Assembly: GCA_947499725.1 (NCBI GenBank)
Contig: CANMPK010000001.1
Coordinates: 558,001-622,000, forward strand
Direction: 5' to 3'
Origin: an uncultured Paracoccaceae bacterium
GTDB taxonomy: Bacteria; Pseudomonadota; Alphaproteobacteria; Rhodobacterales; Rhodobacteraceae
Length of the DNA stretch: 64,000 nucleotides
The position numbers and the translations under genes were made by a program. Position 1 is the first letter of the stretch, and every line of letters begins with the position of its first letter. The notes under the pieces were generated by a model. The model searched no databases, had not been told where the DNA came from, and saw nothing but the letters and a program-made list of their open reading frames with translations. Below, in pieces: positions 1 to 64,000 of this stretch.

Positions 1-167
1 TTCTGAGCCAGTGGGCGCAGGATGGTTGGTTCTGCTTCGAAGCGGTATTTGTCGAAGTATGTGTTGGACACGATGCCAGAGCGCAGGGTGAATTCGCCGG
101 TCAGTGTGGCGATCTCTGCCATTTTGCGGGCGAGGGTTTTGTGATCGGTGAGGTCTTCTTGTGTCAT
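1..167 (-). CDS. pyrE: Orotate phosphoribosyltransferase, N-terminal part (cut by window edge)
   Basis: Pyrimidine synthesis enzyme that joins orotate and PRPP to give orotidine monophosphate in the cytoplasm. Only the first 55 residues lie in the window; the gene continues past base 1. The visible part reads MTQEDLTDHKTLARK and later LRSGIVSNTYFDKYRFEAEP, which matches the conserved start of PyrE, where the (S)G...YFDKY stretch is the family hallmark. The ATG at 165-167 follows a GGAGTGCCCC stretch that can act as ribosome binding site. The PRPP loop lies outside the window, so function is assigned from the N-terminus alone. Confidence 0.85.
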   Translation of the reverse strand, partial: MTQEDLTDHKTLARKMAEIATLTGEFTLRSGIVSNTYFDKYRFEAEPTILRPLAQ

Positions 168-327
168 GGGGCACTCCGGCACAGGTTTTGGAAATTTGCT
201 GAGGGATAGCGCATGGCGGGTAGGGGATCAATGTATGATGGTTCAGTCCCTCGCATGCCGTGACATTCGCTAATCGGAGGCAAATTCGCTAGGCTTGGTG
301 AGGTTGGTGAGATGGGGCTGTTTGGAC

Positions 328-657
328 ATGCGTTTTACCCTGGGTTTTATTGTTGTTTTGGCTGGCTGTTCAGAAGCCAACCACTTGGGGAACCCTTTGC
401 TGTTGCCTGTGAATGCCATTGGGTCTGCGATTGAGAACGCCAGCTATGATCGCAGGCGGGCCGCTGTGAAAGCTTGGATCGTGGATCATGAGGCGCAGAT
501 GCGGGCAGAAGGGTTTGAGGGGCCTGTGACTGAGGCGTTGCTTGAAAGTCTGCCGCAAGGGCGACGTATGCAAGCGCGGCAGGATTTGAAACAGGCGGCT
601 GCGTTTTCGGATTTTTCCGAACGGGCGACAGTGATTGTGATGGTTCTGGCGGGGTAG
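328..657 (+). CDS. Small hypothetical lipoprotein
   Basis: Unrecognised 109-residue protein. The reading frame opens at 295, but the internal ATG at 328 is preferred because it puts a signal sequence at the N-terminus: MRFTLGFIVVLAGCSEA, a short charged start, a hydrophobic stretch and a lipobox (VLAGC) with the lipidated cysteine at about residue 14. The rest is polar with many Arg and Glu residues and no motif I know. It would be anchored to a membrane facing the periplasm. It stands alone upstream of uvrA in the same direction, but uvrA has its own SOS promoter region, so co-transcription is not implied. Confidence 0.6.
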   Translation: MRFTLGFIVVLAGCSEANHLGNPLLLPVNAIGSAIENASYDRRRAAVKAWIVDHEAQMRAEGFEGPVTEALLESLPQGRRMQARQDLKQAAAFSDFSERATVIVMVLAG

Positions 658-738
658 GCGCATCGCATTGCCAGTGAAAAACGCATCTGTGTCAAAAACT
701 GTCAGTATTCGGTTTTTGCAACACCACAATTTTAAAAT

Positions 739-753
739 GTTCATTTTTTGTTC
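739..753 (+). promoter_or_regulatory. LexA (SOS) box upstream of uvrA
   Basis: GTTC-ATTTTTT-GTTC is an exact match to the alphaproteobacterial LexA site GTTC-N7-GTTC. It ends 65 bp before the uvrA start codon, where a LexA operator would be expected. A second exact site lies before lexA in this window (37099-37113), and lexA itself is present, so the circuit can be closed from this sequence. Confidence 0.85.
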
Positions 754-818
754 ACTTTTTGCTATTGGAACCTTACGCCCTCTGAACTATCTCTTGGGGG
801 ACGGATTGAGGGGGCCTT

Positions 819-3677
819 ATGGCTGAGCTGAAAAACATCGAAGTGCGCGGCGCGCGTGAGCATAATTTGAAGTCGATTGACGTGGATATTCCGCGCGATC
901 AGCTGGTGGTGATCACGGGGCTGTCCGGTTCGGGGAAATCCTCGTTGGCCTTTGATACGATCTATGCCGAAGGGCAGCGCCGCTATGTGGAGAGCCTGTC
1001 GGCCTATGCGCGGCAGTTCCTTGATATGATGGAAAAGCCGGATGTGGATCATATCAGCGGCCTGTCTCCGGCGATTTCGATTGAGCAGAAGACCACCTCG
1101 AAGAACCCACGCTCGACTGTTGGGACGGTCACTGAGATTTACGACTATATGCGTTTGTTGTTTGCCCGTGTGGGCACGCCGTATTCGCCTGCCACGGGTC
1201 TGCCGATTGAGGCGCAGCAGGTGCAGGATATGGTGGATCGCATTATGGGGCTGGAGGATGGCACGCGCGGCTACCTGCTGGCGCCGATCGTGCGGGATCG
1301 CAAAGGTGAATATAAGAAAGAGTTCCTAGAGCTGCGCAAGCAGGGCTTTCAGCGTGTGAAAGTGGATGGGGAATTCCATGAACTGGATACGCCGCCGACC
1401 TTGGACAAGAAGTACCGCCACGACATTGATGTGGTTGTGGATCGTCTTGTGGTGCGCGAAGGCATGGAAACCCGTCTGGCGGACAGCCTGCGCACGGCGC
1501 TGGATTTGGCCGATGGCATTGCCATTTTGGAGACTGCGCCAAAAGAGGGCGACCCTGAGCGCATTACCTTTTCTGAGAATTTCGCCTGTCCGGTGAGTGG
1601 CTTCACGATCCCAGAGATCGAGCCGCGTTTGTTTTCGTTTAACGCGCCGTTTGGGGCCTGCCCAAGTTGTGATGGATTGGGCAAAGAGCTGTTCTTTGAT
1701 GAGCGTCTGGTGGTGCCGGATGCGCAGCTGAAGATTTCGGATGGGGCTTTGGCACCTTGGCGGAAGGGGAAGTCTCCGTATTTCTTGCAAACCATTGATG
1801 CGATTGCGAAACATTACGAGTTTGATAAGAATTCCAGTTGGAAAGACCTGCCCAAACATGTGCAGCAGGTGTTCTTGTATGGCTCTGGCGACGAGGAAAT
1901 CCCGTTCCGCTATGACGAAGGGGGCCGCGTTTATGAGGTGACCCGCGTCTTTGAAGGCGTGATCCCGAATATGGAGCGCCGGTACCGCGAGACGGATTCC
2001 AACTATATCCGCGAAGAGTTTGAGAACTATCAGAACAACCGCCCTTGTGGGGATTGCGGTGGCTATCGTCTGCGGCCTGAGGCTTTGGCGGTGAAGATCG
2101 CAGGTAAGCATGTTGGCCATGTGGTGGAGCTGTCGATCCGCGAGGCGCTGGAGTGGATTGAGACCGTTCCTGAGCATTTGACCGCGCAGAAGAACGAGAT
2201 CGCCCGCGCCATTGTGAAAGAGATCCGCGAGCGTTTGGGCTTCTTGAACAACGTGGGTTTGGAATACCTGTCTTTGTCACGCTCGTCTGGCACTTTGTCG
2301 GGTGGGGAAAGCCAGCGTATTCGTTTGGCCTCGCAAATCGGTTCTGGCCTGACGGGGGTTTTGTATGTGCTGGATGAGCCATCGATTGGCCTGCACCAGC
2401 GTGACAATGACCGTTTGCTGCTGACGCTGAAGAACCTGCGGGATCAGGGCAATACGGTGATCGTGGTTGAACACGATGAAGAAGCCATTCGTGAAGCGGA
2501 TTACGTGTTTGATATTGGCCCAGGGGCTGGTGTGCATGGGGGGCAGGTTGTTTCTGAAGGCACGCCTGCTGAGATCATGGCTGATAAGGGATCGGTGACA
2601 GGGCAGTATCTGTGTGGTGAACGCGAGATTGCTGTGCCGACAGAGCGCCGCGCGGGCAATGGGAAATCTGTGAAGGTGGTGAAGGCCACGGGCAACAATT
2701 TGCAGAATGTCACGGCGGAATTCCCACTGGGTAAGTTTGTCTGTGTGACCGGTGTGTCTGGTGGCGGGAAATCTACGCTGACGCTGGAGACTTTGTTCAA
2801 GACAGCCTCTATGCGTTTGAACGGCGCGCGGCAGACGCCTGCGCCTTGTGAGACCATTACGGGGCTAGAGCATCTGGATAAGGTGATCGATATCGACCAG
2901 CGTCCGATTGGGCGTACGCCGCGGTCGAACCCTGCGACTTATACGGGGGCGTTTACGCCGATCCGTGAATGGTTTGCGGGCCTGCCAGAGGCGAAGACGC
3001 GTGGCTATAAGCCCGGGCGCTTTAGCTTTAACGTGAAGGGGGGGCGTTGTGAGGCCTGTCAGGGGGATGGTGTCATCAAGATCGAGATGCACTTCTTGCC
3101 GGATGTCTATGTGCAGTGTGAAACCTGTGAAGGCGCGCGGTATAACCGCGAGACCCTAGAGATTAAGTTCAAAGGCAAATCCATCGCGGATGTGCTGGAT
3201 ATGACCGTGGAAGACGCGCAGGAGTTCTTTAAAGCGGTGCCAAGCATTCGCGATAAGATGGATGCGCTGATGCGGGTGGGGCTTGGCTATATCAAGGTCG
3301 GCCAGCAGGCGACGACGCTTTCGGGTGGTGAAGCGCAGCGTGTGAAACTGTCTAAGGAATTGGCGAAACGCTCTACGGGCCGTACGCTGTATATTCTGGA
3401 TGAGCCGACCACAGGTTTGCACTTTGAAGACGTGCGTAAGCTGTTGGAAGTGCTGCATGAATTGGTGGATCAGGGCAATACGGTTGTGGTGATTGAACAC
3501 AACTTGGATGTTGTGAAAACCGCTGATCATATCATTGATATCGGCCCTGAAGGCGGTGATGGCGGTGGTCAGATCGTGGCGGAAGGCACGCCGGAAGAGG
3601 TGGCGCTGGAGCCGCGCAGCCATACGGGACGCTATCTGAAAGAGATGCTGAACCTTGAAGCGGTTGCCGCTGAATAA
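819..3677 (+). CDS. uvrA: Excinuclease ABC subunit A
   Basis: Damage-recognition ATPase of nucleotide excision repair; a UvrA dimer loads UvrB on damaged DNA. The 952 residues are the full family length. Walker A GLSGSGKS is at residues 34-41, the first zinc module (CPVSG...CPSC) at about 255-285, ABC signature LSGGESQR near 490 and Walker B LDEPSIGL near 517. The second half has Walker [10 protein letters not shown] near 644, the zinc finger CEAC...CETC near 744-765, LSGGEAQR near 833 and LDEPTTGLH near 859. An exact LexA box lies upstream and a strong terminator 16 bp after the stop, so it is a single-gene SOS unit. Confidence 0.98.
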
Positions 3678-3692
3678 GCTTTAGAAACGAAC

Positions 3693-3717
3693 AAAGGGCC
3701 TGCAATACAGGCCCTTT
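3693..3717 (+). terminator. Rho-independent terminator after uvrA
   Basis: Perfect 10-bp stem AAAGGGCCTG / CAGGCCCTTT with a 5-base loop (CAATA), followed by T-rich sequence. It has A-runs and T-runs on both sides and sits between convergent genes, so it can serve both uvrA and the small membrane-protein gene on the other strand. Confidence 0.85.
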
Positions 3718-3724
3718 TGCTGTG

Positions 3725-3919
3725 TCAGTCGCTGCTGGGTTTGCAGGTTTGGATGCCGAAGATGCGGTAGATCGGGCAGAAGTTGAGCACGCCGGTGGCC
3801 AGTAAGATCACGCCAATCCACATCCATGTGCCGTAGCCGAGCAAAGCACCTGCGACCAATGCGCCGCCAACGATGAAGCGCAAGGCGCGGTCTGACGTGG
3901 CTAGATTTCGTTTAAACAT
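3725..3919 (-). CDS. DUF2892 (YgaP-type) inner membrane protein
   Basis: 64-residue membrane protein of the DUF2892 family, often found alone or fused to rhodanese domains (YgaP); its role is unknown. The sequence begins MFKRNLATSDRALRFIVGG, the family hallmark (N...DR..R...G), followed by two hydrophobic segments (about residues 15-30 and 33-48) and a C-terminal NFCPIYRIFGI with a conserved CP(I/L)Y motif. The ATG at 3919 is preceded by AAAGGGGA at good spacing; the longer frame would need a TTG inside that ribosome binding site and is rejected. Single-gene unit convergent with uvrA. Confidence 0.85.
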   Translation of the reverse strand: MFKRNLATSDRALRFIVGGALVAGALLGYGTWMWIGVILLATGVLNFCPIYRIFGIQTCKPSSD

Positions 3920-4000
3920 AGTATCCCCTTTCAATATTAGGGATAAGATACATTCTTTTTATTGAATATGAAGCAAAATACGCAAGATGCGGCATCACGC

Positions 4001-4444
4001 TTATGTCAAATGCTGTGCCGGAAGTGTTTGCGAGAGGCGGCGTAGGTCGGCAAAGGTTTCTTTGAGCTTTGGTAAAAGGCGGCCCAGATCTTTTTCGTTT
4101 TGAAACAAATCCACAATCAGTGTTTCAGACATAAGCGAGAGAGATTGCATGATGCGGGCCATGCCATAGGCGACATCGTTTGGGGCATAAAGCAACAGAT
4201 GCAGGGACTCACGACGTGCGCCATAGTGGCGGGTTAGCTGGGCGTGGGTGGCGTTGATATCGTTGAAGCTCATCCCGGTTTCGGTGACGTCTGAGAGATC
4301 GACGACCACCTGCAGGCGTTGATTGGCGTTGGGGAGGATACGGTTGTCGACATTCCAACCAATGATATCTTCTTCGCTTACAAGCCCATAACAGCGCGCA
4401 AATAATATATTTTGTGCAGGAAGAAGCTGTGTTTCAGTCGGCAT
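4001..4444 (-). CDS. Hypothetical protein, possibly STAS/SpoIIAA-like fold
   Basis: Not a family I can name with certainty. The 147-residue soluble protein has no signal peptide or membrane segment. The pattern of a strand (LQVVVDLSDV, about residues 44-53), a helix, then a second strand (LHLLLYAPND, about 80-89) and an amphipathic helix resembles SpoIIAA-like or STAS folds. This is a structural guess. ATG at 4444 is taken as start; a TTG five codons upstream is possible. The region is A/T-richer than its neighbours and the gene lies alone between two terminator-like sites. Confidence 0.5.
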   Translation of the reverse strand: MPTETQLLPAQNILFARCYGLVSEEDIIGWNVDNRILPNANQRLQVVVDLSDVTETGMSFNDINATHAQLTRHYGARRESLHLLLYAPNDVAYGMARIMQSLSLMSETLIVDLFQNEKDLGRLLPKLKETFADLRRLSQTLPAQHLT

Positions 4445-4568
4445 AATAAATATCTTCAATCAACTTAGTTCCAAGTTGACACAGAAGTGATGCAAGTCAA
4501 TGATTCAATGAAGTTTTTGTGAGTATAATTCAACGCTCGCTTAAGAAATTATCAACCTTCTTAAACTA

Positions 4569-4597
4569 ACAAACCCGCCGATGAACGACGGGTTTGT
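4569..4597 (-). terminator. Terminator after mmsA
   Basis: 9-bp perfect stem ACAAACCCG / CGGGTTTGT with an 11-base loop, followed on the minus strand by the T-rich TTAGTTT. It lies 52 bp beyond the mmsA stop codon and separates mmsA from the next minus-strand gene. Confidence 0.7.
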
Positions 4598-4648
4598 ATT
4601 GGTTTTGTGGTCCCTTTGTACCAGCTTTGCTGGCGCTGGATGCGACCT

Positions 4649-6148
4649 TTATTCCATTGGTTTAAAGTTAAACTCGCCGCCTTCTTTGATGCCTGATGGC
4701 CAGCGCGCTGTCACAGTTTTTGTACGTGTGTAGAATTTGAACGCATCTGGGCCGTGTTGGTTCAAATCGCCAAAGACAGATTTTTTCCAACCACCGAAGG
4801 TGTGATAGGCCAAAGGCACAGGGATTGGCACGTTGATGCCGACCATGCCGATGTTGATGCGGTTCGCAAAGTCACGGGCTGTGTCGCCGTCGCGTGTGTA
4901 GATTGCTGTGCCGTTGCCGTACTCGTGGTCCAATGCGAGCTGGATGGCTTCCTCGTAGGTGTCGGCGCGAACGGTGGACAGAACAGGGCCGAAGATTTCC
5001 TGCTTGTAGATGTCCATATCAGGAGTCACGCGGTCAAACAGGTGTGCGCCGACGAAGAAACCGTCTTCATAGCCCTGAAGATTGAAGTCACGACCATCGA
5101 CAACCAGCTCTGCGCCTTGGTCGATACCTGTTTGAACAAGACGCAGGATGTTTTCTTTGGCTGCGCTTGTGACAACAGGGCCGTAGTCTACATCATCGCC
5201 CGCGGTGTATGGGCCGACTTTCAGCTTTTCGATACGTGGGATCAGTTTTTCGACCAAACGATCGGCCGTTTCTTCACCAACTGGTACCGCAACAGAGATC
5301 GCCATGCAGCGTTCGCCCGCCGCGCCGTAGCCTGCGCCGATCAGCGCGTCTGCGGCTTGGTCCAGATCTGCGTCTGGCATGATGATCATGTGGTTTTTCG
5401 CACCACCGAAACACTGAACGCGTTTACCCTGCGCACAGCCTGTGCCGTAGATGTATTCGGCAATCGGAGTAGACCCAACAAAACCAACAGATTGGATTGT
5501 GTCGTTGTACAGGATCGCGTCTACGGCTTCTTTGTCGCCGTTTACAACCTGTAGAACGCCTTTTGGCAGACCGGCTTCTTCCATCAGTTCCGCAAGCATC
5601 AATGGAACGGATGGGTCACGCTCGGAAGGTTTGAGGATGAAGGCGTTGCCGCAAGCAATCGCTGGGGCGAACATCCACAATGGGATCATGGCAGGGAAGT
5701 TGAATGGGGTGATGCCTGCTGTCACGCCAAGGGCCTGACGCATGGAGTACATATCGATGCCAGGGCCGGCGGAATCTGTGAACTCGCCTTTCAACATCTG
5801 CGGCGCGCCGATGCAGTATTCGCAAACTTCCAGACCACGTTGGATATCGCCTTTGGCGTCTGGGAAGGTTTTGCCGTGCTCGCGAGAGAGGGTTTCAGCC
5901 AGCTTGTCCATATCGCGGTTCAGCAGGCCGACAAAGGCCATCAGAACGCGTGCGCGGCGTTGTGGGTTTACTTTTTCCCATTTCACTTGCGCTTCGGCTG
6001 CGATCTCTACAGCTTTCTCGAGCTCTTCTTTGCTGGCGAGGGGCACTTTGGCTTGGACTTCACCCGTTGCTGGGTTGAAGACATCTGCGAAACGACCAGA
6101 CGTGCCTTTGACGTGCTCGCCGTTGATGTAGTGGGTGAGTTCTTGCAT
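4649..6148 (-). CDS. mmsA: Methylmalonate-semialdehyde dehydrogenase (CoA-acylating)
   Basis: Oxidises methylmalonate or malonate semialdehyde to propionyl-CoA or acetyl-CoA, using NAD+ and CoA, in valine and inositol breakdown. The 499 residues match the family length. Features seen are PFNFPAMIPLWMF near 148, typical of the MmsA branch of aldehyde dehydrogenases, FVGSTPIAEYIY for the cofactor region, the catalytic Cys in GERCMAISVAV near 280, and EIFGPVLS near 388. A LysR-type gene is divergent with a 106-bp shared promoter region. That layout suggests local substrate-dependent control. mmsB and other valine genes are not nearby. Confidence 0.93.
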   Translation of the reverse strand: MQELTHYINGEHVKGTSGRFADVFNPATGEVQAKVPLASKEELEKAVEIAAEAQVKWEKVNPQRRARVLMAFVGLLNRDMDKLAETLSREHGKTFPDAKGDIQRGLEVCEYCIGAPQMLKGEFTDSAGPGIDMYSMRQALGVTAGITPFNFPAMIPLWMFAPAIACGNAFILKPSERDPSVPLMLAELMEEAGLPKGVLQVVNGDKEAVDAILYNDTIQSVGFVGSTPIAEYIYGTGCAQGKRVQCFGGAKNHMIIMPDADLDQAADALIGAGYGAAGERCMAISVAVPVGEETADRLVEKLIPRIEKLKVGPYTAGDDVDYGPVVTSAAKENILRLVQTGIDQGAELVVDGRDFNLQGYEDGFFVGAHLFDRVTPDMDIYKQEIFGPVLSTVRADTYEEAIQLALDHEYGNGTAIYTRDGDTARDFANRINIGMVGINVPIPVPLAYHTFGGWKKSVFGDLNQHGPDAFKFYTRTKTVTARWPSGIKEGGEFNFKPME

Positions 6149-6188
6149 GAGCTCTCTCTTGGTTTACTAAGTTTGCCGTAGGTTAACC

Positions 6189-6238
6189 TTGCAAAATTCT
6201 TGGTAAAAGGTGTAAAAATCCATTGTTGTTTTGCAAAA
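6189..6238. promoter_or_regulatory. Candidate LysR operator between mmsA and its divergent regulator
   Basis: TTGCAAAA at 6189-6196 and the perfect palindrome TTTTGCAAAA at 6229-6238 lie in phase, 42 bp apart (about four helical turns), inside the 106-bp mmsA/LysR intergenic region. Two spaced binding sites over a divergent promoter are typical of LysR-type regulators. The exact regulator is inferred from position only. Confidence 0.45.
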
Positions 6239-6254
6239 ATGCAAGAGGTACCTC

Positions 6255-7148
6255 ATGCCACATTGGGATGATCTGCGTATATTCCTTGGCGTTGCGCGCG
6301 AGGAAAGCCTGTCGAAGGCTGCGGCGCGACTTAAGATCGATCCAGCGACCGCAGGGCGGCGTGTGGCGCGGCTTGAGGACGATTACGGCACGCCTTTGTT
6401 TCTGAAATCTCAGTCGGGATATGCGCTGACGGATATGGGACAAAGGTTGCTGGCCCATGCGCAACGTATTGAACAATCTATGGAATTGGCCGCTGAGGAA
6501 ATGGGTGGCCGGTCTGGCGGGATGACAGGTCAAATCCGGATTGGCGCACCGGATGGGGCGGCGAACTTCCTGTTGCCGCAGGTCTGTGCTGCGATTTCTA
6601 AGGACAATCCAGAGCTTGAAATTCAGATCATGGCCTTGCCGCGCTTGATTAACCTGTCCAAACGCGAGGCGGATTTCGTGGTGGCGGTGAGCCCGCCCAC
6701 GGCTGGGCGGTTGGTGGTGCAAAAGGTGACCGATTATCATTTGAGCTTGGCCGCATCTGAGACTTATCTATCGGAAGCACCGCCTTTGCGTAGCCTGAAG
6801 GATGTGCCGCAGCATCGTATGGTGGGCTATATTCCCGATATGATTTTTGACAAGGAATTGGATTACCTGAAAGAGATTGGGGTCGAGAGCCCTGACCTCG
6901 CGTCTAATTCTGTTTCCGTGCAAATGAGCTGGGTGCGCCAAGGGGGCGGGCTGGGCATTGTGCATGATTTTGCTTTGCCCTTTTCAGAGGGTGTTCAGCG
7001 TGTTTTGACGGATCAAGTGCGCCTGAAACGCGCGTTTTATTTGGTTCGTCATGAGGATGATAAGCGGCTTGAACGGCTTAACCGATTTGCAACGGCTTTG
7101 GCCGATGGTCTGCGTAAGGAGGTCCAGCGGCTTGAGGCAATTTCTTGA
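6255..7148 (+). CDS. LysR-family transcriptional regulator, probable mmsA regulator
   Basis: 297-residue DNA-binding regulator. The winged helix-turn-helix occupies about residues 1-62 (MPHWDDLRIFLGVAREESLSKAAARL...), followed by a substrate-binding-like effector domain (about 90-290) with IRIGAPDGAANFLLPQV at its start. The frame opens further upstream, but the ATG at 6255 is favoured because it is preceded by AAGAGGTACCTC and gives the usual LysR N-terminus. The HTH contains DPATAGRRVARLE where most LysR proteins have QPAVSRQI. Its position head-to-head with mmsA suggests it controls semialdehyde oxidation; the effector is unknown. Confidence 0.85.
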   Translation: MPHWDDLRIFLGVAREESLSKAAARLKIDPATAGRRVARLEDDYGTPLFLKSQSGYALTDMGQRLLAHAQRIEQSMELAAEEMGGRSGGMTGQIRIGAPDGAANFLLPQVCAAISKDNPELEIQIMALPRLINLSKREADFVVAVSPPTAGRLVVQKVTDYHLSLAASETYLSEAPPLRSLKDVPQHRMVGYIPDMIFDKELDYLKEIGVESPDLASNSVSVQMSWVRQGGGLGIVHDFALPFSEGVQRVLTDQVRLKRAFYLVRHEDDKRLERLNRFATALADGLRKEVQRLEAIS

Positions 7149-7208
7149 CTTTTGCATTTGTTGCGGCAACGCTGGAGTTAGCGCAACTATTTAACGGAGA
7201 TTCAATCT

Positions 7209-7643
7209 ATGCTCGTACAACAAATTCTGAAGCAAAAGGGTGATGCAGCTGTGGTGACGGTGAAACCGGGATCCAAAGTGCAAGATGCTGCAAAGATCCT
7301 GGCTGACCGACGAATTGGTACGGTGGTGATTTCCGCAAGTGGTGATACAGCAGATGGCATTCTGTCTGAGCGCGATATTGTCCGCGAACTTGGCAAGCGG
7401 GGGGCCAGTTGTATGGGCGATCAAGTCGATGACTTGATGACCAAAAAACTCGTGACCTGTTCTGTAGACGACGATGCTGTGGCTGTATTGGGCCAGATGA
7501 CCGAAGGGCGGTTTCGCCATATGCCGGTGATCACCGATGGGAAGATGGTTGGATTGATCACCCTTGGCGATGTGGTGAAGGCACGTTTGTCAGAGCTTGC
7601 TATGGAAAAAGATGCGCTTGAGGGAATGATTATGGGGCATTGA
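7209..7643 (+). CDS. CBS-domain protein
   Basis: 144-residue soluble protein made of two CBS motifs (about residues 8-65 and 75-132) that together would form one Bateman module binding an adenine nucleotide. Recognisable pieces are DGILSERDIVRELGKRG, ending the first motif, and RHMPVITDGKMVGLITLGDVVK, in which the first 20 residues define the second. No enzyme domain is attached, so it is probably a stand-alone sensor or stabiliser; partner unknown. Single-gene spacing: 60 bp after the LysR gene and 93 bp before coaD. Confidence 0.88.
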   Translation: MLVQQILKQKGDAAVVTVKPGSKVQDAAKILADRRIGTVVISASGDTADGILSERDIVRELGKRGASCMGDQVDDLMTKKLVTCSVDDDAVAVLGQMTEGRFRHMPVITDGKMVGLITLGDVVKARLSELAMEKDALEGMIMGH

Positions 7644-7736
7644 CGCTCCGTAGTTTTTCGGTAGGTGGTTTCAGCCCTTGAATTTTTATCTGTGATCCTG
7701 TTGCGTGCGCGCAATTGACGACCGGAGAGCTAGACT

Positions 7737-8231
7737 ATGCGTATCGCGCTATATCCTGGAACATTTGACCCGATCACACTGGGCCATATCGATATCATTC
7801 GCCGTGCCGCCGTTTTGGTGGATCGGTTGGTGATTGGCGTCGCGATCAACAGCGGCAAGGGGCCTTTGTTTTCGCTAGAAGAGCGGGTCGCGATGATTGA
7901 AGCGGAATGCGCGCAATTGTCGGAAGAGACTGGCACAGAGATTGTGGCTCATCCGTTTGAAAACCTGTTGATTGACTGCGCTAAGGATGTCGGCGCGCAG
8001 GTGATTGTGCGTGGTTTGCGCGCTGTGACAGATTTTGAATATGAATACCAAATGGTTGGCATGAACCGCGCCATGGATGCGAGCATTGAGACCGTGTTTT
8101 TGATGGCGGATGCGCAGCATCAGGCGATTGCGTCTAAGCTGGTGAAAGAGATTGCCCGCTTGGACGGGGATATCACTAAGTTTGTAACCTCAGATGTGAA
8201 GAAAGCGCTTGAGGAACGGCTGAAGGGCTAG
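7737..8231 (+). CDS. coaD: Phosphopantetheine adenylyltransferase
   Basis: Fourth step of coenzyme A synthesis: 4'-phosphopantetheine plus ATP gives dephospho-CoA. The 164 residues are the normal size. The nucleotidyltransferase signature YPGTFDPITLGHIDII is at residues 6-21 (T-x-x-H type), VIVRGLRAVTDFEYE near 85-100 carries the phosphate-binding Arg residues, and LVKEIARLDGDITKFV near the C-terminus matches the conserved (S)xLVKEIA block. The ATG follows GGAGAGCTAGACT. A family-specific repeat and a bidirectional terminator follow the stop codon. Confidence 0.96.
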   Translation: MRIALYPGTFDPITLGHIDIIRRAAVLVDRLVIGVAINSGKGPLFSLEERVAMIEAECAQLSEETGTEIVAHPFENLLIDCAKDVGAQVIVRGLRAVTDFEYEYQMVGMNRAMDASIETVFLMADAQHQAIASKLVKEIARLDGDITKFVTSDVKKALEERLKG

Positions 8232-8266
8232 AACCTTGGCCTGTGTGTTGCGCTGAGAGGGCGGAT

Positions 8267-8300
8267 GCCTCCGGCGGAGGTATTTGGGTCAAGAAGAAGC
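8267..8300 (+). repeat. Rhodobacteraceae-type dispersed intergenic repeat
   Basis: A 34-bp segment starting GCCTCCGGCGGAGG and going on TATTTGGGTCAAGAAGAAGC. The first half is a perfect hairpin (CCTCC-GGC-GGAGG). From memory, near-identical segments (GCCTCCGGCGGG..ATTTGGG) recur in the 3' ends of many Rhodobacteraceae genes. Only one full copy is seen here, so calling it a repeat rests on prior knowledge. It lies just after coaD and could add to termination. Confidence 0.55.
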
Positions 8301-8320
8301 GCAAAGCGTGGTGGAAACAA

Positions 8321-8350
8321 AAAAGGCGGCTCGTTTCGGAGCCGCCTTTT
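8321..8350. terminator. Bidirectional terminator between coaD and tkt
   Basis: Perfect 12-bp stem AAAAGGCGGCTC / GAGCCGCCTTTT with loop GTTTCG, A-run on the left and T-run on the right. It sits between convergent coaD (+) and tkt (-). Confidence 0.9.
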
Positions 8351-8369
8351 GTTTTGGTATGTGAGAGGC

Positions 8370-10385
8370 TTACAGCATGTCTTTGACTTGTGCGGCCACG
8401 TTTTCTGCCGTGATGCCGAATTTTTCAAAGAGCTGACCGGCTGGTGCGGAGGCACCGAAGCTGTCCATGCCAACAAAGGCCGCTTTGGCTTCTTTGCCGC
8501 GCTCGCCCATGAGCCATTGATCCCAGCCCTGGCGCACGCCTGCTTCGATGCCGACACGAACCGCGCCTGCTGGTAGAACCTTGCGGCGGTAGCTTTCGTC
8601 TTGCTCGGCGAAGAGCTCCATACATGGCATGGAGACCACGCGTGTGCCGATGCCTTCGGCTTGCAGAAGGTCGCGGGCTTTCATCGCCACTTCGACTTCA
8701 GAACCCGTGGCGATCAGGATCGCTTGGCGTTTGCCTTCGGCTTCGGCCAGAACGTAAGCACCCTGTGCTGTCAGGTTCTTCAACTTGTGCTCTGTACGCA
8801 CTGTTGGCAGGCCCTGGCGTGTCAGCGCCATGACGGATGGGGTGGATTTGCTTGTGACAGCGATTTCCCATGCTTCGGCTGTTTCCACTGTATCCGCTGG
8901 GCGGAACACATAGGTGTTTGGCGTGCTGCGAGATATCGCAACATGCTCAACCGGTTGGTGGGTTGGGCCATCTTCGCCAACGCCGATGGAGTCGTGGGTC
9001 ATCACGAAGACCGTAGGGATCTTCATCAGAGCGGCCAGACGCATGGATGGGCGGGCATAGTCTGTGAAGGCCATGAAAGTACCGCCGTAAGCGCGCATAC
9101 CGCCGTGCAGCACCATGCCGTTCATTGCTGCTGCCATGCCGTGCTCGCGGATGCCCCAGTAAACATAGCGGCCGCCACGGTTATTGGTTTCAAACATGCC
9201 AAGATCATCTGTCTTGGTGTTGTTGGAGCCGGTCAGGTCGGCAGAGCCGCCAACGGTTTCGTGCATCACTGCGTTGATGGCTTGCAGGGCCATTTCGGAA
9301 GATTTGCGTGTCGCAACCTTTGGCTGCTCTTCAGACACGGATTTCTTCAGGGCTTTGATCACTGCAGAGAGCTTTTTCGGCGCTTCCAGCGCATAGGCGC
9401 GGTTGAATTTCGCCTGTTTCTGCGTGGAGACCTCTGCAAAGCGGGCTTCCCATGCTTCGCGATCTGCTGCGCCGCGGGCGCCAATGGCTTCCCATGCGGA
9501 TTTCACATCTGCAGGCACTTCGAAGGACCCGCTTGTCCAGCCCCAAACCTCTTTGGCGTCTGCCATTTGCTGAGGGTCGGTGAGGGCGCCGTGGCCTTTG
9601 GATGTATCCTGTGCTGCGTGGCCCAGTGCGATGTGGGTTTTGCAGGCGATCATGGATGGTTTCTTGGACTTCTTGGCCGCAGTGATGGCCGCGTCGATCT
9701 GTTCTGGATCGTGGCCGTCGATTTCCTGCACGTGCCAGCCGGAGGCTTTGAAGCGCTGAACCTGGTTGGTTTTGTCGGACAGCTCAACCGTGCCATCGAT
9801 GGTGATGTTGTTGTTGTCCCAGAAGACAACCAGCTTGCCCAGGTTGTGGCGGCCCGCGATGCCGATGGCTTCTTGGCTGATGCCTTCCATCAGGCAACCG
9901 TCGCCCGCAATCACGTAAGTGTGGTGATCCACGATCTTTTTGCCGAACTGTGCGCGCTGCATTTCTTCTGCGATCGCAAAGCCGATGGAGTTGGCAATAC
10001 CCTGACCCAATGGGCCAGTTGTGGTTTCAACCGCGTCCAGCAGGAAGTTTTCCGGGTGGCCGGCTGTCAATGCGCCGAGCTGGCGGAAGTTCTTGATCTG
10101 ATCCAGCGTGACTTGTTTGTCGCCGCTGAGATAGAGCAGGGCGTAGATCAGCATAGAGCCGTGGCCCGCAGACAGGATAAAGCGGTCGCGGTCTGGCCAT
10201 TGTGGATTGGCCGCATCAAATTTCAGATGCTTTTCAAACAAAACAGTCGCAACATCTGCCATGCCGATTGGCATACCAGTGTGGCCAGAATTGGCGGCTG
10301 CAACTGCATCAAGCGCGAGTGCGCGGATCGCAGTGGCCTTCATCCAGTGGTCAGGATTTTTGGCTTTCAGAGCGGCAATATCCAC
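8370..10385 (-). CDS. tkt: Transketolase
   Basis: Thiamine-diphosphate enzyme that moves two-carbon units in the pentose phosphate pathway. The frame stays open to 10550, but the real start is the GTG at 10385: it gives the family N-terminus [20 protein letters not shown] and is preceded by GAAGGACG at 7-8 bases. The resulting protein is 671 residues. Seen are the ThDP and Mg2+ motif [13 protein letters not shown] near 157, SGHTGMPIG near 28, the cofactor Glu in [13 protein letters not shown] near 411, and the catalytic-region [14 protein letters not shown] near 470. It is a monocistronic unit; no Calvin-cycle genes are nearby. Confidence 0.97.
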
Positions 10386-10642
10386 GGGGAACGTCCTTCG
10401 ATTGATCGTGTGATGTGCGCTCAATAGCAGCCTTTGGAATAAGATCAAGCATAGCCTTTCCGGCAGGATTAAGCTCAGCTTGCAAGTCTTTGATGTTAAA
10501 GGGGGCGCAATTTGTCTGACCATTGGGTAATATTGGGGAAACACTGACATTGGCGCGATTCGCGCCTTTCAGAAGATGGTCGGAATTCTGATGAGGTTCC
10601 GATGTTTACGATGACGAAACGGGGACGGAAAGGACGGCGCGT

Positions 10643-11275
10643 ATGAGCGAGATTGCAGATCTGGAAAGCAGGTTGTCTGCGGCCTTGGACCGAATTGCGC
10701 AGGGTCTTGAAAACGTAAGCGCAGCGCCAGACGCGCCGGCAGATCAGCCAGATGCGTCAGAAGAGTCTGAGGGCGTAGAGGCAAAAACCTCGGCCCTAAA
10801 AGCAGAGATTGAGATGTTGCAGGACGCATTGGCGCAAGAGCGTCATGCGAAAGAAATCTTGGTTTCAGAAGTTGAGAGATTGCAGAACGCGCCAGATACG
10901 CCAGCTTCGGTCGCGGTGTCTGATGAGGGGGCCATCGCTGAGATCGCCGCCTTGAAAGCTGCTCATGCGGCTGAGATTGCTGGGCTGCAAGAAGCCGTTG
11001 CTGAAGAGCGTAAAGCTTGGGAAGGGCTGAACAGCCGCGTGGTGCGGATGCGCCGCTCCAACAAGTTGATGCGTTCAAATACAATTGCTTTGCGTCAAGC
11101 TGCGGCTGATCAGACCGCAGATGCCGAGTTGATCAATCAATCGCTGCAACTTGAGCTGGATGCCGTCATGGCCGCGCAAGAGCTGGAGCGCGCCGAGGTG
11201 GATGTGGTGTTGAAGACATTGCAGCCATTGTTGGGTGAGCCCGTTGCAACAGAAGAAACAGGGGAGACAGCCTAA
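10643..11275 (+). CDS. Coiled-coil protein of unknown function, operon with zapA
   Basis: 210 residues, no family known to me. The sequence is strongly acidic and rich in Ala, Glu and Leu with heptad-like spacing over about residues 48-110 and 110-195, predicting long coiled coils. A short Pro/Asp-rich linker lies near 28-42 and a basic patch (RVVRMRRSNKLMRSN) near 132-146. There is no signal peptide. ATG at 10643 follows AAAGGACGG. Its stop codon overlaps the zapA start by one base (TAATG), so the two are translationally coupled, and it may act with ZapA at the division ring. That role is inference from position. Confidence 0.75.
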   Translation: MSEIADLESRLSAALDRIAQGLENVSAAPDAPADQPDASEESEGVEAKTSALKAEIEMLQDALAQERHAKEILVSEVERLQNAPDTPASVAVSDEGAIAEIAALKAAHAAEIAGLQEAVAEERKAWEGLNSRVVRMRRSNKLMRSNTIALRQAAADQTADAELINQSLQLELDAVMAAQELERAEVDVVLKTLQPLLGEPVATEETGETA

Positions 11276-11670
11276 TGCCAGAGGTTGATATCACCATCGG
11301 TGGCCGTACGTTTGAAGTGGCTTGCCAAGAAGGCGAACAACATTTTCTGCAGTCTGCTGCGAAGCTTTTGGATGATGAAGCGCGTGTGTTGACCAGCCAA
11401 ATTGGCCGTATTCCTGAAGCGCGTATGCTTTTGATGGCTGGCCTGATGTTGGCAGATAAATCCGCGGGTATGGAAGACCGTATGCGCGAGCTTGAGAGCA
11501 AATTGGCGGAACAAACCGCTGAGTTGGACACGCTGAAAAACGCTCCAGCGCCTGCGCCTGTGAAGGTTGAAGTGCCAGTGGTGCCGCAGTCTGTGAAGGA
11601 AAGCTTGGCAGAGTTTTCGGCCCGTGCCGAGGCTTTGGCCAATGCAGTCGAAGAAAAGGCGGCCAAGTAA
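11275..11670 (+). CDS. zapA: Cell division protein ZapA
   Basis: ZapA binds FtsZ filaments and promotes their bundling at midcell. The 131-residue protein has the ZapA head domain at its N-terminus (PEVDITIGGRTFEVACQEGE, then a block ending LLDDEARVL) and a coiled-coil tail (about residues 65-85). The C-terminal part includes an Ala/Pro/Val-rich linker (about 90-105), longer than in short ZapAs. The final codons and stop lie inside a terminator hairpin. It is translated right after the upstream coiled-coil gene. Confidence 0.9.
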   Translation: MPEVDITIGGRTFEVACQEGEQHFLQSAAKLLDDEARVLTSQIGRIPEARMLLMAGLMLADKSAGMEDRMRELESKLAEQTAELDTLKNAPAPAPVKVEVPVVPQSVKESLAEFSARAEALANAVEEKAAK

Positions 11671-11680
11671 GGCCGCCTTT
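11655..11680. terminator. Terminator overlapping the zapA stop codon
   Basis: Perfect 10-bp stem AAAGGCGGCC / GGCCGCCTTT with loop AAGTAA; the loop contains the zapA stop codon TAA. It lies between convergent zapA and grxD, with A-rich sequence on the left and T-rich on the right, so it may act both ways. Confidence 0.8.
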
Positions 11681-11716
11681 GCTTTATTGTTATTTTGAAA
11701 TGGCTTACGCGTTGAT

Positions 11717-12079
11717 TTAGGCGTTCGCTTCGCGGATCTTTTCCGCCATCTCTTTGTTGTAGCCAACTTCGTTCTTGTCGAACATTGTATCCAGCTCGCC
11801 AGAGAGGGTCATTTCAGTGATGATGTCACAGCCGCCGACGAACTCGCCTTTGATGTACAGCTGCGGGATTGTTGGCCAGTCAGAGTAATCTTTGATGCCT
11901 TGGCGTACTTCTTCGTCTGCCAGAACGTTTACGTCTGTGTAATCTACGCCCATGTAGTTCAGAACGCCTGCGACGCGGCTAGAGAAGCCACACTGCGGCA
12001 TTTCTTTTGTGCCTTTCATGAAAAGCACAACGTCGCTGGCTTTCACTGTTTCGTCGATACGTGTTGCTACGTCGGTCAT
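11717..12079 (-). CDS. grxD: Monothiol glutaredoxin (Grx4/GrxD type)
   Basis: CGFS-type monothiol glutaredoxin, which with BolA proteins carries a shared [2Fe-2S] cluster in iron-sulfur assembly and iron sensing. The 120-residue protein has the thioredoxin-like fold, with the active site [15 protein letters not shown] at about residues 22-36 (single Cys, CGFS), [19 protein letters not shown] near 68-86 for glutathione binding, and a C-terminal acidic helix. The gene is 32 bp downstream of bolA in the same direction, which matches the known Grx4-BolA partnership. Confidence 0.95.
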
Positions 12080-12111
12080 GTTTCAATCCTTGTGAGCGGG
12101 GATACCCCCGA

Positions 12112-12348
12112 TTATTCCGGTGCTTTTGTCGTCAGGGCCAAAGCGTGCAGTTCGCCATTGGAACCGTCCATTTTACCCTTGAGCGCCGCATAGACGGCAC
12201 GCTGTTGTTGAACGCGGTTCTTGTCGCGGAAGCTTTCGTCAATCACCTCGGCTGCGAAATGCTGACCGTCATCGCCGCGAACGATGATAGATGCGTCAGG
12301 GAAAGACTCGCGCAGGAGAATTTCGATTTCAGAAGCTGTGATTGGCAT
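12112..12348 (-). CDS. bolA: BolA family protein
   Basis: 78-residue BolA-like protein; this short class partners monothiol glutaredoxins in [2Fe-2S] trafficking. It shows the class II KH-like fold pattern: a first helix (ITASEIEILLRESFP), strands (ASIIVRGDDGQHFAAEVI) with the conserved His, and the family signature RVQQQRAVYAALKGKM near 46-61, ending in HALAL. The downstream gene is grxD, 32 bp away, so the two almost certainly form an operon. Confidence 0.92.
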   Translation of the reverse strand: MPITASEIEILLRESFPDASIIVRGDDGQHFAAEVIDESFRDKNRVQQQRAVYAALKGKMDGSNGELHALALTTKAPE

Positions 12349-12417
12349 GAATGCGGTCCTTGAGATTTTCTTTGAATTTAGGTGGGCGCGCAGCGGAGCG
12401 CAAGGGCAAGCCGTCGT

Positions 12418-13290
12418 CTATGGTTGAATCGTGTGAACGCCGTCCATGGATTGGAGGGTTTCCCATTGTTCATCGTAAAGCTTTGTAATTTCAGCGATTT
12501 GCTGTTTATCGAAAGGCTGGAAGGCAGGGAAATCTGGGCCGCGTGGGAAAAGCTCCATTGCATCTTCACGGTTCTTTTTGCTGACATTTCCGACAGCTTG
12601 CAAAAAATGTAGCGCTGCTTCGGAAACACCTTGGTTGCTGGTTTCCTCGAGCCATGTCACGGCATCTGCCGCTTCGGCGGATGCAATAGCACGCATGAGC
12701 GCGTCGCGGACTTGGCTGTAGTCTTCATAGCGCCAAACCACGAAAGGCAATTTTTGCTCCTGTGCTTTTTGGATGCGATTGATCATATCAACCCAGCTGA
12801 GCTGGGTGAGGTCGATATTTTTGATGTAGTCTTCAAAAGGGTAGAACGTGCTGCCTTTCAGGGTTTCCTGCCAAGCCGAGACAAGAAAGGAGGCTGGGTT
12901 GCGGATCGCAAGGGCCACCACGTGGTTATGATCTGGAAAGAGAGAGACAAAGCGCTTCAACCGTTTTGGGGAAAACCGATAGAGTTTGTTTTCCGCCATC
13001 AGCATGTTTGGCCCCAGCGTGCCCGGGATGTTTTCGTTCATCAGCAATACGTTGCATTGATCACCAGTGTGGATTTCAAGAAACTTGCTGGCAGCGGCTT
13101 GCAGTATTTCGGGATCTGCCTTGTCGCGCATCATGTTTATCAGCGGCAAGAGGTTTGAGCCCACCGGAACCGGAGGGACAATCGCGACGTCATGCTGTTT
13201 CAATGCATCACGGCTGGCCACCATCGAGCGTTGCAAATGCGTGGTGGCGGTTTTGTGCGCGCCGATCATAAAAACAATGTTTTTTAACAT
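12418..13290 (-). CDS. Sulfotransferase-like P-loop protein
   Basis: 290-residue protein with the layout of PAPS-dependent sulfotransferases. The N-terminal MLKNIVFMIGAHKTATTHLQ is a strand plus the 5'-phosphosulfate loop (usual form PKxGTTxL, here AHKTATTHL). HNHVVALAIRNPASFLVSAW near 121-140 fits the 3'-phosphate motif (R-x-P-x-x-x-x-x-S). No signal peptide. Proteins of this type in marine bacteria act on glycans or lipids, or are of unknown substrate. It has no clear operon partner: bolA lies 69 bp downstream and the cysteine-cluster gene 60 bp upstream, same strand. Confidence 0.65.
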   Translation of the reverse strand: MLKNIVFMIGAHKTATTHLQRSMVASRDALKQHDVAIVPPVPVGSNLLPLINMMRDKADPEILQAAASKFLEIHTGDQCNVLLMNENIPGTLGPNMLMAENKLYRFSPKRLKRFVSLFPDHNHVVALAIRNPASFLVSAWQETLKGSTFYPFEDYIKNIDLTQLSWVDMINRIQKAQEQKLPFVVWRYEDYSQVRDALMRAIASAEAADAVTWLEETSNQGVSEAALHFLQAVGNVSKKNREDAMELFPRGPDFPAFQPFDKQQIAEITKLYDEQWETLQSMDGVHTIQP

Positions 13291-13350
13291 CTTACCAATG
13301 AAATTTTGATCCTGTTGTGCTGCGCAGGTTATGCGGCTCGTTGGTTTGGA

Positions 13351-13884
13351 TCAAGGGCGCAGAACGGATTGAAAGCGCTTTAGGGCACTGGAATACTTCG
13401 AAAAAACCTGTCCTTGCTCTAAGTCGGCCAATGCTTGCGGGGTCCAACCATCTGCTGGAGTTTCAAACTGAGAGAGAAGCGCTTGGTGTTGTTTGCCCAG
13501 CTCTGTGGGTAAAGGTTTGCGGCCCAGCAGTGCGAGGATTTCGAGTGCGTCATGCAGGCGGCGCATGATGCGGAAGCTCTCCATGATCTCGGGCAAGAGG
13601 TTTGGATCTTCGCGCCAGTCTTTGCCTTTGAAGACCTCTTGGATGGTGCGTTGTCCTGCGCCGTTGCAATCGTAGCGGATGCAGCCGCCAAAGCCTTTGT
13701 CGGCAAGGGTGTCGTGGATGGTGCAGGAGAAGTCTGTTTCAGCAAGATTGGGGCAGGGGGTGCCGGCGGTTTTGTCGATGGCAAAAGACTCACCTGCATC
13801 AAAATGAAGGGCCACGCAGCAGAGTGCTGCGCAGCCCGAACAATCAGATGAAAAATCAGGAAAGGCGAATGCCTTCTCTGTCAT
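13351..13884 (-). CDS. Cysteine-cluster protein coupled to purL
   Basis: 177 residues. The N-terminal half has eight or so cysteines in a fixed pattern (CSGCAALCCVALHF near 15-28, then CPNL, CTIHD, CIRYDC), reminiscent of YkgJ-type metal-binding cysteine clusters, so it may bind Zn or an Fe-S cluster. Similar N-termini occur in proteins annotated only as pentapeptide-repeat or hypothetical. The C-terminal half is helical and has no motif I know. Its ATG overlaps the purL stop by one base (TAATG), so translation is coupled to purL. Why a cysteine-cluster protein should follow purL is not evident. Confidence 0.7.
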   Translation of the reverse strand: MTEKAFAFPDFSSDCSGCAALCCVALHFDAGESFAIDKTAGTPCPNLAETDFSCTIHDTLADKGFGGCIRYDCNGAGQRTIQEVFKGKDWREDPNLLPEIMESFRIMRRLHDALEILALLGRKPLPTELGKQHQALLSQFETPADGWTPQALADLEQGQVFSKYSSALKRFQSVLRP

Positions 13885-16043
13885 TAGGCCACCGCTGCCG
13901 CAAAGCTGCTGCGGAAGGTGGCTTTTAGATCTGCCAGAGGTGCTTTGGCGTCACCGAAGCTGACCGCGTCGCCGCCAAAGGCGCCGACCTTTGTCAGGGT
14001 CACGCCAGCTGCGGCTGCGTTTGCAGCCAGTGTGTCTGCTTCTTCTGCAGAGCAAGAGATCAGGTAGCGGGCTTGGTCTTCGCCAAACAGCTGCGCGGTG
14101 TCTGCTGTGTCGATGGACACGCCTACGCCAGCGGTTTCTGCCAGTTCGAAGGCTGCCAGAGCCAGACCGCCGTCACCCAAATCGGTGCAGGCAGAGATCA
14201 GGCCGCGGTTGCCGCGGATGAAGTCGCCGTTGGTTTTCTCGGCTGCCAGATCAACTGCAGGCGCGTCGCCTTCTTCACGGCCGAACATTTCAGCCAGAAG
14301 GGCAGATTGACCAAGGTGACCCGCTGTTTCACCGACCAGAAGCGCCACTTGGCCAGCGCTTGCTGTGCCTGTGATTGGCGTTTCGTCTGCGGCCACAAGG
14401 CCTACAGCGCCGATGGTTGGCGTTGGCAGAATGCCTTTGCCGTCTGTTTCGTTATACAGCGACACGTTGCCGGAGACGATTGGCATATCCAGCGCCTTAA
14501 CCGCTTCGCCGATGCCTTTGATGGCGCCGACGAATTGGCCCATGATCTCTGGCTTCTCTGGGTTGCCGAAGTTCATGTTGTCGGTGGTTGCCAGTGGCTT
14601 TGCGCCTACGGCTGTCAGGTTACGGTAAGCTTCAGCCACCGCCTGTTTGCCGCCCTCAACTGGGTTGGCTTTCACGTAGCGCGGGGTCACATCAGATGTG
14701 AAGGCCAGCTTTTTGTCGGTGCCATGCACGCGCAGCAGGCCAGAGCCAACGCCTGGGCCACGGGCTGTGTCAGCCATAACCATGGAGTCATACTGATCGT
14801 AGACCCACTGTTTGCCCGCATAGTTTGGCGAGGAAATCAGCGCGTTCAGACCTTCGATTGGGTCAACGCTTGGCGCATCTGCCAAAGGCGCCGCGGCAGG
14901 GGTTTCGACCCATGGGCGATCGTATTCTGGCGCTGTGGACGACAGCTTGGACAGCGGCAGGTCTGCTTTGACTTCGCCGTTGTGCATGATCAAGAAGCGG
15001 TCTTCTGCCAGTGTTTCGCCGACGATGGCGAAATCCAGATCCCATTTCACGAAAACCGCGCGGGCTTCTGCTTCGAGTTCTGGTTTCAGAACCATCAGCA
15101 TGCGTTCTTGGGATTCTGACAGCATCATTTCGTAAGCTGTCATGTTCACTTCGCGCTGAGGTACGTTTTCTAGATCAAGACGTACGCCAAGGCCGCCTTT
15201 GTCACCCATTTCAACGGCAGAGCAGGTCAGGCCTGCTGCGCCCATATCTTGGATGGAAATCACAGCGCCGGTGGCCATCAGTTCCAGTGTTGCTTCCATC
15301 AGGCGTTTTTCGGTGAACGGGTCACCCACCTGAACGGTTGGACGCTTTTCTTCGATGGTGTCATCAAATTCAGCGGAAGCCATTGTCGCGCCGCCTACAC
15401 CGTCACGGCCGGTTTTTGCACCCAGATATACAACTGGCATGCCCACGCCGGAGGCTGCGGAGTAGAAGATTTTATCTGCATCAGCGAGGCCTGCCGCGAA
15501 GGCGTTGACCAAGCAGTTGCCATTATAAGCTGGGTGGAAGCGGACTTCGCCGCCAACCGTTGGAACGCCAAAGCAGTTGCCGTAGCCGCCAACGCCCTCG
15601 ACCACGCCGTTGACCAATTGTTTGGTTTTCGGGTGGGAGGTTTCGCCGAAGGACAAAGAGTTCATTGCCGCAATCGGACGCGCGCCCATTGTGAAGACAT
15701 CGCGCAGAATGCCGCCAACGCCGGTTGCCGCGCCTTGGTAAGGCTCGATGTAGGATGGGTGGTTGTGGCTTTCCATTTTGAAAACCACGGCCTGACCGTC
15801 GCCGATGTCGACGATACCTGCGTTTTCACCTGGGCCACAGATTACCTGAGGGCCTTCGGTTGGCAGGGTGCGCAGCCATTTCTTGGAAGACTTATAAGAA
15901 CAGTGCTCGTTCCACATCGCCGAGAAGATGCCCATCTCGGTGAAATTTGGATCGCGGCCCAGAATGTTGATCACCTCGGCATATTCTTCGGCGGTAAAGC
16001 CGTGAGCTGCGATGACGTCTTCGGTGATTTCTGGATCTTGCAT
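13884..16043 (-). CDS. purL: Phosphoribosylformylglycinamidine synthase subunit II
   Basis: ATP-dependent conversion of FGAR to FGAM in purine synthesis; this small form works with separate PurS and PurQ subunits, which are not in the window. The 719-residue length is that of the small PurL. The signature [20 protein letters not shown] is near 38-57, [20 protein letters not shown] near 83-102, and [17 protein letters not shown] carries the ATP-binding segment. A TTG two codons upstream (16049) is less likely than the ATG at 16043. The stop is coupled to the cysteine-cluster gene. Confidence 0.97.
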
Positions 16044-16144
16044 GTTCAAAAAGTCCCACTGTGAATGGCCTGCGAAGTGCAGGAGGTCGCTTTGGGGGTC
16101 TCTTAGTGTATTGTCGCCAAATGTGGAAGCCCGTTTCGTGGCTT

Positions 16145-16714
16145 TTAGCCCACTGGGCTTGCCTCTTTGCGTTGTTCTTTGGTCAGCACCTTAGGTGTGC
16201 AGCTTGGCGCGCCGGATTCGTCGAAAAATGGCGTTTTGCGAAAGCTGCCGTTGATCCGTGCTGAAAGGGCGTTGCTCATGATGTTGATCACTGTGCTGCC
16301 GACGCCGTGGTTTTTCTGTTTGGTCAACGCTGGGCTGGCGTTCAACCGCCCGAGAACCCGACCAAGATCGGCGCTGTCTTTTGGTTGCACCAATCCAACG
16401 AAGGCGAAGTTTTTGGTTTTGGTGGTGTTCGCAATGGGGGTGTTGCAGCAGCCTGCGTACCAGCGAAAGGTGCCATTTGGACCGAGGCGCAACATCTGCA
16501 GGTTTTCCTGCCCCTTGGTGAAGGTCACATTGGCTGGGGTTGTTTGCAGAATATGGGTGCCGCCGTCGTCCAAATGACTGTCCGCGCAGTCGAGATGGTT
16601 GGCGAAGGTTTGGCAATCTGCGCAATAGCACATGATGTGGCGTGCTGCTTTGCGGTGCTGTAGCTGCCATTCCATTTCGCCGCAGGCGCAGCTGAAGGTT
16701 GCGGTTTTGGTCAT
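16145..16714 (-). CDS. Zinc-binding GFA/Mss4-fold protein (DUF6151-like)
   Basis: 189 residues with the Zn-binding pattern of glutathione-dependent formaldehyde-activating (GFA) proteins: [10 protein letters not shown] near 8-17, [16 protein letters not shown] near 26-41, and [13 protein letters not shown] near 86-98. The C-terminal extension of about 80 residues fits the DUF6151 subgroup better than true GFA. Function unknown. It lies 101 bp upstream of purL on the same strand, probably its own unit. Confidence 0.7.
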
Positions 16715-16801
16715 TTGGCGATCCTGTTGTGTGGCGTGCAGCTTATGGTGCTGTTGTCTGCGGGCTTGTCAATTACCTGCTTTGACCGCGCACGTCATGG
16801 C

Positions 16802-16830
16802 AAAAAAAAGGCCGAGCAATAAGCTCGGCC
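16802..16830 (-). terminator. Terminator of the sRNA (or of the LysR gene)
   Basis: 8-bp perfect GC-rich stem GGCCGAGC / GCTCGGCC with loop of five bases, followed on the minus strand by eight T. Strong in the minus direction only. It lies 141 bp beyond the LysR stop, which is far for that gene and leaves room for the sRNA. Confidence 0.88.
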
Positions 16831-16917
16831 GAAGTCCAACAGGGAGGTATGAAGATGATGAGCGTATAAGCAATCACCGCCTTCGAGAGCTGAAATAGTA
16901 AGCACTGTGAAAACTTT
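16802..16917 (-). ncRNA. Candidate AbcR-like trans-acting small RNA
   Basis: Predicted roughly 115-nt transcript on the minus strand, from about 16917 to the terminator T-run at 16802. Features seen: a TATAAA element ending 7 bases before the proposed start, a pyrimidine-rich single-stranded stretch CATCATCTTCATACCTCCCT (16844-16863 as read on minus) holding the anti-Shine-Dalgarno core CCTCCC, and a strong terminator. It begins just beyond the stop codon of a LsrB/VtlR-like LysR gene. In Rhizobiales, AbcR sRNAs (about 110-120 nt, SD-blocking CU-rich loops) are linked to and activated by this regulator. Identity as AbcR is inference; an unlinked sRNA is the alternative. Confidence 0.6.
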
Positions 16918-16923
16918 CAAGGT

Positions 16924-16967
16924 TTTATAGTCTGCGCATAGTGCATTGCTGTTATGCGGCTAGTGCA
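16924..16967 (-). promoter_or_regulatory. Putative sRNA promoter with two LysR-type direct repeats
   Basis: Read on the minus strand, TGCACTAGCCGCA (16955-16967) and TGCACTATGCGCA (16933-16945) match at 11 of 13 positions and are spaced exactly 22 bp (two helical turns). A TATAAA box (16924-16929) follows directly. No good -35 is visible, as expected for an activator-dependent promoter. The regulator is likely the LsrB/VtlR-like protein encoded just upstream. Confidence 0.5.
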
Positions 16968-16970
16968 AGG

Positions 16971-17876
16971 CTAGATTTTACCTTGCTCTTTGAGATGCTT
17001 ACGGTGCTCTTTGATCTCATCCTGTACGAAGTCACGGAAGGCTTGGATGCGCTGTGAGTGGCGCAATTCTTCTGGATAGGCCAAGTATACAGGGATTTCA
17101 GAGCTTTCTTCCTCTGGCAGAACGCGCACCAGATGGGGGTTTTCTTCGACCACGTAATCCGGAAGTACGCCAATGCCCAAATCATGCAGCACTGCCTGCA
17201 GGACGCCAAAGTAGTTATTCACCAGCAGGCGAGACGGAATGTCGTTTGTCAGTAGCCATTGTGTGAAGGCTGCGCTGGCGCTGACCTGTGTGGCGTCGGT
17301 CCGCTGACAGATCAAACGGTGGTGAGACAGATCAGAGGTGTCTTCCAGCGCGTCGTGCTCGTCCAGATACTTTTGCGTTGCATAAAGACGCATGCGCACG
17401 CTCATCAAGCGTTTGCGGATCAGATCAGCTTGGCTTGGCTCTTTCATGCGGATCGCAGCGTCGGCTTCTCGCATTGGCAAATCAAGCACGCGCTCTTCCA
17501 GCATCAGATCAATGTTCAGATCTGGGTATTGTTCATACAGCTTGTGCAGGCGCGGGGCGAGCCAGATGGTGCCAAAGCCCAGTGTTGTGGTCACGCGCAA
17601 TTCGCCAAACACTTCTTCTTCGCTGTCGCGAATGCGGGCAGAGGCCGCATCAAGGCGTTTGGTCATGGCGCGCGTTGCGTCAAACAGTAATTCGCCTTGT
17701 TCGGTGAGAATCAGACCACGTGCGTGACGGTGGAATAGGGTGGTGTTCAGGCTTTCTTCCAAAGCGCGCACCTGCCGCGAAACGGCGGATTGAGACAGAT
17801 GTAGCGTGTCACCTGCATGTGTCAGGCTGCCGGCGTCCGCAACGGCGTGAAAGATTCTTAGCTTGTCCCAGTCCAT
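16971..17876 (-). CDS. lsrB: LysR-family regulator of the LsrB/VtlR type
   Basis: 301 residues. The N-terminal winged HTH reads MDWDKLRIFHAVADAGSLTH and FHRHARGLILTEQGELL, which I recognise as the distinctive pattern of LsrB/VtlR, a conserved alphaproteobacterial regulator of envelope, stress and sRNA genes. An effector domain (about residues 88-290) follows. The frame opens 12 codons earlier, but the ATG at 17876 fits the family. It is divergent from the ior fusion gene (168-bp shared region) and followed by the candidate sRNA. The Brucella, Agrobacterium and Sinorhizobium members activate AbcR sRNAs; that role here is inference. Confidence 0.78.
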   Translation of the reverse strand: MDWDKLRIFHAVADAGSLTHAGDTLHLSQSAVSRQVRALEESLNTTLFHRHARGLILTEQGELLFDATRAMTKRLDAASARIRDSEEEVFGELRVTTTLGFGTIWLAPRLHKLYEQYPDLNIDLMLEERVLDLPMREADAAIRMKEPSQADLIRKRLMSVRMRLYATQKYLDEHDALEDTSDLSHHRLICQRTDATQVSASAAFTQWLLTNDIPSRLLVNNYFGVLQAVLHDLGIGVLPDYVVEENPHLVRVLPEEESSEIPVYLAYPEELRHSQRIQAFRDFVQDEIKEHRKHLKEQGKI

Positions 17877-18044
17877 ATTCGCAACTTTTGTTAACCTTCT
17901 GCATTGATACAAGAATTTTGGATAAAGCGAAATATGTGACGCTAGGTTTTCACAAAACTGTTTCCTTTTTTCCTTGGTTGGGTCAGCATTGGTGACCTAA
18001 CATAGGGTCAAGATGCAATCATCCAGCCGTTGAGGAGACGCCAG

Positions 18045-21000
18045 ATGACCCACTCTAAGATATCGTTGAACGATAAGTTCGACCTCGAAAAACACCAAGT
18101 TTTATTGAACGGAACACAGGCGCTTGTGCGCTTGATGCTTACACAAAAGGCAAGAGATACTGCGGCTGGTTTAAATACAGCCGGTTATGTGACGGGGTAT
18201 CGCGGATCTCCGCTTGGAGCGGTGGATAGCGTGATGATGCGGGCGCAAAAACATCTCTCGCCCGCAGATATTACTTTTCAATCTGGATTGAACGAAGATC
18301 TGGCGGCAACTGCACTTTGGGGGACGCAGCAGGCCGAGATGCGGGGGGAAGGCAAGTTCGATGGTGTCTTCGGCCTGTGGTACGGCAAAGGGCCGGGGGT
18401 GGATCGCTCGGGGGATGTGATGCGCCATGCCAATATGGCGGGCACGTCTGCTCACGGTGGTGTGCTGATGGCCATGGGGGATGACCATACTGGCGAAAGC
18501 TCTACCGTTTTGCACCAATCCGAATGGGCTTTGGTGGATGCTTATATGCCGATCGTGTCACCGGCGGGTGTGCAAGAGATCATCGACTACGGCATCTATG
18601 GTATTGGATTGTCGCGGTTTTCTGGCCTTTGGGTGGGTTTGAAAACCATGAAAGACACGGTCGAGGCGACCTCGGTGATTGATGGTCGTGTGGATCGCAT
18701 GGCCTTGGTGACACCGGCCTTTGTGATGCCTGAGGATGGGTTGAACATCCGCCGCATGGACACGCCACATCTGCAAGAAACGCGGATCATTGATTACAAA
18801 CGTTTTGCGGCCGAGGCCTATTCACATGCCAACAAAATGGATCAACGCAAATGGGGTAAACCCGGTGCGAAGATCGGCTTTGTGGCCGCTGGCAAGAACT
18901 GGCTGGATTTGACCCATGCGATGTCTTTGCTAGGCATTGATGAGGCAGAGGCAGAGCGTTTGGGGCTGACCACCTATAAGATTGGTCAAAGCTTCCCACT
19001 GGATATGCGCGGCTTTAAGGATTGGGCCGAGGGGCTTGATCTAATTGTTATCGTTGAAGAAAAGCGCAAGCTGATCGAAACGCAGGTGCGCGAATGTCTG
19101 TTTGATAATCGCGGCGGGCGTCGTGTGTATGGCTGGTACAAAGGCGGCATGAGCGAGCGGGGGCGTGAAGAGCTGTTCCCAACACGCGGCGCTTTGGATC
19201 CGGTGATGATTGCTGACAAGATTGGTGAAATTCTGATCGAGGAAGGGCGCAGCACGGAGGCGATGAAGGCGGCGATTGATGTGCTGCATGAAGCGCAGCG
19301 CGCAGATAATGCCGAGGATTTGGCGGTGCGTGTGCCGCATTTCTGCTCTGGCTGCCCGCATAACAGCTCGACCCGCGTGCCAGATGGATCCCGCGCCGGG
19401 GCGGGGATCGGCTGCCATTATATGGTGCAGTGGATGGACCGCGAGACCGAGGGTTTCACCCATATGGGCGGCGAAGGCGTGAACTGGATTGGTGAAGCAC
19501 CCTTCAGCACCCGCGATCATATGTTCCAGAACCTTGGCGATGGCACCTATACCCATTCTGGCGTGCAAGCGATCCGAGCGGCTTTGGTGGCTGGCACGAA
19601 CATCACCTATAAAATCCTGTACAACGATGCGGTCGCGATGACCGGCGGGCAGGCGATTGATGGGGATATTTCTGCGGCGCAAATCACGCGTGAATTGCAG
19701 GCCATGGGCGTGAAAGACATCGCTTTGGTCTATGATGAAAAGGAAGATATCGATCTTAATCAATTCCCAAGTGGCTTGATGGTGCATGAGCGCGCGGAAC
19801 TGATGTCGGTTCAGGAAAAGATGAGCCATTTGAAGGGCGTATCGGCCATCGTGTATGTGCAGACCTGCGCCAATGAAAAGCGCCGTCGCCGCAAACGTGG
19901 GGCCTTTCCTGACCCTGATCAGCGCGTGTTTATCAACACAGATGTTTGCGAGGGCTGCGGCGATTGTGGTGTGCAATCTAACTGTGTGTCGATCGTGCCT
20001 GTGGAAACCGAATTGGGCCGCAAGCGCGCAATTGATCAATCCAGTTGCAACAAGGATTTCAGCTGTGTGAATGGCTTCTGCCCATCCTTCGTGACCCTGT
20101 CTGGCGCCAAGATCAAAAAGCAATCTGCTGCAGAGTTTTCAATGCCTAATCTGCCAGAGCCGGTTTTGCCGACCATCAAGGGCACCCATAACGTGATCAT
20201 GACGGGCGTCGGCGGCACAGGGATTGTGACCATCGGCGCGGTGCTGGCTCAGGCGGCGCAGATTGATGGCAAAGCAGCGGGGATGATGGAGATGGCTGGC
20301 CTCGCCCAAAAGGGTGGCGCGGTGCATATCCATTGCCGTTTGGCCGAAAAACCCGAAGACATCAGCGCGATCCGTGTGGCGACTGGTGAATGTGATGCCT
20401 TGATCGGCGGTGATCTGGTGGTCAGCGCGGGGGCGAAAACCATTGGTCTCATGGCGGCCGGGCGCACGGGGGCTGTGGTGAACAGCCATGAGATTATCAC
20501 CGGAGAGTTTACGCGAAACACAGAGTTCACAATCCCGGGCGAGCGACTGGAGCTGCAACTGCAGGCGCGTTTGCAGGATCGTCTGTCCTTGTTTGATGCC
20601 TCTGAACTGGCGCGTGTGATGATGGGGGATTCCATCTATTCCAACATGATGATCTTTGGGGCGGCTTGGCAAAATGGGTTTATCCCGCTGACTCGCGATG
20701 CCATTTTCGCAGCGATTGATCTGAATGGGGCAAAGGTAGCTGAAAACCAAAAGGCCTTTGATTTAGGGCGTTGGGCGGCATTTGCACCTGAAGAGGCTGC
20801 GCAGATGCTAAAGCCTGTGGTCGCAGAGAAGCCGAAATCGCTTGAAGAGAAAATCGCCTTTCGGGTGGATCATCTGACGGCGTATCAGGATGCAAAACTG
20901 GCGGCAAAATACGCAGATTTGGTCGCGCAATTCAAAGACGAGACTTTGAAAGAAGCGGTGGCCCTCGGGTACCATAAGCTGTTGTCCTATAAGGATGAAT

Positions 21001-21461
21001 ACGAGGTGGCTCGGCTGCATCTGGATACTCATGAAAAGGCCAAGGCGCAGTTTGAGGATGGGTTTGAGGTGAGCTATCATCTTGCGCCGCCAATCCTGAG
21101 CGGCAAGGGCGACAATGGACGTCCGAAGAAGCGCAAGTTTGGTGGCTATATGCTGACTGGCTTTAAAGTGCTGGCACGGCTGAAGGGGCTGCGCGGCACG
21201 CCGCTGGATATCTTTGGCTACACCCAAGAGCGCCGGATGGAGCGTGATCTGATCACGCAGTTTGAAGCGGATATGCAAAGCCTGTTGGAGCAACCAGACT
21301 ATATGGCGCAAGAGGCCGCGATTGCTTTGGCCAAGCTGCCGCTGGATATTCGTGGATTTGGCCCTGTGAAGGAAGCCAACGCTGAAAAAGCGGCCAAAAC
21401 ACGAGAGGCTTTGTGGGCCGAGATTAAATCGCCTGCAATGCCGCCCATGGCTGCGGAATAA
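18045..21461 (+). CDS. Indolepyruvate ferredoxin oxidoreductase family protein (fused subunits)
   Basis: 1138-residue thiamine-diphosphate and iron-sulfur enzyme that oxidatively decarboxylates aryl- or branched-chain 2-oxo acids to acyl-CoA. In archaea this is two proteins (IorA, IorB); here both are in one chain. Seen: N-terminal pyrimidine domain (GYRGSPLGAVDSV near 50), ThDP domain (CSGCPHNSSTRVPDGS near 434), 4Fe-4S cysteines (CEGCGDCGVQSNC near 634 and CNKDFSCVNGFC), and the gamma domain (GVGGTGIVTIGAVLAQAA near 720). ATG at 18045 follows GAGGAGACG. The exact substrate cannot be read from sequence. A terminator follows. Confidence 0.9.
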   Translation: MTHSKISLNDKFDLEKHQVLLNGTQALVRLMLTQKARDTAAGLNTAGYVTGYRGSPLGAVDSVMMRAQKHLSPADITFQSGLNEDLAATALWGTQQAEMRGEGKFDGVFGLWYGKGPGVDRSGDVMRHANMAGTSAHGGVLMAMGDDHTGESSTVLHQSEWALVDAYMPIVSPAGVQEIIDYGIYGIGLSRFSGLWVGLKTMKDTVEATSVIDGRVDRMALVTPAFVMPEDGLNIRRMDTPHLQETRIIDYKRFAAEAYSHANKMDQRKWGKPGAKIGFVAAGKNWLDLTHAMSLLGIDEAEAERLGLTTYKIGQSFPLDMRGFKDWAEGLDLIVIVEEKRKLIETQVRECLFDNRGGRRVYGWYKGGMSERGREELFPTRGALDPVMIADKIGEILIEEGRSTEAMKAAIDVLHEAQRADNAEDLAVRVPHFCSGCPHNSSTRVPDGSRAGAGIGCHYMVQWMDRETEGFTHMGGEGVNWIGEAPFSTRDHMFQNLGDGTYTHSGVQAIRAALVAGTNITYKILYNDAVAMTGGQAIDGDISAAQITRELQAMGVKDIALVYDEKEDIDLNQFPSGLMVHERAELMSVQEKMSHLKGVSAIVYVQTCANEKRRRRKRGAFPDPDQRVFINTDVCEGCGDCGVQSNCVSIVPVETELGRKRAIDQSSCNKDFSCVNGFCPSFVTLSGAKIKKQSAAEFSMPNLPEPVLPTIKGTHNVIMTGVGGTGIVTIGAVLAQAAQIDGKAAGMMEMAGLAQKGGAVHIHCRLAEKPEDISAIRVATGECDALIGGDLVVSAGAKTIGLMAAGRTGAVVNSHEIITGEFTRNTEFTIPGERLELQLQARLQDRLSLFDASELARVMMGDSIYSNMMIFGAAWQNGFIPLTRDAIFAAIDLNGAKVAENQKAFDLGRWAAFAPEEAAQMLKPVVAEKPKSLEEKIAFRVDHLTAYQDAKLAAKYADLVAQFKDETLKEAVALGYHKLLSYKDEYEVARLHLDTHEKAKAQFEDGFEVSYHLAPPILSGKGDNGRPKKRKFGGYMLTGFKVLARLKGLRGTPLDIFGYTQERRMERDLITQFEADMQSLLEQPDYMAQEAAIALAKLPLDIRGFGPVKEANAEKAAKTREALWAEIKSPAMPPMAAE

Positions 21462-21470
21462 TCCACGAGG

Positions 21471-21494
21471 CGGGGCGTCTTTAGCGCCCCGTTT
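21471..21494 (+). terminator. Terminator after the ior gene
   Basis: 7-bp stem CGGGGCG / CGCCCCG with a 7-base loop, followed by TTTC. Nine bases after the stop codon. The T-run is short, so efficiency is uncertain. Confidence 0.6.
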
Positions 21495-21591
21495 CGCCCT
21501 GCGTCGCAGTCGTGCATCACAATTGACAAAATCCTGTGAAAGCAGAACAATTATGCAGTGACATTTCAGTCGCTATGCTTATTTAAACGCT

Positions 21592-22479
21592 ATGACTTCG
21601 CAACGCGCTATTATCAGAGACATCAGCTACGCCCATTCCGCCGAAACACCAGTCGGTCGGGCGATGATCCGTATTCTGGAGAATTCCACCGGTCGTGTGA
21701 GCCTGATCAAAAAGGCCAAAGGCTACGAGCATGAGGTCGCCAATGGGCGCGATTTCTGGGCTGTGATGGTGGAACGCTATGGCTTGCGGCTAGAGGTGGT
21801 TGGTGGCTCGCTGGACAATGTTCCGCGCGAAGGGCCGCTGTTGATGATTGCCAACCATCCTTATGGCATTCTGGATGGCCTGATGATGGGGCACATCCTC
21901 AGCGAGATCCGCGGCGATTTTCGTATTTTGGCCCATCGCGTGTTTCGCAAGGCGGAAGATTTGAACCGGATCATTCTGCCGGTGAGTTTTGATGAAACCA
22001 AAGAAGCTATGAAGCTGAACCTGAACACTCGCAAGGTGGCGCTGGAATATCTGAAAGAGGGCGGGGCGATCGGGATTTTCCCTGGCGGCACAGTCAGCAC
22101 AGCGCCGCGTCCGTTTGGTCAACCGCTTGATCCGTTGTGGCGTGGGTTTACCGCCCGCATGGTGGCGAAATCCGAAGCGACGGTTCTGCCGATCTTCTTT
22201 GATGGCACCACAACACGCCTGTTCCAATTGGCCAGCCATCTGCACGTGACATTGCGCATGGGCTTTTTGATCCGCGAATTTAAGAAACGTGTTGATCAGC
22301 CGGTGCGTATTGTGGTCGGCGATCCGATCCCGCGTGTTGAACTGGATAAGCGCGCGAAAGATGGTAAGGCCTTGATGGACTTCCTACGGAGCGAGACATA
22401 TGCTCTGTCACCAACGCCTATTGATACGGGCGCATACGGATTTGAATTCGAAGAAAGATATCGGGGCGCAAAGTCCTAA
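21592..22479 (+). CDS. Lysophospholipid acyltransferase family protein (PlsC-like)
   Basis: 295-residue glycerolipid acyltransferase. The catalytic HX(4-5)D-type motif is in MIANHPYGILDGLMMGHIL near 85-103, and the acceptor-binding block GGAIGIFPGGTVSTAPRPFG near 153-172. The rest lacks the two N-terminal membrane helices of classical PlsC, so it is probably peripheral. The substrate may be lysophosphatidic acid or lyso-ornithine lipid; I cannot separate these. It lies 17 bp upstream of murI and probably shares its transcript. Confidence 0.8.
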   Translation: MTSQRAIIRDISYAHSAETPVGRAMIRILENSTGRVSLIKKAKGYEHEVANGRDFWAVMVERYGLRLEVVGGSLDNVPREGPLLMIANHPYGILDGLMMGHILSEIRGDFRILAHRVFRKAEDLNRIILPVSFDETKEAMKLNLNTRKVALEYLKEGGAIGIFPGGTVSTAPRPFGQPLDPLWRGFTARMVAKSEATVLPIFFDGTTTRLFQLASHLHVTLRMGFLIREFKKRVDQPVRIVVGDPIPRVELDKRAKDGKALMDFLRSETYALSPTPIDTGAYGFEFEERYRGAKS

Positions 22480-22496
22480 ATTAAAAGGCAAACGGC

Positions 22497-23309
22497 ATGG
22501 CAGTAGGCATTTTCGATAGCGGTCTTGGTGGATTGACGGTTTATGACGCTGTTCGTAAGGCGCAGCCGGATCTTCCAATCGTGTATTTTGGCGACAACGC
22601 GCATGCGCCTTATGGCGTGCGGGATGCGGATGATATTTTCAACCTGACAACCTCTGCCGTGGAGCGCCTTTGGGAAGCTGGCTGTGATCTGGTGATCTTG
22701 GCTTGTAATACGGCCAGCGCTGCAGCTTTGCGCAAGATGCAGGAAAGCTGGCTGCCAGAAGACAAACGCGTGTTGGGCGTGTTCGTGCCCTTGATCGAAG
22801 CGCTGACAGAACGCCAGTGGGGCGACAATAGCCCGCCACGCGAAGTGGCGGTGAAGCACGTGGCTTTGTTTGCCACCCCTGCAACAGTGTCGAGCCGTGC
22901 GTTCCAGCGCGAGCTGGCGTTCCGCGCGATTGGCGTGGATGTCGAAGCGCAGGCCTGCGGCGGTGTTGTGGATGCCATTGAAGAAGGCGACACAATTTTG
23001 GCCGAAGCCTTGGTGCGCAGCCATGTGGATGCGCTAAAGCGTAAGATGCCAAGCCCAGAGGCGGCGATCTTGGGCTGCACCCATTACCCTTGGATGGAAG
23101 ACACTTTTCAGGATGCCTTGGGCAAAGACGTTAAAGTCTATAGCCAAGCGTCCTTGGTGGCCGACAGTCTGGGCGATTATCTAGAGCGTCATCCAAAGAT
23201 GCGCGGAGAGGGGACGGAGAACATGTTCCTGACCACAGGTGATCCGAAGAAAGTGTCGGCGCACGCGACGCAATTCTTGCGACGATCGGTGGAATTCGTC
23301 TCGGCTTGA
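22497..23309 (+). CDS. murI: Glutamate racemase
   Basis: Makes D-glutamate for peptidoglycan. The 270-residue length is normal. Both catalytic cysteines are seen, in [11 protein letters not shown] near 72 and [10 protein letters not shown] near 186, together with the N-terminal [16 protein letters not shown] (residues 4-19) and [10 protein letters not shown] near 31-40. The ATG comes 17 bp after the acyltransferase stop. argC follows after 87 bp. Confidence 0.96.
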
Positions 23310-23396
23310 AATCAGGCGAGCGGCTCTTTAGAACCTCGATGAAATTTCTGGCGTAAGCGCCATGGCCTCGGTGTAGGCAGCAAAGGAAGGTCTGAC

Positions 23397-24425
23397 ATGA
23401 CCCATAAAATCGCAATTCTTGGTGCAAGCGGCTATACAGGCGCGGAGCTTGTGCGCCTGATCGCAACCCATCCTTCTATGGAAATTGTCGCTTTGGGCGC
23501 CAATTCCAAAGCGGGTATGGCGATGGCTGATGTGTTCCCACATCTGCGTCACTTGGATTTGCCGGATTTGGTGACGATTGATCAGATCGATTTTGACGCC
23601 GTGGATTTGGTATTCTGTGGCCTGCCACATGCGACCAGCCAAAAGGTGATCCGTGATCTGCCGAAAACCGTGAAGATCGTAGATCTGTCCGCGGATTTCC
23701 GTCTGCGTGACCCTGAAGAATACGTCAAATGGTATGGCGGTCAGCATGATGCGCTCGAGCAGCAGGCAGAGGCGGTCTATGGCCTGACGGAATTCTACCG
23801 CGATGACATCAAGACCGCGCGTTTGGTTGCGGGCACCGGCTGTAACGCTGCAACGGGCCAATATGCTTTGCGTCCTTTGATCGAAGCAGGCGTGATTGAT
23901 CTGGACCAGATCATTCTGGATCTGAAATGTGCGGTCTCTGGCGCAGGTCGGTCTTTGAAAGAAAACCTGCTGCACGCCGAGCTGAGCGAGGGCTATCACC
24001 CTTACGCATTGGGCGGCACGCACCGTCACCTTGGTGAGTTTGATCAGGAATTCAGCGCCATTGCAGGCCGTCCTGTGAAGGTACAATTCACCCCACATCT
24101 GGTGCCAGCCAACCGCGGCATCTTGGCGACGGTTTATGTGCAGGGCAATGCGCAAACCATCCATGACACGCTGGCGGCGGCTTATAAGGATGAGCCTTTC
24201 ATTCAAATGCTGCCTTTTGGACAGGCACCAAGCACACGCCATGTGCGTGGCAGCAACTTCTGCCACATCGGCGTGACAGCAGACCGCATTGAAGGGCGAG
24301 CCATTGTTGTGGCAGCTTTGGATAACCTTACAAAGGGCTCCAGCGGTCAGGCGATGCAAAACGCGAACCTGATGCTGGGCATTGAAGAGACCGAAGGCCT
24401 GATGCTGGCGCCTTGCTTCCCGTAA
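23397..24425 (+). CDS. argC: N-acetyl-gamma-glutamyl-phosphate reductase
   Basis: NADPH-dependent third step of arginine synthesis. 342 residues. NADP loop [16 protein letters not shown] at residues 6-21; catalytic Cys in [17 protein letters not shown] near 149; the conserved [17 protein letters not shown] near 200, with the base histidine; and [17 protein letters not shown] near the C-terminus. ATG preceded by AAAGGAAGG. ccmE starts 45 bp later. Other arg genes are absent from the window. Confidence 0.97.
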
Positions 24426-24470
24426 GCGCCAGTCTTTGTTGGCCATTAGGCAACCAACGGAAGTGATCCT

Positions 24471-24914
24471 ATGAAGGGTTTGAAAAAGAAACGCCGTATC
24501 CAAGTGATCGTGGTGGCCTTTGTGGCATTGGCTTTGTCCTCTGGATTGATTGGCTATGCGATGCGCGATGGCATCAACTTTTTCCGCTCTCCAACGCAGG
24601 TGACGGAAGAGCCGCCTGCGGCCAATGAGGTCTTCCGGATTGGTGGCCTTGTGGAAGAGGGCAGCTTGGTGCGCGGTCAAGGCGAGACGGTGACCTTCAA
24701 GGTGACCGATGGCGGCGCAAGCGTGCCAGTGGCTTTCACTGGCGTGTTGCCGGACTTGTTTGAAGAAAACCAAGGCATGGTGGGCACAGGCCGGTATATC
24801 GACGGTGTGTTCCAAGCCTCTGAAATTCTTGCCAAACATGATGAGACCTACATGCCTAAAGAGGTCATAGACGCGCTGAAAGATCAGGGCGTCTATGTGG
24901 AGCCTGAAGGCTAA
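24471..24914 (+). CDS. ccmE: Cytochrome c maturation protein CcmE (heme chaperone)
   Basis: Periplasmic heme chaperone that holds heme covalently and hands it to the CcmF/CcmH ligation complex. The 147 residues start with a basic tail (MKGLKKKRRIQ), then one membrane anchor (about 11-30). The beta-barrel domain includes FRIGGLVEEGSLVRG near 61-75, and the heme-binding histidine lies in LAKHDETYMP near 123. The partner genes ccmF and ccmH lie downstream, separated by the GTA lysis genes. ccmABCDG are elsewhere. Confidence 0.95.
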   Translation: MKGLKKKRRIQVIVVAFVALALSSGLIGYAMRDGINFFRSPTQVTEEPPAANEVFRIGGLVEEGSLVRGQGETVTFKVTDGGASVPVAFTGVLPDLFEENQGMVGTGRYIDGVFQASEILAKHDETYMPKEVIDALKDQGVYVEPEG

Positions 24915-24958
24915 TCCAGCCGCGCGCAGCGGGGCTGCGTGCGCTGGGGTTTATTCCC

Positions 24959-24996
24959 GTTAACCAATGGTTTGCACCCTTTCGCTGAAACCAGCG
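24959..24996 (+). promoter_or_regulatory. Possible promoter region of the GTA lysis genes
   Basis: The 93-bp gap between ccmE and the endolysin gene holds a CtrA-type half site, GTTAACC (24959-24965, part of TTAACCAA), and a small hairpin CGCTG-AAAC-CAGCG (24983-24996) just before the ribosome binding site AGAGGTGAG. CtrA is known to control GTA lysis genes in Rhodobacter capsulatus. Only one half site is present, so this is suggestive at best. Confidence 0.3.
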
Positions 24997-25007
24997 AGAG
25001 GTGAGCT

Positions 25008-25619
25008 ATGCCAACAGTCAAACAAATCGCCCGCGAGATCGTGGCGCGCGAAGGCGGCTTTGTGAACGATCCCGATGATCCGGGCGGCGCGACCAATTTG
25101 GGGGTCACGCTTGGGGTCTATCAACGGCTCGGGCGTGATCAGGATGGGGATGGCGATATCGATGTCGCTGATCTGCGCAGGCTGCAGCCCGACGAAGCGG
25201 TGCGCATTTTCATGGAACACTACTTTGATGCGCCGGGTTTGGGGCAGCTACCCAAACCGATCCAAGCCAGCGTTTTCGACATGTACGTGAATGCTGGCAG
25301 TAACGCCGTGAAAATTCTGCAACGGCTCTTGCGCCAGATGGGGCAAGAGGTTGCGGTAGATGGCATTCTAGGCCCGCAAACCGCGAAAGCCGCCGAAGCG
25401 GCCGCTGCGCTTGCGCCGGATCATTTTGTAGATGCTTACGGGATTGCGCGGCGCAATTATTATCTGCGCCTTGCGGATCGCCGCGCACCTTTGCGTAAAT
25501 TCGCCCGCACACGGGCAGGGGGCAAAGGCGGCTGGGTGCAGCGCGCGGAAGAGTTCATCTCGCCGCGGTACCATCTGAGTGATGCGGAGTTTCAGAAGCG
25601 GGTGGCGTCATGGGCATAA
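25008..25619 (+). CDS. GTA-type endolysin, N-acetylmuramidase (GH108)
   Basis: 203-residue peptidoglycan hydrolase. The N-terminal glycoside hydrolase 108 domain (about residues 1-95) has the catalytic-Glu motif VAREGGFVNDPDDPGGATN and LGVTLGVYQ. The C-terminal part (about 110-175) matches a peptidoglycan-binding_3 module (VDGILGPQTAKAAEAAA). It has no signal peptide, so release needs the holin encoded next; the two genes overlap by 10 bp. The pair matches the lysis module of rhodobacterial gene transfer agents, which often lies outside the structural GTA cluster. No other phage genes are nearby. A stray prophage remnant is the alternative. Confidence 0.85.
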   Translation: MPTVKQIAREIVAREGGFVNDPDDPGGATNLGVTLGVYQRLGRDQDGDGDIDVADLRRLQPDEAVRIFMEHYFDAPGLGQLPKPIQASVFDMYVNAGSNAVKILQRLLRQMGQEVAVDGILGPQTAKAAEAAAALAPDHFVDAYGIARRNYYLRLADRRAPLRKFARTRAGGKGGWVQRAEEFISPRYHLSDAEFQKRVASWA

Positions 25620-26149
25620 TCACGGGCTTATTTGATCTGATCTTTGGCAATGGGCGCAATGTGATGAAAGACACGATCGAGGTCTTTCGGGAAAACGCAG
25701 AGGCCGAGGCAGATCGCAGTCATGATCGCTATGATCTGGCGCTGTCGCAATTTGGTGGGGAATTCCTGCAAGGTCAGCGTGGGCGGTTTGATCAATTTAT
25801 GGATGGTCTCAACCGCCTGCCGCGCCCTTTGATGGCCCTTGGCTGTTTGGGGCTTTTTATTTCGGCCATGGTAGACCCCGTCTGGTTTGCCGCCCGTATG
25901 CAGGGCATCGCCCTGGTGCCAGAGCCCCTGTGGTGGCTGCTTGGAGTGATCGTTAGCTTCTATTTTGGGGCACGCCATCAGATGAAAGGGCAAGAGTTTC
26001 AGCGTGCTATGGCGGCAAGCCTTGTGCAAAGCTCTTCGCTGGTTGCTCAATCCGGTGGCAGTACCGATGAAGAAAACCGCGCGTTGGTGGATTGGCGTCA
26101 GCAAAGCACCTATCCGCGACAATCGGCCTGCCTGCACGCGCGGAATTGA
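25610..26149 (+). CDS. GTA-type holin (three-TM holin family)
   Basis: 179-residue membrane protein that would make membrane holes to let the endolysin out. The N-terminal soluble part (about residues 1-60) carries the family block FRENAEAEADRSHDRYDLAL. Hydrophobic segments follow near 70-88 (LMALGCLGLFISAMV) and 98-122 (VPEPLWWLLGVIVSFYFGA), matching the GTA_holin_3TM family as I know it. ATG at 25610 lies inside the endolysin frame, so translation is coupled. The stop is 36 bp before ccmF. Confidence 0.82.
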   Translation: MGIITGLFDLIFGNGRNVMKDTIEVFRENAEAEADRSHDRYDLALSQFGGEFLQGQRGRFDQFMDGLNRLPRPLMALGCLGLFISAMVDPVWFAARMQGIALVPEPLWWLLGVIVSFYFGARHQMKGQEFQRAMAASLVQSSSLVAQSGGSTDEENRALVDWRQQSTYPRQSACLHARN

Positions 26150-26185
26150 ATTGGCGCGGGCAGGTGGCAGGGCTATATAATCCCC

Positions 26186-28150
26186 ATGATTACAGAGCTC
26201 GGTCACTTCGCCCTCATCCTAGCCGCCATGATCGCCATCGTGCAGGCCATTGTTCCTCTTATTGGTGCGCACAAGCGTTGGCCCGGCTGGATGGCCATCG
26301 CCGAGCCCGCGGCCACAGCGCAATTCTTGTTAACGGCCTTTGCCTTTGGGGCCTTAACTTACGCCTTTGTGGTGTCAGATTTCTCGGTTCTGCTGGTGTA
26401 TTCGAACTCTCATACGCTCAAGCCGATGCTGTATAAGGTCAGCGGTGTTTGGGGCAACCACGAGGGATCGATGCTTTTGTGGGTCTTGATCCTTACGCTC
26501 TTCGGCGCGTGTTTGGCGTGGTTTGGGGGCAGTGTGCCGCCGAGTTTGCGGGCACGTGCTTTGGCGGTGCAATCCGCTGTCGCCGTTGCGTTTTTCGCCT
26601 TTATTCTGTTCACATCTAACCCGTTTGAGCGTTTGGTGAACGTGCCCTTTGATGGGCAGGATTTGAACCCGTTGTTGCAAGATCCGGGTTTGGCGCTGCA
26701 CCCGCCGTTTTTGTATCTGGGCTATGTGGGCTTGTCGCTCGCCTTTAGCTTTGCTGTGGCGGCCCTGATCGAAGGGCGCGTAGATGCAGCATGGGGCCGC
26801 TGGGTGCGTCCTTGGACATTGGCCGCTTGGATTTTCCTAACCATCGGCATCGCGCTTGGCTCTTGGTGGGCCTATTACGAGCTTGGCTGGGGCGGCTTCT
26901 GGTTCTGGGATCCCGTTGAAAACGCATCCTTCATGCCGTGGCTTTTGGCGGTTGCGCTGCTGCACTCTGCCATCGTGGTGGAAAAGCGCGAGAGCCTGAA
27001 AAGCTGGACAATCCTGCTCGCGATCTTGGCATTTGGTTTCTCTTTGGTCGGTACGTTTATTGTGCGCTCGGGCGTGATCACCTCGGTGCATGCCTTTGCC
27101 AACGATCCAGAGCGCGGTGTGTTTATTCTGGTTATCCTCGCCATCTTTATGGGCGGCGCTTTGGTATTGTTTGGCGCCCGCGCTGGCGCACTCGAGGCCA
27201 AAGGCATCTTTAGCATGGTCAGCCGCGAAAGCGCTTTGGTGCTAAACAACGTGTTGCTGGCTGTTGCGTGCTTTGTGGTCTTCACCGGCACGATCTGGCC
27301 TCTGATTGCCGAGATGTTCTTTGACCGTAAACTCAGCGTAGGGCCGCCGTTCTTCAACATGGCCTTCACGCCCTTCATGGTGATGCTGGGGCTTGCCTTG
27401 CCGATTGGTGGCATGATGCCTTGGAAACGGGCAGGGCTGGCGCGTGTGATGCGTCCGCTGTGGCCGGCGCTTGTGCTGGCTGTGGCGCTGCTGGGTTTGG
27501 CCTGGTCCATGCAAAGCGGTAAATCCCTGCTTGGCCCTGTGGGGCTGTTCCTTGGCGCTTGGATCGTCTTTGGCGCTGTGATCGACATTGCCAGCCGCAC
27601 AGGCCGTGGCAGCATAGCGCAGCGCTTTGCGCGGCTGAAACGCCTGCCAGGGGCAGACTGGGGCAAAGCCACCGCCCATGCAGGGCTTGGTGTAACCATG
27701 CTGGGCGTTGCAGGCCTGATGGCTTGGGAGCAAGAAGAAATCCGCGTGGCTTATATTGATGAGGCATTCTCGCTTGGTCGCTATGAATTTACCCTGCGAG
27801 CAGTCGAAGATGTGCGCGGGCCGAACTACCTGTCCACGCAAGCGATTGTAGACGTGACCTCAGGCGGCGAACCTGTTGCGCAACTGCTGCCTGAAAAACG
27901 GTTTTATCCGGTGGCCAATATGCCAACCACTGAAGCGGCGATTGATTACCGCGTTCTGCGGGATGTCTATGTGGTGATCGGCGATGCGCAAGATGATGGC
28001 GGCCACACGGTGCGTGTGTATATCAAACCGCTGACCAACTGGATTTGGTTTGGCTGCCTGATGATGGCAATTGGCGGGGTGTTTAGCCTTGTAGATCGCC
28101 GCTATCGCGTCGCCAGCGGCGCGCGCAAACAAGAGGTGCCCGCAGAATGA
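26186..28150 (+). CDS. ccmF: Heme lyase CcmF
   Basis: Multi-spanning membrane protein of the cytochrome c heme ligation complex; it takes heme from CcmE and attaches it to apocytochrome. 654 residues, full length. The heme-handling WWD domain reads WGGFWFWDPVENASFMPWL near 234-252, preceded by WWAYYELG. About 15 hydrophobic segments are visible. Conserved periplasmic His residues are in VSGVWGNHEGS near 84-94. Its stop overlaps the ccmH start by four bases (ATGA). Confidence 0.97.
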   Translation: MITELGHFALILAAMIAIVQAIVPLIGAHKRWPGWMAIAEPAATAQFLLTAFAFGALTYAFVVSDFSVLLVYSNSHTLKPMLYKVSGVWGNHEGSMLLWVLILTLFGACLAWFGGSVPPSLRARALAVQSAVAVAFFAFILFTSNPFERLVNVPFDGQDLNPLLQDPGLALHPPFLYLGYVGLSLAFSFAVAALIEGRVDAAWGRWVRPWTLAAWIFLTIGIALGSWWAYYELGWGGFWFWDPVENASFMPWLLAVALLHSAIVVEKRESLKSWTILLAILAFGFSLVGTFIVRSGVITSVHAFANDPERGVFILVILAIFMGGALVLFGARAGALEAKGIFSMVSRESALVLNNVLLAVACFVVFTGTIWPLIAEMFFDRKLSVGPPFFNMAFTPFMVMLGLALPIGGMMPWKRAGLARVMRPLWPALVLAVALLGLAWSMQSGKSLLGPVGLFLGAWIVFGAVIDIASRTGRGSIAQRFARLKRLPGADWGKATAHAGLGVTMLGVAGLMAWEQEEIRVAYIDEAFSLGRYEFTLRAVEDVRGPNYLSTQAIVDVTSGGEPVAQLLPEKRFYPVANMPTTEAAIDYRVLRDVYVVIGDAQDDGGHTVRVYIKPLTNWIWFGCLMMAIGGVFSLVDRRYRVASGARKQEVPAE

Positions 28151-28620
28151 AACATCTGATCCTAGCGCTTTGCCTTATGGCAAGCCCTGCCTTTGCCGTT
28201 GAACCGGATGAAGTGCTGGACGATCCGCTGCTGGAGTTGCGGGCGCGTGAAATCTCGAAAGATTTGCGCTGTCTGGTGTGCCGCAATGAAAGCATCGATG
28301 AAAGCAACGCTGATATCGCCAAAGATCTGCGCCTTTTGGTGCGTGAGCGCCTGTTGGCAGGGGATAGCGACACAGAGGTGATCAACTTTATCGTACATGG
28401 CATCCCAGGCGAATTTGCAGGCTATGGAGAATACGTTCTGCTGCGTCCGTTGGGCTTTGGCAGCAACATCTTCCTTTGGGCCGCAGGGCCTGCGATGTTC
28501 TTGATCGCAATGGGGATCGGAGGCGGCTATTTGCGCAAGCGGGCCAAGGCCTCTGGCAAGCCGGTCGAGGCTCTGAGCGAGGATGAAGCAAAGCGCTTGG
28601 CGGAAATCTTGAAAGATTGA
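28147..28620 (+). CDS. ccmH: Cytochrome c maturation protein CcmH
   Basis: Thiol oxidoreductase subunit of the heme ligation complex, reducing the apocytochrome cysteines. 157 residues: signal peptide (MKHLILALCLMASPAFAVEP), redox motif LRCLVCRNESIDESNADIA near 39-57 (CxxC), and one C-terminal membrane anchor near 98-120, then a cytoplasmic tail. The C-terminal TPR half (CcmI) of the long CcmH form is absent, so a separate ccmI should exist elsewhere. Overlaps ccmF by four bases. Confidence 0.95.
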   Translation: MKHLILALCLMASPAFAVEPDEVLDDPLLELRAREISKDLRCLVCRNESIDESNADIAKDLRLLVRERLLAGDSDTEVINFIVHGIPGEFAGYGEYVLLRPLGFGSNIFLWAAGPAMFLIAMGIGGGYLRKRAKASGKPVEALSEDEAKRLAEILKD

Positions 28621-28684
28621 CGTGCGGTAGGGGTTCACAAGTCCGTTTGCACGCTTATCTTGTGCGCATAACGGAGGCTCTGCC

Positions 28685-29476
28685 ATGGAATACCAAGCAA
28701 TTCAATTCGACCTGAGCGATGGCGTGGCCGTCATTACTTTGAACCGCCCTGAAAAGATGAACGCGCTGAATACACAGATGCGTGCAGAGATCACCCATGC
28801 GGTGCGTGAGGTCACTTTGAACGGTGCCGCACAGGGTGCGCGTGTTCTGGTGCTGACAGGCGCTGGAGCGGCCTTTTGTTCGGGGCAAGATCTGGGCGAT
28901 GGAGGCAGCGCTGCGACGCTCGATCTAGAGCGCACCTTACGCGATGAATACACCCCTATGATCCGCGCGATCCTAGATTGCCCATTGCCGGTGATCTCTG
29001 CTGTCAATGGTACAGCCGCAGGGGCAGGGGCGAACCTAGCCTTGACCGCGGATGTTGTGATTGCGTCTGAAAGCGCGGTCTTTATCCAAGCCTTTGCACG
29101 CATTGGCCTCATGCCGGATGCAGGCGGCACCTATATGCTGCCACGCCAGATGGGCATGGCCAAGGCAATGGGCGCAGCCCTGTTTGCCGATAAGATCAGC
29201 GCCAAACAAGCAGATGACTGGGGCATGATCTGGGAACATGTGGCCGACAAGGACTTCGACGCCCATTGGAAATCCCGTGCGGCGCATTTGGCCAATGGCC
29301 CAACGGCTGCCTATGCCCGCATCAAAGACGCCATGCGCGCAAGCTGGGACAATACACTGGATACACAGCTTGCCCACGAAGCCCGTCTGCAAGGCGCGTG
29401 CGGCAAGACGCGTGACTTCCAAGAAGGTGTTGTGGCCTTCCTAGAGAAACGCCCAGCGAAATACGAAGGCCGCTAA
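28685..29476 (+). CDS. Enoyl-CoA hydratase/isomerase, PaaG-like
   Basis: 263-residue crotonase-fold enzyme. Oxyanion hole motifs: GAAFCSGQDLGDGG near 60-73 and NGTAAGAGANLALTADVVIA near 104-123. The block FARIGLMPDAGGTYMLPRQ near 137-155 is characteristic of PaaG (ring 1,2-epoxyphenylacetyl-CoA isomerase), with the acidic catalytic residue in PDAGG. No other paa genes are in the window, so a different acyl-CoA substrate is possible. SD AACGGAGGC before the ATG. A 15-bp terminator follows. Confidence 0.85.
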   Translation: MEYQAIQFDLSDGVAVITLNRPEKMNALNTQMRAEITHAVREVTLNGAAQGARVLVLTGAGAAFCSGQDLGDGGSAATLDLERTLRDEYTPMIRAILDCPLPVISAVNGTAAGAGANLALTADVVIASESAVFIQAFARIGLMPDAGGTYMLPRQMGMAKAMGAALFADKISAKQADDWGMIWEHVADKDFDAHWKSRAAHLANGPTAAYARIKDAMRASWDNTLDTQLAHEARLQGACGKTRDFQEGVVAFLEKRPAKYEGR

Positions 29477-29501
29477 GCTCAAGTTTCTAAAGACTCAAAA
29501 G

Positions 29502-29536
29502 AAAACCGCCCGCAGAGCTGATCTGCGGGCGGTTTT
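29502..29536. terminator. Bidirectional terminator, 15-bp stem
   Basis: Perfect stem AAAACCGCCCGCAGA / TCTGCGGGCGGTTTT with a 5-base loop GCTGA, between convergent PaaG-like and acidic-protein genes. The strongest terminator in the window. Confidence 0.92.
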
Positions 29537-29556
29537 GTGTTTGATGGTGAGAAGAC

Positions 29557-31212
29557 TTACATCATCACCAGATCATCAGTTGTATCCTGCTGGTTCTGCT
29601 GTTCTTCCAGCGCCGCCAGCTCTTCCTCTGTTTTCGGAGGAAGCATCAGGTCGTCATACATCACGTCATACTGACCGCCGCCAGTCACTGGGCAATGGCT
29701 TTCGTCGCTGTCTGTTGGCGTAAAGCAAACGTCATCCACCGCACCAGAGGTGTGCAGGTTTACATCCATAAAGGCCACGCCTGTTGCGTTGATTTCGATG
29801 TCCTGCGCGGTGTTGTCGCCAGTGCCCACAACAGGGATTGTGTTGATCAGCTCGCCATCGGCGTCATACAGATCGATGCTTGTGCCTGTGCCTTCGATGT
29901 CCAGCAAAGTGACGGTGGACACGTCAGAGACTTCGTCAAACTCAAAGCTGATTGTACCGCCGCGTGCGTTATCATCAGGATCGTCAGAGTCGTTGTCTTC
30001 AGAAATGATGATCGCGTTGCCTTGATCTTCAAAGCCCAAATCGCGGTCGCCGCCTGTTGGGTTGGCCGTGTCAAAGATCATCGCGTCGTTTTCACTATCG
30101 GCATCGTCACCAGCGCGCTGAGCCGTTACAGTGAAGCCTTCGAACTGATCGTATACAACGTCGCCTGCTTCGGCGTCTTCGAAGTCCTCGCAGTCGTGCT
30201 CGGCAGCGTCATCGCCGCCTTCAACGACAACTTCGTCTGTGACAGTGATTTCAATGTCATCGATGAAGACTTTTTCATCACGGGCTGTCATGTCGGACAC
30301 CATGCGGAACTCAACGTTACTACCTGCATCCAATGCGCCGCCTGAATAGCTCAGCGTGTTGCCACCATCACCAAAGGTCTGGCCTGTTTGATCGCCAACC
30401 AGAGCTGTGCCTTCATCATTCGCTTGGAATGTATCCAGTGTGATCCACTCGCCGTTATCAATACGAACTTGAACAACCAGTTCATCTTCATAACGACCGC
30501 TATTTTCAAAGCGGCTTGCATCTTTTGTGCGCGCGTCGAAGCTAAAGGTCACCGGACCGTCGCTTTCTACAGCATCCAGAGCGATTTCACCTTCGTTACG
30601 AGAGTTCGTCATGAGCTCACCGTTACGCGTCACGTTCCATTCACCCGTGTCGATTGCGTCGCTTACGCCGCCTTCGAAGTCTTCGCTGAATGCTGTCTCA
30701 GTGACCATCACAACTTCTGTGTTGGTTTGGCCGCCATTGATGCCGCCTGTCAGAGCCAGACCGCCACCGTTATCCGTGTTCACAACCGCTGTCAGGTTGG
30801 TCAGATCGATGCTGTCCGCCGTCAAAGGAGTCTCGCCTTCAACCCAGATGGTGAATGTCGCTTCGTCCACGTCGCCGGACGATGTGTAAGGGATCGTGCC
30901 GAATTCCAGCTTTACGTCATACTGTTCTTGAATCTGTGCGCCGTTGTTCAGCTGGTTCTGCGTACCGGCCTGCATGTCGATGCCAGTGATGTTTTCACCG
31001 TTAGAACCGATGTTCTCGTCAAATGCAGGGTAGTAGTTCAGGTTCGTAATGACTGTATCGTCAGTCATGTTGAAGAACAGAGCGTCCAAGTCTGTGTTCT
31101 CTGGATCTTCAGCATAAATGCGCAGCGCTAGGTTGCCGTCGTCTTCTTGAATGACCAAACGAACAGTCGGGTCGCAGCCAAGGATGATTTCTGTATCTGG
31201 TGCCGTGGACAT
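29557..31212 (-). CDS. Large acidic protein of unknown function, possibly exported
   Basis: 551 residues, very rich in Asp, Glu, Asn, Thr and Gly, with few Lys and a predicted low pI. There is no N-terminal signal peptide. The N-terminal part (1-150) is beta-rich; a middle part (170-320) resembles a jelly-roll module (AFSEDFEGGVSDAIDTGEWN). A third part (340-500) contains FEDAEAGDVVYDQFEGFTV and a strand-rich segment similar in style to PEP-CTERM-type carbohydrate modules. It ends TTDDLVMM, acidic then hydrophobic, like some type I secretion signals, but no RTX repeats are seen. Good SD (GGAGACACC). Its function is unknown to me. Confidence 0.7.
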   Translation of the reverse strand: MSTAPDTEIILGCDPTVRLVIQEDDGNLALRIYAEDPENTDLDALFFNMTDDTVITNLNYYPAFDENIGSNGENITGIDMQAGTQNQLNNGAQIQEQYDVKLEFGTIPYTSSGDVDEATFTIWVEGETPLTADSIDLTNLTAVVNTDNGGGLALTGGINGGQTNTEVVMVTETAFSEDFEGGVSDAIDTGEWNVTRNGELMTNSRNEGEIALDAVESDGPVTFSFDARTKDASRFENSGRYEDELVVQVRIDNGEWITLDTFQANDEGTALVGDQTGQTFGDGGNTLSYSGGALDAGSNVEFRMVSDMTARDEKVFIDDIEITVTDEVVVEGGDDAAEHDCEDFEDAEAGDVVYDQFEGFTVTAQRAGDDADSENDAMIFDTANPTGGDRDLGFEDQGNAIIISEDNDSDDPDDNARGGTISFEFDEVSDVSTVTLLDIEGTGTSIDLYDADGELINTIPVVGTGDNTAQDIEINATGVAFMDVNLHTSGAVDDVCFTPTDSDESHCPVTGGGQYDVMYDDLMLPPKTEEELAALEEQQNQQDTTDDLVMM

Positions 31213-31295
31213 AATGGTGTCTCCGATTTCTCAATAACTCGATTTGATTTGAAGGTTTCATGCACCAAAAAGTCTTATTTACCTCGAAAATTCGT

Positions 31296-31377
31296 GGAAA
31301 CGCATTGTTTCCAATGACATACGCGTGAGAGGCCCCCTCCACAGCAAACAATTTTTTCAAAATTTTGAAATTGTTGC
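31296..31377. repeat. Two inverted repeats upstream of the acidic protein gene
   Basis: Hairpin GGAAAC-GCATT-GTTTCC (31296-31312) and an A/T-only imperfect palindrome around CAAAATTTTG (roughly 31348-31376, ACAATTT...AAATTGT). Both lie in the 247-bp gap between the acidic-protein gene and gltA. The first is about 85 bp before the start codon and could be an operator or a 5' UTR hairpin. No known site is recognised. Confidence 0.4.
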
Positions 31378-31400
31378 GAAACCGGAAATTGTAAAATGGC

Positions 31401-31437
31401 AAAAAAAAGACTCGATTGCCTGGGGCAACCGAGTCTT
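31401..31437 (-). terminator. Terminator after gltA
   Basis: Long stem AAGACTCGATTGCC / GGCAACCGAGTCTT (one G-T pair) with a tight loop, followed on the minus strand by eight T. Begins 22 bp past the gltA stop codon. Confidence 0.88.
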
Positions 31438-31459
31438 CTTAAAGCTTATGTAAGGGCGA

Positions 31460-32755
31460 TTAACGCTCTTCGATATCTGTGTAATCGCGCAGCGTCTCAC
31501 CTTGATACAGCTGACGTGGGCGACCGATCTTCATCGTTGGATCAGAGATCATTTCTTGCCACTGGGAAATCCAGCCAACTGTACGGGACAGGGCGAAGAT
31601 TGGTGTGAACATAGATGTCGGGAAGCCCATCGCTTCCAGAATGATACCAGAGTAGAAGTCAACGTTCGGGAACAGCTTCTTCTCTTTGAAGTACGGATCG
31701 TTCAGTGCGGTTTCTTCCAGAACTTTCGCAACCTGCAGCAGTGGGTTGTTTTCAACACCCAGAAGCTCCAGAACTTCGTCAGCAGATTGCTTCAGAACAG
31801 TCGCGCGTGGGTCAACGTTTTTATAAACGCGGTGACCAAAGCCCATCAGGCGGAACGGATCGTTCTTGTCTTTCGCACGTTCGATGAATTCTGGGATACG
31901 ATCCACAGAACCGATTTCACGCAGCATTTCCAGACATGCTTGGTTCGCACCACCGTGTGCAGGGCCCCAAAGACATGCAACACCAGCAGCGATACACGCG
32001 AATGGGTTCGCACCAGAAGAAGACGCCAGACGGACAGTCGATGTAGACGCGTTCTGCTCGTGGTCAGCGTGCAGCGTAAAGATACGGTCCATCGCGCGCG
32101 CCAGAATTGGGTTCACTTCGTAATCTTCCGCAGGCACAGCGAAACACATGCGCAGGAAGTTAGATGCGTAATCCAGATCATTGCGTGGGTACACGAACGG
32201 CTGACCGATTGTGTACTTATAAGCCATCGCAACGATTGTCGGCATCTTCGCGATCATGCGGATAGACGCAACTTCGCGCTGCCAAGGATCGTTGATGTCA
32301 GTGGAGTCATGGTAGAACGCAGACATCGCGCCAACCACACCAGTGATAATCGCCATTGGGTGCGCATCACGGCGGAAACCACGGAAGAAGTTCGCCATTT
32401 GCTCGTGGATCATCGTGTGGTTTGTCACACGGTTCTCAAAGTCTTCCAGCTGTGCAGCTGTTGGCAGGGCACCGTATAGCAGCAGATAGCAAACCTCTAG
32501 GTAGTGGGATTTGCCAGCCAGTTGGTCGATTGGGTAACCGCGGTGCAGCAGCTCGCCTTTGCCGCCATCAATGAATGTGATGGTAGAGTCACAAGACGCC
32601 GTGGATGTGAAACCTGGGTCATATGTGAACACGCCAGCTTGTGCGTACAGTTTGCGGATATCCAGAACATCTGGGCCTGCGGTTGGTGAATGGATCGGCA
32701 GATCATAGGACGCGCCATCGATGGTAAGCGTCGCGGATTTCTTGCTGTCGGTCAT
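31460..32755 (-). CDS. gltA: Citrate synthase
   Basis: Entry step of the TCA cycle: oxaloacetate plus acetyl-CoA gives citrate. The frame is open from 32800, but the ATG at 32755 is right: it follows GAGGAAGGGAACCCT and starts [14 protein letters not shown], a normal N-terminus for type II citrate synthase. 431 residues. Catalytic His motifs [15 protein letters not shown] near 227 and [15 protein letters not shown] near 304 are seen; [15 protein letters not shown] lies near 263. Single-gene unit with its own terminator. gltX lies 90 bp upstream on the same strand. Confidence 0.98.
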
Positions 32756-32845
32756 AGGGTTCCCTTCCTCGTATCGCTCCCGTGGCGCAAGGCGCGCCAT
32801 GAGATAATCTTTTCCTTGTCAGAACTTAAGGTCGGGTTACCGAGC

Positions 32846-34255
32846 CTAGTCCTGTAATTGGGCTGCGTCCTGTAGGCGGGCGATGGATTCATCGCGGCCT
32901 AGGACAAGCATCATGTCAAAAACACTCGGAGTCACAGCTCGGCCTGCCAGCGCAGCCCGAAGGGGGCCAGCCAGCTTGCCAAATTTAATCTCTTTCTCTT
33001 CCGTGAAAGAGTTTGTGACAGCCTCAAGCCCGTCACGCGACCAGCTAGCATTTTGCAACTGCGGCGTCAATTCATTCAGTATACTACGGGATACATTATC
33101 CAGATTTTTTAGCGCTTTCTCATCCGGATGCAATGGGCGTTTTCCGGTAACAAATGCAGCTTTTTCAAGAAGTTGCGGGAAAGTCTTGGCGCGATCTTTT
33201 AGGCAATACATCGCCTCCTGCATAAGCGCTAAAGTTGCGTCATCCAGTGCCGGCTCTCCTGCGGCTGTCAGATATGCCTGAATTTCATGCAGCAGTGCGG
33301 CATCTTCCGTAACGGCAATATGCTGACCACAGATGTTTTCCAGCTTTTTAAAGTCAAAACGGGCAGGGGCTTTGCCGATCCCATCCAGATCAAACCACTC
33401 TTGCGCCTGTGCATCTGTGAAGAATTCATCATCCCCGTGGCTCCAGCCCAGACGCGCCAAATAGTTGCGCATGCCCGCCGCCGGATAGCCCATAGCCTGA
33501 TATTCCTGCGCACCTGTTGCGCCATGACGTTTAGATAGCTTTTTACCGTCTCCGCCAAAGATCAGCGGAATATGAGCATAAACCGGCACATCCCAGCCCA
33601 TCGCAGTATAGATCATCATCTGGCGCGCAGCATTGTTCAGGTGGTCATCGCCACGGATCACATGGGTCACGCCCATATCATGGTCATCTACAACAACAGC
33701 CAGCATATAGACCGGTGTGCCATCCGAGCGTAACAGGATCATGTCATCCAACTGCTCGTTTTTGATTTTTACATCGCCTTGCACTTCGTCTTTGATGACA
33801 GTTGTGCCCTCAAGCGGCGCTTTGATGCGCACCACATAAGGCGCGTCTGGGTGATCGGCCTCTGCCGCATCACGCCAAGGCGAATGATAGAGCGTGGATT
33901 TCCCTTCCGCGCGGGCAGCATCACGAAAGGCTGCGATCTCATCCTGCGTGGCAAAACACTTATACGCCTTGCCTTCGGCCAGCAGCTGCAAAGCCACTTC
34001 CGCATGGCGCGCCGCATTTTCAAACTGGCTGAAAGGCTTGCCGTCATAATCAAGACCAAGCCACTCCATACCCTGCAAAATCGCATCTGTGGCTTCAGGG
34101 GTAGAGCGCTCACGATCCGTGTCTTCGATCCGCAACAGGAACTTGCCACCACGGCCACGGGCATACAGCCAATTAAACAGCGCAGTGCGCGCGCCGCCGA
34201 TATGCAAAAAGCCCGTAGGAGAAGGAGCAAAACGAGTGACAACCGTGCCAGACAT
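32846..34255 (-). CDS. gltX: Glutamyl-tRNA synthetase
   Basis: Class I aminoacyl-tRNA synthetase charging tRNA-Glu (and often tRNA-Gln in alphaproteobacteria with GatCAB). 469 residues. HIGH-type motif [20 protein letters not shown] at residues 8-27, KMSKS-type [12 protein letters not shown] near 235-246. Zn ligands between the two motifs are not evident. Many alphaproteobacteria carry two GltX copies; whether this is the only one cannot be told here. Divergent from comEC with 92 bp between. Confidence 0.96.
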
Positions 34256-34321
34256 GACGGGCTTAACCTTTCAGTAAGAAGGAGAGAATTAGTTTTGACG
34301 CCTGTCTATCTGCCACAGAGA

Positions 34322-34347
34322 TTTAGGACAAGGTTTTAGGACAAGGG
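34322..34347 (+). repeat. Tandem 13-bp duplication at the comEC ribosome binding site
   Basis: TTTAGGACAAGGT (34322-34334) is directly followed by TTTAGGACAAGGG (34335-34347), which abuts the GTG start of comEC. Each copy has a purine-rich AGGACAAGG that can pair with 16S rRNA. It looks like a replication-slippage duplication of the ribosome binding site. Confidence 0.7.
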
Positions 34348-36378
34348 GTGCGGGCTCAAACCAAATGGAAAGCATACCTAAGCGCGCAACGCGCTGCTGC
34401 GCCTTTGTGGGTGCCTGTTGTGCTTGGGCTGGGGATTGGTTTGTACTTCGGCCTGCCGCGAGAGCCACAGGTTTGGGAGCTCGCCTTAGCAACGGGATCG
34501 ATTGCCGTTTTGCTAGTCTGCGCGGTGGTACGTCAAAGCTCTGTGGTCTTCCTAATCTCGGTCTTCATCCTTGGAACCGTTTGGTCCGCCGTAAATGCCC
34601 GCCTGCATGAGGCCTCACGCTTAACTGAAAACGACTATGGCGCGGTCACTGGCAGAGTGATCTGGATCGACACATCCTCTTCTGGCGCAACACGCCTAAC
34701 CTTGGATCAGGTACGCCTTTCCGCGAGCTTCCGAGATCCGCCCGAACGCGTGCGGGTGTCACTGCATGGCGCGCAAGAGTGGATCGTGCCGCGCCCTTAC
34801 CAAACCATCGGCCTCACCGCGCATCTGTCGCCCCCCAATGGGCGGGCAGAGCCAGACGGCTTTGATTTCCAACGCCACGCCTATTTCCTAAAGCTCGGCG
34901 CGGTGGGCTACACCCGTCTGCCCGCCTTAGAATTGGCCCCGCCAGAAGGTGTCTCTCTCTTCGGCCTACGCCATGCCATTGGCCAATACGTGCAGGCTCA
35001 TCTCCCCGCGAAGGAAGCCGCTTTGGCCATGGCCGTCACCACTGGCGATCGGTCCGGCTTGTCGCAAGACACGCTTGAAGCCCTGCGCGCGTCCAATTTG
35101 GCGCATCTGTTGGCGATTTCGGGTCTGCACCTTGGGCTTCTGGCAGGCGTGGTTTTTGGCGCCCTGCGCTTTGGCTTTGCTTTGCGCCCCAGCATGGCAA
35201 TGCGCTGGCCCGCCAAGAAAATTGCCGCTGCCTGCGCTTTAGCCGCTGCCTGCGCTTACCTCGCGATTTCAGGCGCGGGCATCGCCACACAACGTGCCTT
35301 CATTATGACCGCCGTCGCCCTTTGCGCCATCCTGCTGGATCAACGTGCTTTATCGCTGCGCGCCGTCGCCGTGGCCGCAACGATTGTGCTGATCCTTCAT
35401 CCGGTCAGTTTGGTGTCACCAGGCTTTCAAATGTCTTTCGCGGCCACCACCGCCTTGATCGCCGTTTTCGCCTTTTTACGCGGACGGTTACCGCACACCA
35501 TGCCCACTTGGGCGAAAGCCGCCTTATCTTTGCTGATTTCATCCTCCGTGGCAGGCTTGGCCACCGCACCCTTTGGCGCTGCGCATTTTAATCAAATTGC
35601 CAGCTATGGCCTGCTGGCCAATCTGCTTTCGGTCCCAGTGATGGGGCTGATCGTTGTACCCGCTGCTGTGGTGGCAATTTTGCTTTGGCCCTTTGGATTG
35701 GCATGGATAGGGCTGAAAATCATGGGCCTTGGACTGTCGTGGATTTTGTGGGTCGCCCAAACCATCAGCGCCTTGCCCAATGCCACCCGCGCCATTCTCG
35801 CTCCTGATCCGCAGGTTCTGCCATTGCTCACACTCGGCGCGATTTGGCTAATCCTTTGGATCGGGCGCTTTCGTTGGCTGGGGTTACTGCCCATCTGCTA
35901 CGCCTTCGTGCTTTGGGCACAGACTGAGCGGCCAGATATCCTGATCGAACAACAAGGCAAATTGGTCGGCATCATGGGGCCAGAGGGCCGCATCCTCAGC
36001 AAATCACGCGGGCAGGGCTTTGTCGCGCAGACATGGCTAGAAAACGACGGCGACACCGCCACTCAAGAAGAGGCCCATCACCGCGGCCCACAACAAAAGC
36101 TATTTCAAAGCCCCATTCCCACCGGCACCCTGTGGCATGCCCCAGGCAAACGCGCCTTGGCATTGTTTGACGGCTGCACAAAAGGAGACATCCTTGTCAC
36201 CGATCAGCCACTGCCCACTTCGCAAAACTGCACGACCTTCGACGCCGCTACTTTCCAGCAGACCGGTGCCATCGCCATCCGCTTTGACGGTACAACGATG
36301 CACATCACCACCGCCCAACAGAAAAGAGGCGCCCGTTTATGGACGCCTCAACCCGTTGATCAAAACCAAGATCAATAG
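34348..36378 (+). CDS. comEC: ComEC/Rec2-family DNA uptake channel protein
   Basis: Inner-membrane protein forming the channel for single-stranded DNA in natural transformation and GTA DNA uptake. 676 residues: N-terminal membrane and OB-like region (DUF4131, about 15-190), then the competence domain with [20 protein letters not shown] near 253-272 and many membrane helices up to about 530. The C-terminal metallo-beta-lactamase part of full ComEC is truncated to a short remnant without HxHxDH. GTG start inferred from the tandem RBS; an upstream start is not available. The 3' end overlaps lexA by 7 bp. Confidence 0.88.
36321..36349 (-). terminator. lexA terminator lying inside the comEC 3' end
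   Basis: On the minus strand, GAGGCG and CGCCTC form a stem with a 12-base loop, followed by TTTTC. It begins 23 bp after the lexA stop codon but lies within the last codons of comEC on the other strand. Confidence 0.6.
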
Positions 36379-37070
36379 TTGCGGATCAAACCGACCAAAC
36401 GGCCTTGAACGCTGACCATATCCGCAGGCAGCTCGCGTGTTTTATACGCAGGGTTCGCAGCCTCTAGGGCAATCATATCCCCCTTGCGGCGATATGTTTT
36501 CAGTGTCGCTTCTTGATCTTCGATCAGCGCCACAACGATATCGCCATTATCCGCCACAGCGGTTTCGCGAATGATCACCACATCGCCGTTGTTAATACCG
36601 GCCTCGATCATCGAGTCGCCCTTAACCTCTAGCGCGTAATGTTGTTTGCCGGTCGACAGCATCTGGCTTGGCACCGCCACATGGTGATGCACATGGCTGA
36701 TCGCCTCAATCGGAACACCGGCAGCAATCTGGCCCATCACAGGCAGTTCCCGCGCAAAGCTTGGCATGGTTTCCGGCGCAGGGGCTGGAGCAGGGGCATC
36801 AGAAACGCCACCATCAATCACCTTAGGTGTGAAACCCGCGCCTTCCGGCGCCATGCCATCTGGCAGTTTCACAATCTCAATCGCGCGGGCGCGATGGGCC
36901 AAGCGGCGGATAAAACCGCGTTCCTCCAAAGCGGTGATCAAACGGTGGATGCCGGACTTAGATCGCAGATCCAGCGCATCCTTCATTTCATCAAAGCTCG
37001 GCGGCACGCCGTCTTTTTGCAGTCGCTTGTGGATAAATTCCAAAAGATCACGTTGTTTTTTGGTCAGCAT
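36372..37070 (-). CDS. lexA: LexA repressor (SOS response)
   Basis: SOS repressor, cleaved when RecA filaments form on DNA damage. 232 residues. N-terminal HTH ([18 protein letters not shown], with [17 protein letters not shown] near 40-56), a linker rich in Ala and Pro, cleavage site Ala-Gly in IAAGVPIEA near 113, catalytic Ser in [13 protein letters not shown] near 152 and Lys in [11 protein letters not shown] near 190. The frame extends upstream, but ATG at 37070 gives the standard start. An exact LexA box is 29 bp upstream, so it represses itself. Convergent and overlapping with comEC. Confidence 0.97.
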
Positions 37071-37098
37071 AGGCTCGCCCTCACCAAGATTTTGGTTT

Positions 37099-37113
37099 GT
37101 TCTACACCTGTTC
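37099..37113 (-). promoter_or_regulatory. LexA (SOS) box upstream of lexA
   Basis: GTTC-TACACCT-GTTC on the plus strand, an exact GTTC-N7-GTTC match, in the 90-bp gap between moeA and lexA. It marks a separate SOS promoter for lexA within an otherwise continuous trp-moa gene row. Confidence 0.9.
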
Positions 37114-37160
37114 TTGTTTTGTGTCAACTCTGCTTTCACATGTTCAAAAGCGCTAAGTCG

Positions 37161-38336
37161 TTACAATGCAATACACCGCATTGGCGCGCCGGCCTTCACA
37201 GGCCCATCATGAGGCGGGCGAATAACCAGAACATTGGCCTCGGCGAGCACTGACAACAGCGCGCTGTCTTGCCGGTCAAACACAGTAACCTTGCCGCCGT
37301 CCAAACGCCCGCGCATATAATGCTCGCGCGGGCCATTCTTGCCCATATCATGAGCCAGCTCGGCCGAGAATTCTTCCGCAGGCGCGGCTTTAAACCCTTG
37401 CATGATCCGCATCACAGGGCCCAGCAGAATAAAGCCGCAGACCATTGCAGACACCGGATTACCTGGCAGCCCAACCATCATCGCGCCATCGCTAAAACGA
37501 CCTGCCATCAACGGTTTCCCCGGACGCATGGCGACTTTGTAAAAGCTACGCGCCATGCCCAGCTCTTGCGCCACTGCGCCGACCAGATCGTGATCGCCTT
37601 CAGAGGCGCCCCCTATCGTCACCACCAAATCCGCGCCCTCGGCCAAACCAAAGACCGTGCGCAAATGTGGCTTGGTGTCTTGCGCAATCGGCAAAACGCG
37701 CACCTCTGCGCCCATGTCTTGCAAAAACGCTTGCAGGCCAAATGTGTTCGATACGATGATCTGATCTTCGCTGGGGCTCTCGCCCGGCATCACCAGCTCA
37801 TCACCAGTCGAGATCAACGCCACCACAGGACGCCGCCGCACAGGCACCTCGGCAATATTCATCGAGGCGAGTAAAGCAATATCCGCAGGGCGCAAAAGCT
37901 TCGGCGCGGCCACCGTATCGCCGACCTTAAAATCAATTCCAATCTCGCGGATGTAATGCGCCTGATCCAGATTGTCGCCAATGGTGATCACATCCCCATC
38001 ACGGCTGACATCTTCTTGAATCACAATGCGATCCGCGCCTTCAGGCACAGGGGCCCCTGTGAAAATACGCACCGCTTGGCCTGCGGCCACCGCGCCATCA
38101 AACCGATGGCCCGCCGCGCTTTCACCAATCACTTGCAAGGTCGCGCCCGTGGCAACATCCGCATTGCGCACCGCATAGCCATCCATCGCAGAGCCCGCAA
38201 AGGGCGGCTGATTGCGCTTGGCCATAACATCCTGCGCCAAAACGCGGCCATTGGCCTTGGCCAAGGGCACGGTTTCCACCTCTAAAGGTGCGGCCAATGC
38301 AAATAGGTGATCCAGAGCCTCTGCGACAGAAATCAT
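37161..38336 (-). CDS. moeA: Molybdopterin molybdenumtransferase
   Basis: Inserts molybdate into adenylated molybdopterin to finish the molybdenum cofactor. 391 residues. Seen: [16 protein letters not shown] near 46-61, [19 protein letters not shown] near 178-196, [17 protein letters not shown] near 244-260 (usual GG.S.GD.D), and [14 protein letters not shown] near 299-312. Overlaps moaC by four bases, so it continues that operon. lexA follows with its own promoter. Confidence 0.96.
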
Positions 38337-38821
38337 TCCGCTTCAAACCGCCCAGATTTTCCGCCATCCTTCAGGATTACGCGGATGCCGCCAATTTCCA
38401 TTTTCTTATCAACGGCTTTGCTCATGTCATAGACGGTCAAAGCTGCGACATTCACCGCCGTCAAAGCTTCCATTTCCACGCCAGTCTGGCCAGTGGTTTT
38501 CACGGTCGCTTCAATCCGCACGCCGGGCAAATCCGCATCCAGCGTCAAATCAACCGAGACTTTGGTGATCGGCAAAGGATGACACAAAGGGATCAGCGTC
38601 GCACATTGCTTGGCCCCCATAATGCCGGCCAATTGCGCCACCGCCAGAACATCGCCCTTTTTCGCAGTGCCGTTTTGCAAAATCTCAAAGGTCGCCGGCT
38701 GCATTTTCACAAAGCCCTCCGCCGTGGCAATGCGATCGGTCACTGACTTCTCAGAGACATCCACCATATGGGCTTCGCCCTTGGCATTAAAATGGGTCAG
38801 TCCGTCCGGAGATTTGCTCAT
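38333..38821 (-). CDS. moaC: Cyclic pyranopterin monophosphate synthase
   Basis: Second half of the first molybdenum-cofactor step, turning the MoaA product into cPMP. 162 residues, full length. [20 protein letters not shown] near 67-86 carries the conserved KxxxxLIPLCHP signature, and [20 protein letters not shown] near 113-132 with the catalytic Lys in YDMSKAVDK just after. Starts on the last base of the trpC stop (TAATG) and ends in a 4-base overlap with moeA. moaA is not in the window. Confidence 0.97.
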
Positions 38822-39636
38822 TACATGCCTCCGCCTGGCATCAGCGGGTTGGCCAGAATGCTGCGTGTTGCTTCGGTGACATCCTCTTGACGCATCAGGC
38901 TCTCACCAATCAGGAAAGTACGCGCGCCATAGATGGCCATATCAGATAGGTCAGACGGCGCAGACAAGCCGCTTTCACAGACGATCAGACGATCTTCTGG
39001 CACAGATTTAGACAACACACGGGTTGTGTCCAATGTGGTTTCAAAGGTCTTTAGGTTGCGGTTGTTGATCCCCATCAGAGGGGACTTCAAACGCGAAGCG
39101 CGTTCAAGCTCTTCAGCGTCATGCACTTCCAGCAGAACATCCATGCCCCAATCAAAGGCGCAATCTTCCAGCTCTTGCGCTTGCGCATCGGATACAGATG
39201 CCATGATGATCAGAATACAATCCGCGCCCAAGGCGCGGGCCTCAGCCACTTGATATGTGTCATACATGAAGTCCTTGCGCAGAGCAGGCAGGCTTGTGGC
39301 CTCGCGTGCTTGCACCAAAAACTCTTTCGCGCCTTGGAAAGACGGGGTGTCTGTCAGAACAGACAAACATGTCGCGCCACCGTCTTCATAGGCTTTCGCC
39401 AAAACAGGCGGGTTGAAATCTTCACGGATCAACCCCTTGGATGGGCTGGCTTTCTTCACTTCCGCGATCAAACCATATCCAGTGCGACTGGCTTTCATCA
39501 AAGCATCCGCAAAACCGCGTGTCGGGCTGGCGGCTTTGGCTTCGGCCTCAACGTCAGACAAAGGCTTGGCCGCTTTGTCAGCAGCAACCTCTTCCAGTTT
39601 ATAGGCTTTGATTTTGTCCAAAACGGTTTGGGTCAT
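38821..39636 (-). CDS. trpC: Indole-3-glycerol phosphate synthase
   Basis: Fourth step of tryptophan synthesis. 271 residues, stand-alone TrpC (not fused to TrpF). [20 protein letters not shown] near 58-77 holds the catalytic Lys and phosphate loop; [20 protein letters not shown] near 115 and [18 protein letters not shown] near 184 match the barrel motifs. Overlaps ung by four bases and moaC by one. Confidence 0.97.
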
Positions 39637-40325
39637 GATGCGGTCCAGTCGATTGTCGCTTGGCCACGGGCGGCCAGCCAGTCATTAATACGGGAAAACG
39701 GGCGCGAGCCAAAGAAGCCACGGCGCGCCGAAAGAGGAGACGGGTGCGGGGTTTCGATCAACAGATGATCCCCAGCTTGAATATGTTTCGCAAGGCCCTG
39801 CGCCTGCTTGCCCCACAGCACAAAGGCCGTTGGGCGTTTAGAAACGTCAGCCAGCACCTCATAGGCCAGCCTCTGCCAGCCCAAATCTTTGTGGCCATTG
39901 GCATCGTTGCTTGGCACGGTCAGCACGGTGTTCAGCAACAGAACCCCTTGTTTGGCCCAGCCGCGCAAATCCCCAGTTAAGGGAGCGCTGCCGATATCGC
40001 TGATCATCTCTTTATAGATATTGCCCAAACTGCGCGGCAAAGGGCGCACGTCCGGCTCTACAGAAAAAGACAAACCATTGGCATGGCCTGGCGTCGGGTA
40101 GGGGTCTTGCCCCAAAATCACCACGCGCACATCTTCTGGCGCCACATGATCAAAGGCCGCAAACCGGCGTTCAACGGGAGGCAAAACCCGCCGCTCTTCC
40201 AGCGCGAGCGCGGCATTGATCTGCGGAAGCTGCTCGGTAAAGAAGGGCAGATGATCCCATGCTTTCGGTGGCTTCATGTCTGCCACCGCTGGCTTTGCTT
40301 CAGTGGGAAAAGCGATCTCGCTCAT
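39633..40325 (-). CDS. ung: Uracil-DNA glycosylase
   Basis: Removes uracil from DNA, arising from cytosine deamination or dUTP use. 230 residues. Family 1 motifs: [20 protein letters not shown] near 65-84 with the catalytic Asp, and [20 protein letters not shown] near 191-210 with the catalytic His. It is embedded in the trp operon with 4-base overlaps to both trpD and trpC, so translation is coupled although the function is unrelated. Confidence 0.96.
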
Positions 40326-41344
40326 GCGACCGCCGTTGTCGCTTTCACAAGCGCATCCAACTTGGCCAAAGCGGCACCGCTTGCGATGCTTTCTTTCGCC
40401 ATTTCAACGCCTTGCGGCAGATCATTCACTTTGCCAGCAATCATCAAAGCCGCGGCAGAGTTCAGCAGAACCGCATCACGGTAGGCCCCAGTTTCGCCTT
40501 CCAGCACCGCACGCAACGCCTTGGCGTTATGCTCTGGCGAGCCACCAACGGTCTCCTCAAACGGATGCACCGGCAGGCCAGCCTCTTCAGGATGCACTTC
40601 GATGTCAGATACAACGCCATCCTCACCCAAAGCCGCCACATAGCTCACGCCTGTGATGGTCAGTTCGTCTGTGCCGTCAGAGCCATGTACAACCCAAGCC
40701 TTTTCAGACCCAAGCGCGCCCAGCACTTCGGCCATCGGACGGATTTTCTCTTTAGAGAACGCACCGGTCAACTGACGCTTCACCCCAGCAGGGCTGGTCA
40801 GCGGGCCCAGAATGTTAAAGATCGTACGCGTGCCAAGCACCGCACGCACCGGCATCACGTATTTCATGCCCGGATGATGCACCGGCGCCATCAAGAAACC
40901 CACGCCAATCTCGGCCACAGCTTTTTCCATCGCTGCCGCGCCCACCATCACATCAATGCCAAGCGCAGATTGCACATCTGCCGTGCCAGATTTCGAGGTG
41001 ATATTGCGGTTGCCATGTTTCGCCACCGGCACGCCAGCGCCCGCCACCGTAAAGATCGAGGCTGTGGAAATATTCAGCGTATGTTTGCCAGAACCGCCTG
41101 TGCCCACGATATCAATCGTGCCCTTAGGGGCAGTCACCTTAACAGAGCGATCCCGCATCACCGCTGCCGCCGCCGCGATTTCATCCACGCTTTCACCGCG
41201 CGTGCGCATCGCAATCAAAATCGCCGCGACCTGTGCAGGGTCTGCCTTGCCCTCAAAGATCTCGCCAAAGGCCACTTCGGCCTCAGCACGGCTGAGTGGG
41301 CCATTGGCCGCATTGTGAATAATCGGAAGAAGCAGATCACTCAT
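40322..41344 (-). CDS. trpD: Anthranilate phosphoribosyltransferase
   Basis: Second step of tryptophan synthesis: anthranilate plus PRPP. 340 residues. PRPP-binding loop [19 protein letters not shown] near 78-96 (the usual GTGGDG has Ser here), [16 protein letters not shown] near 107-122 and [19 protein letters not shown] near 168. Overlaps trpG and ung by four bases each. Confidence 0.96.
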
Positions 41345-41922
41345 GCCGGCACCTTCATCATATCCAGAAAGTTCTGCAACATGGCGTGGCCATGCTCAGA
41401 CGCAATGGATTCAGGGTGGAACTGACAGCCCTGAATTGGCAGCTCTTTATGCTGCAAACCCATGATGGTGCCGTCTTCCAATTCTGCGGTCACTTCCAGA
41501 CAATCTGGCAGGGTTTCACGCTCGACGATCAAAGAATGATAGCGCGTCGCTTCAAACGGACTTGGCAGGCCTTTGAACAGGCCTTTGTCCGTGTGGTGCA
41601 TCGTGCCCATCTTGCCATGCACAATCTCATGACAGCGGATTACATTGCCGCCAAAGGCCTGACCAATCGATTGATGGCCCAAACACACGCCCATCAGCGG
41701 CGTTTTCGTTTCCGCAGCCGCCTCGACCAATGACAGGCAAATGCCCGCATCATCCGGCGTACAAGGCCCAGGGGACAAAAGAATCCCCTCTGGTTTCAGC
41801 GCCATCGCTTCCTGAGTGTTCAGCGCATCGTTACGCCAGACCTTCACGTCAGCCCCAAGTTCCCCCAGATAATGCACCAGGTTGTAGGTAAAGCTGTCGT
41901 AATTATCGATCAAAAGCAGCAT
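41341..41922 (-). CDS. trpG: Anthranilate synthase component II (glutamine amidotransferase)
   Basis: Supplies ammonia from glutamine to TrpE in the first committed step of tryptophan synthesis. 193 residues from the ATG at 41922, giving [20 protein letters not shown]. Catalytic triad seen: Cys in [16 protein letters not shown] near 79, His and Glu in [14 protein letters not shown] near 170-172. The long upstream frame has no homology or RBS support. First gene of trpG-trpD-ung-trpC-moaC-moeA; trpE is 2.1 kb away on the same strand, with two plus-strand genes between. Confidence 0.94.
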
Positions 41923-42100
41923 AGCGTCACACATTTTCATAGTCAGAGTAAGAACGGGGTAGGAACCCAGCCCATGGTCGGGGTATACATGGACAGGCTT
42001 GGCCGAAAGGGTCAAGGGGCGGGGGCAGCCGCCAGATAAAAAAGACGATGAAAAACACACTGATGTTGTGATTTTAGGGGCAAAGACAGGGGCACTGACA

Positions 42101-43477
42101 ATGTTGCGTGGAATTATTACCGGTTTCTTTTTCGGCGGGGTCTTAGGCTTGATGGTCGCTGGGGTGGCCTCTTTGCTCTATCCGCTGCCGTCAACAATCA
42201 CGACGGAAACCACCGTTGCCGATGCCTCTGCGCAGCCAGAAGCGCCCACTGGGCAGGGGATTGAAAACGCCTCCGCCACTGATGCACCGGTCAATGCAGA
42301 TGCCAATGCGCAAAGCCCTGCTCCGGTAGATGGCGCAGATGCTGCTCCGAATGCAGATCAAGCCTCAGCGCCTAAACCTTCGCCCGCGACAATAGATCAA
42401 ACACAAGCGGCTCCTGCGGCCGAGGGCAATTTGGATGTCGCTGTTGATGATGTATCGCCAGTCTTCCCAAACCCTCAAGCCCGCCCGATCACAGAGCCTG
42501 GCACAGATGATGAGCCTTCTATTTCCGTAGATCCGGCACAGCCCCAAAGCCCAGATGCGCCCGACGCCACGGCCTTCACGACTCCAGAGCGTACAGAAGA
42601 ACCGGTTGCCTCTGACAGTGAAACGCCAGCCGAACAACCAAACGTTCAAGACACGGCCGAAGCGCCAAGCCAGCCTGCAGTCAACTCTTTCCAGACCTCC
42701 AGCACAGACCTGACAGCCCGCGAAGACACGCGCGTTTCAAATCGTCTGCCAAGTGTTGATGGTGCTGACGAGACAGCTTCTGAGATCACTGAAGACACCC
42801 AAGCCGCAGGCGCGCTCGCGCGCAATGCGCAACAAGTGGCGCTAGATGAGAGCAAGCCACTGATCTCAGTGATCTTGATGGATGACCCATCGGCCTCTGT
42901 TGACCTTGCAACGCTTGCCAATTTCCCAATGCCGATCAGCGTCGCCGTAAACGCGCTGTCCAGTGATGCCTCTGAACGTGCCGCGGCCTATCGTGCTTTG
43001 GGCCTAGAGGTCTTCGCAATCGTAGACTTGCCAGAAGGCGCCAGCCCCTCTGATGTGGAAATCAATGTAGCGTCGCAACTGTCCGTGGTGCCTGAAGCGG
43101 TTGGAGTGCTGGAAGGTCTCGCAGGCGGTCTGCAGGAAAACCGCAGCGTGTCAGAGCAGGTGATTGCCTCATTGCTAGAGACAGGGCATGGCCTGCTGAT
43201 GCAGCCCAAAGGCCTGAACACAGCGCAAAAGCTTGCAGCCCGTGAGGGGGTACCGTCGCTCACCATTTTCCGCGATTTTGACAACGCGGGCCAAACCGAA
43301 GTCGTGATGCGTCGTTTCTTGGATCAAGCCGCTTTCAAAGCAGGTCAAACCAATGGGGTGGTTATGCTGGGCCGCGTTGCGCCAACAACCATCGCTGCAT
43401 TGGCCAGCTGGGCCCTTCAAGATCGCGCCAGCACCGTCAGCATCGCGCCAGTCTCAGCAACTTTGATGGCGCAGTAA
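42101..43477 (+). CDS. Divergent polysaccharide deacetylase family protein
   Basis: 458 residues from ATG 42101 (the frame opens at 41999, but this start places a membrane anchor, [20 protein letters not shown], right at the N-terminus). A low-complexity acidic Ala/Pro/Asp-rich stretch follows (about 35-235). The C-terminal domain (about 245-458) matches divergent polysaccharide deacetylase (DUF610-type): [20 protein letters not shown] near 249, [10 protein letters not shown], and [14 protein letters not shown] near 384. Members lack a full metal site and their substrate is unknown. Periplasmic, membrane-tethered. Divergent from trpG. Confidence 0.8.
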
Positions 43478-43570
43478 TCCCGCGGTTGCTCTGAAGGGAT
43501 TACCATCTAATGGATGTATGCCCAAAGCTTAGGCTTTGGGCCCACGCTCTGCTCAACGAAAGGCGCACCC

Positions 43571-44014
43571 ATGAAGATTGATTGGCAACGGGCTGCCGCC
43601 TATCTGGTTGTCGTTGACGCGCAGCAGCAGATCTTGCTCACACAATTCAGCAAAGCCGGCCATCCCAAGTCTGGCGCTTGGACCTTACCGGGCGGTGGCA
43701 TGGAGTGGGGCGAACAGGCCCACGAAACAGCGCTACGAGAGCTGAAGGAAGAAACAGGCCTCACTGCGGATTTGGGACCATTGTTGGGAACAATGTCAGA
43801 GTGGTTTGACGACAAAACCTCAGGCGATAGGCAACGCGGCCTCGCGCTGCGCCTGATATTTGCAGCAACGCACCATCCAGGCGATCTGAAAACAGATTTC
43901 AGCGATGATGACACAACTATCGCGGCCCGCTGGTTTCCAATCAGCTACATCCAACACTTAAAGCGGGTCGAGCTCGTCGACTTCGGCCTGTCACTTTGGC
44001 AGCCTGATCTTTAA
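43571..44014 (+). CDS. NUDIX hydrolase
   Basis: 147-residue hydrolase of nucleoside diphosphates linked to another moiety. Full Nudix box GGGMEWGEQAHETALRELKEETGL (its 24 residues at about 39-62; shown by key elements G-x5-E-x7-RELxEExGL). ATG at 43571 follows AAAGG and begins MKIDWQRAAAYLVVV. The substrate cannot be told. It stands between trpG-side and trpE genes on the opposite strand, 38 bp from the trpE stop. Confidence 0.88.
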   Translation: MKIDWQRAAAYLVVVDAQQQILLTQFSKAGHPKSGAWTLPGGGMEWGEQAHETALRELKEETGLTADLGPLLGTMSEWFDDKTSGDRQRGLALRLIFAATHHPGDLKTDFSDDDTTIAARWFPISYIQHLKRVELVDFGLSLWQPDL

Positions 44015-44052
44015 GGCAGCCACCAAAGCTTGCAGCCAATCAGTCAAAGACC

Positions 44053-45564
44053 TTAGCCGTTGCCGTGATCGTCAAACCGGCCCGCATCTTCCGCAGCACG
44101 GCGGATCGCGTTGGATTTATGCACGGTCTCCATATATTCCGCCTCTGGGTCGCTGTCGTAAACAACGCCGCCACCGGCTTGAATATAAAGCTTCTGATCT
44201 TTCACAATCGCCGTGCGCAGCGCGATACACATATCCATATCGCCGCCCGCACTGAAATAGCCAACACCGCCGCCATAAACGCCGCGCTTTTCAGGTTCCA
44301 GTTCGTCGATGATTTCCATCGCACGCACCTTCGGCGCACCAGAAACCGTGCCCGCTGGCATGCCCGCAAAGAAGGCGCTCAACGCGTCTTGATCTTCGGC
44401 CAGCTCACCCACCACGTTGGATACAATATGCATCACATGGGAATAGCGCTCGATGATGAATTCTTCGGTTGGCTTTACAGTGCCGATCTTAGAGACCTTA
44501 CCCGTATCGTTGCGGCCCAGATCCAGCAGCATCAGATGTTCTGCCAGCTCTTTCTTGTCTGCCAGCAAATCCGCCTCATTGGCGCGATCTTCTTCCGGCG
44601 TCGCCCCACGTGGACGCGTGCCCGCGATCGGACGAATGGTCACCTCATTACCAAAGACACGCACCAGAATTTCTGGAGACGCACCAATCACCTGATAGCC
44701 GCCAAAGTTGAAATAGAACATGAACGGCGACGGGTTCGTGCGGCGTAGCGAGCGATACAAAGAAAACGGAGGCTGCGGGAAATCATGTGTCCAGCGCTGC
44801 GAGGGCACCACTTGGAAGATGTCACCGGCCTTGATGTAATCCTTGGCCTTTTCCACTGCGGCCAAATAACCTTCTTTGGTGAAGTTGCTGACCGGATCAC
44901 CCACGGCAACCTCGTCACCCATCTCACGCGCAGCTTGCGGCATCGCGCGTTCCAGATCACGGACCGCATCCATCACACGCTCAGCCGCCTGTGCATAGGC
45001 CGCACGGGCCGATTGCCCCTCAGACACCCAAGCAGGGGAGACAACTGTTACCTCACCCTTCACACCGTCCAGCACAGCCACCACAGACGGGCGCATCATG
45101 CAGGCATCGGGCAGACCCAAGGGATCAGGGTTCACATTCGGCAGATGTTCCACCAAGCGGATCGTGTCATAGCCCAAGAAGCCAAACAGGCCAGCAGAGG
45201 CTTGCGGCAGATCTTCCGGCAAATCGATTTTGCTGTCCGCGATCAAAGCGCGCAGATTATCCAGCGGGTTGCCATCCTGCGCCTCAAACGCATCCCCATC
45301 AAAGCGCGCTTGGCGATTGATACGGCTCTTTTCGCCATGGCATTGCCAGATCAGATCAGGCTTCATTCCAATGATGGAATAGCGCCCACGCACCTCGCCG
45401 CCGGTGACGGATTCCAGCATGAACGCATCACGCTTGGCCCCCGTCAGCTTCAGCATCAAGGACACTGGCGTGTCCAAATCCGCCGCCAGTCGCGTGTAAA
45501 CCACCTGGTTCTGGCCAGCCTCATAGGCCGCCTTAAAGGTCTCGAAATCAGGAACCAATGCCAT
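44053..45564 (-). CDS. trpE: Anthranilate synthase component I
   Basis: Chorismate to anthranilate with TrpG. 503 residues. N-terminal Trp-feedback site LKLTGAKRDAFMLESVTGGE near 38-57 (LES motif). Chorismate-binding motifs: PSPFMFYFNFGGYQVIGASP near 280-299, RPIAGTRPRGATPEEDRANE near 318-337, HLMLLDLGRNDTGKVSKIG near 348, and SGAPKVRAMEIIDELEPEKR near 423. Preceded by the PpiD-like gene with only 11 bp between, so they share a transcript and no trp attenuator fits in front. Confidence 0.97.
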   Translation of the reverse strand: MALVPDFETFKAAYEAGQNQVVYTRLAADLDTPVSLMLKLTGAKRDAFMLESVTGGEVRGRYSIIGMKPDLIWQCHGEKSRINRQARFDGDAFEAQDGNPLDNLRALIADSKIDLPEDLPQASAGLFGFLGYDTIRLVEHLPNVNPDPLGLPDACMMRPSVVAVLDGVKGEVTVVSPAWVSEGQSARAAYAQAAERVMDAVRDLERAMPQAAREMGDEVAVGDPVSNFTKEGYLAAVEKAKDYIKAGDIFQVVPSQRWTHDFPQPPFSLYRSLRRTNPSPFMFYFNFGGYQVIGASPEILVRVFGNEVTIRPIAGTRPRGATPEEDRANEADLLADKKELAEHLMLLDLGRNDTGKVSKIGTVKPTEEFIIERYSHVMHIVSNVVGELAEDQDALSAFFAGMPAGTVSGAPKVRAMEIIDELEPEKRGVYGGGVGYFSAGGDMDMCIALRTAIVKDQKLYIQAGGGVVYDSDPEAEYMETVHKSNAIRRAAEDAGRFDDHGNG

Positions 45565-45575
45565 AGTCTATCTCT

Positions 45576-47420
45576 TTACTGCAGCTGCGCGTTCACAGCC
45601 GCCAGTGCGTTTTGGTCAATCTCGATATCCGCGTTGCTGCGGATATGCGCGGTGTAGGCGTCAAAGATATCCTGCGCCACAGATTGCGACACCTGCTGAG
45701 ACACCAAGCCAATCAAAGAGCTGTTCTCATCAGAGGCCAAATCCGCCTCATGCACCGCGTCCAGCTCGACAATCACGTAAGACGCATCACCCGGCAGGCT
45801 GCGCACTTCGTCTTGTGCCATGTCAAACACGATCTCGATCAGGTTCGCAGGGGAATCCGGTACGAAACCAGTGCGCGCAATGTCACGTTCTTGCAGCACG
45901 TTCAGGCCCAAGGTCACAATGTTCGCGCCCGCATCCATCTGCGCGACCAGTTCATCCGCCTTAGCTTTCAACGCCTCTTGCAAAGCATTGGCACGCCAAG
46001 CCGCTGCAACAGCCTCTTGCGCCTCTGCAAACGGAATAGGCGCGGCCTCAGATTCACCCTCAAGACGCAGCGCAAAGATACCGCCATCATCCAAAGACTC
46101 GATCTGCGGGAAATCGCTATCTGTCACAGTGGTCGCCAAAGCGCGGAAGTCGCTGTACCCAGCAATCGGCTCTTCGCTGCCCGCGTGATAGTTGATGGCT
46201 TCCAGAACCATATCTGTTTCATCCGCCACTTCTTCCAAAGTCGCGCCACCGGCCAGCAGATCGTCGATGTCGTTAATCTGCGCGTCAATCACACGGCGCG
46301 CACGATCCAAGGCCAGCGCATCGCGCAGCAAAGGCTGCGCCTCTTCAAAGCTCACAGATTGCGCCGCCAAAACAGCGTTCACACGGAACAGGGCAGGGCC
46401 CAGATCGGTTTGCGCAGGGCCAACCACATCGCCAGTCTCTGCACCAAAGACCAATGCGCCATTGGTCGACAGAGACACTTCCGTCACATCGCCCATATCC
46501 ACATCCGCCAAATTCAGTCCACGCGCTTCAACCAAAGCTTCAAACGTTGTTGTGCCAGCGGTCACATCCGCCAAAGCGGCCGCGGCTTCGTCAGCAGTAC
46601 CAAACACCAAACGCTCGACCAAACGGCGCTCTGGCTGGTTAAATTCTGCATCCCGCGCATCATATTCTGCACGCAGGGCCTCTTCATCGACCTCAACAGA
46701 ATCCAGCAACTGCGCCGGAGACATCCACGCATAGGTGATGTCGCGCGTGGCTGGCTGCATGAAGCTGTCGATATTTGTGTCATAGTAGCCTTGCAGGTCC
46801 GCCTCTGTTGGCTCAGGCAAATCGCCGTCCAACTGTGCCTCTTCTACAATGGCCATCGAAAAATCACGTGTCTCGCTTAGGTAAGCCACCAAAGCCTCGC
46901 CATAGGTGTCCGGCACCTGGATGCCGCCCACAACCGCGCCTTGCAGCAAAGTACGTGCTGCATCTTCGCGCAGGGAATCCTCAAACTGGCTTTCGTTCAA
47001 ACCAGAGCTCTCCAGCGCAAAACGATAGGCGTCGCGATCAAATTGACCATCCAAACCTTGGAAGGCAGAGATACGCAGAATTTCATCGCGCAGGTTCTCA
47101 TCACCCATCGACAGGCCCAGACGCTCTGCTTCACCGTCCAAGGCGCGCTCGGCCACCATGCGGCCCAGCACCTGCTGATCGAGCCCAAACTGCTGCGCCT
47201 GCGCAAAAGAAATACGCTGGCCCGCTTGCTGTTGCAGAGCTGTCAGTTCTTGTTGAACGGTGCGGTAATAGTCGTTGATATCCAGATTCTTACCATCCAC
47301 GCTGCCCAGCTTTGTGGCATGGCCACCGAGGTTGGTGATGCCAAATCCACCCAGCGCAAAAATCAACAAGCCCATCAGGACCCACATGACGGATTTAGAT
47401 ACAGAGTTCTTCTCGGACAT
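45576..47420 (-). CDS. Peptidyl-prolyl isomerase, PpiD/SurA-type periplasmic chaperone
   Basis: 614 residues. A single N-terminal membrane anchor (VMWVLMGLLIFALGGFGITN near 12-31), then a SurA N-like helical region (about 40-180, with RISFAQAQQFGLDQQVLGRM). A parvulin-like region (about 240-360) lacks strong active-site markers, followed by a C-terminal helical part. It is the standard layout of PpiD, which helps outer-membrane protein folding at the periplasmic face. It heads the trpE operon, as in many Rhodobacteraceae. Upstream gap of 152 bp to the aminotransferase. Confidence 0.87.
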   Translation of the reverse strand: MSEKNSVSKSVMWVLMGLLIFALGGFGITNLGGHATKLGSVDGKNLDINDYYRTVQQELTALQQQAGQRISFAQAQQFGLDQQVLGRMVAERALDGEAERLGLSMGDENLRDEILRISAFQGLDGQFDRDAYRFALESSGLNESQFEDSLREDAARTLLQGAVVGGIQVPDTYGEALVAYLSETRDFSMAIVEEAQLDGDLPEPTEADLQGYYDTNIDSFMQPATRDITYAWMSPAQLLDSVEVDEEALRAEYDARDAEFNQPERRLVERLVFGTADEAAAALADVTAGTTTFEALVEARGLNLADVDMGDVTEVSLSTNGALVFGAETGDVVGPAQTDLGPALFRVNAVLAAQSVSFEEAQPLLRDALALDRARRVIDAQINDIDDLLAGGATLEEVADETDMVLEAINYHAGSEEPIAGYSDFRALATTVTDSDFPQIESLDDGGIFALRLEGESEAAPIPFAEAQEAVAAAWRANALQEALKAKADELVAQMDAGANIVTLGLNVLQERDIARTGFVPDSPANLIEIVFDMAQDEVRSLPGDASYVIVELDAVHEADLASDENSSLIGLVSQQVSQSVAQDIFDAYTAHIRSNADIEIDQNALAAVNAQLQ

Positions 47421-47572
47421 AAGGCCCCCTCGTTGGCGCAGATGGTTGGTCAGCGATGTCTACGACGCCAACCAAGGGGGAGCAAGAGGGAAGGGGGCGC
47501 AACCATGCGGTCTGCGCGCTGCGCAGCCAGTTTTTTAAGGCTTGGCTCTCGCAATTGTGTGCTTCGGCTTCG

Positions 47573-48751
47573 TTAGACAGCAGGCCGATAGGCGGCAAGG
47601 CGATCAAACAGCGTGCTGATCTGATCAGGGTCCACATTGGCAAAGGCCACGCGCAGCTGCTTTTGCCCATCTTCATGGCCATCCGGCATGAACATCGTGC
47701 CGGGCAGGGCCAGCACATGGGCCTTGTCCACCAAATCCTGCGCAAGCGCGTCTGATGCCATGTCAAACGGATGCTCTAGGTAGGCGAAATAAGCCCCAAG
47801 CCCCAGCAGCGTCCAGCCATGGGCGGCAATCTTAGGCATGTTCTGCTGGATGGCCGCGCGCCGCGCCAAGATATTCAGCCTCTCGCCCCCCAGCCAATCG
47901 CCAAGGTTCTGCATCCCCCAAAGCGCCGCACGCTGGCCGATTTGGTTGGGGCAAATGGCGACTGTGTCCAGAAACTTCTCAGCCTCTTGCAACAGATCAG
48001 CCCCCGTCACCATCGCGCCCACACGATGGCCGGTCAGGCGGTAGGCTTTGGAAAACGAATAGAGCTGCACCAAGGTTTGCGCCCAATCCGGATCGTCAAA
48101 CAGATCATGCGGCGCCCCATCGCGGGCATCAAAATCGCGATAGGTCTCATCCACGATCAGCTTAATGCCGCGTGATTTCGCCAGCTCATAAAAGGCACGC
48201 ACAGTCTCTGGCGGATATTCCACACCGGTTGGATTGTTCGGGCTCACCAAAACCAAAGCGCGGGTTTTGGTAGTGATCAAACCCGCTGCATCTTGCGCAA
48301 CCGGCACCATATCCGCGCCAGTCGGCAAGGGAACCGCGGCAACACCCTGCATATCCAGCCACATTTTATGATTGAAATACCAAGGGGTTGGCAGGATCAC
48401 CTCATCCCCTTCGCCTGCAATACAAGCCAAGGCGGCCGCAAAGGCTTGATTGCACCCAGATGTGATCGCCACCTGCGCCGCATCCACTGTGCCGCCATAA
48501 GCCGCCCGCCACTGCGCCGCGATTTCAGCGCGCAAATCCGGCAGCCCCAAGACCGGCCCATACAAATGCGCCGCATCATCATGCAATGCCACCTCTGCCA
48601 TATAAGCCCGCAACGCATCCGGCGGCGGATCTAGCGGAGCTGCTTGGCTCACATTCAACAAAGGTTTCTCTGCCGGAAACACGCGCCCCTCAATCCAACG
48701 CCGCGCCTGCATCACAGGCGGCAAAATCGTGGCTTGGGTGCGCGTGGTCAT
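47573..48751 (-). CDS. Class I/II pyridoxal-phosphate aminotransferase
   Basis: 392 residues. PLP features of fold type I: LVSPNNPTGVEYPPETVRAF near 167-186, DETYRDFD near 203, the Schiff-base Lys in LYSFSKAYRLTGHRVGAMV near 229-247. N-terminal SGCNQAFAAALACIAGEGDE near 99-118 binds the cofactor phosphate. The substrate amino acid is not evident. It is the last gene of the fabI-lysE-lysE-gpt row, 15 bp after gpt. Confidence 0.88.
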   Translation of the reverse strand: MTTRTQATILPPVMQARRWIEGRVFPAEKPLLNVSQAAPLDPPPDALRAYMAEVALHDDAAHLYGPVLGLPDLRAEIAAQWRAAYGGTVDAAQVAITSGCNQAFAAALACIAGEGDEVILPTPWYFNHKMWLDMQGVAAVPLPTGADMVPVAQDAAGLITTKTRALVLVSPNNPTGVEYPPETVRAFYELAKSRGIKLIVDETYRDFDARDGAPHDLFDDPDWAQTLVQLYSFSKAYRLTGHRVGAMVTGADLLQEAEKFLDTVAICPNQIGQRAALWGMQNLGDWLGGERLNILARRAAIQQNMPKIAAHGWTLLGLGAYFAYLEHPFDMASDALAQDLVDKAHVLALPGTMFMPDGHEDGQKQLRVAFANVDPDQISTLFDRLAAYRPAV

Positions 48752-48766
48752 CCGATCAAAGGCCCT

Positions 48767-49273
48767 TTAGTCAGAGCCGCGATACGGCTGCACATATTGC
48801 AGCGCCATATCCCATGGGAAGAAAATCCACGTATCCTGAGACACTTCCGTGATGAAACTATCCACCTGCTCGCGGCCCTGCGGCTTGGCATAAACCGTCG
48901 CAAAATGTGCTTTCGGATATAGCTTGCGCACCAGCTCCAGCGTCTTCCCGCTGTCCACCAGATCATCAATGATCAACACGCCTTCACCATCCGCGCCCAT
49001 GATCTCGGCATCTGGTGATTTCAGCACAGAGGCCTCGCCACGTTCCTGATGGCTATAAGATTTCACGCTGATCGTATCCACAACGCGCACATCCAGCTCG
49101 CGCGCAATGATCATCGCAGGGGCCATGCCACCACGGGTGATGGCAACAATGGCTTTCCACTCGCCATTATTCGGGCCTTTCCCATCCAAGCGCCAAGCCA
49201 AAGCACGGGAATCACGGTGGATCTGATCCCAGCTGATATGAAAGCCCTTCTCATGGGGCAAACGGTCATTCAT
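48767..49273 (-). CDS. gpt: Xanthine(-guanine) phosphoribosyltransferase
   Basis: Purine salvage: xanthine or guanine plus PRPP to the nucleotide. 168 residues. PRPP loop [20 protein letters not shown] near 98-117; [20 protein letters not shown] near 42-61; [12 protein letters not shown] near the C-terminus is typical of Gpt. Spaced 15 bp from both neighbours, so part of the same operon. Confidence 0.93.
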
Positions 49274-49288
49274 CGGGTGTCCTCTCTC

Positions 49289-49903
49289 TTAAGAACGATC
49301 AAACAGCAAACGAAGCCCCAAGGCCCCCAGCACCCATGCGAACACGCGGTCTAGCATCGGTTTCAAGCGCAAGTACCCCTCGCGCACCGGAGCCGTTGAG
49401 AACATCAACGCAAAACCTGTATAGCAAATGATTTCGACCGCAAGATGATTTGCAACAACAAAGGCCTTCTGCCCTAGAGTCAATTCTTGCGGAAAGATAA
49501 CCAGCAACACGGCCGAGGCAAACAAAACCGATTTCGGATTGGCCAAATTCACCAAAAGCCCATCCACAAACGGGCGCTGCCCACGCTGCCGGTCTGGCGC
49601 CTCTGACAAAGGCACCTTGGCATCGCGCCACAGACCATAGGCAATCCATATCAAGTAAACTGCGCCCAAAAGCTTCAGCGCCCCATAGGCCCATGGAAAC
49701 AACACAAACACCGCATCCAGCCCCATCAGCGCCAACATCGTCCAAGCTGCCGCCATACAGGCCAAACCGACACCGGTTTCCAGCCCGCCCCGAAAGCCAC
49801 CGCGCAGCGTCGCGCGAATGGAAAACAACATCGCAGGGCCAGGGCTCGCAATGGCGGCCAGCAAAGTCAGGTTAAAGGCAATAAGATGGGTAAGCTGCAT
49901 CAC
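49289..49903 (-). CDS. LysE-family amino acid exporter (copy 2)
   Basis: 204-residue membrane protein of the LysE/RhtB family, exporting amino acids or homoserine lactones. Five to six hydrophobic segments; family blocks AIASPGPAMLFSIRATLRGG near 16-35 and VNLANPKSVLFASAVLLVIF near 114-133. It is a paralog of the gene just upstream (20 bp gap) with the same length and motif positions, so a tandem duplication that has since diverged. Exported substrate unknown. Confidence 0.88.
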   Translation of the reverse strand: MMQLTHLIAFNLTLLAAIASPGPAMLFSIRATLRGGFRGGLETGVGLACMAAAWTMLALMGLDAVFVLFPWAYGALKLLGAVYLIWIAYGLWRDAKVPLSEAPDRQRGQRPFVDGLLVNLANPKSVLFASAVLLVIFPQELTLGQKAFVVANHLAVEIICYTGFALMFSTAPVREGYLRLKPMLDRVFAWVLGALGLRLLFDRS

Positions 49904-49923
49904 ACACTCCGAATTAAACCGGT

Positions 49924-50538
49924 TTAAGTGGCTGCGATCTTCACCCCAAGAGCAGCAAGCGCCCCAGCAAACACACGGTCAAACACACCCTTTAGCTTGG
50001 TGTACCCACGGCGTGTGGTTTCAAAAGAGAAAATCCGAACCACGGTAATATTCCAGACAGTCTCGCCCAAAAAGATCATGAACAGCAAGGCGCCCATCAC
50101 CCAAAGCGGGGTTGTTTCTGGAACAGTGCCCGCAAAAACGGCACCAAAAAAGATAGCAGGCTTCGGATTGGCCAATTGCGTGGTCACGCCCAAGCGAAAG
50201 GCTGAAAACGCACTGCGCACATCATCGGTGCCGTCGTCTGTCGCCAAAGGCACATCCGCGCTGCGCCACATCTTATAGGCCATATAAATCAGATAAGCCG
50301 CGCCCAGCCATTTCAAAGCAATCAAAAGGGAAGGGGCGTAATCAAAGACGATCGATAGGCCAAACAAAGCCGTCACCGCCCAGAAAATAGCGCCCGCGCC
50401 GATCCCTGCCGCCAAAGCTGCGCCGGTCGCAAGACCTTCACGCAGCCCGATACGCGCAGACATCAAAACCGCGGGCCCCGGAGACATGGCCGCTGCCAAA
50501 CACAGCAGCCATGACGCGATGAACGCTGTCAGCGTCAC
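49924..50538 (-). CDS. LysE-family amino acid exporter (copy 1)
   Basis: 204 residues, LysE/RhtB family: AAAMSPGPAVLMSARIGLRE near 15-34 and TTQLANPKPAIFFGAVFAGT near 114-133. GTG start overlapping the fabI stop by four bases (GTGA), so coupled to fabI. Same length as its downstream neighbour but distinctly diverged, arguing for different substrates. Confidence 0.88.
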   Translation of the reverse strand: MTLTAFIASWLLCLAAAMSPGPAVLMSARIGLREGLATGAALAAGIGAGAIFWAVTALFGLSIVFDYAPSLLIALKWLGAAYLIYMAYKMWRSADVPLATDDGTDDVRSAFSAFRLGVTTQLANPKPAIFFGAVFAGTVPETTPLWVMGALLFMIFLGETVWNITVVRIFSFETTRRGYTKLKGVFDRVFAGALAALGVKIAAT

Positions 50539-51353
50539 TTTTTACCTGTCACAACGTCGATATCAGGCGCATCAACCGCCTTCATACCAACCACGTGATA
50601 ACCGGCATCCACGTGCAGGTTCTCACCTGTCACGCCAGAGCTCAGATCGCTCAGCAGATACAGCGCAGATTTACCCACATCTTCGGTGGATACATTGCGG
50701 CGCAGTGGAGAGTTCAGCTCGTTCCATTTCAGGATGTAACGGAAATCACCGATGCCAGAAGCCGCCAGTGTTTTGATCGTACCCGCAGAGATCGCATTCA
50801 CGCGAATGCCGTCTTTACCCAGATCTTCCGCCAGATACTTAACGGATGCTTCCAGCGCAGCTTTCGCCACACCCATCACGTTGTAATGCGGCATAACCTG
50901 CTCGGCACCGTAATACGTCAGTGTCAGCGCAGAACCACCGTCTGTCATCAGTTTCTCAGCGCGTTTCATCACGGCTGTGAAGCTGTAGCAGGAAATATCC
51001 ATGGTCATCAGGAAGTTGTCACGGCTCGTGTCCACATAGCGGCCACGCAGCTCGTTCTTGTCAGAGAAGCCAATCGCGTGAACGATAAAGTCCAGCTTGC
51101 CCCATTTTTCTTCCAATTCAGTGAACGCTGCGTCGATTGACTCTGGGTCAGACACGTCGCAATCGATCAGTGTTTCAACATTCAGCTGCTCGGCCAATGG
51201 CACCACGCGTTTTTTGAACGCATCACCCATATATGAAAACGCCAGCTCCGCGCCCGCGTCGGCACATGCTTGCGCAATGCCCCATGCAATTGATTTGTCA
51301 TTGGCCAAGCCCATGATCAAACCGCGTTTTCCAGCCATTAGATTATTTGACAT
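50535..51353 (-). CDS. fabI: Enoyl-[acyl-carrier-protein] reductase (NADH)
   Basis: Last reduction in each fatty-acid elongation round, the triclosan and diazaborine target. 272 residues. Nucleotide-binding [20 protein letters not shown] near 8-27, which is the FabI hallmark, and catalytic Tyr-x6-Lys in [20 protein letters not shown] near 155-174. Two LysE exporters follow in the same operon. Divergent from pdxH. ATG at 51353; an internal ATG at codon 6 is possible. Confidence 0.97.
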
Positions 51354-51457
51354 TTGGACAACTCCGTCCCTTATTCCTTTTAGGCACGTTTAGGCGATCC
51401 GTAGGCCTGCTTCAAGAGGTTAGGGGCGGATTGCAGCATTCATCAAAGGAAGAGAAC

Positions 51458-52063
51458 ATGAGCGGTAGAACAGGCATTTTTGCAGGGGATGATCCGTTTG
51501 CAATTGCGCGCGATTGGTTGGCCGAGGCGGAAAAGACCGAACCCAACGATCCCAACGCCATCGCTCTGTCGACGGTGGATGCAGATGGTTTGCCAAATGC
51601 GCGCATGGTGCTCTTGAAAGATATCGAGGAGGAGGCCTTTGTCTTTTATACCAATTATGGCTCGTCCAAAGCGCAGGAAATCGAACAGGCCGGCAAAGCG
51701 GCCTTTGTGATGCATTGGAAGTCACTGCGCCGACAAGTGCGCGTGCGCGGCGTGGTCAGCCGTGAGGAAGGCCAGCAAGCAGATGATTACTATGCGTCCC
51801 GTTCTCTCAAAAGTCGCCTTGGTGCCTGGGCCAGCGATCAATCCCAACCATTGGATTCCCGCGCAACCTTGATGGCGAAGGTGGCCAAGATCACGGCCAC
51901 CCACGGTCCGTCTCCCAAACGTCCACCGTTTTGGGGTGGTTTCCGAATTGTACCACTAGAAATTGAATTCTGGGCAGACGGTGCTTACCGATTGCATGAT
52001 CGCTTTACATGGCGACGCACAACCCCTTCGGGTGCTTGGGAAATTAACCGTCTTAATCCGTGA
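51458..52063 (+). CDS. pdxH: Pyridoxamine 5'-phosphate oxidase
   Basis: FMN enzyme making pyridoxal phosphate from PNP or PMP. 201 residues from ATG 51458, preceded by AAAGGAAGAGAAC; the frame is open from 51347 but that start lacks support. FMN-binding [20 protein letters not shown] near 46-65 and [20 protein letters not shown] follow each other; the C-terminal [20 protein letters not shown] near 160 and RLHDRF..R are the PLP-binding signature. Divergent from fabI. Confidence 0.96.
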
Positions 52064-52185
52064 ATTTCGCGCGACGTAAAATGCAAGCCTATGAAAGAAC
52101 TGCGATTTTTTTCTTGCCGTAAGGCGGGTTTTATCGCAAAACATTCTTGCCTCGGGGATGGGGTAAAGAAAATAAGGCATAAGAA

Positions 52186-52713
52186 ATGAACAATGAAACT
52201 GCCCAAAAAGTCGACGGGCAGGTGAAGTGGTTTGATCCTGCAAAGGGGTTTGGCTTTGTTGTCTCAAATGACGGCGGTCCAGACATTCTGTTGCATGCCA
52301 ATGTGTTAAGGAACTTCGGCCAAGGCTCGATTGCAGATGGCTCTGCAATCACACTTTTGGCTCAAGAGACACATCGCGGCGTTCAAGCAATAGAGATCCT
52401 TGAGATCGCACCACCAGAATCACAGGACAATCTGCCCCTCGCGGATTTCGAACATTTAGATTCTGAGCAGATCACCGACACACCGCTTTTGCCCGCTCGG
52501 GTGAAATGGTTCGACAAAGGCAAAGGTTTTGGCTTCGCCAATATCTTTGGACAAGATGACGACGTATTTGTTCACGTCGAAGTGTTACGCAGACAAGGTC
52601 TGGCAGAGTTGCAGCCAGGCGAGGCGCTTGCTATCCGTGTGATAGAAGGGCAGCGCGGTTTAATGGCCTCTCAGGTCTGTGCATGGGAAAGTGCTCTCAT
52701 AGAGGAAGAGTAA
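52186..52713 (+). CDS. Protein with two cold-shock domains
   Basis: 175 residues made of two CSDs, each with RNP1 and RNP2 nucleic-acid motifs. Domain 1 (about 8-70) has GQVKWFDPAKGFGFVVSN and DILLHANVLR; domain 2 (about 102-165) has ARVKWFDKGKGFGFANIFG and DVFVHVEVLRR. A short acidic linker joins them. Tandem-CSD proteins occur throughout alphaproteobacteria and likely bind single-stranded RNA; targets unknown. The DUF192 gene starts two bases after its stop, so they form an operon. Confidence 0.93.
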   Translation: MNNETAQKVDGQVKWFDPAKGFGFVVSNDGGPDILLHANVLRNFGQGSIADGSAITLLAQETHRGVQAIEILEIAPPESQDNLPLADFEHLDSEQITDTPLLPARVKWFDKGKGFGFANIFGQDDDVFVHVEVLRRQGLAELQPGEALAIRVIEGQRGLMASQVCAWESALIEEE

Positions 52714-52714
52714 C

Positions 52715-53221
52715 ATGACCCTAAAACAGCGCCTTTTGACACTCACCAAAGCGGCGCTGTTTTTTTGTTTCAGCACCTCGGCATTTGCTCAGGATGCGAT
52801 CGAGACCTGCCGAAAAGACACCGTGCATCTGCGCGGCGACTGGGGCGAGGCACGCTTTACCGTTGAAGTTGTCGACAATGCCGCCAGTCGGGCCAAAGGT
52901 CTGATGGGGCGCGCAAGCATGCCCTATGGCAGCGGCATGCTCTTTATATATCACCGCACCGATGATCTGGCCTTCTGGATGAAGAACACATTGATTCCAT
53001 TGGATATCATTTTCTTCGATGAATCGGGCACCGTCGTAAATATTCACCATTCTGCACGTCCACTAGACCTCACCCCGCTGCCAAGCGAGGGGCCATCGCG
53101 CTATGTTTTGGAAATCAATGGCGGCCTTGCAAAGGCGCTGGGGCTCGCGAAAGGCAGTGAAATAAGGCATCCCGCGGTGCTGCAACATACGGCCGCTTGG
53201 GGCTGCCGAAAAAACGATTAA
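52715..53221 (+). CDS. DUF192 family periplasmic protein
   Basis: 168 residues with an N-terminal signal peptide (MTLKQRLLTLTKAALFFCFS...FAQD). The DUF192 domain (about 40-150) contains RAKGLMGRASMPYGSGMLFI near 59-78, FWMKNTLIPLDIIFFDESG near 88-106 and LEINGGLAKALGLAKGSEI near 129-147, all family blocks. Function unknown, though DUF192 is a small beta-barrel seen near envelope genes. Co-transcribed with the double cold-shock gene. Confidence 0.9.
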   Translation: MTLKQRLLTLTKAALFFCFSTSAFAQDAIETCRKDTVHLRGDWGEARFTVEVVDNAASRAKGLMGRASMPYGSGMLFIYHRTDDLAFWMKNTLIPLDIIFFDESGTVVNIHHSARPLDLTPLPSEGPSRYVLEINGGLAKALGLAKGSEIRHPAVLQHTAAWGCRKND

Positions 53222-53291
53222 AAAAGTTTCATAATCTTTCATTTTCCTCTTTTCATTCCCGAACGCTAAGACTAAACACCCTCTCACGGTC

Positions 53292-53368
53292 CGGGGCGTG
53301 GCGCAGTCTGGTAGCGCACCTGTTTTGGGTACAGGGGGTCGTGAGTTCGAATCTCGCCGCCCCGACCA
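53292..53368 (+). tRNA. tRNA-Pro (anticodon TGG)
   Basis: 77-nt cloverleaf: acceptor CGGGGCG / CGCCCCG plus discriminator A and encoded CCA (53366-53368). Anticodon stem CCTGT / ACAGG encloses TT-TGG-GT, anticodon at 53326-53328. TTCGAATC T-loop is present. A terminator follows at 53394. Confidence 0.97.
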
Positions 53369-53393
53369 TTTCACTTCGGTGAATAAAGCAATC

Positions 53394-53428
53394 GCCGCAG
53401 TTTGGGTTTCCTAAACTGCGGCGGCTTT
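53394..53428 (+). terminator. Terminator after tRNA-Pro
   Basis: 10-bp stem GCCGCAGTTT / AAACTGCGGC, with GG/CC continuing inside the loop, then GGCTTTG. Confidence 0.75.
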
Positions 53429-53806
53429 GTTTTCAGCCTCTGCTTTTATCTTCCGCACATCATCGCATCGCAGATCATCAGCAAGAATCCTCTCATTCAA
53501 ATTGAGACCTATTTCCGCGAAATAGAGAATTTTGGGCTGTGCCTAAAAAAATGTCACATTTAGTGGGTTAATGTCAGGTTAATACATAGATCTAGACAGG
53601 TTTGTATCAACATCCTGTGGATGGTTCCGATTTTTCTTTGAAAAAGAAAGGCTTCTCCGCAGCGAGTGATTTATGCCCCTGCAGAAGGTTTTTAACGTGG
53701 CGTTTACGGAATCGCGAAACACATGAAGGGCCCTTGTGTATAAGGTCTCGGTCAATACGAAATTCGAGATTTCACAAAAATAAAATCGTTGACCAAATAG
53801 TGATCG
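53429..53806. other. Stretch without a supportable gene
   Basis: Between the tRNA-Pro terminator and the NrdR boxes I find no convincing gene. Two overlapping frames on opposite strands (about 53602-53850 and 53579-53815) have no homology and unusual composition. The stretch is A/T-richer than its surroundings. It contains one exact CtrA-type site (53568-53582) and an A/T-rich inverted repeat (TTTCTTT..AAAAGAAA) near 53630, with no clear transcript. Confidence 0.6.
53568..53582 (+). promoter_or_regulatory. Exact CtrA-type site TTAA-N7-TTAA, orphan
   Basis: TTAA-TGTCAGG-TTAA, the consensus spacing for CtrA, the cell-cycle, motility and GTA regulator of alphaproteobacteria. It lies 440 bp before nrdJ and 200 bp after tRNA-Pro; no obvious target starts near it. 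Confidence 0.4.
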
Positions 53807-53853
53807 ATACGCCAAATTGTGGGGGCGGGTCAGTTAGCCACTATATCTAGTGT
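53807..53853 (+). promoter_or_regulatory. Two NrdR boxes upstream of nrdJ, 31 bp apart
   Basis: Box 2 at 53838-53853, CCACTATATCTAGTGT, matches the NrdR consensus acaCwAtATaTwGtgt at 14 of 16 positions. Box 1 at 53807-53822 matches 10 of 16, including the right half ATTGTG, and begins exactly 31 bp (three helical turns) upstream of box 2. Paired boxes at this spacing are what NrdR needs to repress. They end 170 bp before the nrdJ start. Confidence 0.7.
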
Positions 53854-54023
53854 GCAGGCGAGCCAGAGGGACATTTCAATTTATTTACCCATGCGTTTGC
53901 TTGGGTCAGTAGCGCTTGCATGGGGTTGCAGGCGGCCAATCCCTTTGTGCCTTCGCTCAACCGATTTAGTGGCCGAGGCCCGCACGAATTTTGACGCATC
54001 ATTAAAAGACTTCAGGGGCGAAC

Positions 54024-57000
54024 ATGAAGATCGAGAGACGATTTACGACAGCAGGACAAGACGCATACGCGGATTTGGGGTTCATCAGCACAACATCAGA
54101 AATTCGCAACCCAGACGGCTCGATCGTATTTAAGCTCGATAATGTAGAGATCCCTGAAAGCTGGAGCCAAGTCGCCTCCGACGTCATCGCCCAAAAGTAT
54201 TTCCGCAAGGCAGGCGTGCCAAGTAAGCTGAAGAAGGTCATAGAAAAGGGCGTACCAGAGTTCCTATGGCGCTCTGTTCCAGCAGAAGGCGCCGAGATGG
54301 GCGGCGAACATTCTGCAAAACAGGTTTTCGATCGCCTCGCCGGCGCATGGACATACTGGGGCTGGAAAGGCGGTTACTTCACAACCGAAGCAGACGCCCA
54401 ATCCTACTACGATGAAATGCGCCACATGTTGGCATCCCAACGCGCCGCACCAAACTCTCCGCAGTGGTTTAATACAGGCCTGCATTGGGCTTACGGCATC
54501 GACGGCCCGGCCCAAGGCCACCACTACGTGGACTATAAGTCTGGAAAGCTGACTAAGTCTCAATCTTCATACGAACACCCACAGCCACACGCCTGCTTTA
54601 TCCAATCTGTCTCTGACGATTTGGTCAACGAAGGCGGCATCATGGATCTTTGGGTCCGCGAAGCGCGTCTCTTTAAGTATGGCTCCGGCACAGGCACCAA
54701 CTTCTCCAGCCTGCGCGCAGCAGGCGAGTCTTTGTCTGGCGGCGGTAACTCATCCGGCCTGATGGGCTTTTTGAAAATCGGTGATCGTGCTGCGGGCGCG
54801 ATCAAATCAGGCGGCACAACCCGTCGAGCAGCGAAGATGGTGATCTGTGATGCCGACCACCCGGACATCGAAGAATTCATCAACTGGAAGGTGAAAGAAG
54901 AGCAGAAAGTGGCGTCCATCGTCGCGGGCTCTAAGATGCACGAAGAAAAGCTGAACGAAATTTTCGCCGCCATCCGCGGATGGGACGGATCGACCGAAGA
55001 TGCGGTTGATCCAAAGAAAAACGATCAGCTCAAAACAGCCATTCGCGGCGCGAAAAAATCCGCCATCCCAGAGGCTTACGTCAAACGCGTACTGGATTAT
55101 GCCAAGCAGGGCTACTCTAGCATCGAATTCCCAACCTACGACACAGATTGGGACAGCGAAGCCTATGCCTCCGTGTCTGGCCAAAACTCCAACAACTCTA
55201 TCCGCGTCACAGACAGCTTCTTGAAAGCGGTCAAAGACGACAAAGACTGGGAGCTGATCCGCCGTACAGATGGCTCTGTCGCCAAAACCATCAAAGCGCG
55301 CGATCTATGGGAACAAGTCGGCCATGCCGCATGGGCCTGCGCCGATCCGGGCATCCAGTTCCACGACACAGTCAACGCATGGCACACATGCCCAGAAGAC
55401 GGTGAAATCCGCGGCTCCAACCCATGCTCTGAATATATGTTCCTAGACGACACAGCCTGTAACTTGGCGTCTATGAACCTGCTGACCTTCCTAAAGGACG
55501 GCGAATTCCAAGCCGAAGACTATGTGCACGCCACACGCCTGTGGACGGTCACACTGGAAATCTCTGTGATGATGGCGCAATTCCCATCCAAAGAGATCGC
55601 GCAACGCTCTTACGACTTCCGCACCTTGGGTCTGGGCTATGCCAACATCGGCGGCTTGCTGATGAACATGGGCTTTAGCTACGATTCAGACGAGGGCAGG
55701 GCGCTTGGCGCAGCCCTAACGGCAATCCTGACAGGTGTGTCTTATGCCACATCCGCCGAAATGGCCGCAGAGCTAGGCGCTTTCCCAGGCCACGCCAAAA
55801 ACGCAGACCACATGCTGCGCGTCATCCGCAACCACCGCAACGCGGCCTATGGCGCAAGCGACGGCTATGACAATCTGGCAGTGAAACCTGTGCCACTCGA
55901 TTTGGCCAATGTGCCAGATCAAAAGCTGTCCAAACTTGCGATGGCCTCATGGGACGAAGCGCTGGAACTGGGCGAAAAGCACGGCTACCGCAACGCGCAG
56001 GTCTCTGTGATTGCCCCAACCGGCACCATCGGCCTTGTCATGGATTGCGATACAACCGGTATCGAACCAGATTTCGCACTGGTGAAATTCAAGAAACTCG
56101 CAGGCGGTGGCTACTTCAAGATCATCAACCGCTCTGTCCCTTCCGCATTGGAAAAACTGGGCTACAAATCATCCGAGATTGAAGAGATCATCTCTTACGC
56201 GGTCGGCCACGGCACATTGGGCAACGCCCCAGCGATCAACCCAACCACGTTGATCCAACACGGCTTTACCCAAACCGAGCTCGACAAAATCGAAGGCGCG
56301 CTTGGCACAGCCTTTGATATTCGTTTTGTGTTCAATCAGTTCACTCTGGGCGAAGAGTTCTGCACAGGTCCGCTTGGCATCCCTGCTGAAAAGCTGATGG
56401 ACCCAGAATTCAACCTTCTGTCCCATCTTGGCTTCACCAAAGCTGACATCGACGCAGCCAACGACCACGTTTGCGGCACCATGACCCTAGAAGGCGCGCC
56501 ACACCTGAAAGACAAAGATCTGCCGATCTTCGACTGCGCCAACCCATGCGGCAAGAAAGGCAAACGCTACCTCTCTGTCGACAGCCACATCACCATGATG
56601 GCCGCTGCGCAGTCCTTCATTTCCGGCGCGATCTCTAAAACGATCAACATGCCAAACGATGCAACCATCGAAGATTGCCAAAAAGCCTATGAACTCAGCT
56701 GGTCTTTGGGCGTCAAAGCCAATGCATTGTATCGCGATGGGTCCAAACTGTCTCAACCATTGGCTGCAGCGCTGATTGAAGACGATGAAGAGGCCGAAGA
56801 GATCTTCGAATCCGGCACACCTCAGCAAAAAGCACAGGTTCTGGCGGAAAAGATCGTCGAAAAGGTTGTTGTGAAAGAGCTGGTGAAGTCTCACCGCGAA
56901 AAAATGCCAGAACGCCGCAAAGGCTATACGCAAAAAGCGGTTGTTGGCGGCCACAAGGTTTACCTACGCACAGGCGAATACTCCGATGGCTCTCTGGGCG

Positions 57001-57674
57001 AGATCTTCATCGACATGCACAAAGAGGGCGCAGGCTTCCGCGCGATGATGAACAACTTCGCCATCGCCGTCTCTGTGGGCCTGCAATATGGCGTTCCTCT
57101 GGAAGAGTTCGTGGATGCCTTCACCTTCACCAAATTCGAGCCAGCAGGCATGGTGCAGGGTAATGACTCTATCAAAAATGCAACATCCATTCTGGATTAT
57201 ATCTTCCGTGAACTGGCTGTTTCTTATCTAGATCGAACAGATTTGGCACATGTGAAGCCAGAAGGCGCAGCCTTTGATGATCTGGGTCGTGGCGAGGAAG
57301 AGGGCGTCTCCAACGTCAAAGAACTCAGCGAGAATGCCGCGAATAAATCCCTTGAGGTGCTCAAGCAGATTTCCTCCACCGGCTATCTGCGCAAACGTAT
57401 GCCACAAGAGCTGCTGGTACTGAACGGCGGCGCAGATCCAGAAGCCGCATTGCACACTCTTGTGCCGGAAACATCCAGTGGCGGCGCAACGATGGTTATC
57501 TCTGAAGCCACAACAACAGCTATGGCACCGACCACCGCGATGGATGCACGCACCAAAGCCAAGATGCAGGGCTACGAAGGCGATCCTTGCGGTGATTGCG
57601 GCAACTACACGCTGGTGCGCAACGGAACCTGCATGAAGTGCAACACTTGCGGTGCCACTTCTGGTTGCAGCTAA
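54024..57674 (+). CDS. nrdJ: Vitamin B12-dependent (class II) ribonucleotide reductase
   Basis: Makes deoxyribonucleotides using adenosylcobalamin, with or without oxygen. 1216 residues, the long NrdJ form. [16 protein letters not shown] near 145, substrate-site Cys in [11 protein letters not shown] near 190, the radical Cys and Glu in [20 protein letters not shown] near 462-481, and [20 protein letters not shown] near 665-684. The C-terminal CGDCG...[14 protein letters not shown] near 1189-1216 binds Zn and re-reduces the active site. ATG follows AGGGGCGAAC. NrdR boxes upstream. No cobalamin riboswitch is recognisable. Single-gene unit. Confidence 0.98.
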
Positions 57675-57842
57675 AGGAACCCTGGGGGGAGGCCATCTAA
57701 GGCTCCTCCAAATAACCCTCGGCGGGGGGTATATCCCGCCACGAATTCGGTTTCCGGACGGAATGCGTTTCGTCCGAAGCGATGCTTGGGCCGCAGGCAA
57801 AAAATCAGAGCGGTACAAAGAGTGAGCCCAAGCGGCGAAACT
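57675..57842. other. Non-coding 3' region of nrdJ with hairpins
   Basis: First part of a 335-bp stretch without a convincing gene before the cysS leader. It contains two hairpins: GGCGGG / CCCGCC (about 57721-57740) and CGGACG / CGTCCG (about 57755-57776). A 20-codon frame from 57763 exists, but it has no SD and looks accidental. Confidence 0.5.
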
Positions 57843-57865
57843 GGGGGGCGCTGCCCCCCGTTTTT
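57843..57865 (+). terminator. Terminator after nrdJ
   Basis: 7-bp all-GC stem GGGGGGC / GCCCCCC with a 3-base loop, followed by GTTTTT. It lies 168 bp past the nrdJ stop. Confidence 0.75.
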
Positions 57866-57925
57866 CGTTTTACGTCCAATTGTACATTTCAGGGGGCGAA
57901 AGGGGCGAATTGCCACCTTTTCAAC

Positions 57926-58004
57926 AGGTTAACGGCGCGTACGCTGGTAGGTTAACGGGGCCGTCGATTAGGCTCTTGACCCGATAGAGGCGGCTTTCTA
58001 TGGT
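57926..58004 (+). promoter_or_regulatory. Putative cysS promoter with direct repeats
   Basis: A -35 TTGACC (57976-57981), a 17-bp spacer and a -10 TATGGT (57999-58004) predict a start at about 58010-58012. That is the ATG of the leader peptide, so the transcript would be leaderless. Upstream, AGGTTAACGG occurs twice (57926-57935 and 57949-57958), 23 bp apart, 18 bp before the -35; possible activator sites. A second, perfect TATAAT lies at 58056-58061 with a weak -35. Confidence 0.45.
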
Positions 58005-58010
58005 CGCCTC

Positions 58011-58055
58011 ATGAACACACTGCAAACAATCATTATTTGCTGTATTACCTGCTGA
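58011..58055 (+). CDS. Cysteine-codon leader peptide of cysS (MNTLQTIIICCITC)
   Basis: 14-codon frame ATG..TGA ending 84 bp before cysS. Codons 10, 11 and 14 are Cys (TGC, TGT, TGC), preceded by three Ile codons; 3 of 14 is far above the usual Cys frequency of about 1%. Translation by ribosomes would stall when Cys-tRNA is short, which is the classic logic of attenuation before a cysteinyl-tRNA synthetase. No SD is seen, consistent with the predicted leaderless start at this ATG. Cys-codon leaders are known from mycobacteria; I do not know of one reported before an alphaproteobacterial cysS. Confidence 0.55.
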   Translation: MNTLQTIIICCITC

Positions 58056-58064
58056 TATAATCAC

Positions 58065-58112
58065 GCGGGCTGTTCTTCTATTTCAAAATACATGTGAACT
58101 TGCTAAGCCCGC
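58065..58112 (+). promoter_or_regulatory. Hairpin between leader peptide and cysS
   Basis: GCGGGCT (58065-58071) pairs perfectly with AGCCCGC (58106-58112) over a 34-base loop. A second small stem, AGCG / CGCT (58113-58116 with 58124-58127), ends two bases before the cysS ribosome binding site TTAAGGA. They could sequester or free the RBS depending on where a ribosome stalls on the leader. No T-run follows, so translational or Rho-dependent control is more likely than intrinsic termination. Confidence 0.4.
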
Positions 58113-58139
58113 AGCGCAAATGCCGCTTAAGGACGAGCC

Positions 58140-59507
58140 ATGACAACGATCCACCTGCACAATACGAAGACCCGCAAAAAAGAGGTCTTCACACCGATCG
58201 ATCCGACCAACGTGCGGATGTATGTCTGTGGCCCAACCGTCTATGATCGCGCCCACCTCGGCAACGCGCGTCCGGTTGTTGTGTTTGATCTGCTAAACCG
58301 TTTACTTCGTTACGTTTTTGGCGATGAAAACGTGGTGTACGCGCGCAATTTCACCGACGTCGACGACAAGATCAACGCCCGCGCCGCAGAAAGTGGACGC
58401 AAGATTGAAGAGATCACCGAAGAGACAATCGCCTGGTTCCTACAAGACATGGGGGAACTCGGCGCGCTAGAGCCAAACCACATGCCACGCGCCACGCGTT
58501 ACATCACGCATATGATTGAAATGATTGAAGGTTTGATCCAAAAGGGGCACGCTTACGAAGCAGAAGGGCATGTGCTGTTCTCTGTGGAAAGCTACGCCGA
58601 CTACGGCAAACTCTCCGGCCGCTCTGTGGATGACATGATCGCAGGCGCACGGGTTGAGGTCGCTCCTTACAAACGCAATCCGATGGATTTTGTCATGTGG
58701 AAACCGTCCTCCGATGACCTTCCAGGTTGGGAAAGCCCATGGGGCCGTGGCCGTCCGGGCTGGCATATTGAATGTTCTGCGATGGCGGATGATCTGCTTG
58801 GCGCGAACTTTGATATCCACGGTGGCGGCAATGATTTGATGTTCCCGCACCACGACAATGAGATCGCTCAAAGCTGCTGTTCGTCAGATGAAGGTCACTT
58901 CGCAAACTATTGGCTTCACAACGAAATGTTGCAAGTCGAAGGGAAGAAGATGTCCAAGTCTCTGGGCAATTTCTTCACCGTGCGCGACCTGCTGAACAAA
59001 GGCTTTTCAGGCGAGATCATCCGCTTTGTTTTCTTGTCCACCTACTACGGCAAGCCGATGGATTGGACAGAACTCAAAGCCAAAGACGCCGAAGCCACAT
59101 TGCGTAAATGGTATGCTGCGATTTCTGACGCAGAGACCGGCGACGTACCCGCGGAATTGATCGAAGCGCTGGCTGATGATTTGAACAGCTCCAAAGCGCT
59201 GACTGTTCTGCATACGTTGGCCAGCAAAGGCGACGCAGCAAGCCTGCGGGCAGGCATGGCGTTTTTAGGGTTCCTTGAAAAAGGCATCCCTGAATGGGCC
59301 GTCGCGCCGGATGTAGATCTTTCAGCCTTTGAAACCCTTTTGGCAGGTGCGCGTGAAAAAGCGATGCAAACCAAAGACTTCTCCGAAGTTGATCATCTAA
59401 AAACGGCTTTGATTGAAGCGGGTGTTGAAGTGCGCATGAGCAAAGCAGGCGTTGAATTATTGGCGGGTCCAAGTTTTGATGCCTCCAAACTGGAGGCGCT
59501 CGCATGA
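58140..59507 (+). CDS. cysS: Cysteinyl-tRNA synthetase
   Basis: Class I synthetase charging tRNA-Cys. 455 residues. [20 protein letters not shown] near 30-49 (HIGH-type, HLGN), [20 protein letters not shown] near 223-242 with Zn-binding residues, [20 protein letters not shown] near 269-288 (KMSKS). ATG preceded by TTAAGGACGAGCC. The cysS stop overlaps the cimA start by four bases. An upstream Cys-rich leader peptide may regulate it. Confidence 0.97.
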
Positions 59508-61126
59508 GCAAGGAACGTCTATATCTCTACGACACCACGCTGCGTGATGGTCAGCAAACGCAGGGCGTGCAGTTCTCAACCACTGAGAAACACCAGATCA
59601 GCGAAGCACTAGATGCGCTTGGGATCGACTATATCGAAGGCGGCTGGCCGGGTGCCAATCCAACAGATAGCGAATTCTTTGATAACCCACCGAAAACAAA
59701 GGCTGTTTTAACAGCTTTCGGCATGACCAAACGGGTGGGGATGTCAGCAGAAAACGATGATGTGTTGTCTGCCGTGCTAAACGCCAAAACCCCAGCAGTG
59801 TGTTTGGTGGGGAAGTCCCATGATTTCCACGTGGAAACCGCCTTGGGCATTACGCTTGATGAAAACCTAGAGAATATCGAGAAATCGGTCGCTCACATTG
59901 TCGCGCAGGGGCGCGAAGCGATGTTTGACGCGGAGCATTTCTTTGACGGGTTCAAAGCCAATCCAGACTACGCTCTGACAGCCGCTAAAACGGCCTATGA
60001 CGCCGGTGCGCGTTGGGTAGTGCTGTGTGACACCAACGGCGGCGCATTGCCATCAGAGGTCGCCACAGCCACCAAAGCGCTGATCGAAAAGGGCGTGCCG
60101 GGCGATCACATAGGTATTCATACGCACAACGACACTGAACATGCTGTGGCCAATTCCTTGGCGGCTGTGGATGCGGGCGCGCGTCAAATCCAAGGCACGC
60201 TGAATGGTTTGGGCGAACGTTGCGGCAATGCAAACCTGACCACATTGATCCCGATGATTGCGCTGAAAGAACCCTATGCCAGCCTCTATGAGACTGGAAT
60301 TACAGCAAAAACACTGGAAGGTATGACGCGTATCAGCCGCATGCTGGATGACATCTTGAACCGCGTTCCTGCCAAACAGTCCGCCTTTGTGGGCGCCAGC
60401 GCCTTTGCGCATAAGGCCGGCCTGCATGCCAGTGCGATCTTGAAAGACCCAACCACTTACGAACATGTCGACCCATCAAAGGTGGGCAATGATCGTATCA
60501 TCCCAATGTCCAACCAAGCTGGCCAATCCAACCTGCGCCGTCGCTTGGCAGAAGCGGGGATCGAGGTGGAGAAGGGCGATCCAGCCTTGGCGCGTATTCT
60601 TGAACGGATCAAAGCTAAAGAATCTCAGGGCTATTCCTTTGATACGGCGCAATCCAGTTTCGAATTGCTTGCTCGTGATGAATTGGGTCAATTGCCAAGC
60701 TTCTTCGAAGTGAAACGCTATAAGGTCACCGTCGAACGGCGCAAAAACAAACGAGATCAGATGGTTAGCCTGTCTGAGGCGGTTGTTGTCGTGAAAGTCG
60801 GCGGTGAAAAGAAACTGTCGGTTTCGGAATCAATGGATGAAACTGGGTCTGACCGCGGGCCAGTGAATGCCTTGTCCAAAGCTTTGGTCAAAGACCTTGG
60901 TCCTTACCAACATGCGATTGATGATATCCACTTGGTGGACTTTAAGGTGCGTATCACGCAAGGCGGCACCGAAGCGGTGACCCGTGTGATCATCGACAGC
61001 GAAGACAGCACGGGCCGTCGTTGGTCCACTGTGGGCGTCTCTGCCAACATCGTGGATGCGTCGTTTGAAGCCTTGGAAGACGCGATTGTCTGGAAGCTTT
61101 TGCGCGACAACGTTACGCCAGTCTAA
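59504..61126 (+). CDS. cimA: Citramalate synthase
   Basis: Joins pyruvate and acetyl-CoA to (R)-citramalate, a threonine-independent start for isoleucine synthesis. 540 residues. HMGL-like barrel with [20 protein letters not shown] near 7-26 and [20 protein letters not shown] near 203-222 with the metal-binding His pair, then the C-terminal regulatory domain typical of CimA and LeuA (about 410-540). Starts in a 4-base overlap with cysS. The alternative, 2-isopropylmalonate synthase, is less likely given the CimA-type N-terminus and length. Confidence 0.93.
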
Positions 61127-61135
61127 AGGACCAGC

Positions 61136-61906
61136 ATGGATCAGGATATTGCCGCATGTGCCGGATTGGTGGAACGGGGGGATCCTGATCGGTTCCTCGC
61201 GATTATGTCGACGCCGGTTGCGGTGCGGGAAAAGCTGTTTCCGCTATTTGCATTCAACGCAGAAGTTGCGCGCGCGCCTTGGGTGACGCAAGAAACCATG
61301 ATCGCCGAAATGCGTCTGCAATGGTGGCGCGATGCCTTGGATGAAATCGCGGGTAAAGGCTTTGTGCGCCGTCATGAGGTTGTGACCCCTCTGAGTGTAT
61401 TGCTTGCCCCCGAGCAGGTTGTTTTGCTTGATCAATTGATCGCGGCGCGGCGTTGGGATGTCTATAAAGATCCGTTCGAAGATATGGATCATTTCCGTGA
61501 ATATCTGAATCACACCTCTGGCAATTTGATGCTTGTTGCCACTCAATTGGTGGGGCAGGCAGATGAGGCAGCGGTTCGCAAAGTGGCCTATGCTGACGGG
61601 CTGGCGCGCTGGTTTATGGCGATCCCCAAGCTGCAAGACGCAGGGCGTATCCCTATGGTGGATGGACGCAGCGAAGCGGTTCAAGCTTTGGCGTCGGAGG
61701 CACTCTCTGGATTGGCGGACGCGCGAAAATCTTTGAAAGGTGTTTCCGCCGAAGTTGCAGGGGTGCTACGTCAATCTTGGCGTGCGCAGGCAATTCTGAA
61801 ACAGGTTTCGCATTCGCCAGAACTGGTCGCGGATGCCGCATTGGGCGATAGTGAATTTAGTCGTAAATTCAGTTTGTTATGGCGGTCTGTTCGCGCAACT
61901 TGGTGA
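61136..61906 (+). CDS. Squalene/phytoene synthase family protein
   Basis: 256 residues of the trans-isoprenyl diphosphate synthase fold (COG1562), short form. LFAFNAEVARAPWVTQETMI near 37, RLQWWRDALDEI near 60 and DMDHFREYLNHTSGNLMLVA near 119-138 match the family, but the two classical DxxxD motifs are weak, as in the NDUFAF6-like subgroup of alphaproteobacteria. Those members lack carotenoid synthesis and may assist respiratory complex I assembly. No crt genes are nearby. It starts nine bases after the cimA stop. Confidence 0.78.
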   Translation: MDQDIAACAGLVERGDPDRFLAIMSTPVAVREKLFPLFAFNAEVARAPWVTQETMIAEMRLQWWRDALDEIAGKGFVRRHEVVTPLSVLLAPEQVVLLDQLIAARRWDVYKDPFEDMDHFREYLNHTSGNLMLVATQLVGQADEAAVRKVAYADGLARWFMAIPKLQDAGRIPMVDGRSEAVQALASEALSGLADARKSLKGVSAEVAGVLRQSWRAQAILKQVSHSPELVADAALGDSEFSRKFSLLWRSVRATW

Positions 61907-61910
61907 GGTG

Positions 61911-62564
61911 TCAAGTTACGTAATCCGCCAAACCTTTGCCCGGCTCATCGACAAAAAGCCCGGGCAAAGTTGAAACGGTTTCGATCTGATCGACCTGCAG
62001 TTTCACAAAGCTTTCTTGGCTTTCGCTATAACTCAGCAAAGTCCAGACGCGCCCCCAGTATGTGATTTTCAACGGTCGTAAATCCTGACTGGCACCATGC
62101 TTCACTGCGATCCTTAACCGCTGCCGCGCCTTGATGGCGGCCCGTAAGGTGTTCAGGTGCAGCAATCCCTCGGCGGCGCCTGAAAAGGGGTATGCGGCGA
62201 AATGCGTCGATTGCACATTGCTCTCCACCGTTTCCGGCAAGGCGTCGTCCAGCTTTTGCGCCAAACTATCCGCTGCAGCCTGAATATCGGCATCCATACT
62301 TGTGGCAATTGCAGCGAGGCCAAGGTGCAGCGCTTCCAGCTCGTCTTGGGTCACATGGATTGGTGGAAGGGTTAGTGCGGCTTTGGCGCGATAGCCCCGA
62401 CCGCGCGTGCCTTCGATGGCGACGCCGCTGGCCATCAGCGTGTCCATATCCCGATAAACCGTGCGCACAGAGACGTTTAGCTGCTTGGCCAAATCTTCGG
62501 CGCGATGCACTGCACCATTCTGCAAAACCTCCATCAAGGACATAAGCCGTGTCTTACGTTTCAT
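61911..62564 (-). CDS. WYL-domain transcriptional regulator (YafY/DeoR-like)
   Basis: 217 residues. N-terminal winged HTH (HTH_11, about 6-58: RLMSLMEVLQNGAVHRAEDL and VSVRTVYRDMDTLMASGVAI), then a WYL-type effector domain (about 130-215, with IKARQRLRIAVKHGASQDLR and LKITYWGRVWTLLSYSES). Convergent with the phytoene-synthase-like gene (4 bp between stops) and divergent from tatABC. A perfect 16-bp palindrome lies 39 bp before its start and is a likely autoregulatory site. The controlled genes and effector are unknown. Confidence 0.88.
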   Translation of the reverse strand: MKRKTRLMSLMEVLQNGAVHRAEDLAKQLNVSVRTVYRDMDTLMASGVAIEGTRGRGYRAKAALTLPPIHVTQDELEALHLGLAAIATSMDADIQAAADSLAQKLDDALPETVESNVQSTHFAAYPFSGAAEGLLHLNTLRAAIKARQRLRIAVKHGASQDLRPLKITYWGRVWTLLSYSESQESFVKLQVDQIETVSTLPGLFVDEPGKGLADYVT

Positions 62565-62602
62565 CGTGATTCCGTAGGTAAAAGTGCCACTGAAGTAGAT
62601 AC

Positions 62603-62618
62603 TGACAGAAAACTGTCA
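62603..62618. promoter_or_regulatory. Perfect palindrome TGACAG-AAAA-CTGTCA, likely operator of the WYL regulator
   Basis: 16-bp perfect inverted repeat, 39 bp upstream of the WYL regulator start codon and 127 bp before tatA. Regulators of this class are dimeric and often repress themselves at TGACA..TGTCA-type sites. The assignment rests on symmetry and position. Confidence 0.6.
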
Positions 62619-62744
62619 CAAACATCAAGCGAAACCGATTGAAACCCTGTTTTCTCAAGGATTTGCGCCTTTCACCCGGTGCTGAAATCCCTAAAACTAA
62701 GGGCAACATGTAGGGGCGCAATGCGCCGACAAAGGGAGTTTACC

Positions 62745-62960
62745 ATGCTTAACAATATCGGCCTGCCAGGCATTCTTTTGATCGCAGTTGTCGTTTTGGT
62801 TCTATTTGGCCGCGGCAAAATCAGCTCGTTGATGGGCGAAGTGGGCAAAGGCATCACGGCCTTCAAAAAAGGCGTGAATGACAGCACGAAAGAGTTGGAA
62901 GAAGACGCAGCGGAAGCGGCGCAGGACATTACGCCAGAAGACGAAAAAGATAAGGCCTAA
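62745..62960 (+). CDS. tatA: Sec-independent protein translocase TatA
   Basis: Pore subunit of the Tat system for folded proteins. 71 residues from ATG 62745 (SD AAAGGGAG). One N-terminal membrane helix ([18 protein letters not shown] near 5-22), the [20 protein letters not shown] hinge and amphipathic helix (21-40), then an acidic tail. First gene of tatABC. TatB starts four bases after its stop. Confidence 0.95.
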
Positions 62961-62963
62961 TCC

Positions 62964-63404
62964 ATGTTTGATTTGGGCGGGGCTGAACTGCTGGTCATTG
63001 GCGTTGTCGCCTTGATCGTGGTTGGCCCAAAAGATTTGCCGATGCTGTTTCGTCAGGTTGGCCGGTTTGTTGGTAAGGCCAAAGCCATGGCGCGGGAGTT
63101 TTCCTATGCCATGAACCAAGCCGCTGACGAAGCGGGCGTAAAGGAAGCCAAAGACGGATTTCAAAAGGCGACAAGCGGTCTGAATACGATCGCCAACCCT
63201 TTGAAAGCGGCCACGGATTCTGTGCAAGACGTCGTGCGTGATGCAACGCGTTTGGACGGCTCGACCGAAGATAAGCCAAGCGAGCTTGATCCAAAGCGCG
63301 CAGAGGCGGCAAAGAAAATTCAAGAAGCCACAGCTTTGAAAGAAGAACAGCGCCGCGCTGCGGAGGCTGCTGCCAAGGCTGAAGAGGTGAAAGACGCTGA
63401 ATGA
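62964..63404 (+). CDS. tatB: Sec-independent protein translocase TatB
   Basis: Substrate-receptor partner of TatC. 146 residues: MFDLGGAELLVIGVVALIVV membrane helix with the conserved Glu8, GPKDLPMLFRQVGRFVGKAK near 22-41, then a long amphipathic and coiled helical tail rich in Ala, Glu and Lys. Overlaps tatC by four bases (ATGA). Confidence 0.94.
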   Translation: MFDLGGAELLVIGVVALIVVGPKDLPMLFRQVGRFVGKAKAMAREFSYAMNQAADEAGVKEAKDGFQKATSGLNTIANPLKAATDSVQDVVRDATRLDGSTEDKPSELDPKRAEAAKKIQEATALKEEQRRAAEAAAKAEEVKDAE

Positions 63405-64000
63405 GCCACTCAGACGAGTTTCCAGACGAGATTGAAGACAGCACAGCGCCATTGATCGAACATTTGGCCGAGCTGCGAAACCGCTTGATCCACTGCGTTG
63501 CGGCTTTTGTCGTGGGCATGGTGATTTGTTTTACCGTGGCCACGCCGCTGTTTAACTTCCTGACCGCTCCGCTGTGTCAGGTGTTGGCAGAACGCAATCA
63601 GGATTGCGATTTGATCTTCATTAGCCCGCAAGAAGGGTTCTTCGTGGCGATCAAAATCTCCTTCCTTGGGGGGTTCATTCTGGCCTTTCCGTATATCGGA
63701 TTGCAGATGTGGCGTTTCGTGGCGCCGGGGCTGTACAAGAACGAGAAGGGGGCTTTCCTGCCATTCTTGGTTGCCTCGCCTTTCATGTTCATTCTGGGCG
63801 CAAGCTTTGCCTTCTACGTGGTCACACCGCTGGCCTATGACTTCTTCCTAGGGTTCCAGCAGTTTAGCACCGAAGGCGAGGCTGTGGTGGGCGAGGAGGT
63901 CTCTCAGGGGCTCTCTGTGGTCTTCCAAGGCTCAGCGCAGGAATATCTGAACCTGACGATCAAGTTCATCGTGGCCTTTGGTCTGTGCTTCCAATTGCCG
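63401..64000 (+). CDS. tatC: Sec-independent protein translocase TatC (cut by window edge)
   Basis: Receptor for twin-arginine signal peptides. The first 200 residues are present; the gene runs past base 64000. APLIEHLAELRNRLIHCVAA near 16-35 is the TatC signature around the first helix, FISPQEGFFVAIKISFLGGF near 73-92 and FPYIGLQMWRFVAPGLYKNE near 95-114 follow. An insert with an acidic stretch (EGEAVVGEEVSQ) near 162 is typical of alphaproteobacterial TatC. Confidence 0.96.
   Translation, partial: MSHSDEFPDEIEDSTAPLIEHLAELRNRLIHCVAAFVVGMVICFTVATPLFNFLTAPLCQVLAERNQDCDLIFISPQEGFFVAIKISFLGGFILAFPYIGLQMWRFVAPGLYKNEKGAFLPFLVASPFMFILGASFAFYVVTPLAYDFFLGFQQFSTEGEAVVGEEVSQGLSVVFQGSAQEYLNLTIKFIVAFGLCFQLP

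Follow-up and report, generated by a model that had tools for sequence, protein, structure and literature searches.

A ribosome-mediated attenuator that senses cysteinyl-tRNA and controls cysS, the gene of cysteinyl-tRNA synthetase, together with cimA is likely to be the best explanation for the leader in front of cysS in the window, i.e. the whole stretch of 64,000 nucleotides analysed here. A sensing role for the Cys codons before cysS is highly likely, and termination at H1, a hairpin over the stop codon of the leader frame, is a reasonably likely output. The comparison of related loci has shown selection on the Cys frame, a kept promoter spacing, a covarying stop-codon hairpin and a rigid promoter-like motif; the element is real and selected, and is very probably a functional sensor of Cys-tRNA. 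A first-pass annotation had proposed a control element of this kind; its Cys leader before cysS and cimA is found to be under selection, and the hairpins which it had named for the control are not supported in that role.

The leader frame MNTLQTIIICCITC runs from ATG to TGA at 58011..58055 of the forward strand and has 14 codons, with the tandem Cys codons TGC TGT as codons 10-11 (58038..58043, +) and a third Cys codon at 58050-58052 (+). Its end is separated by 84 nt from the cysS ATG at 58140. Both strands of the window together hold 616 ATG frames with a length of 8-25 codons, and this frame was the only one among them with at least three Cys in the last five codons. The coordinates given to this frame by the first-pass annotation (14 codons, three Cys in the last five, 84 nt before cysS) were thus confirmed, and the promoter TTGACC-17-TATGGT which it had noted, here called P1, is present at 57976..58004 (+). 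The -10 box of P1 lies 6 nt before the leader ATG, and the transcription start is predicted at or next to this ATG, i.e. leaderless. The ribosome-binding site AAGGA of cysS was located at 58129..58133 (+). The cysS gene (58140..59507, +; 455 aa) matched NCBIfam TIGR00435 with 436 bits (cut-off 340), and cimA for citramalate synthase (59504..61126, +) matched NCBIfam TIGR00977 with 582 bits (cut-off 450). The 4-nt overlap of the two genes, on which co-regulation of cimA had been proposed, is correct, and cimA starts less than 300 nt past the cysS stop in 102 of the 110 loci compared. The upstream neighbour of the leader is a gene for vitamin B12-dependent ribonucleotide reductase, and a terminator-like G/C stem followed by TTTTTCGTTTT is seen between this gene and the leader (57842-57867, +). 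Rfam 15 at gathering score gave a single tRNA elsewhere in the window and nothing at the leader, and positions 57950-58200 gave no Rfam match up to E 5. No second copy of the leader was found in the genome of the window, where the next covariance-model match had an E of 5.98.

The 110 cysS loci consist of 30 from whole genomes (that of the window included) and 80 named ones; these two collections were not made unique by species. Most of the named loci are titled Rhodobacteraceae or Rhodobacterales, or by a genus which we take to belong there, and a few as Alphaproteobacteria only. An absence of the frame in close relatives, which would have spoken against the proposal, was not observed: an Ile/Cys frame was found in 101 of the 110 loci (98 by an automatic rule, and L029, L058 and L059 added by eye) and was missing in 9. 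The 101 frames code for 88 distinct peptides, and 290 of their 1382 codons are for Cys, which occurs somewhere in codons -4 to -6 of 100 frames. In the 98 automatically found loci the frame is 12-15 codons long, with Cys at codon -5 in 84 and at codon -4 in 75, ATT at codon -3 in 96 and a CC pair in 85; the Cys codons are TGC in 265 cases and TGT in 18. Single-base differences were counted from close pairs, which are not independent of each other, and in codons -3 to -8 130 of 169 were synonymous and 39 not (random expectation 0.194). Beyond this, from codon -9 on, 91 were synonymous and 358 non-synonymous (91/449), and in codons -1/-2, which form an arm of H1, none of 123 was synonymous. Owing to this pattern, we read the Ile/Cys stretch as held for its protein code and the N-terminus as free; conserved Cys codons with synonymous changes were what the first-pass annotation had named as support from an alignment of the region upstream of cysS. 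We take the last two codons to obey another rule, namely that of hairpin H1.

It is most improbable that a conserved DNA or RNA element merely happens to read as a frame here, without translation for regulation. Codons -1/-2 and some other bases do track the hairpin rather than the code; a bias towards synonymous changes that is confined to codons -3 to -8 speaks against such a reading, as do the Cys frames that precede cysS in other families and are not recognised by a model of this leader. Conservation of the amino acids in codons -3 to -8 would also be given by selection on the peptide, and hence an arrest peptide, in which the nascent Ile/Cys chain rather than slow decoding of Cys halts the ribosome, was considered. 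It is judged very unlikely, as the first CC pair is placed 3 (61 loci), 4 (19), 5 (5), 8 (1) or 0 (1) codons before the stop, 14 of the 101 loci have no CC pair, the residues beside Cys change between loci, and the frame sits before the gene of the very enzyme that charges tRNA-Cys. In one locus of the window's family (L130, from genome G022), the frame MNAPNRIIGIIIGG has kept the Ile-rich build and the hairpin over the stop, with Gly codons by eye at the positions where Cys is expected. With a covariance model of the leader, 92 of 120 genomes in the window's family gave a single match each, and cysS lies just downstream of the match in all 19 of these 92 for which cysS coordinates were at hand. 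Among 142 genomes from the whole class, the same model matched the window, one more member of its family and G111 of another family (E 0.009); this last match is rejected as a chance match because it lies more than 8 kb from the cysS of that genome.

The spacing of P1 was compared in 100 of the 101 loci with the frame, the upstream sequence of one being too short. In 96 of these 100 loci the -10 box ends at a distance of 6-7 nt from the ATG, and therefore the frame is probably leaderless, as had been suggested for the window; from this spacing we regard a leaderless start as quite strongly favoured. A -35 element with at least four of six matches to TTGACA was present in 92 of the 100 loci. 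The frame finder had rewarded a nearby TA, so that the -10 count, unlike the -35 count, is partly circular. With the spacing rule made narrower, the -35 score was reached by 92 of 100 leader ATGs versus 12 of 1147 ATGs in the window. A TATAAT at 58056, which the first-pass annotation had offered as an alternative start, is not likely to be a promoter because it lies inside hairpin H1 and its alignment columns are mostly of low conservation.

Hairpin H1 (58049..58068, +) is formed by 58049-58056 with 58060-58063 and 58065-58068, leaving one bulged base. The last codon and the stop (CYGC UGA) lie within it and pair with GCGG, and it is terminator-like in its build. For the covariation analysis 75 of the 101 loci were aligned, after the removal of 20 near-duplicates or sequences shorter than 100 nt and of six divergent loci (L009, L019, L022, L028, L029 and L058). 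In this alignment 84.4% of the cells of H1 were paired versus at most 54.2% with the partner slid, and 33 both-side changes were counted versus 14.9 (sd 2.8) in shuffles, none of 500 shuffles being as high. Moreover, by corrected mutual information no column pair of the alignment covaries more strongly than the loop-closing pair of H1; the next one in rank (columns 105-110) lies outside both hairpins considered here and looks clade-linked. A bulge-free CCUGC/GCGGG register of H1 was discarded, with 57.9% paired and no covariation. The H1 segments of the relatives folded below the mean of their own shuffles in 93 of 98 cases. In the window, 58011-58085 folds into a stem holding the first Cys codon and H1 (z -2.40); the whole leader folds no better than its shuffles (z +0.31), and RNAalifold gave no consensus structure on the same alignment. 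The energy of H1 in the window is -4.9 kcal/mol, and a scan with terminator patterns did not list it. H1 is followed by the U-rich tract GCUGUUCUUCUAUUUC (58069..58084, +); over the 75 sequences a mean of 7.1 T was found in the 14 nt past GCGGGC, so the tract is about half T. In L028 an insert of about 15 bases makes a long near-perfect hairpin past the stop (GGTCGGGGCCCCCGACC), as if H1 had been reinforced.

The first-pass annotation had placed the control in a long-range hairpin, here H2, in which GCGGGCU at 58065-58071 would pair with AGCCCGC at 58106-58112 over 7 bp (58065..58112, +). The complementarity itself is present and widely kept, with at least 6 Watson-Crick pairs in 88 of 101 loci and 88.9% of cells paired versus at most 46.9% when slid in the alignment. 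The compensatory changes expected in this stem were slight, since the both-side changes were matched by 180 of 500 shuffles; the score was matched by 10 and the share of paired cells by 4. The minimum-energy fold of the window leaves H2 unused, and the 3' arm of H2 shares bases with P2, a promoter-like motif (TTTCCA-N17-TAAGCC). Owing to little covariation beyond shuffles, absence from the best fold and the arm shared with P2, H2 was rejected as the switch and its role is doubtful; the switch is probably H1. Some support for H2 remains in the few shuffles that reach its paired cells and score, and in compensated arms in L051, L057 and L092, the last of which has no leader frame. Two other loci without the frame (L014 and L107) keep GCCCGC, and the GCGGGC partner was not seen in them. 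The small stem which had been proposed near the cysS ribosome-binding site was also rejected, as the 34 nt before the site fold no better than shuffles over the 101 loci (mean z +0.29; below -1 in 8 of 101).

In the window the proposed second promoter P2 reads TTTCAA-17-TAAGCC (58081..58109, +), with an extended -10 TG at 58101-58102. All but three of 75 sequences (72) have a spacer of exactly 17 nt, which carries little information in its middle, and the tract preceding P2 varies from 9 to 14 nt. The TG stands one base before the -10 element, with T in 70 and G in 72 of the 75 sequences, and the first -10 base is C in 7 of the 75. The pattern TT-17-TA with the extended -10 was found at 79 of 101 loci with the leader frame versus none of 101 equal stretches inside cysS, and TT-17-TA alone at 85 versus 12 of 101; these hexamers were taken from the very sequences in which they were counted. 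Six of the 9 loci without the frame also have TT-17-TA, in a somewhat longer searched stretch. A stricter P2 pattern matched the window once, which equals the chance expectation of 1.00. The -10 element TAAGCC is without T at -7, a base which more than 60% of the -10 elements of Rhodobacter sphaeroides lack as well and which is usually missing from alphaproteobacterial promoters (PMC8407463). From these sequence features, there is a good chance that P2 is active as a promoter.

A reading in which the Cys codons are sensed and act through Rho-dependent termination or on the translation of cysS, instead of through an intrinsic terminator at H1, would suit the C/U-rich tract past H1 with its imperfect U run and the complementarity of H2 kept in those 88 loci. 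This reading is unlikely in our judgement, given the covariation of H1 and its position over the stop codon, and given that the 34 nt before the ribosome-binding site have no excess structure and that transcripts from P2 would carry neither H1 nor H2.

In the preferred reading, termination at H1, the P1 transcript would begin at the AUG of the leader frame, as the promoter spacing suggests. When Cys-tRNA is plentiful, the ribosome would clear UGC UGU and be released at UGA; transcription would end in the U-rich tract once H1 had folded over the last codon, the stop and GCGG. When Cys-tRNA is scarce, the ribosome would stall at the tandem Cys codons and, judging from the geometry, occupy some of the 5' arm of H1 (58049-58056), so that the polymerase reads into cysS and cimA; with a footprint of the size we assume, the stalled ribosome would reach about 58050-58054. 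H1 is also covered while a ribosome stands at the stop codon, so that termination would need its release before RNA polymerase passes. P2 may supply basal transcription of cysS that escapes the attenuator.

Cys-codon frames that differ from that of the window were also found before cysS in other alphaproteobacterial families, namely in 24 of 27 loci of f10, 3 of 3 of f116, 3 of 3 of f4 and 3 of 4 of f121. For f10, 27 of 30 fetched loci were examined (L136-L162) and the fragmentary L163-L165 were left out; its 24 frames give 21 distinct peptides, e.g. MTCRCCRKNTTESLA or MTRRTTCCRTS..., and several of them are preceded by SD-like sequences. In the f10 group with an N-terminal MTCRxC, codon 3 is TGT in 14 of 14 frames and single changes in codons 2-7 were synonymous in 38 cases and not in 78; in its CCRTS group they were synonymous in 52 and not in 6. 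Nine f10 loci were folded and showed hairpins of -12 to -18 kcal/mol past the frame, followed in L136 and L160 by a U-rich stretch. Of the four f121 loci, one has its anchor within the gene and could not be used; the other three carry MKTAATIWCICCTIIIS or a close variant, and both of those folded form an 8-bp hairpin over the stop codon. The f116 frames (L180, L279 and L280, with 4, 5 and 7 Cys) lie 135-143 nt before cysS and are unlike one another outside Cys, and no strong hairpin was found past them. Those of f4 (L168, L169 and L281, with 3, 2 and 3 Cys) share little except for the terminal Cys cluster and end in CPCRCA, WCCA and CCCA. One f57 genome has MSNAHTIFICPIICR, and among 14 such loci only f57 reached E 1 with the leader covariance model (E 0.064). 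In many other families, represented by L112-L127 and L178, a long same-strand frame stands closely before cysS; that of L178 may code for a glutamyl-tRNA synthetase, judging by its motifs, and cimA overlaps cysS in L178 too.

A class-wide survey added the upstream regions of 109 other genomes (L166-L274). A Cys-rich frame was present in 24 of 125 regions versus 7 for the reverse strand; at least three genomes occur twice among the regions, and of the 24, two are from the window's family, one is from f10 and several lie inside a long upstream frame. As a residue control, 43 intergenic regions out of 107 other-family loci, with no f1 or f10 locus among them, gave forward versus reverse counts of 4 and 0 for Cys-rich frames, 0 and 0 for Trp, 0 and 1 for Met and 1 and 0 for His; common residues differ as well (Ile 8 and 1, Ala 7 and 3, Ser 3 and 7), and the Cys excess is suggestive in a small sample. 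The builds comprise a Cys pair near the end with a stop hairpin (window's family and f121), an N-terminal MTCRxC or CCRTS (f10), very Cys-rich frames (f116) and frame ends of CxCA, CCA or CCCA (f4). We lean slightly towards the joint view that Cys-codon leaders of cysS arose or diverged repeatedly in the Alphaproteobacteria with different builds, and that the window's family adds an unattenuated promoter past the terminator which would keep an essential enzyme on. Acting as proposed, the element of the window would let the charging of tRNA-Cys feed back directly on its synthetase, and this in a large group of bacteria. The leaders of the other families share mainly Cys codons, which allows asking how often such sensors evolve.

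In attenuators of the trpL type, a ribosome that stalls at codons for the regulated amino acid decides on a downstream terminator, and stalling of this kind is proposed for the window; the difference is that here the stalled ribosome would cover the 5' arm of the terminator itself, and no separate antiterminator helix was found in the leader of the window. Leaderless polycysteine frames of mycobacteria were reportedly described by Canestrari et al. in 2020. According to the parts of the literature available to us, these frames have contiguous Cys codons and attenuate the downstream operon according to cysteine supply (PMC9031893, PMC9094748). They resemble the window in having a short Cys frame with a leaderless start, predicted in the window from promoter spacing, whereas they belong to another phylum, the target in the window is cysS, and the likeness does not come from sequence comparison.

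The closest known system is the uORFC-8-2 motif, with 145 reported examples, all of them before cysS genes of Rhodobacterales (Brewer et al. 2021, PMC8632094). The first-pass annotation knew of no such element for alphaproteobacterial cysS; judging by the part of that paper at hand, the element of the window is the uORFC-8-2 motif and hence already known. The published account is one comparative paragraph, which reads the motif as ribosome-mediated attenuation with a conserved AUG, tandem Cys codons that are mostly UGC and usually at peptide positions 14 and 15, and two stems, with the Cys codons in the first and a U run past the last (PMC8632094). No experiment on the motif was seen in the available text of that paper, and no further paper on it was found in the open-licence PMC literature. 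The window agrees in its place before cysS in Rhodobacterales, in its tandem Cys codons, TGC being the main Cys codon of the relatives' frames, and in the fold of 58011-58085, with a Cys-codon stem and then H1, as compared with a description in words. It differs in having the tandem Cys at codons 10 and 11, within relatives' frames of 12-15 codons; this mismatch is not treated as excluding membership, since the published positions are given as usual ones and the numbering may start elsewhere. Further, the word leaderless occurs 0 times and a second promoter like P2 or leaders of other families are not mentioned in the text of PMC8632094 that was available, and the motif is said there to be exclusive to Rhodobacterales, whereas in our study cysS of other families is preceded by other Cys frames. 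The present analysis adds a predicted leaderless start, an exact stop-codon hairpin and a second promoter that is expected to be insensitive to cysteine. Thus uORFC-8-2 itself is known, and its mechanism is refined here with predicted start sites and a predicted output.
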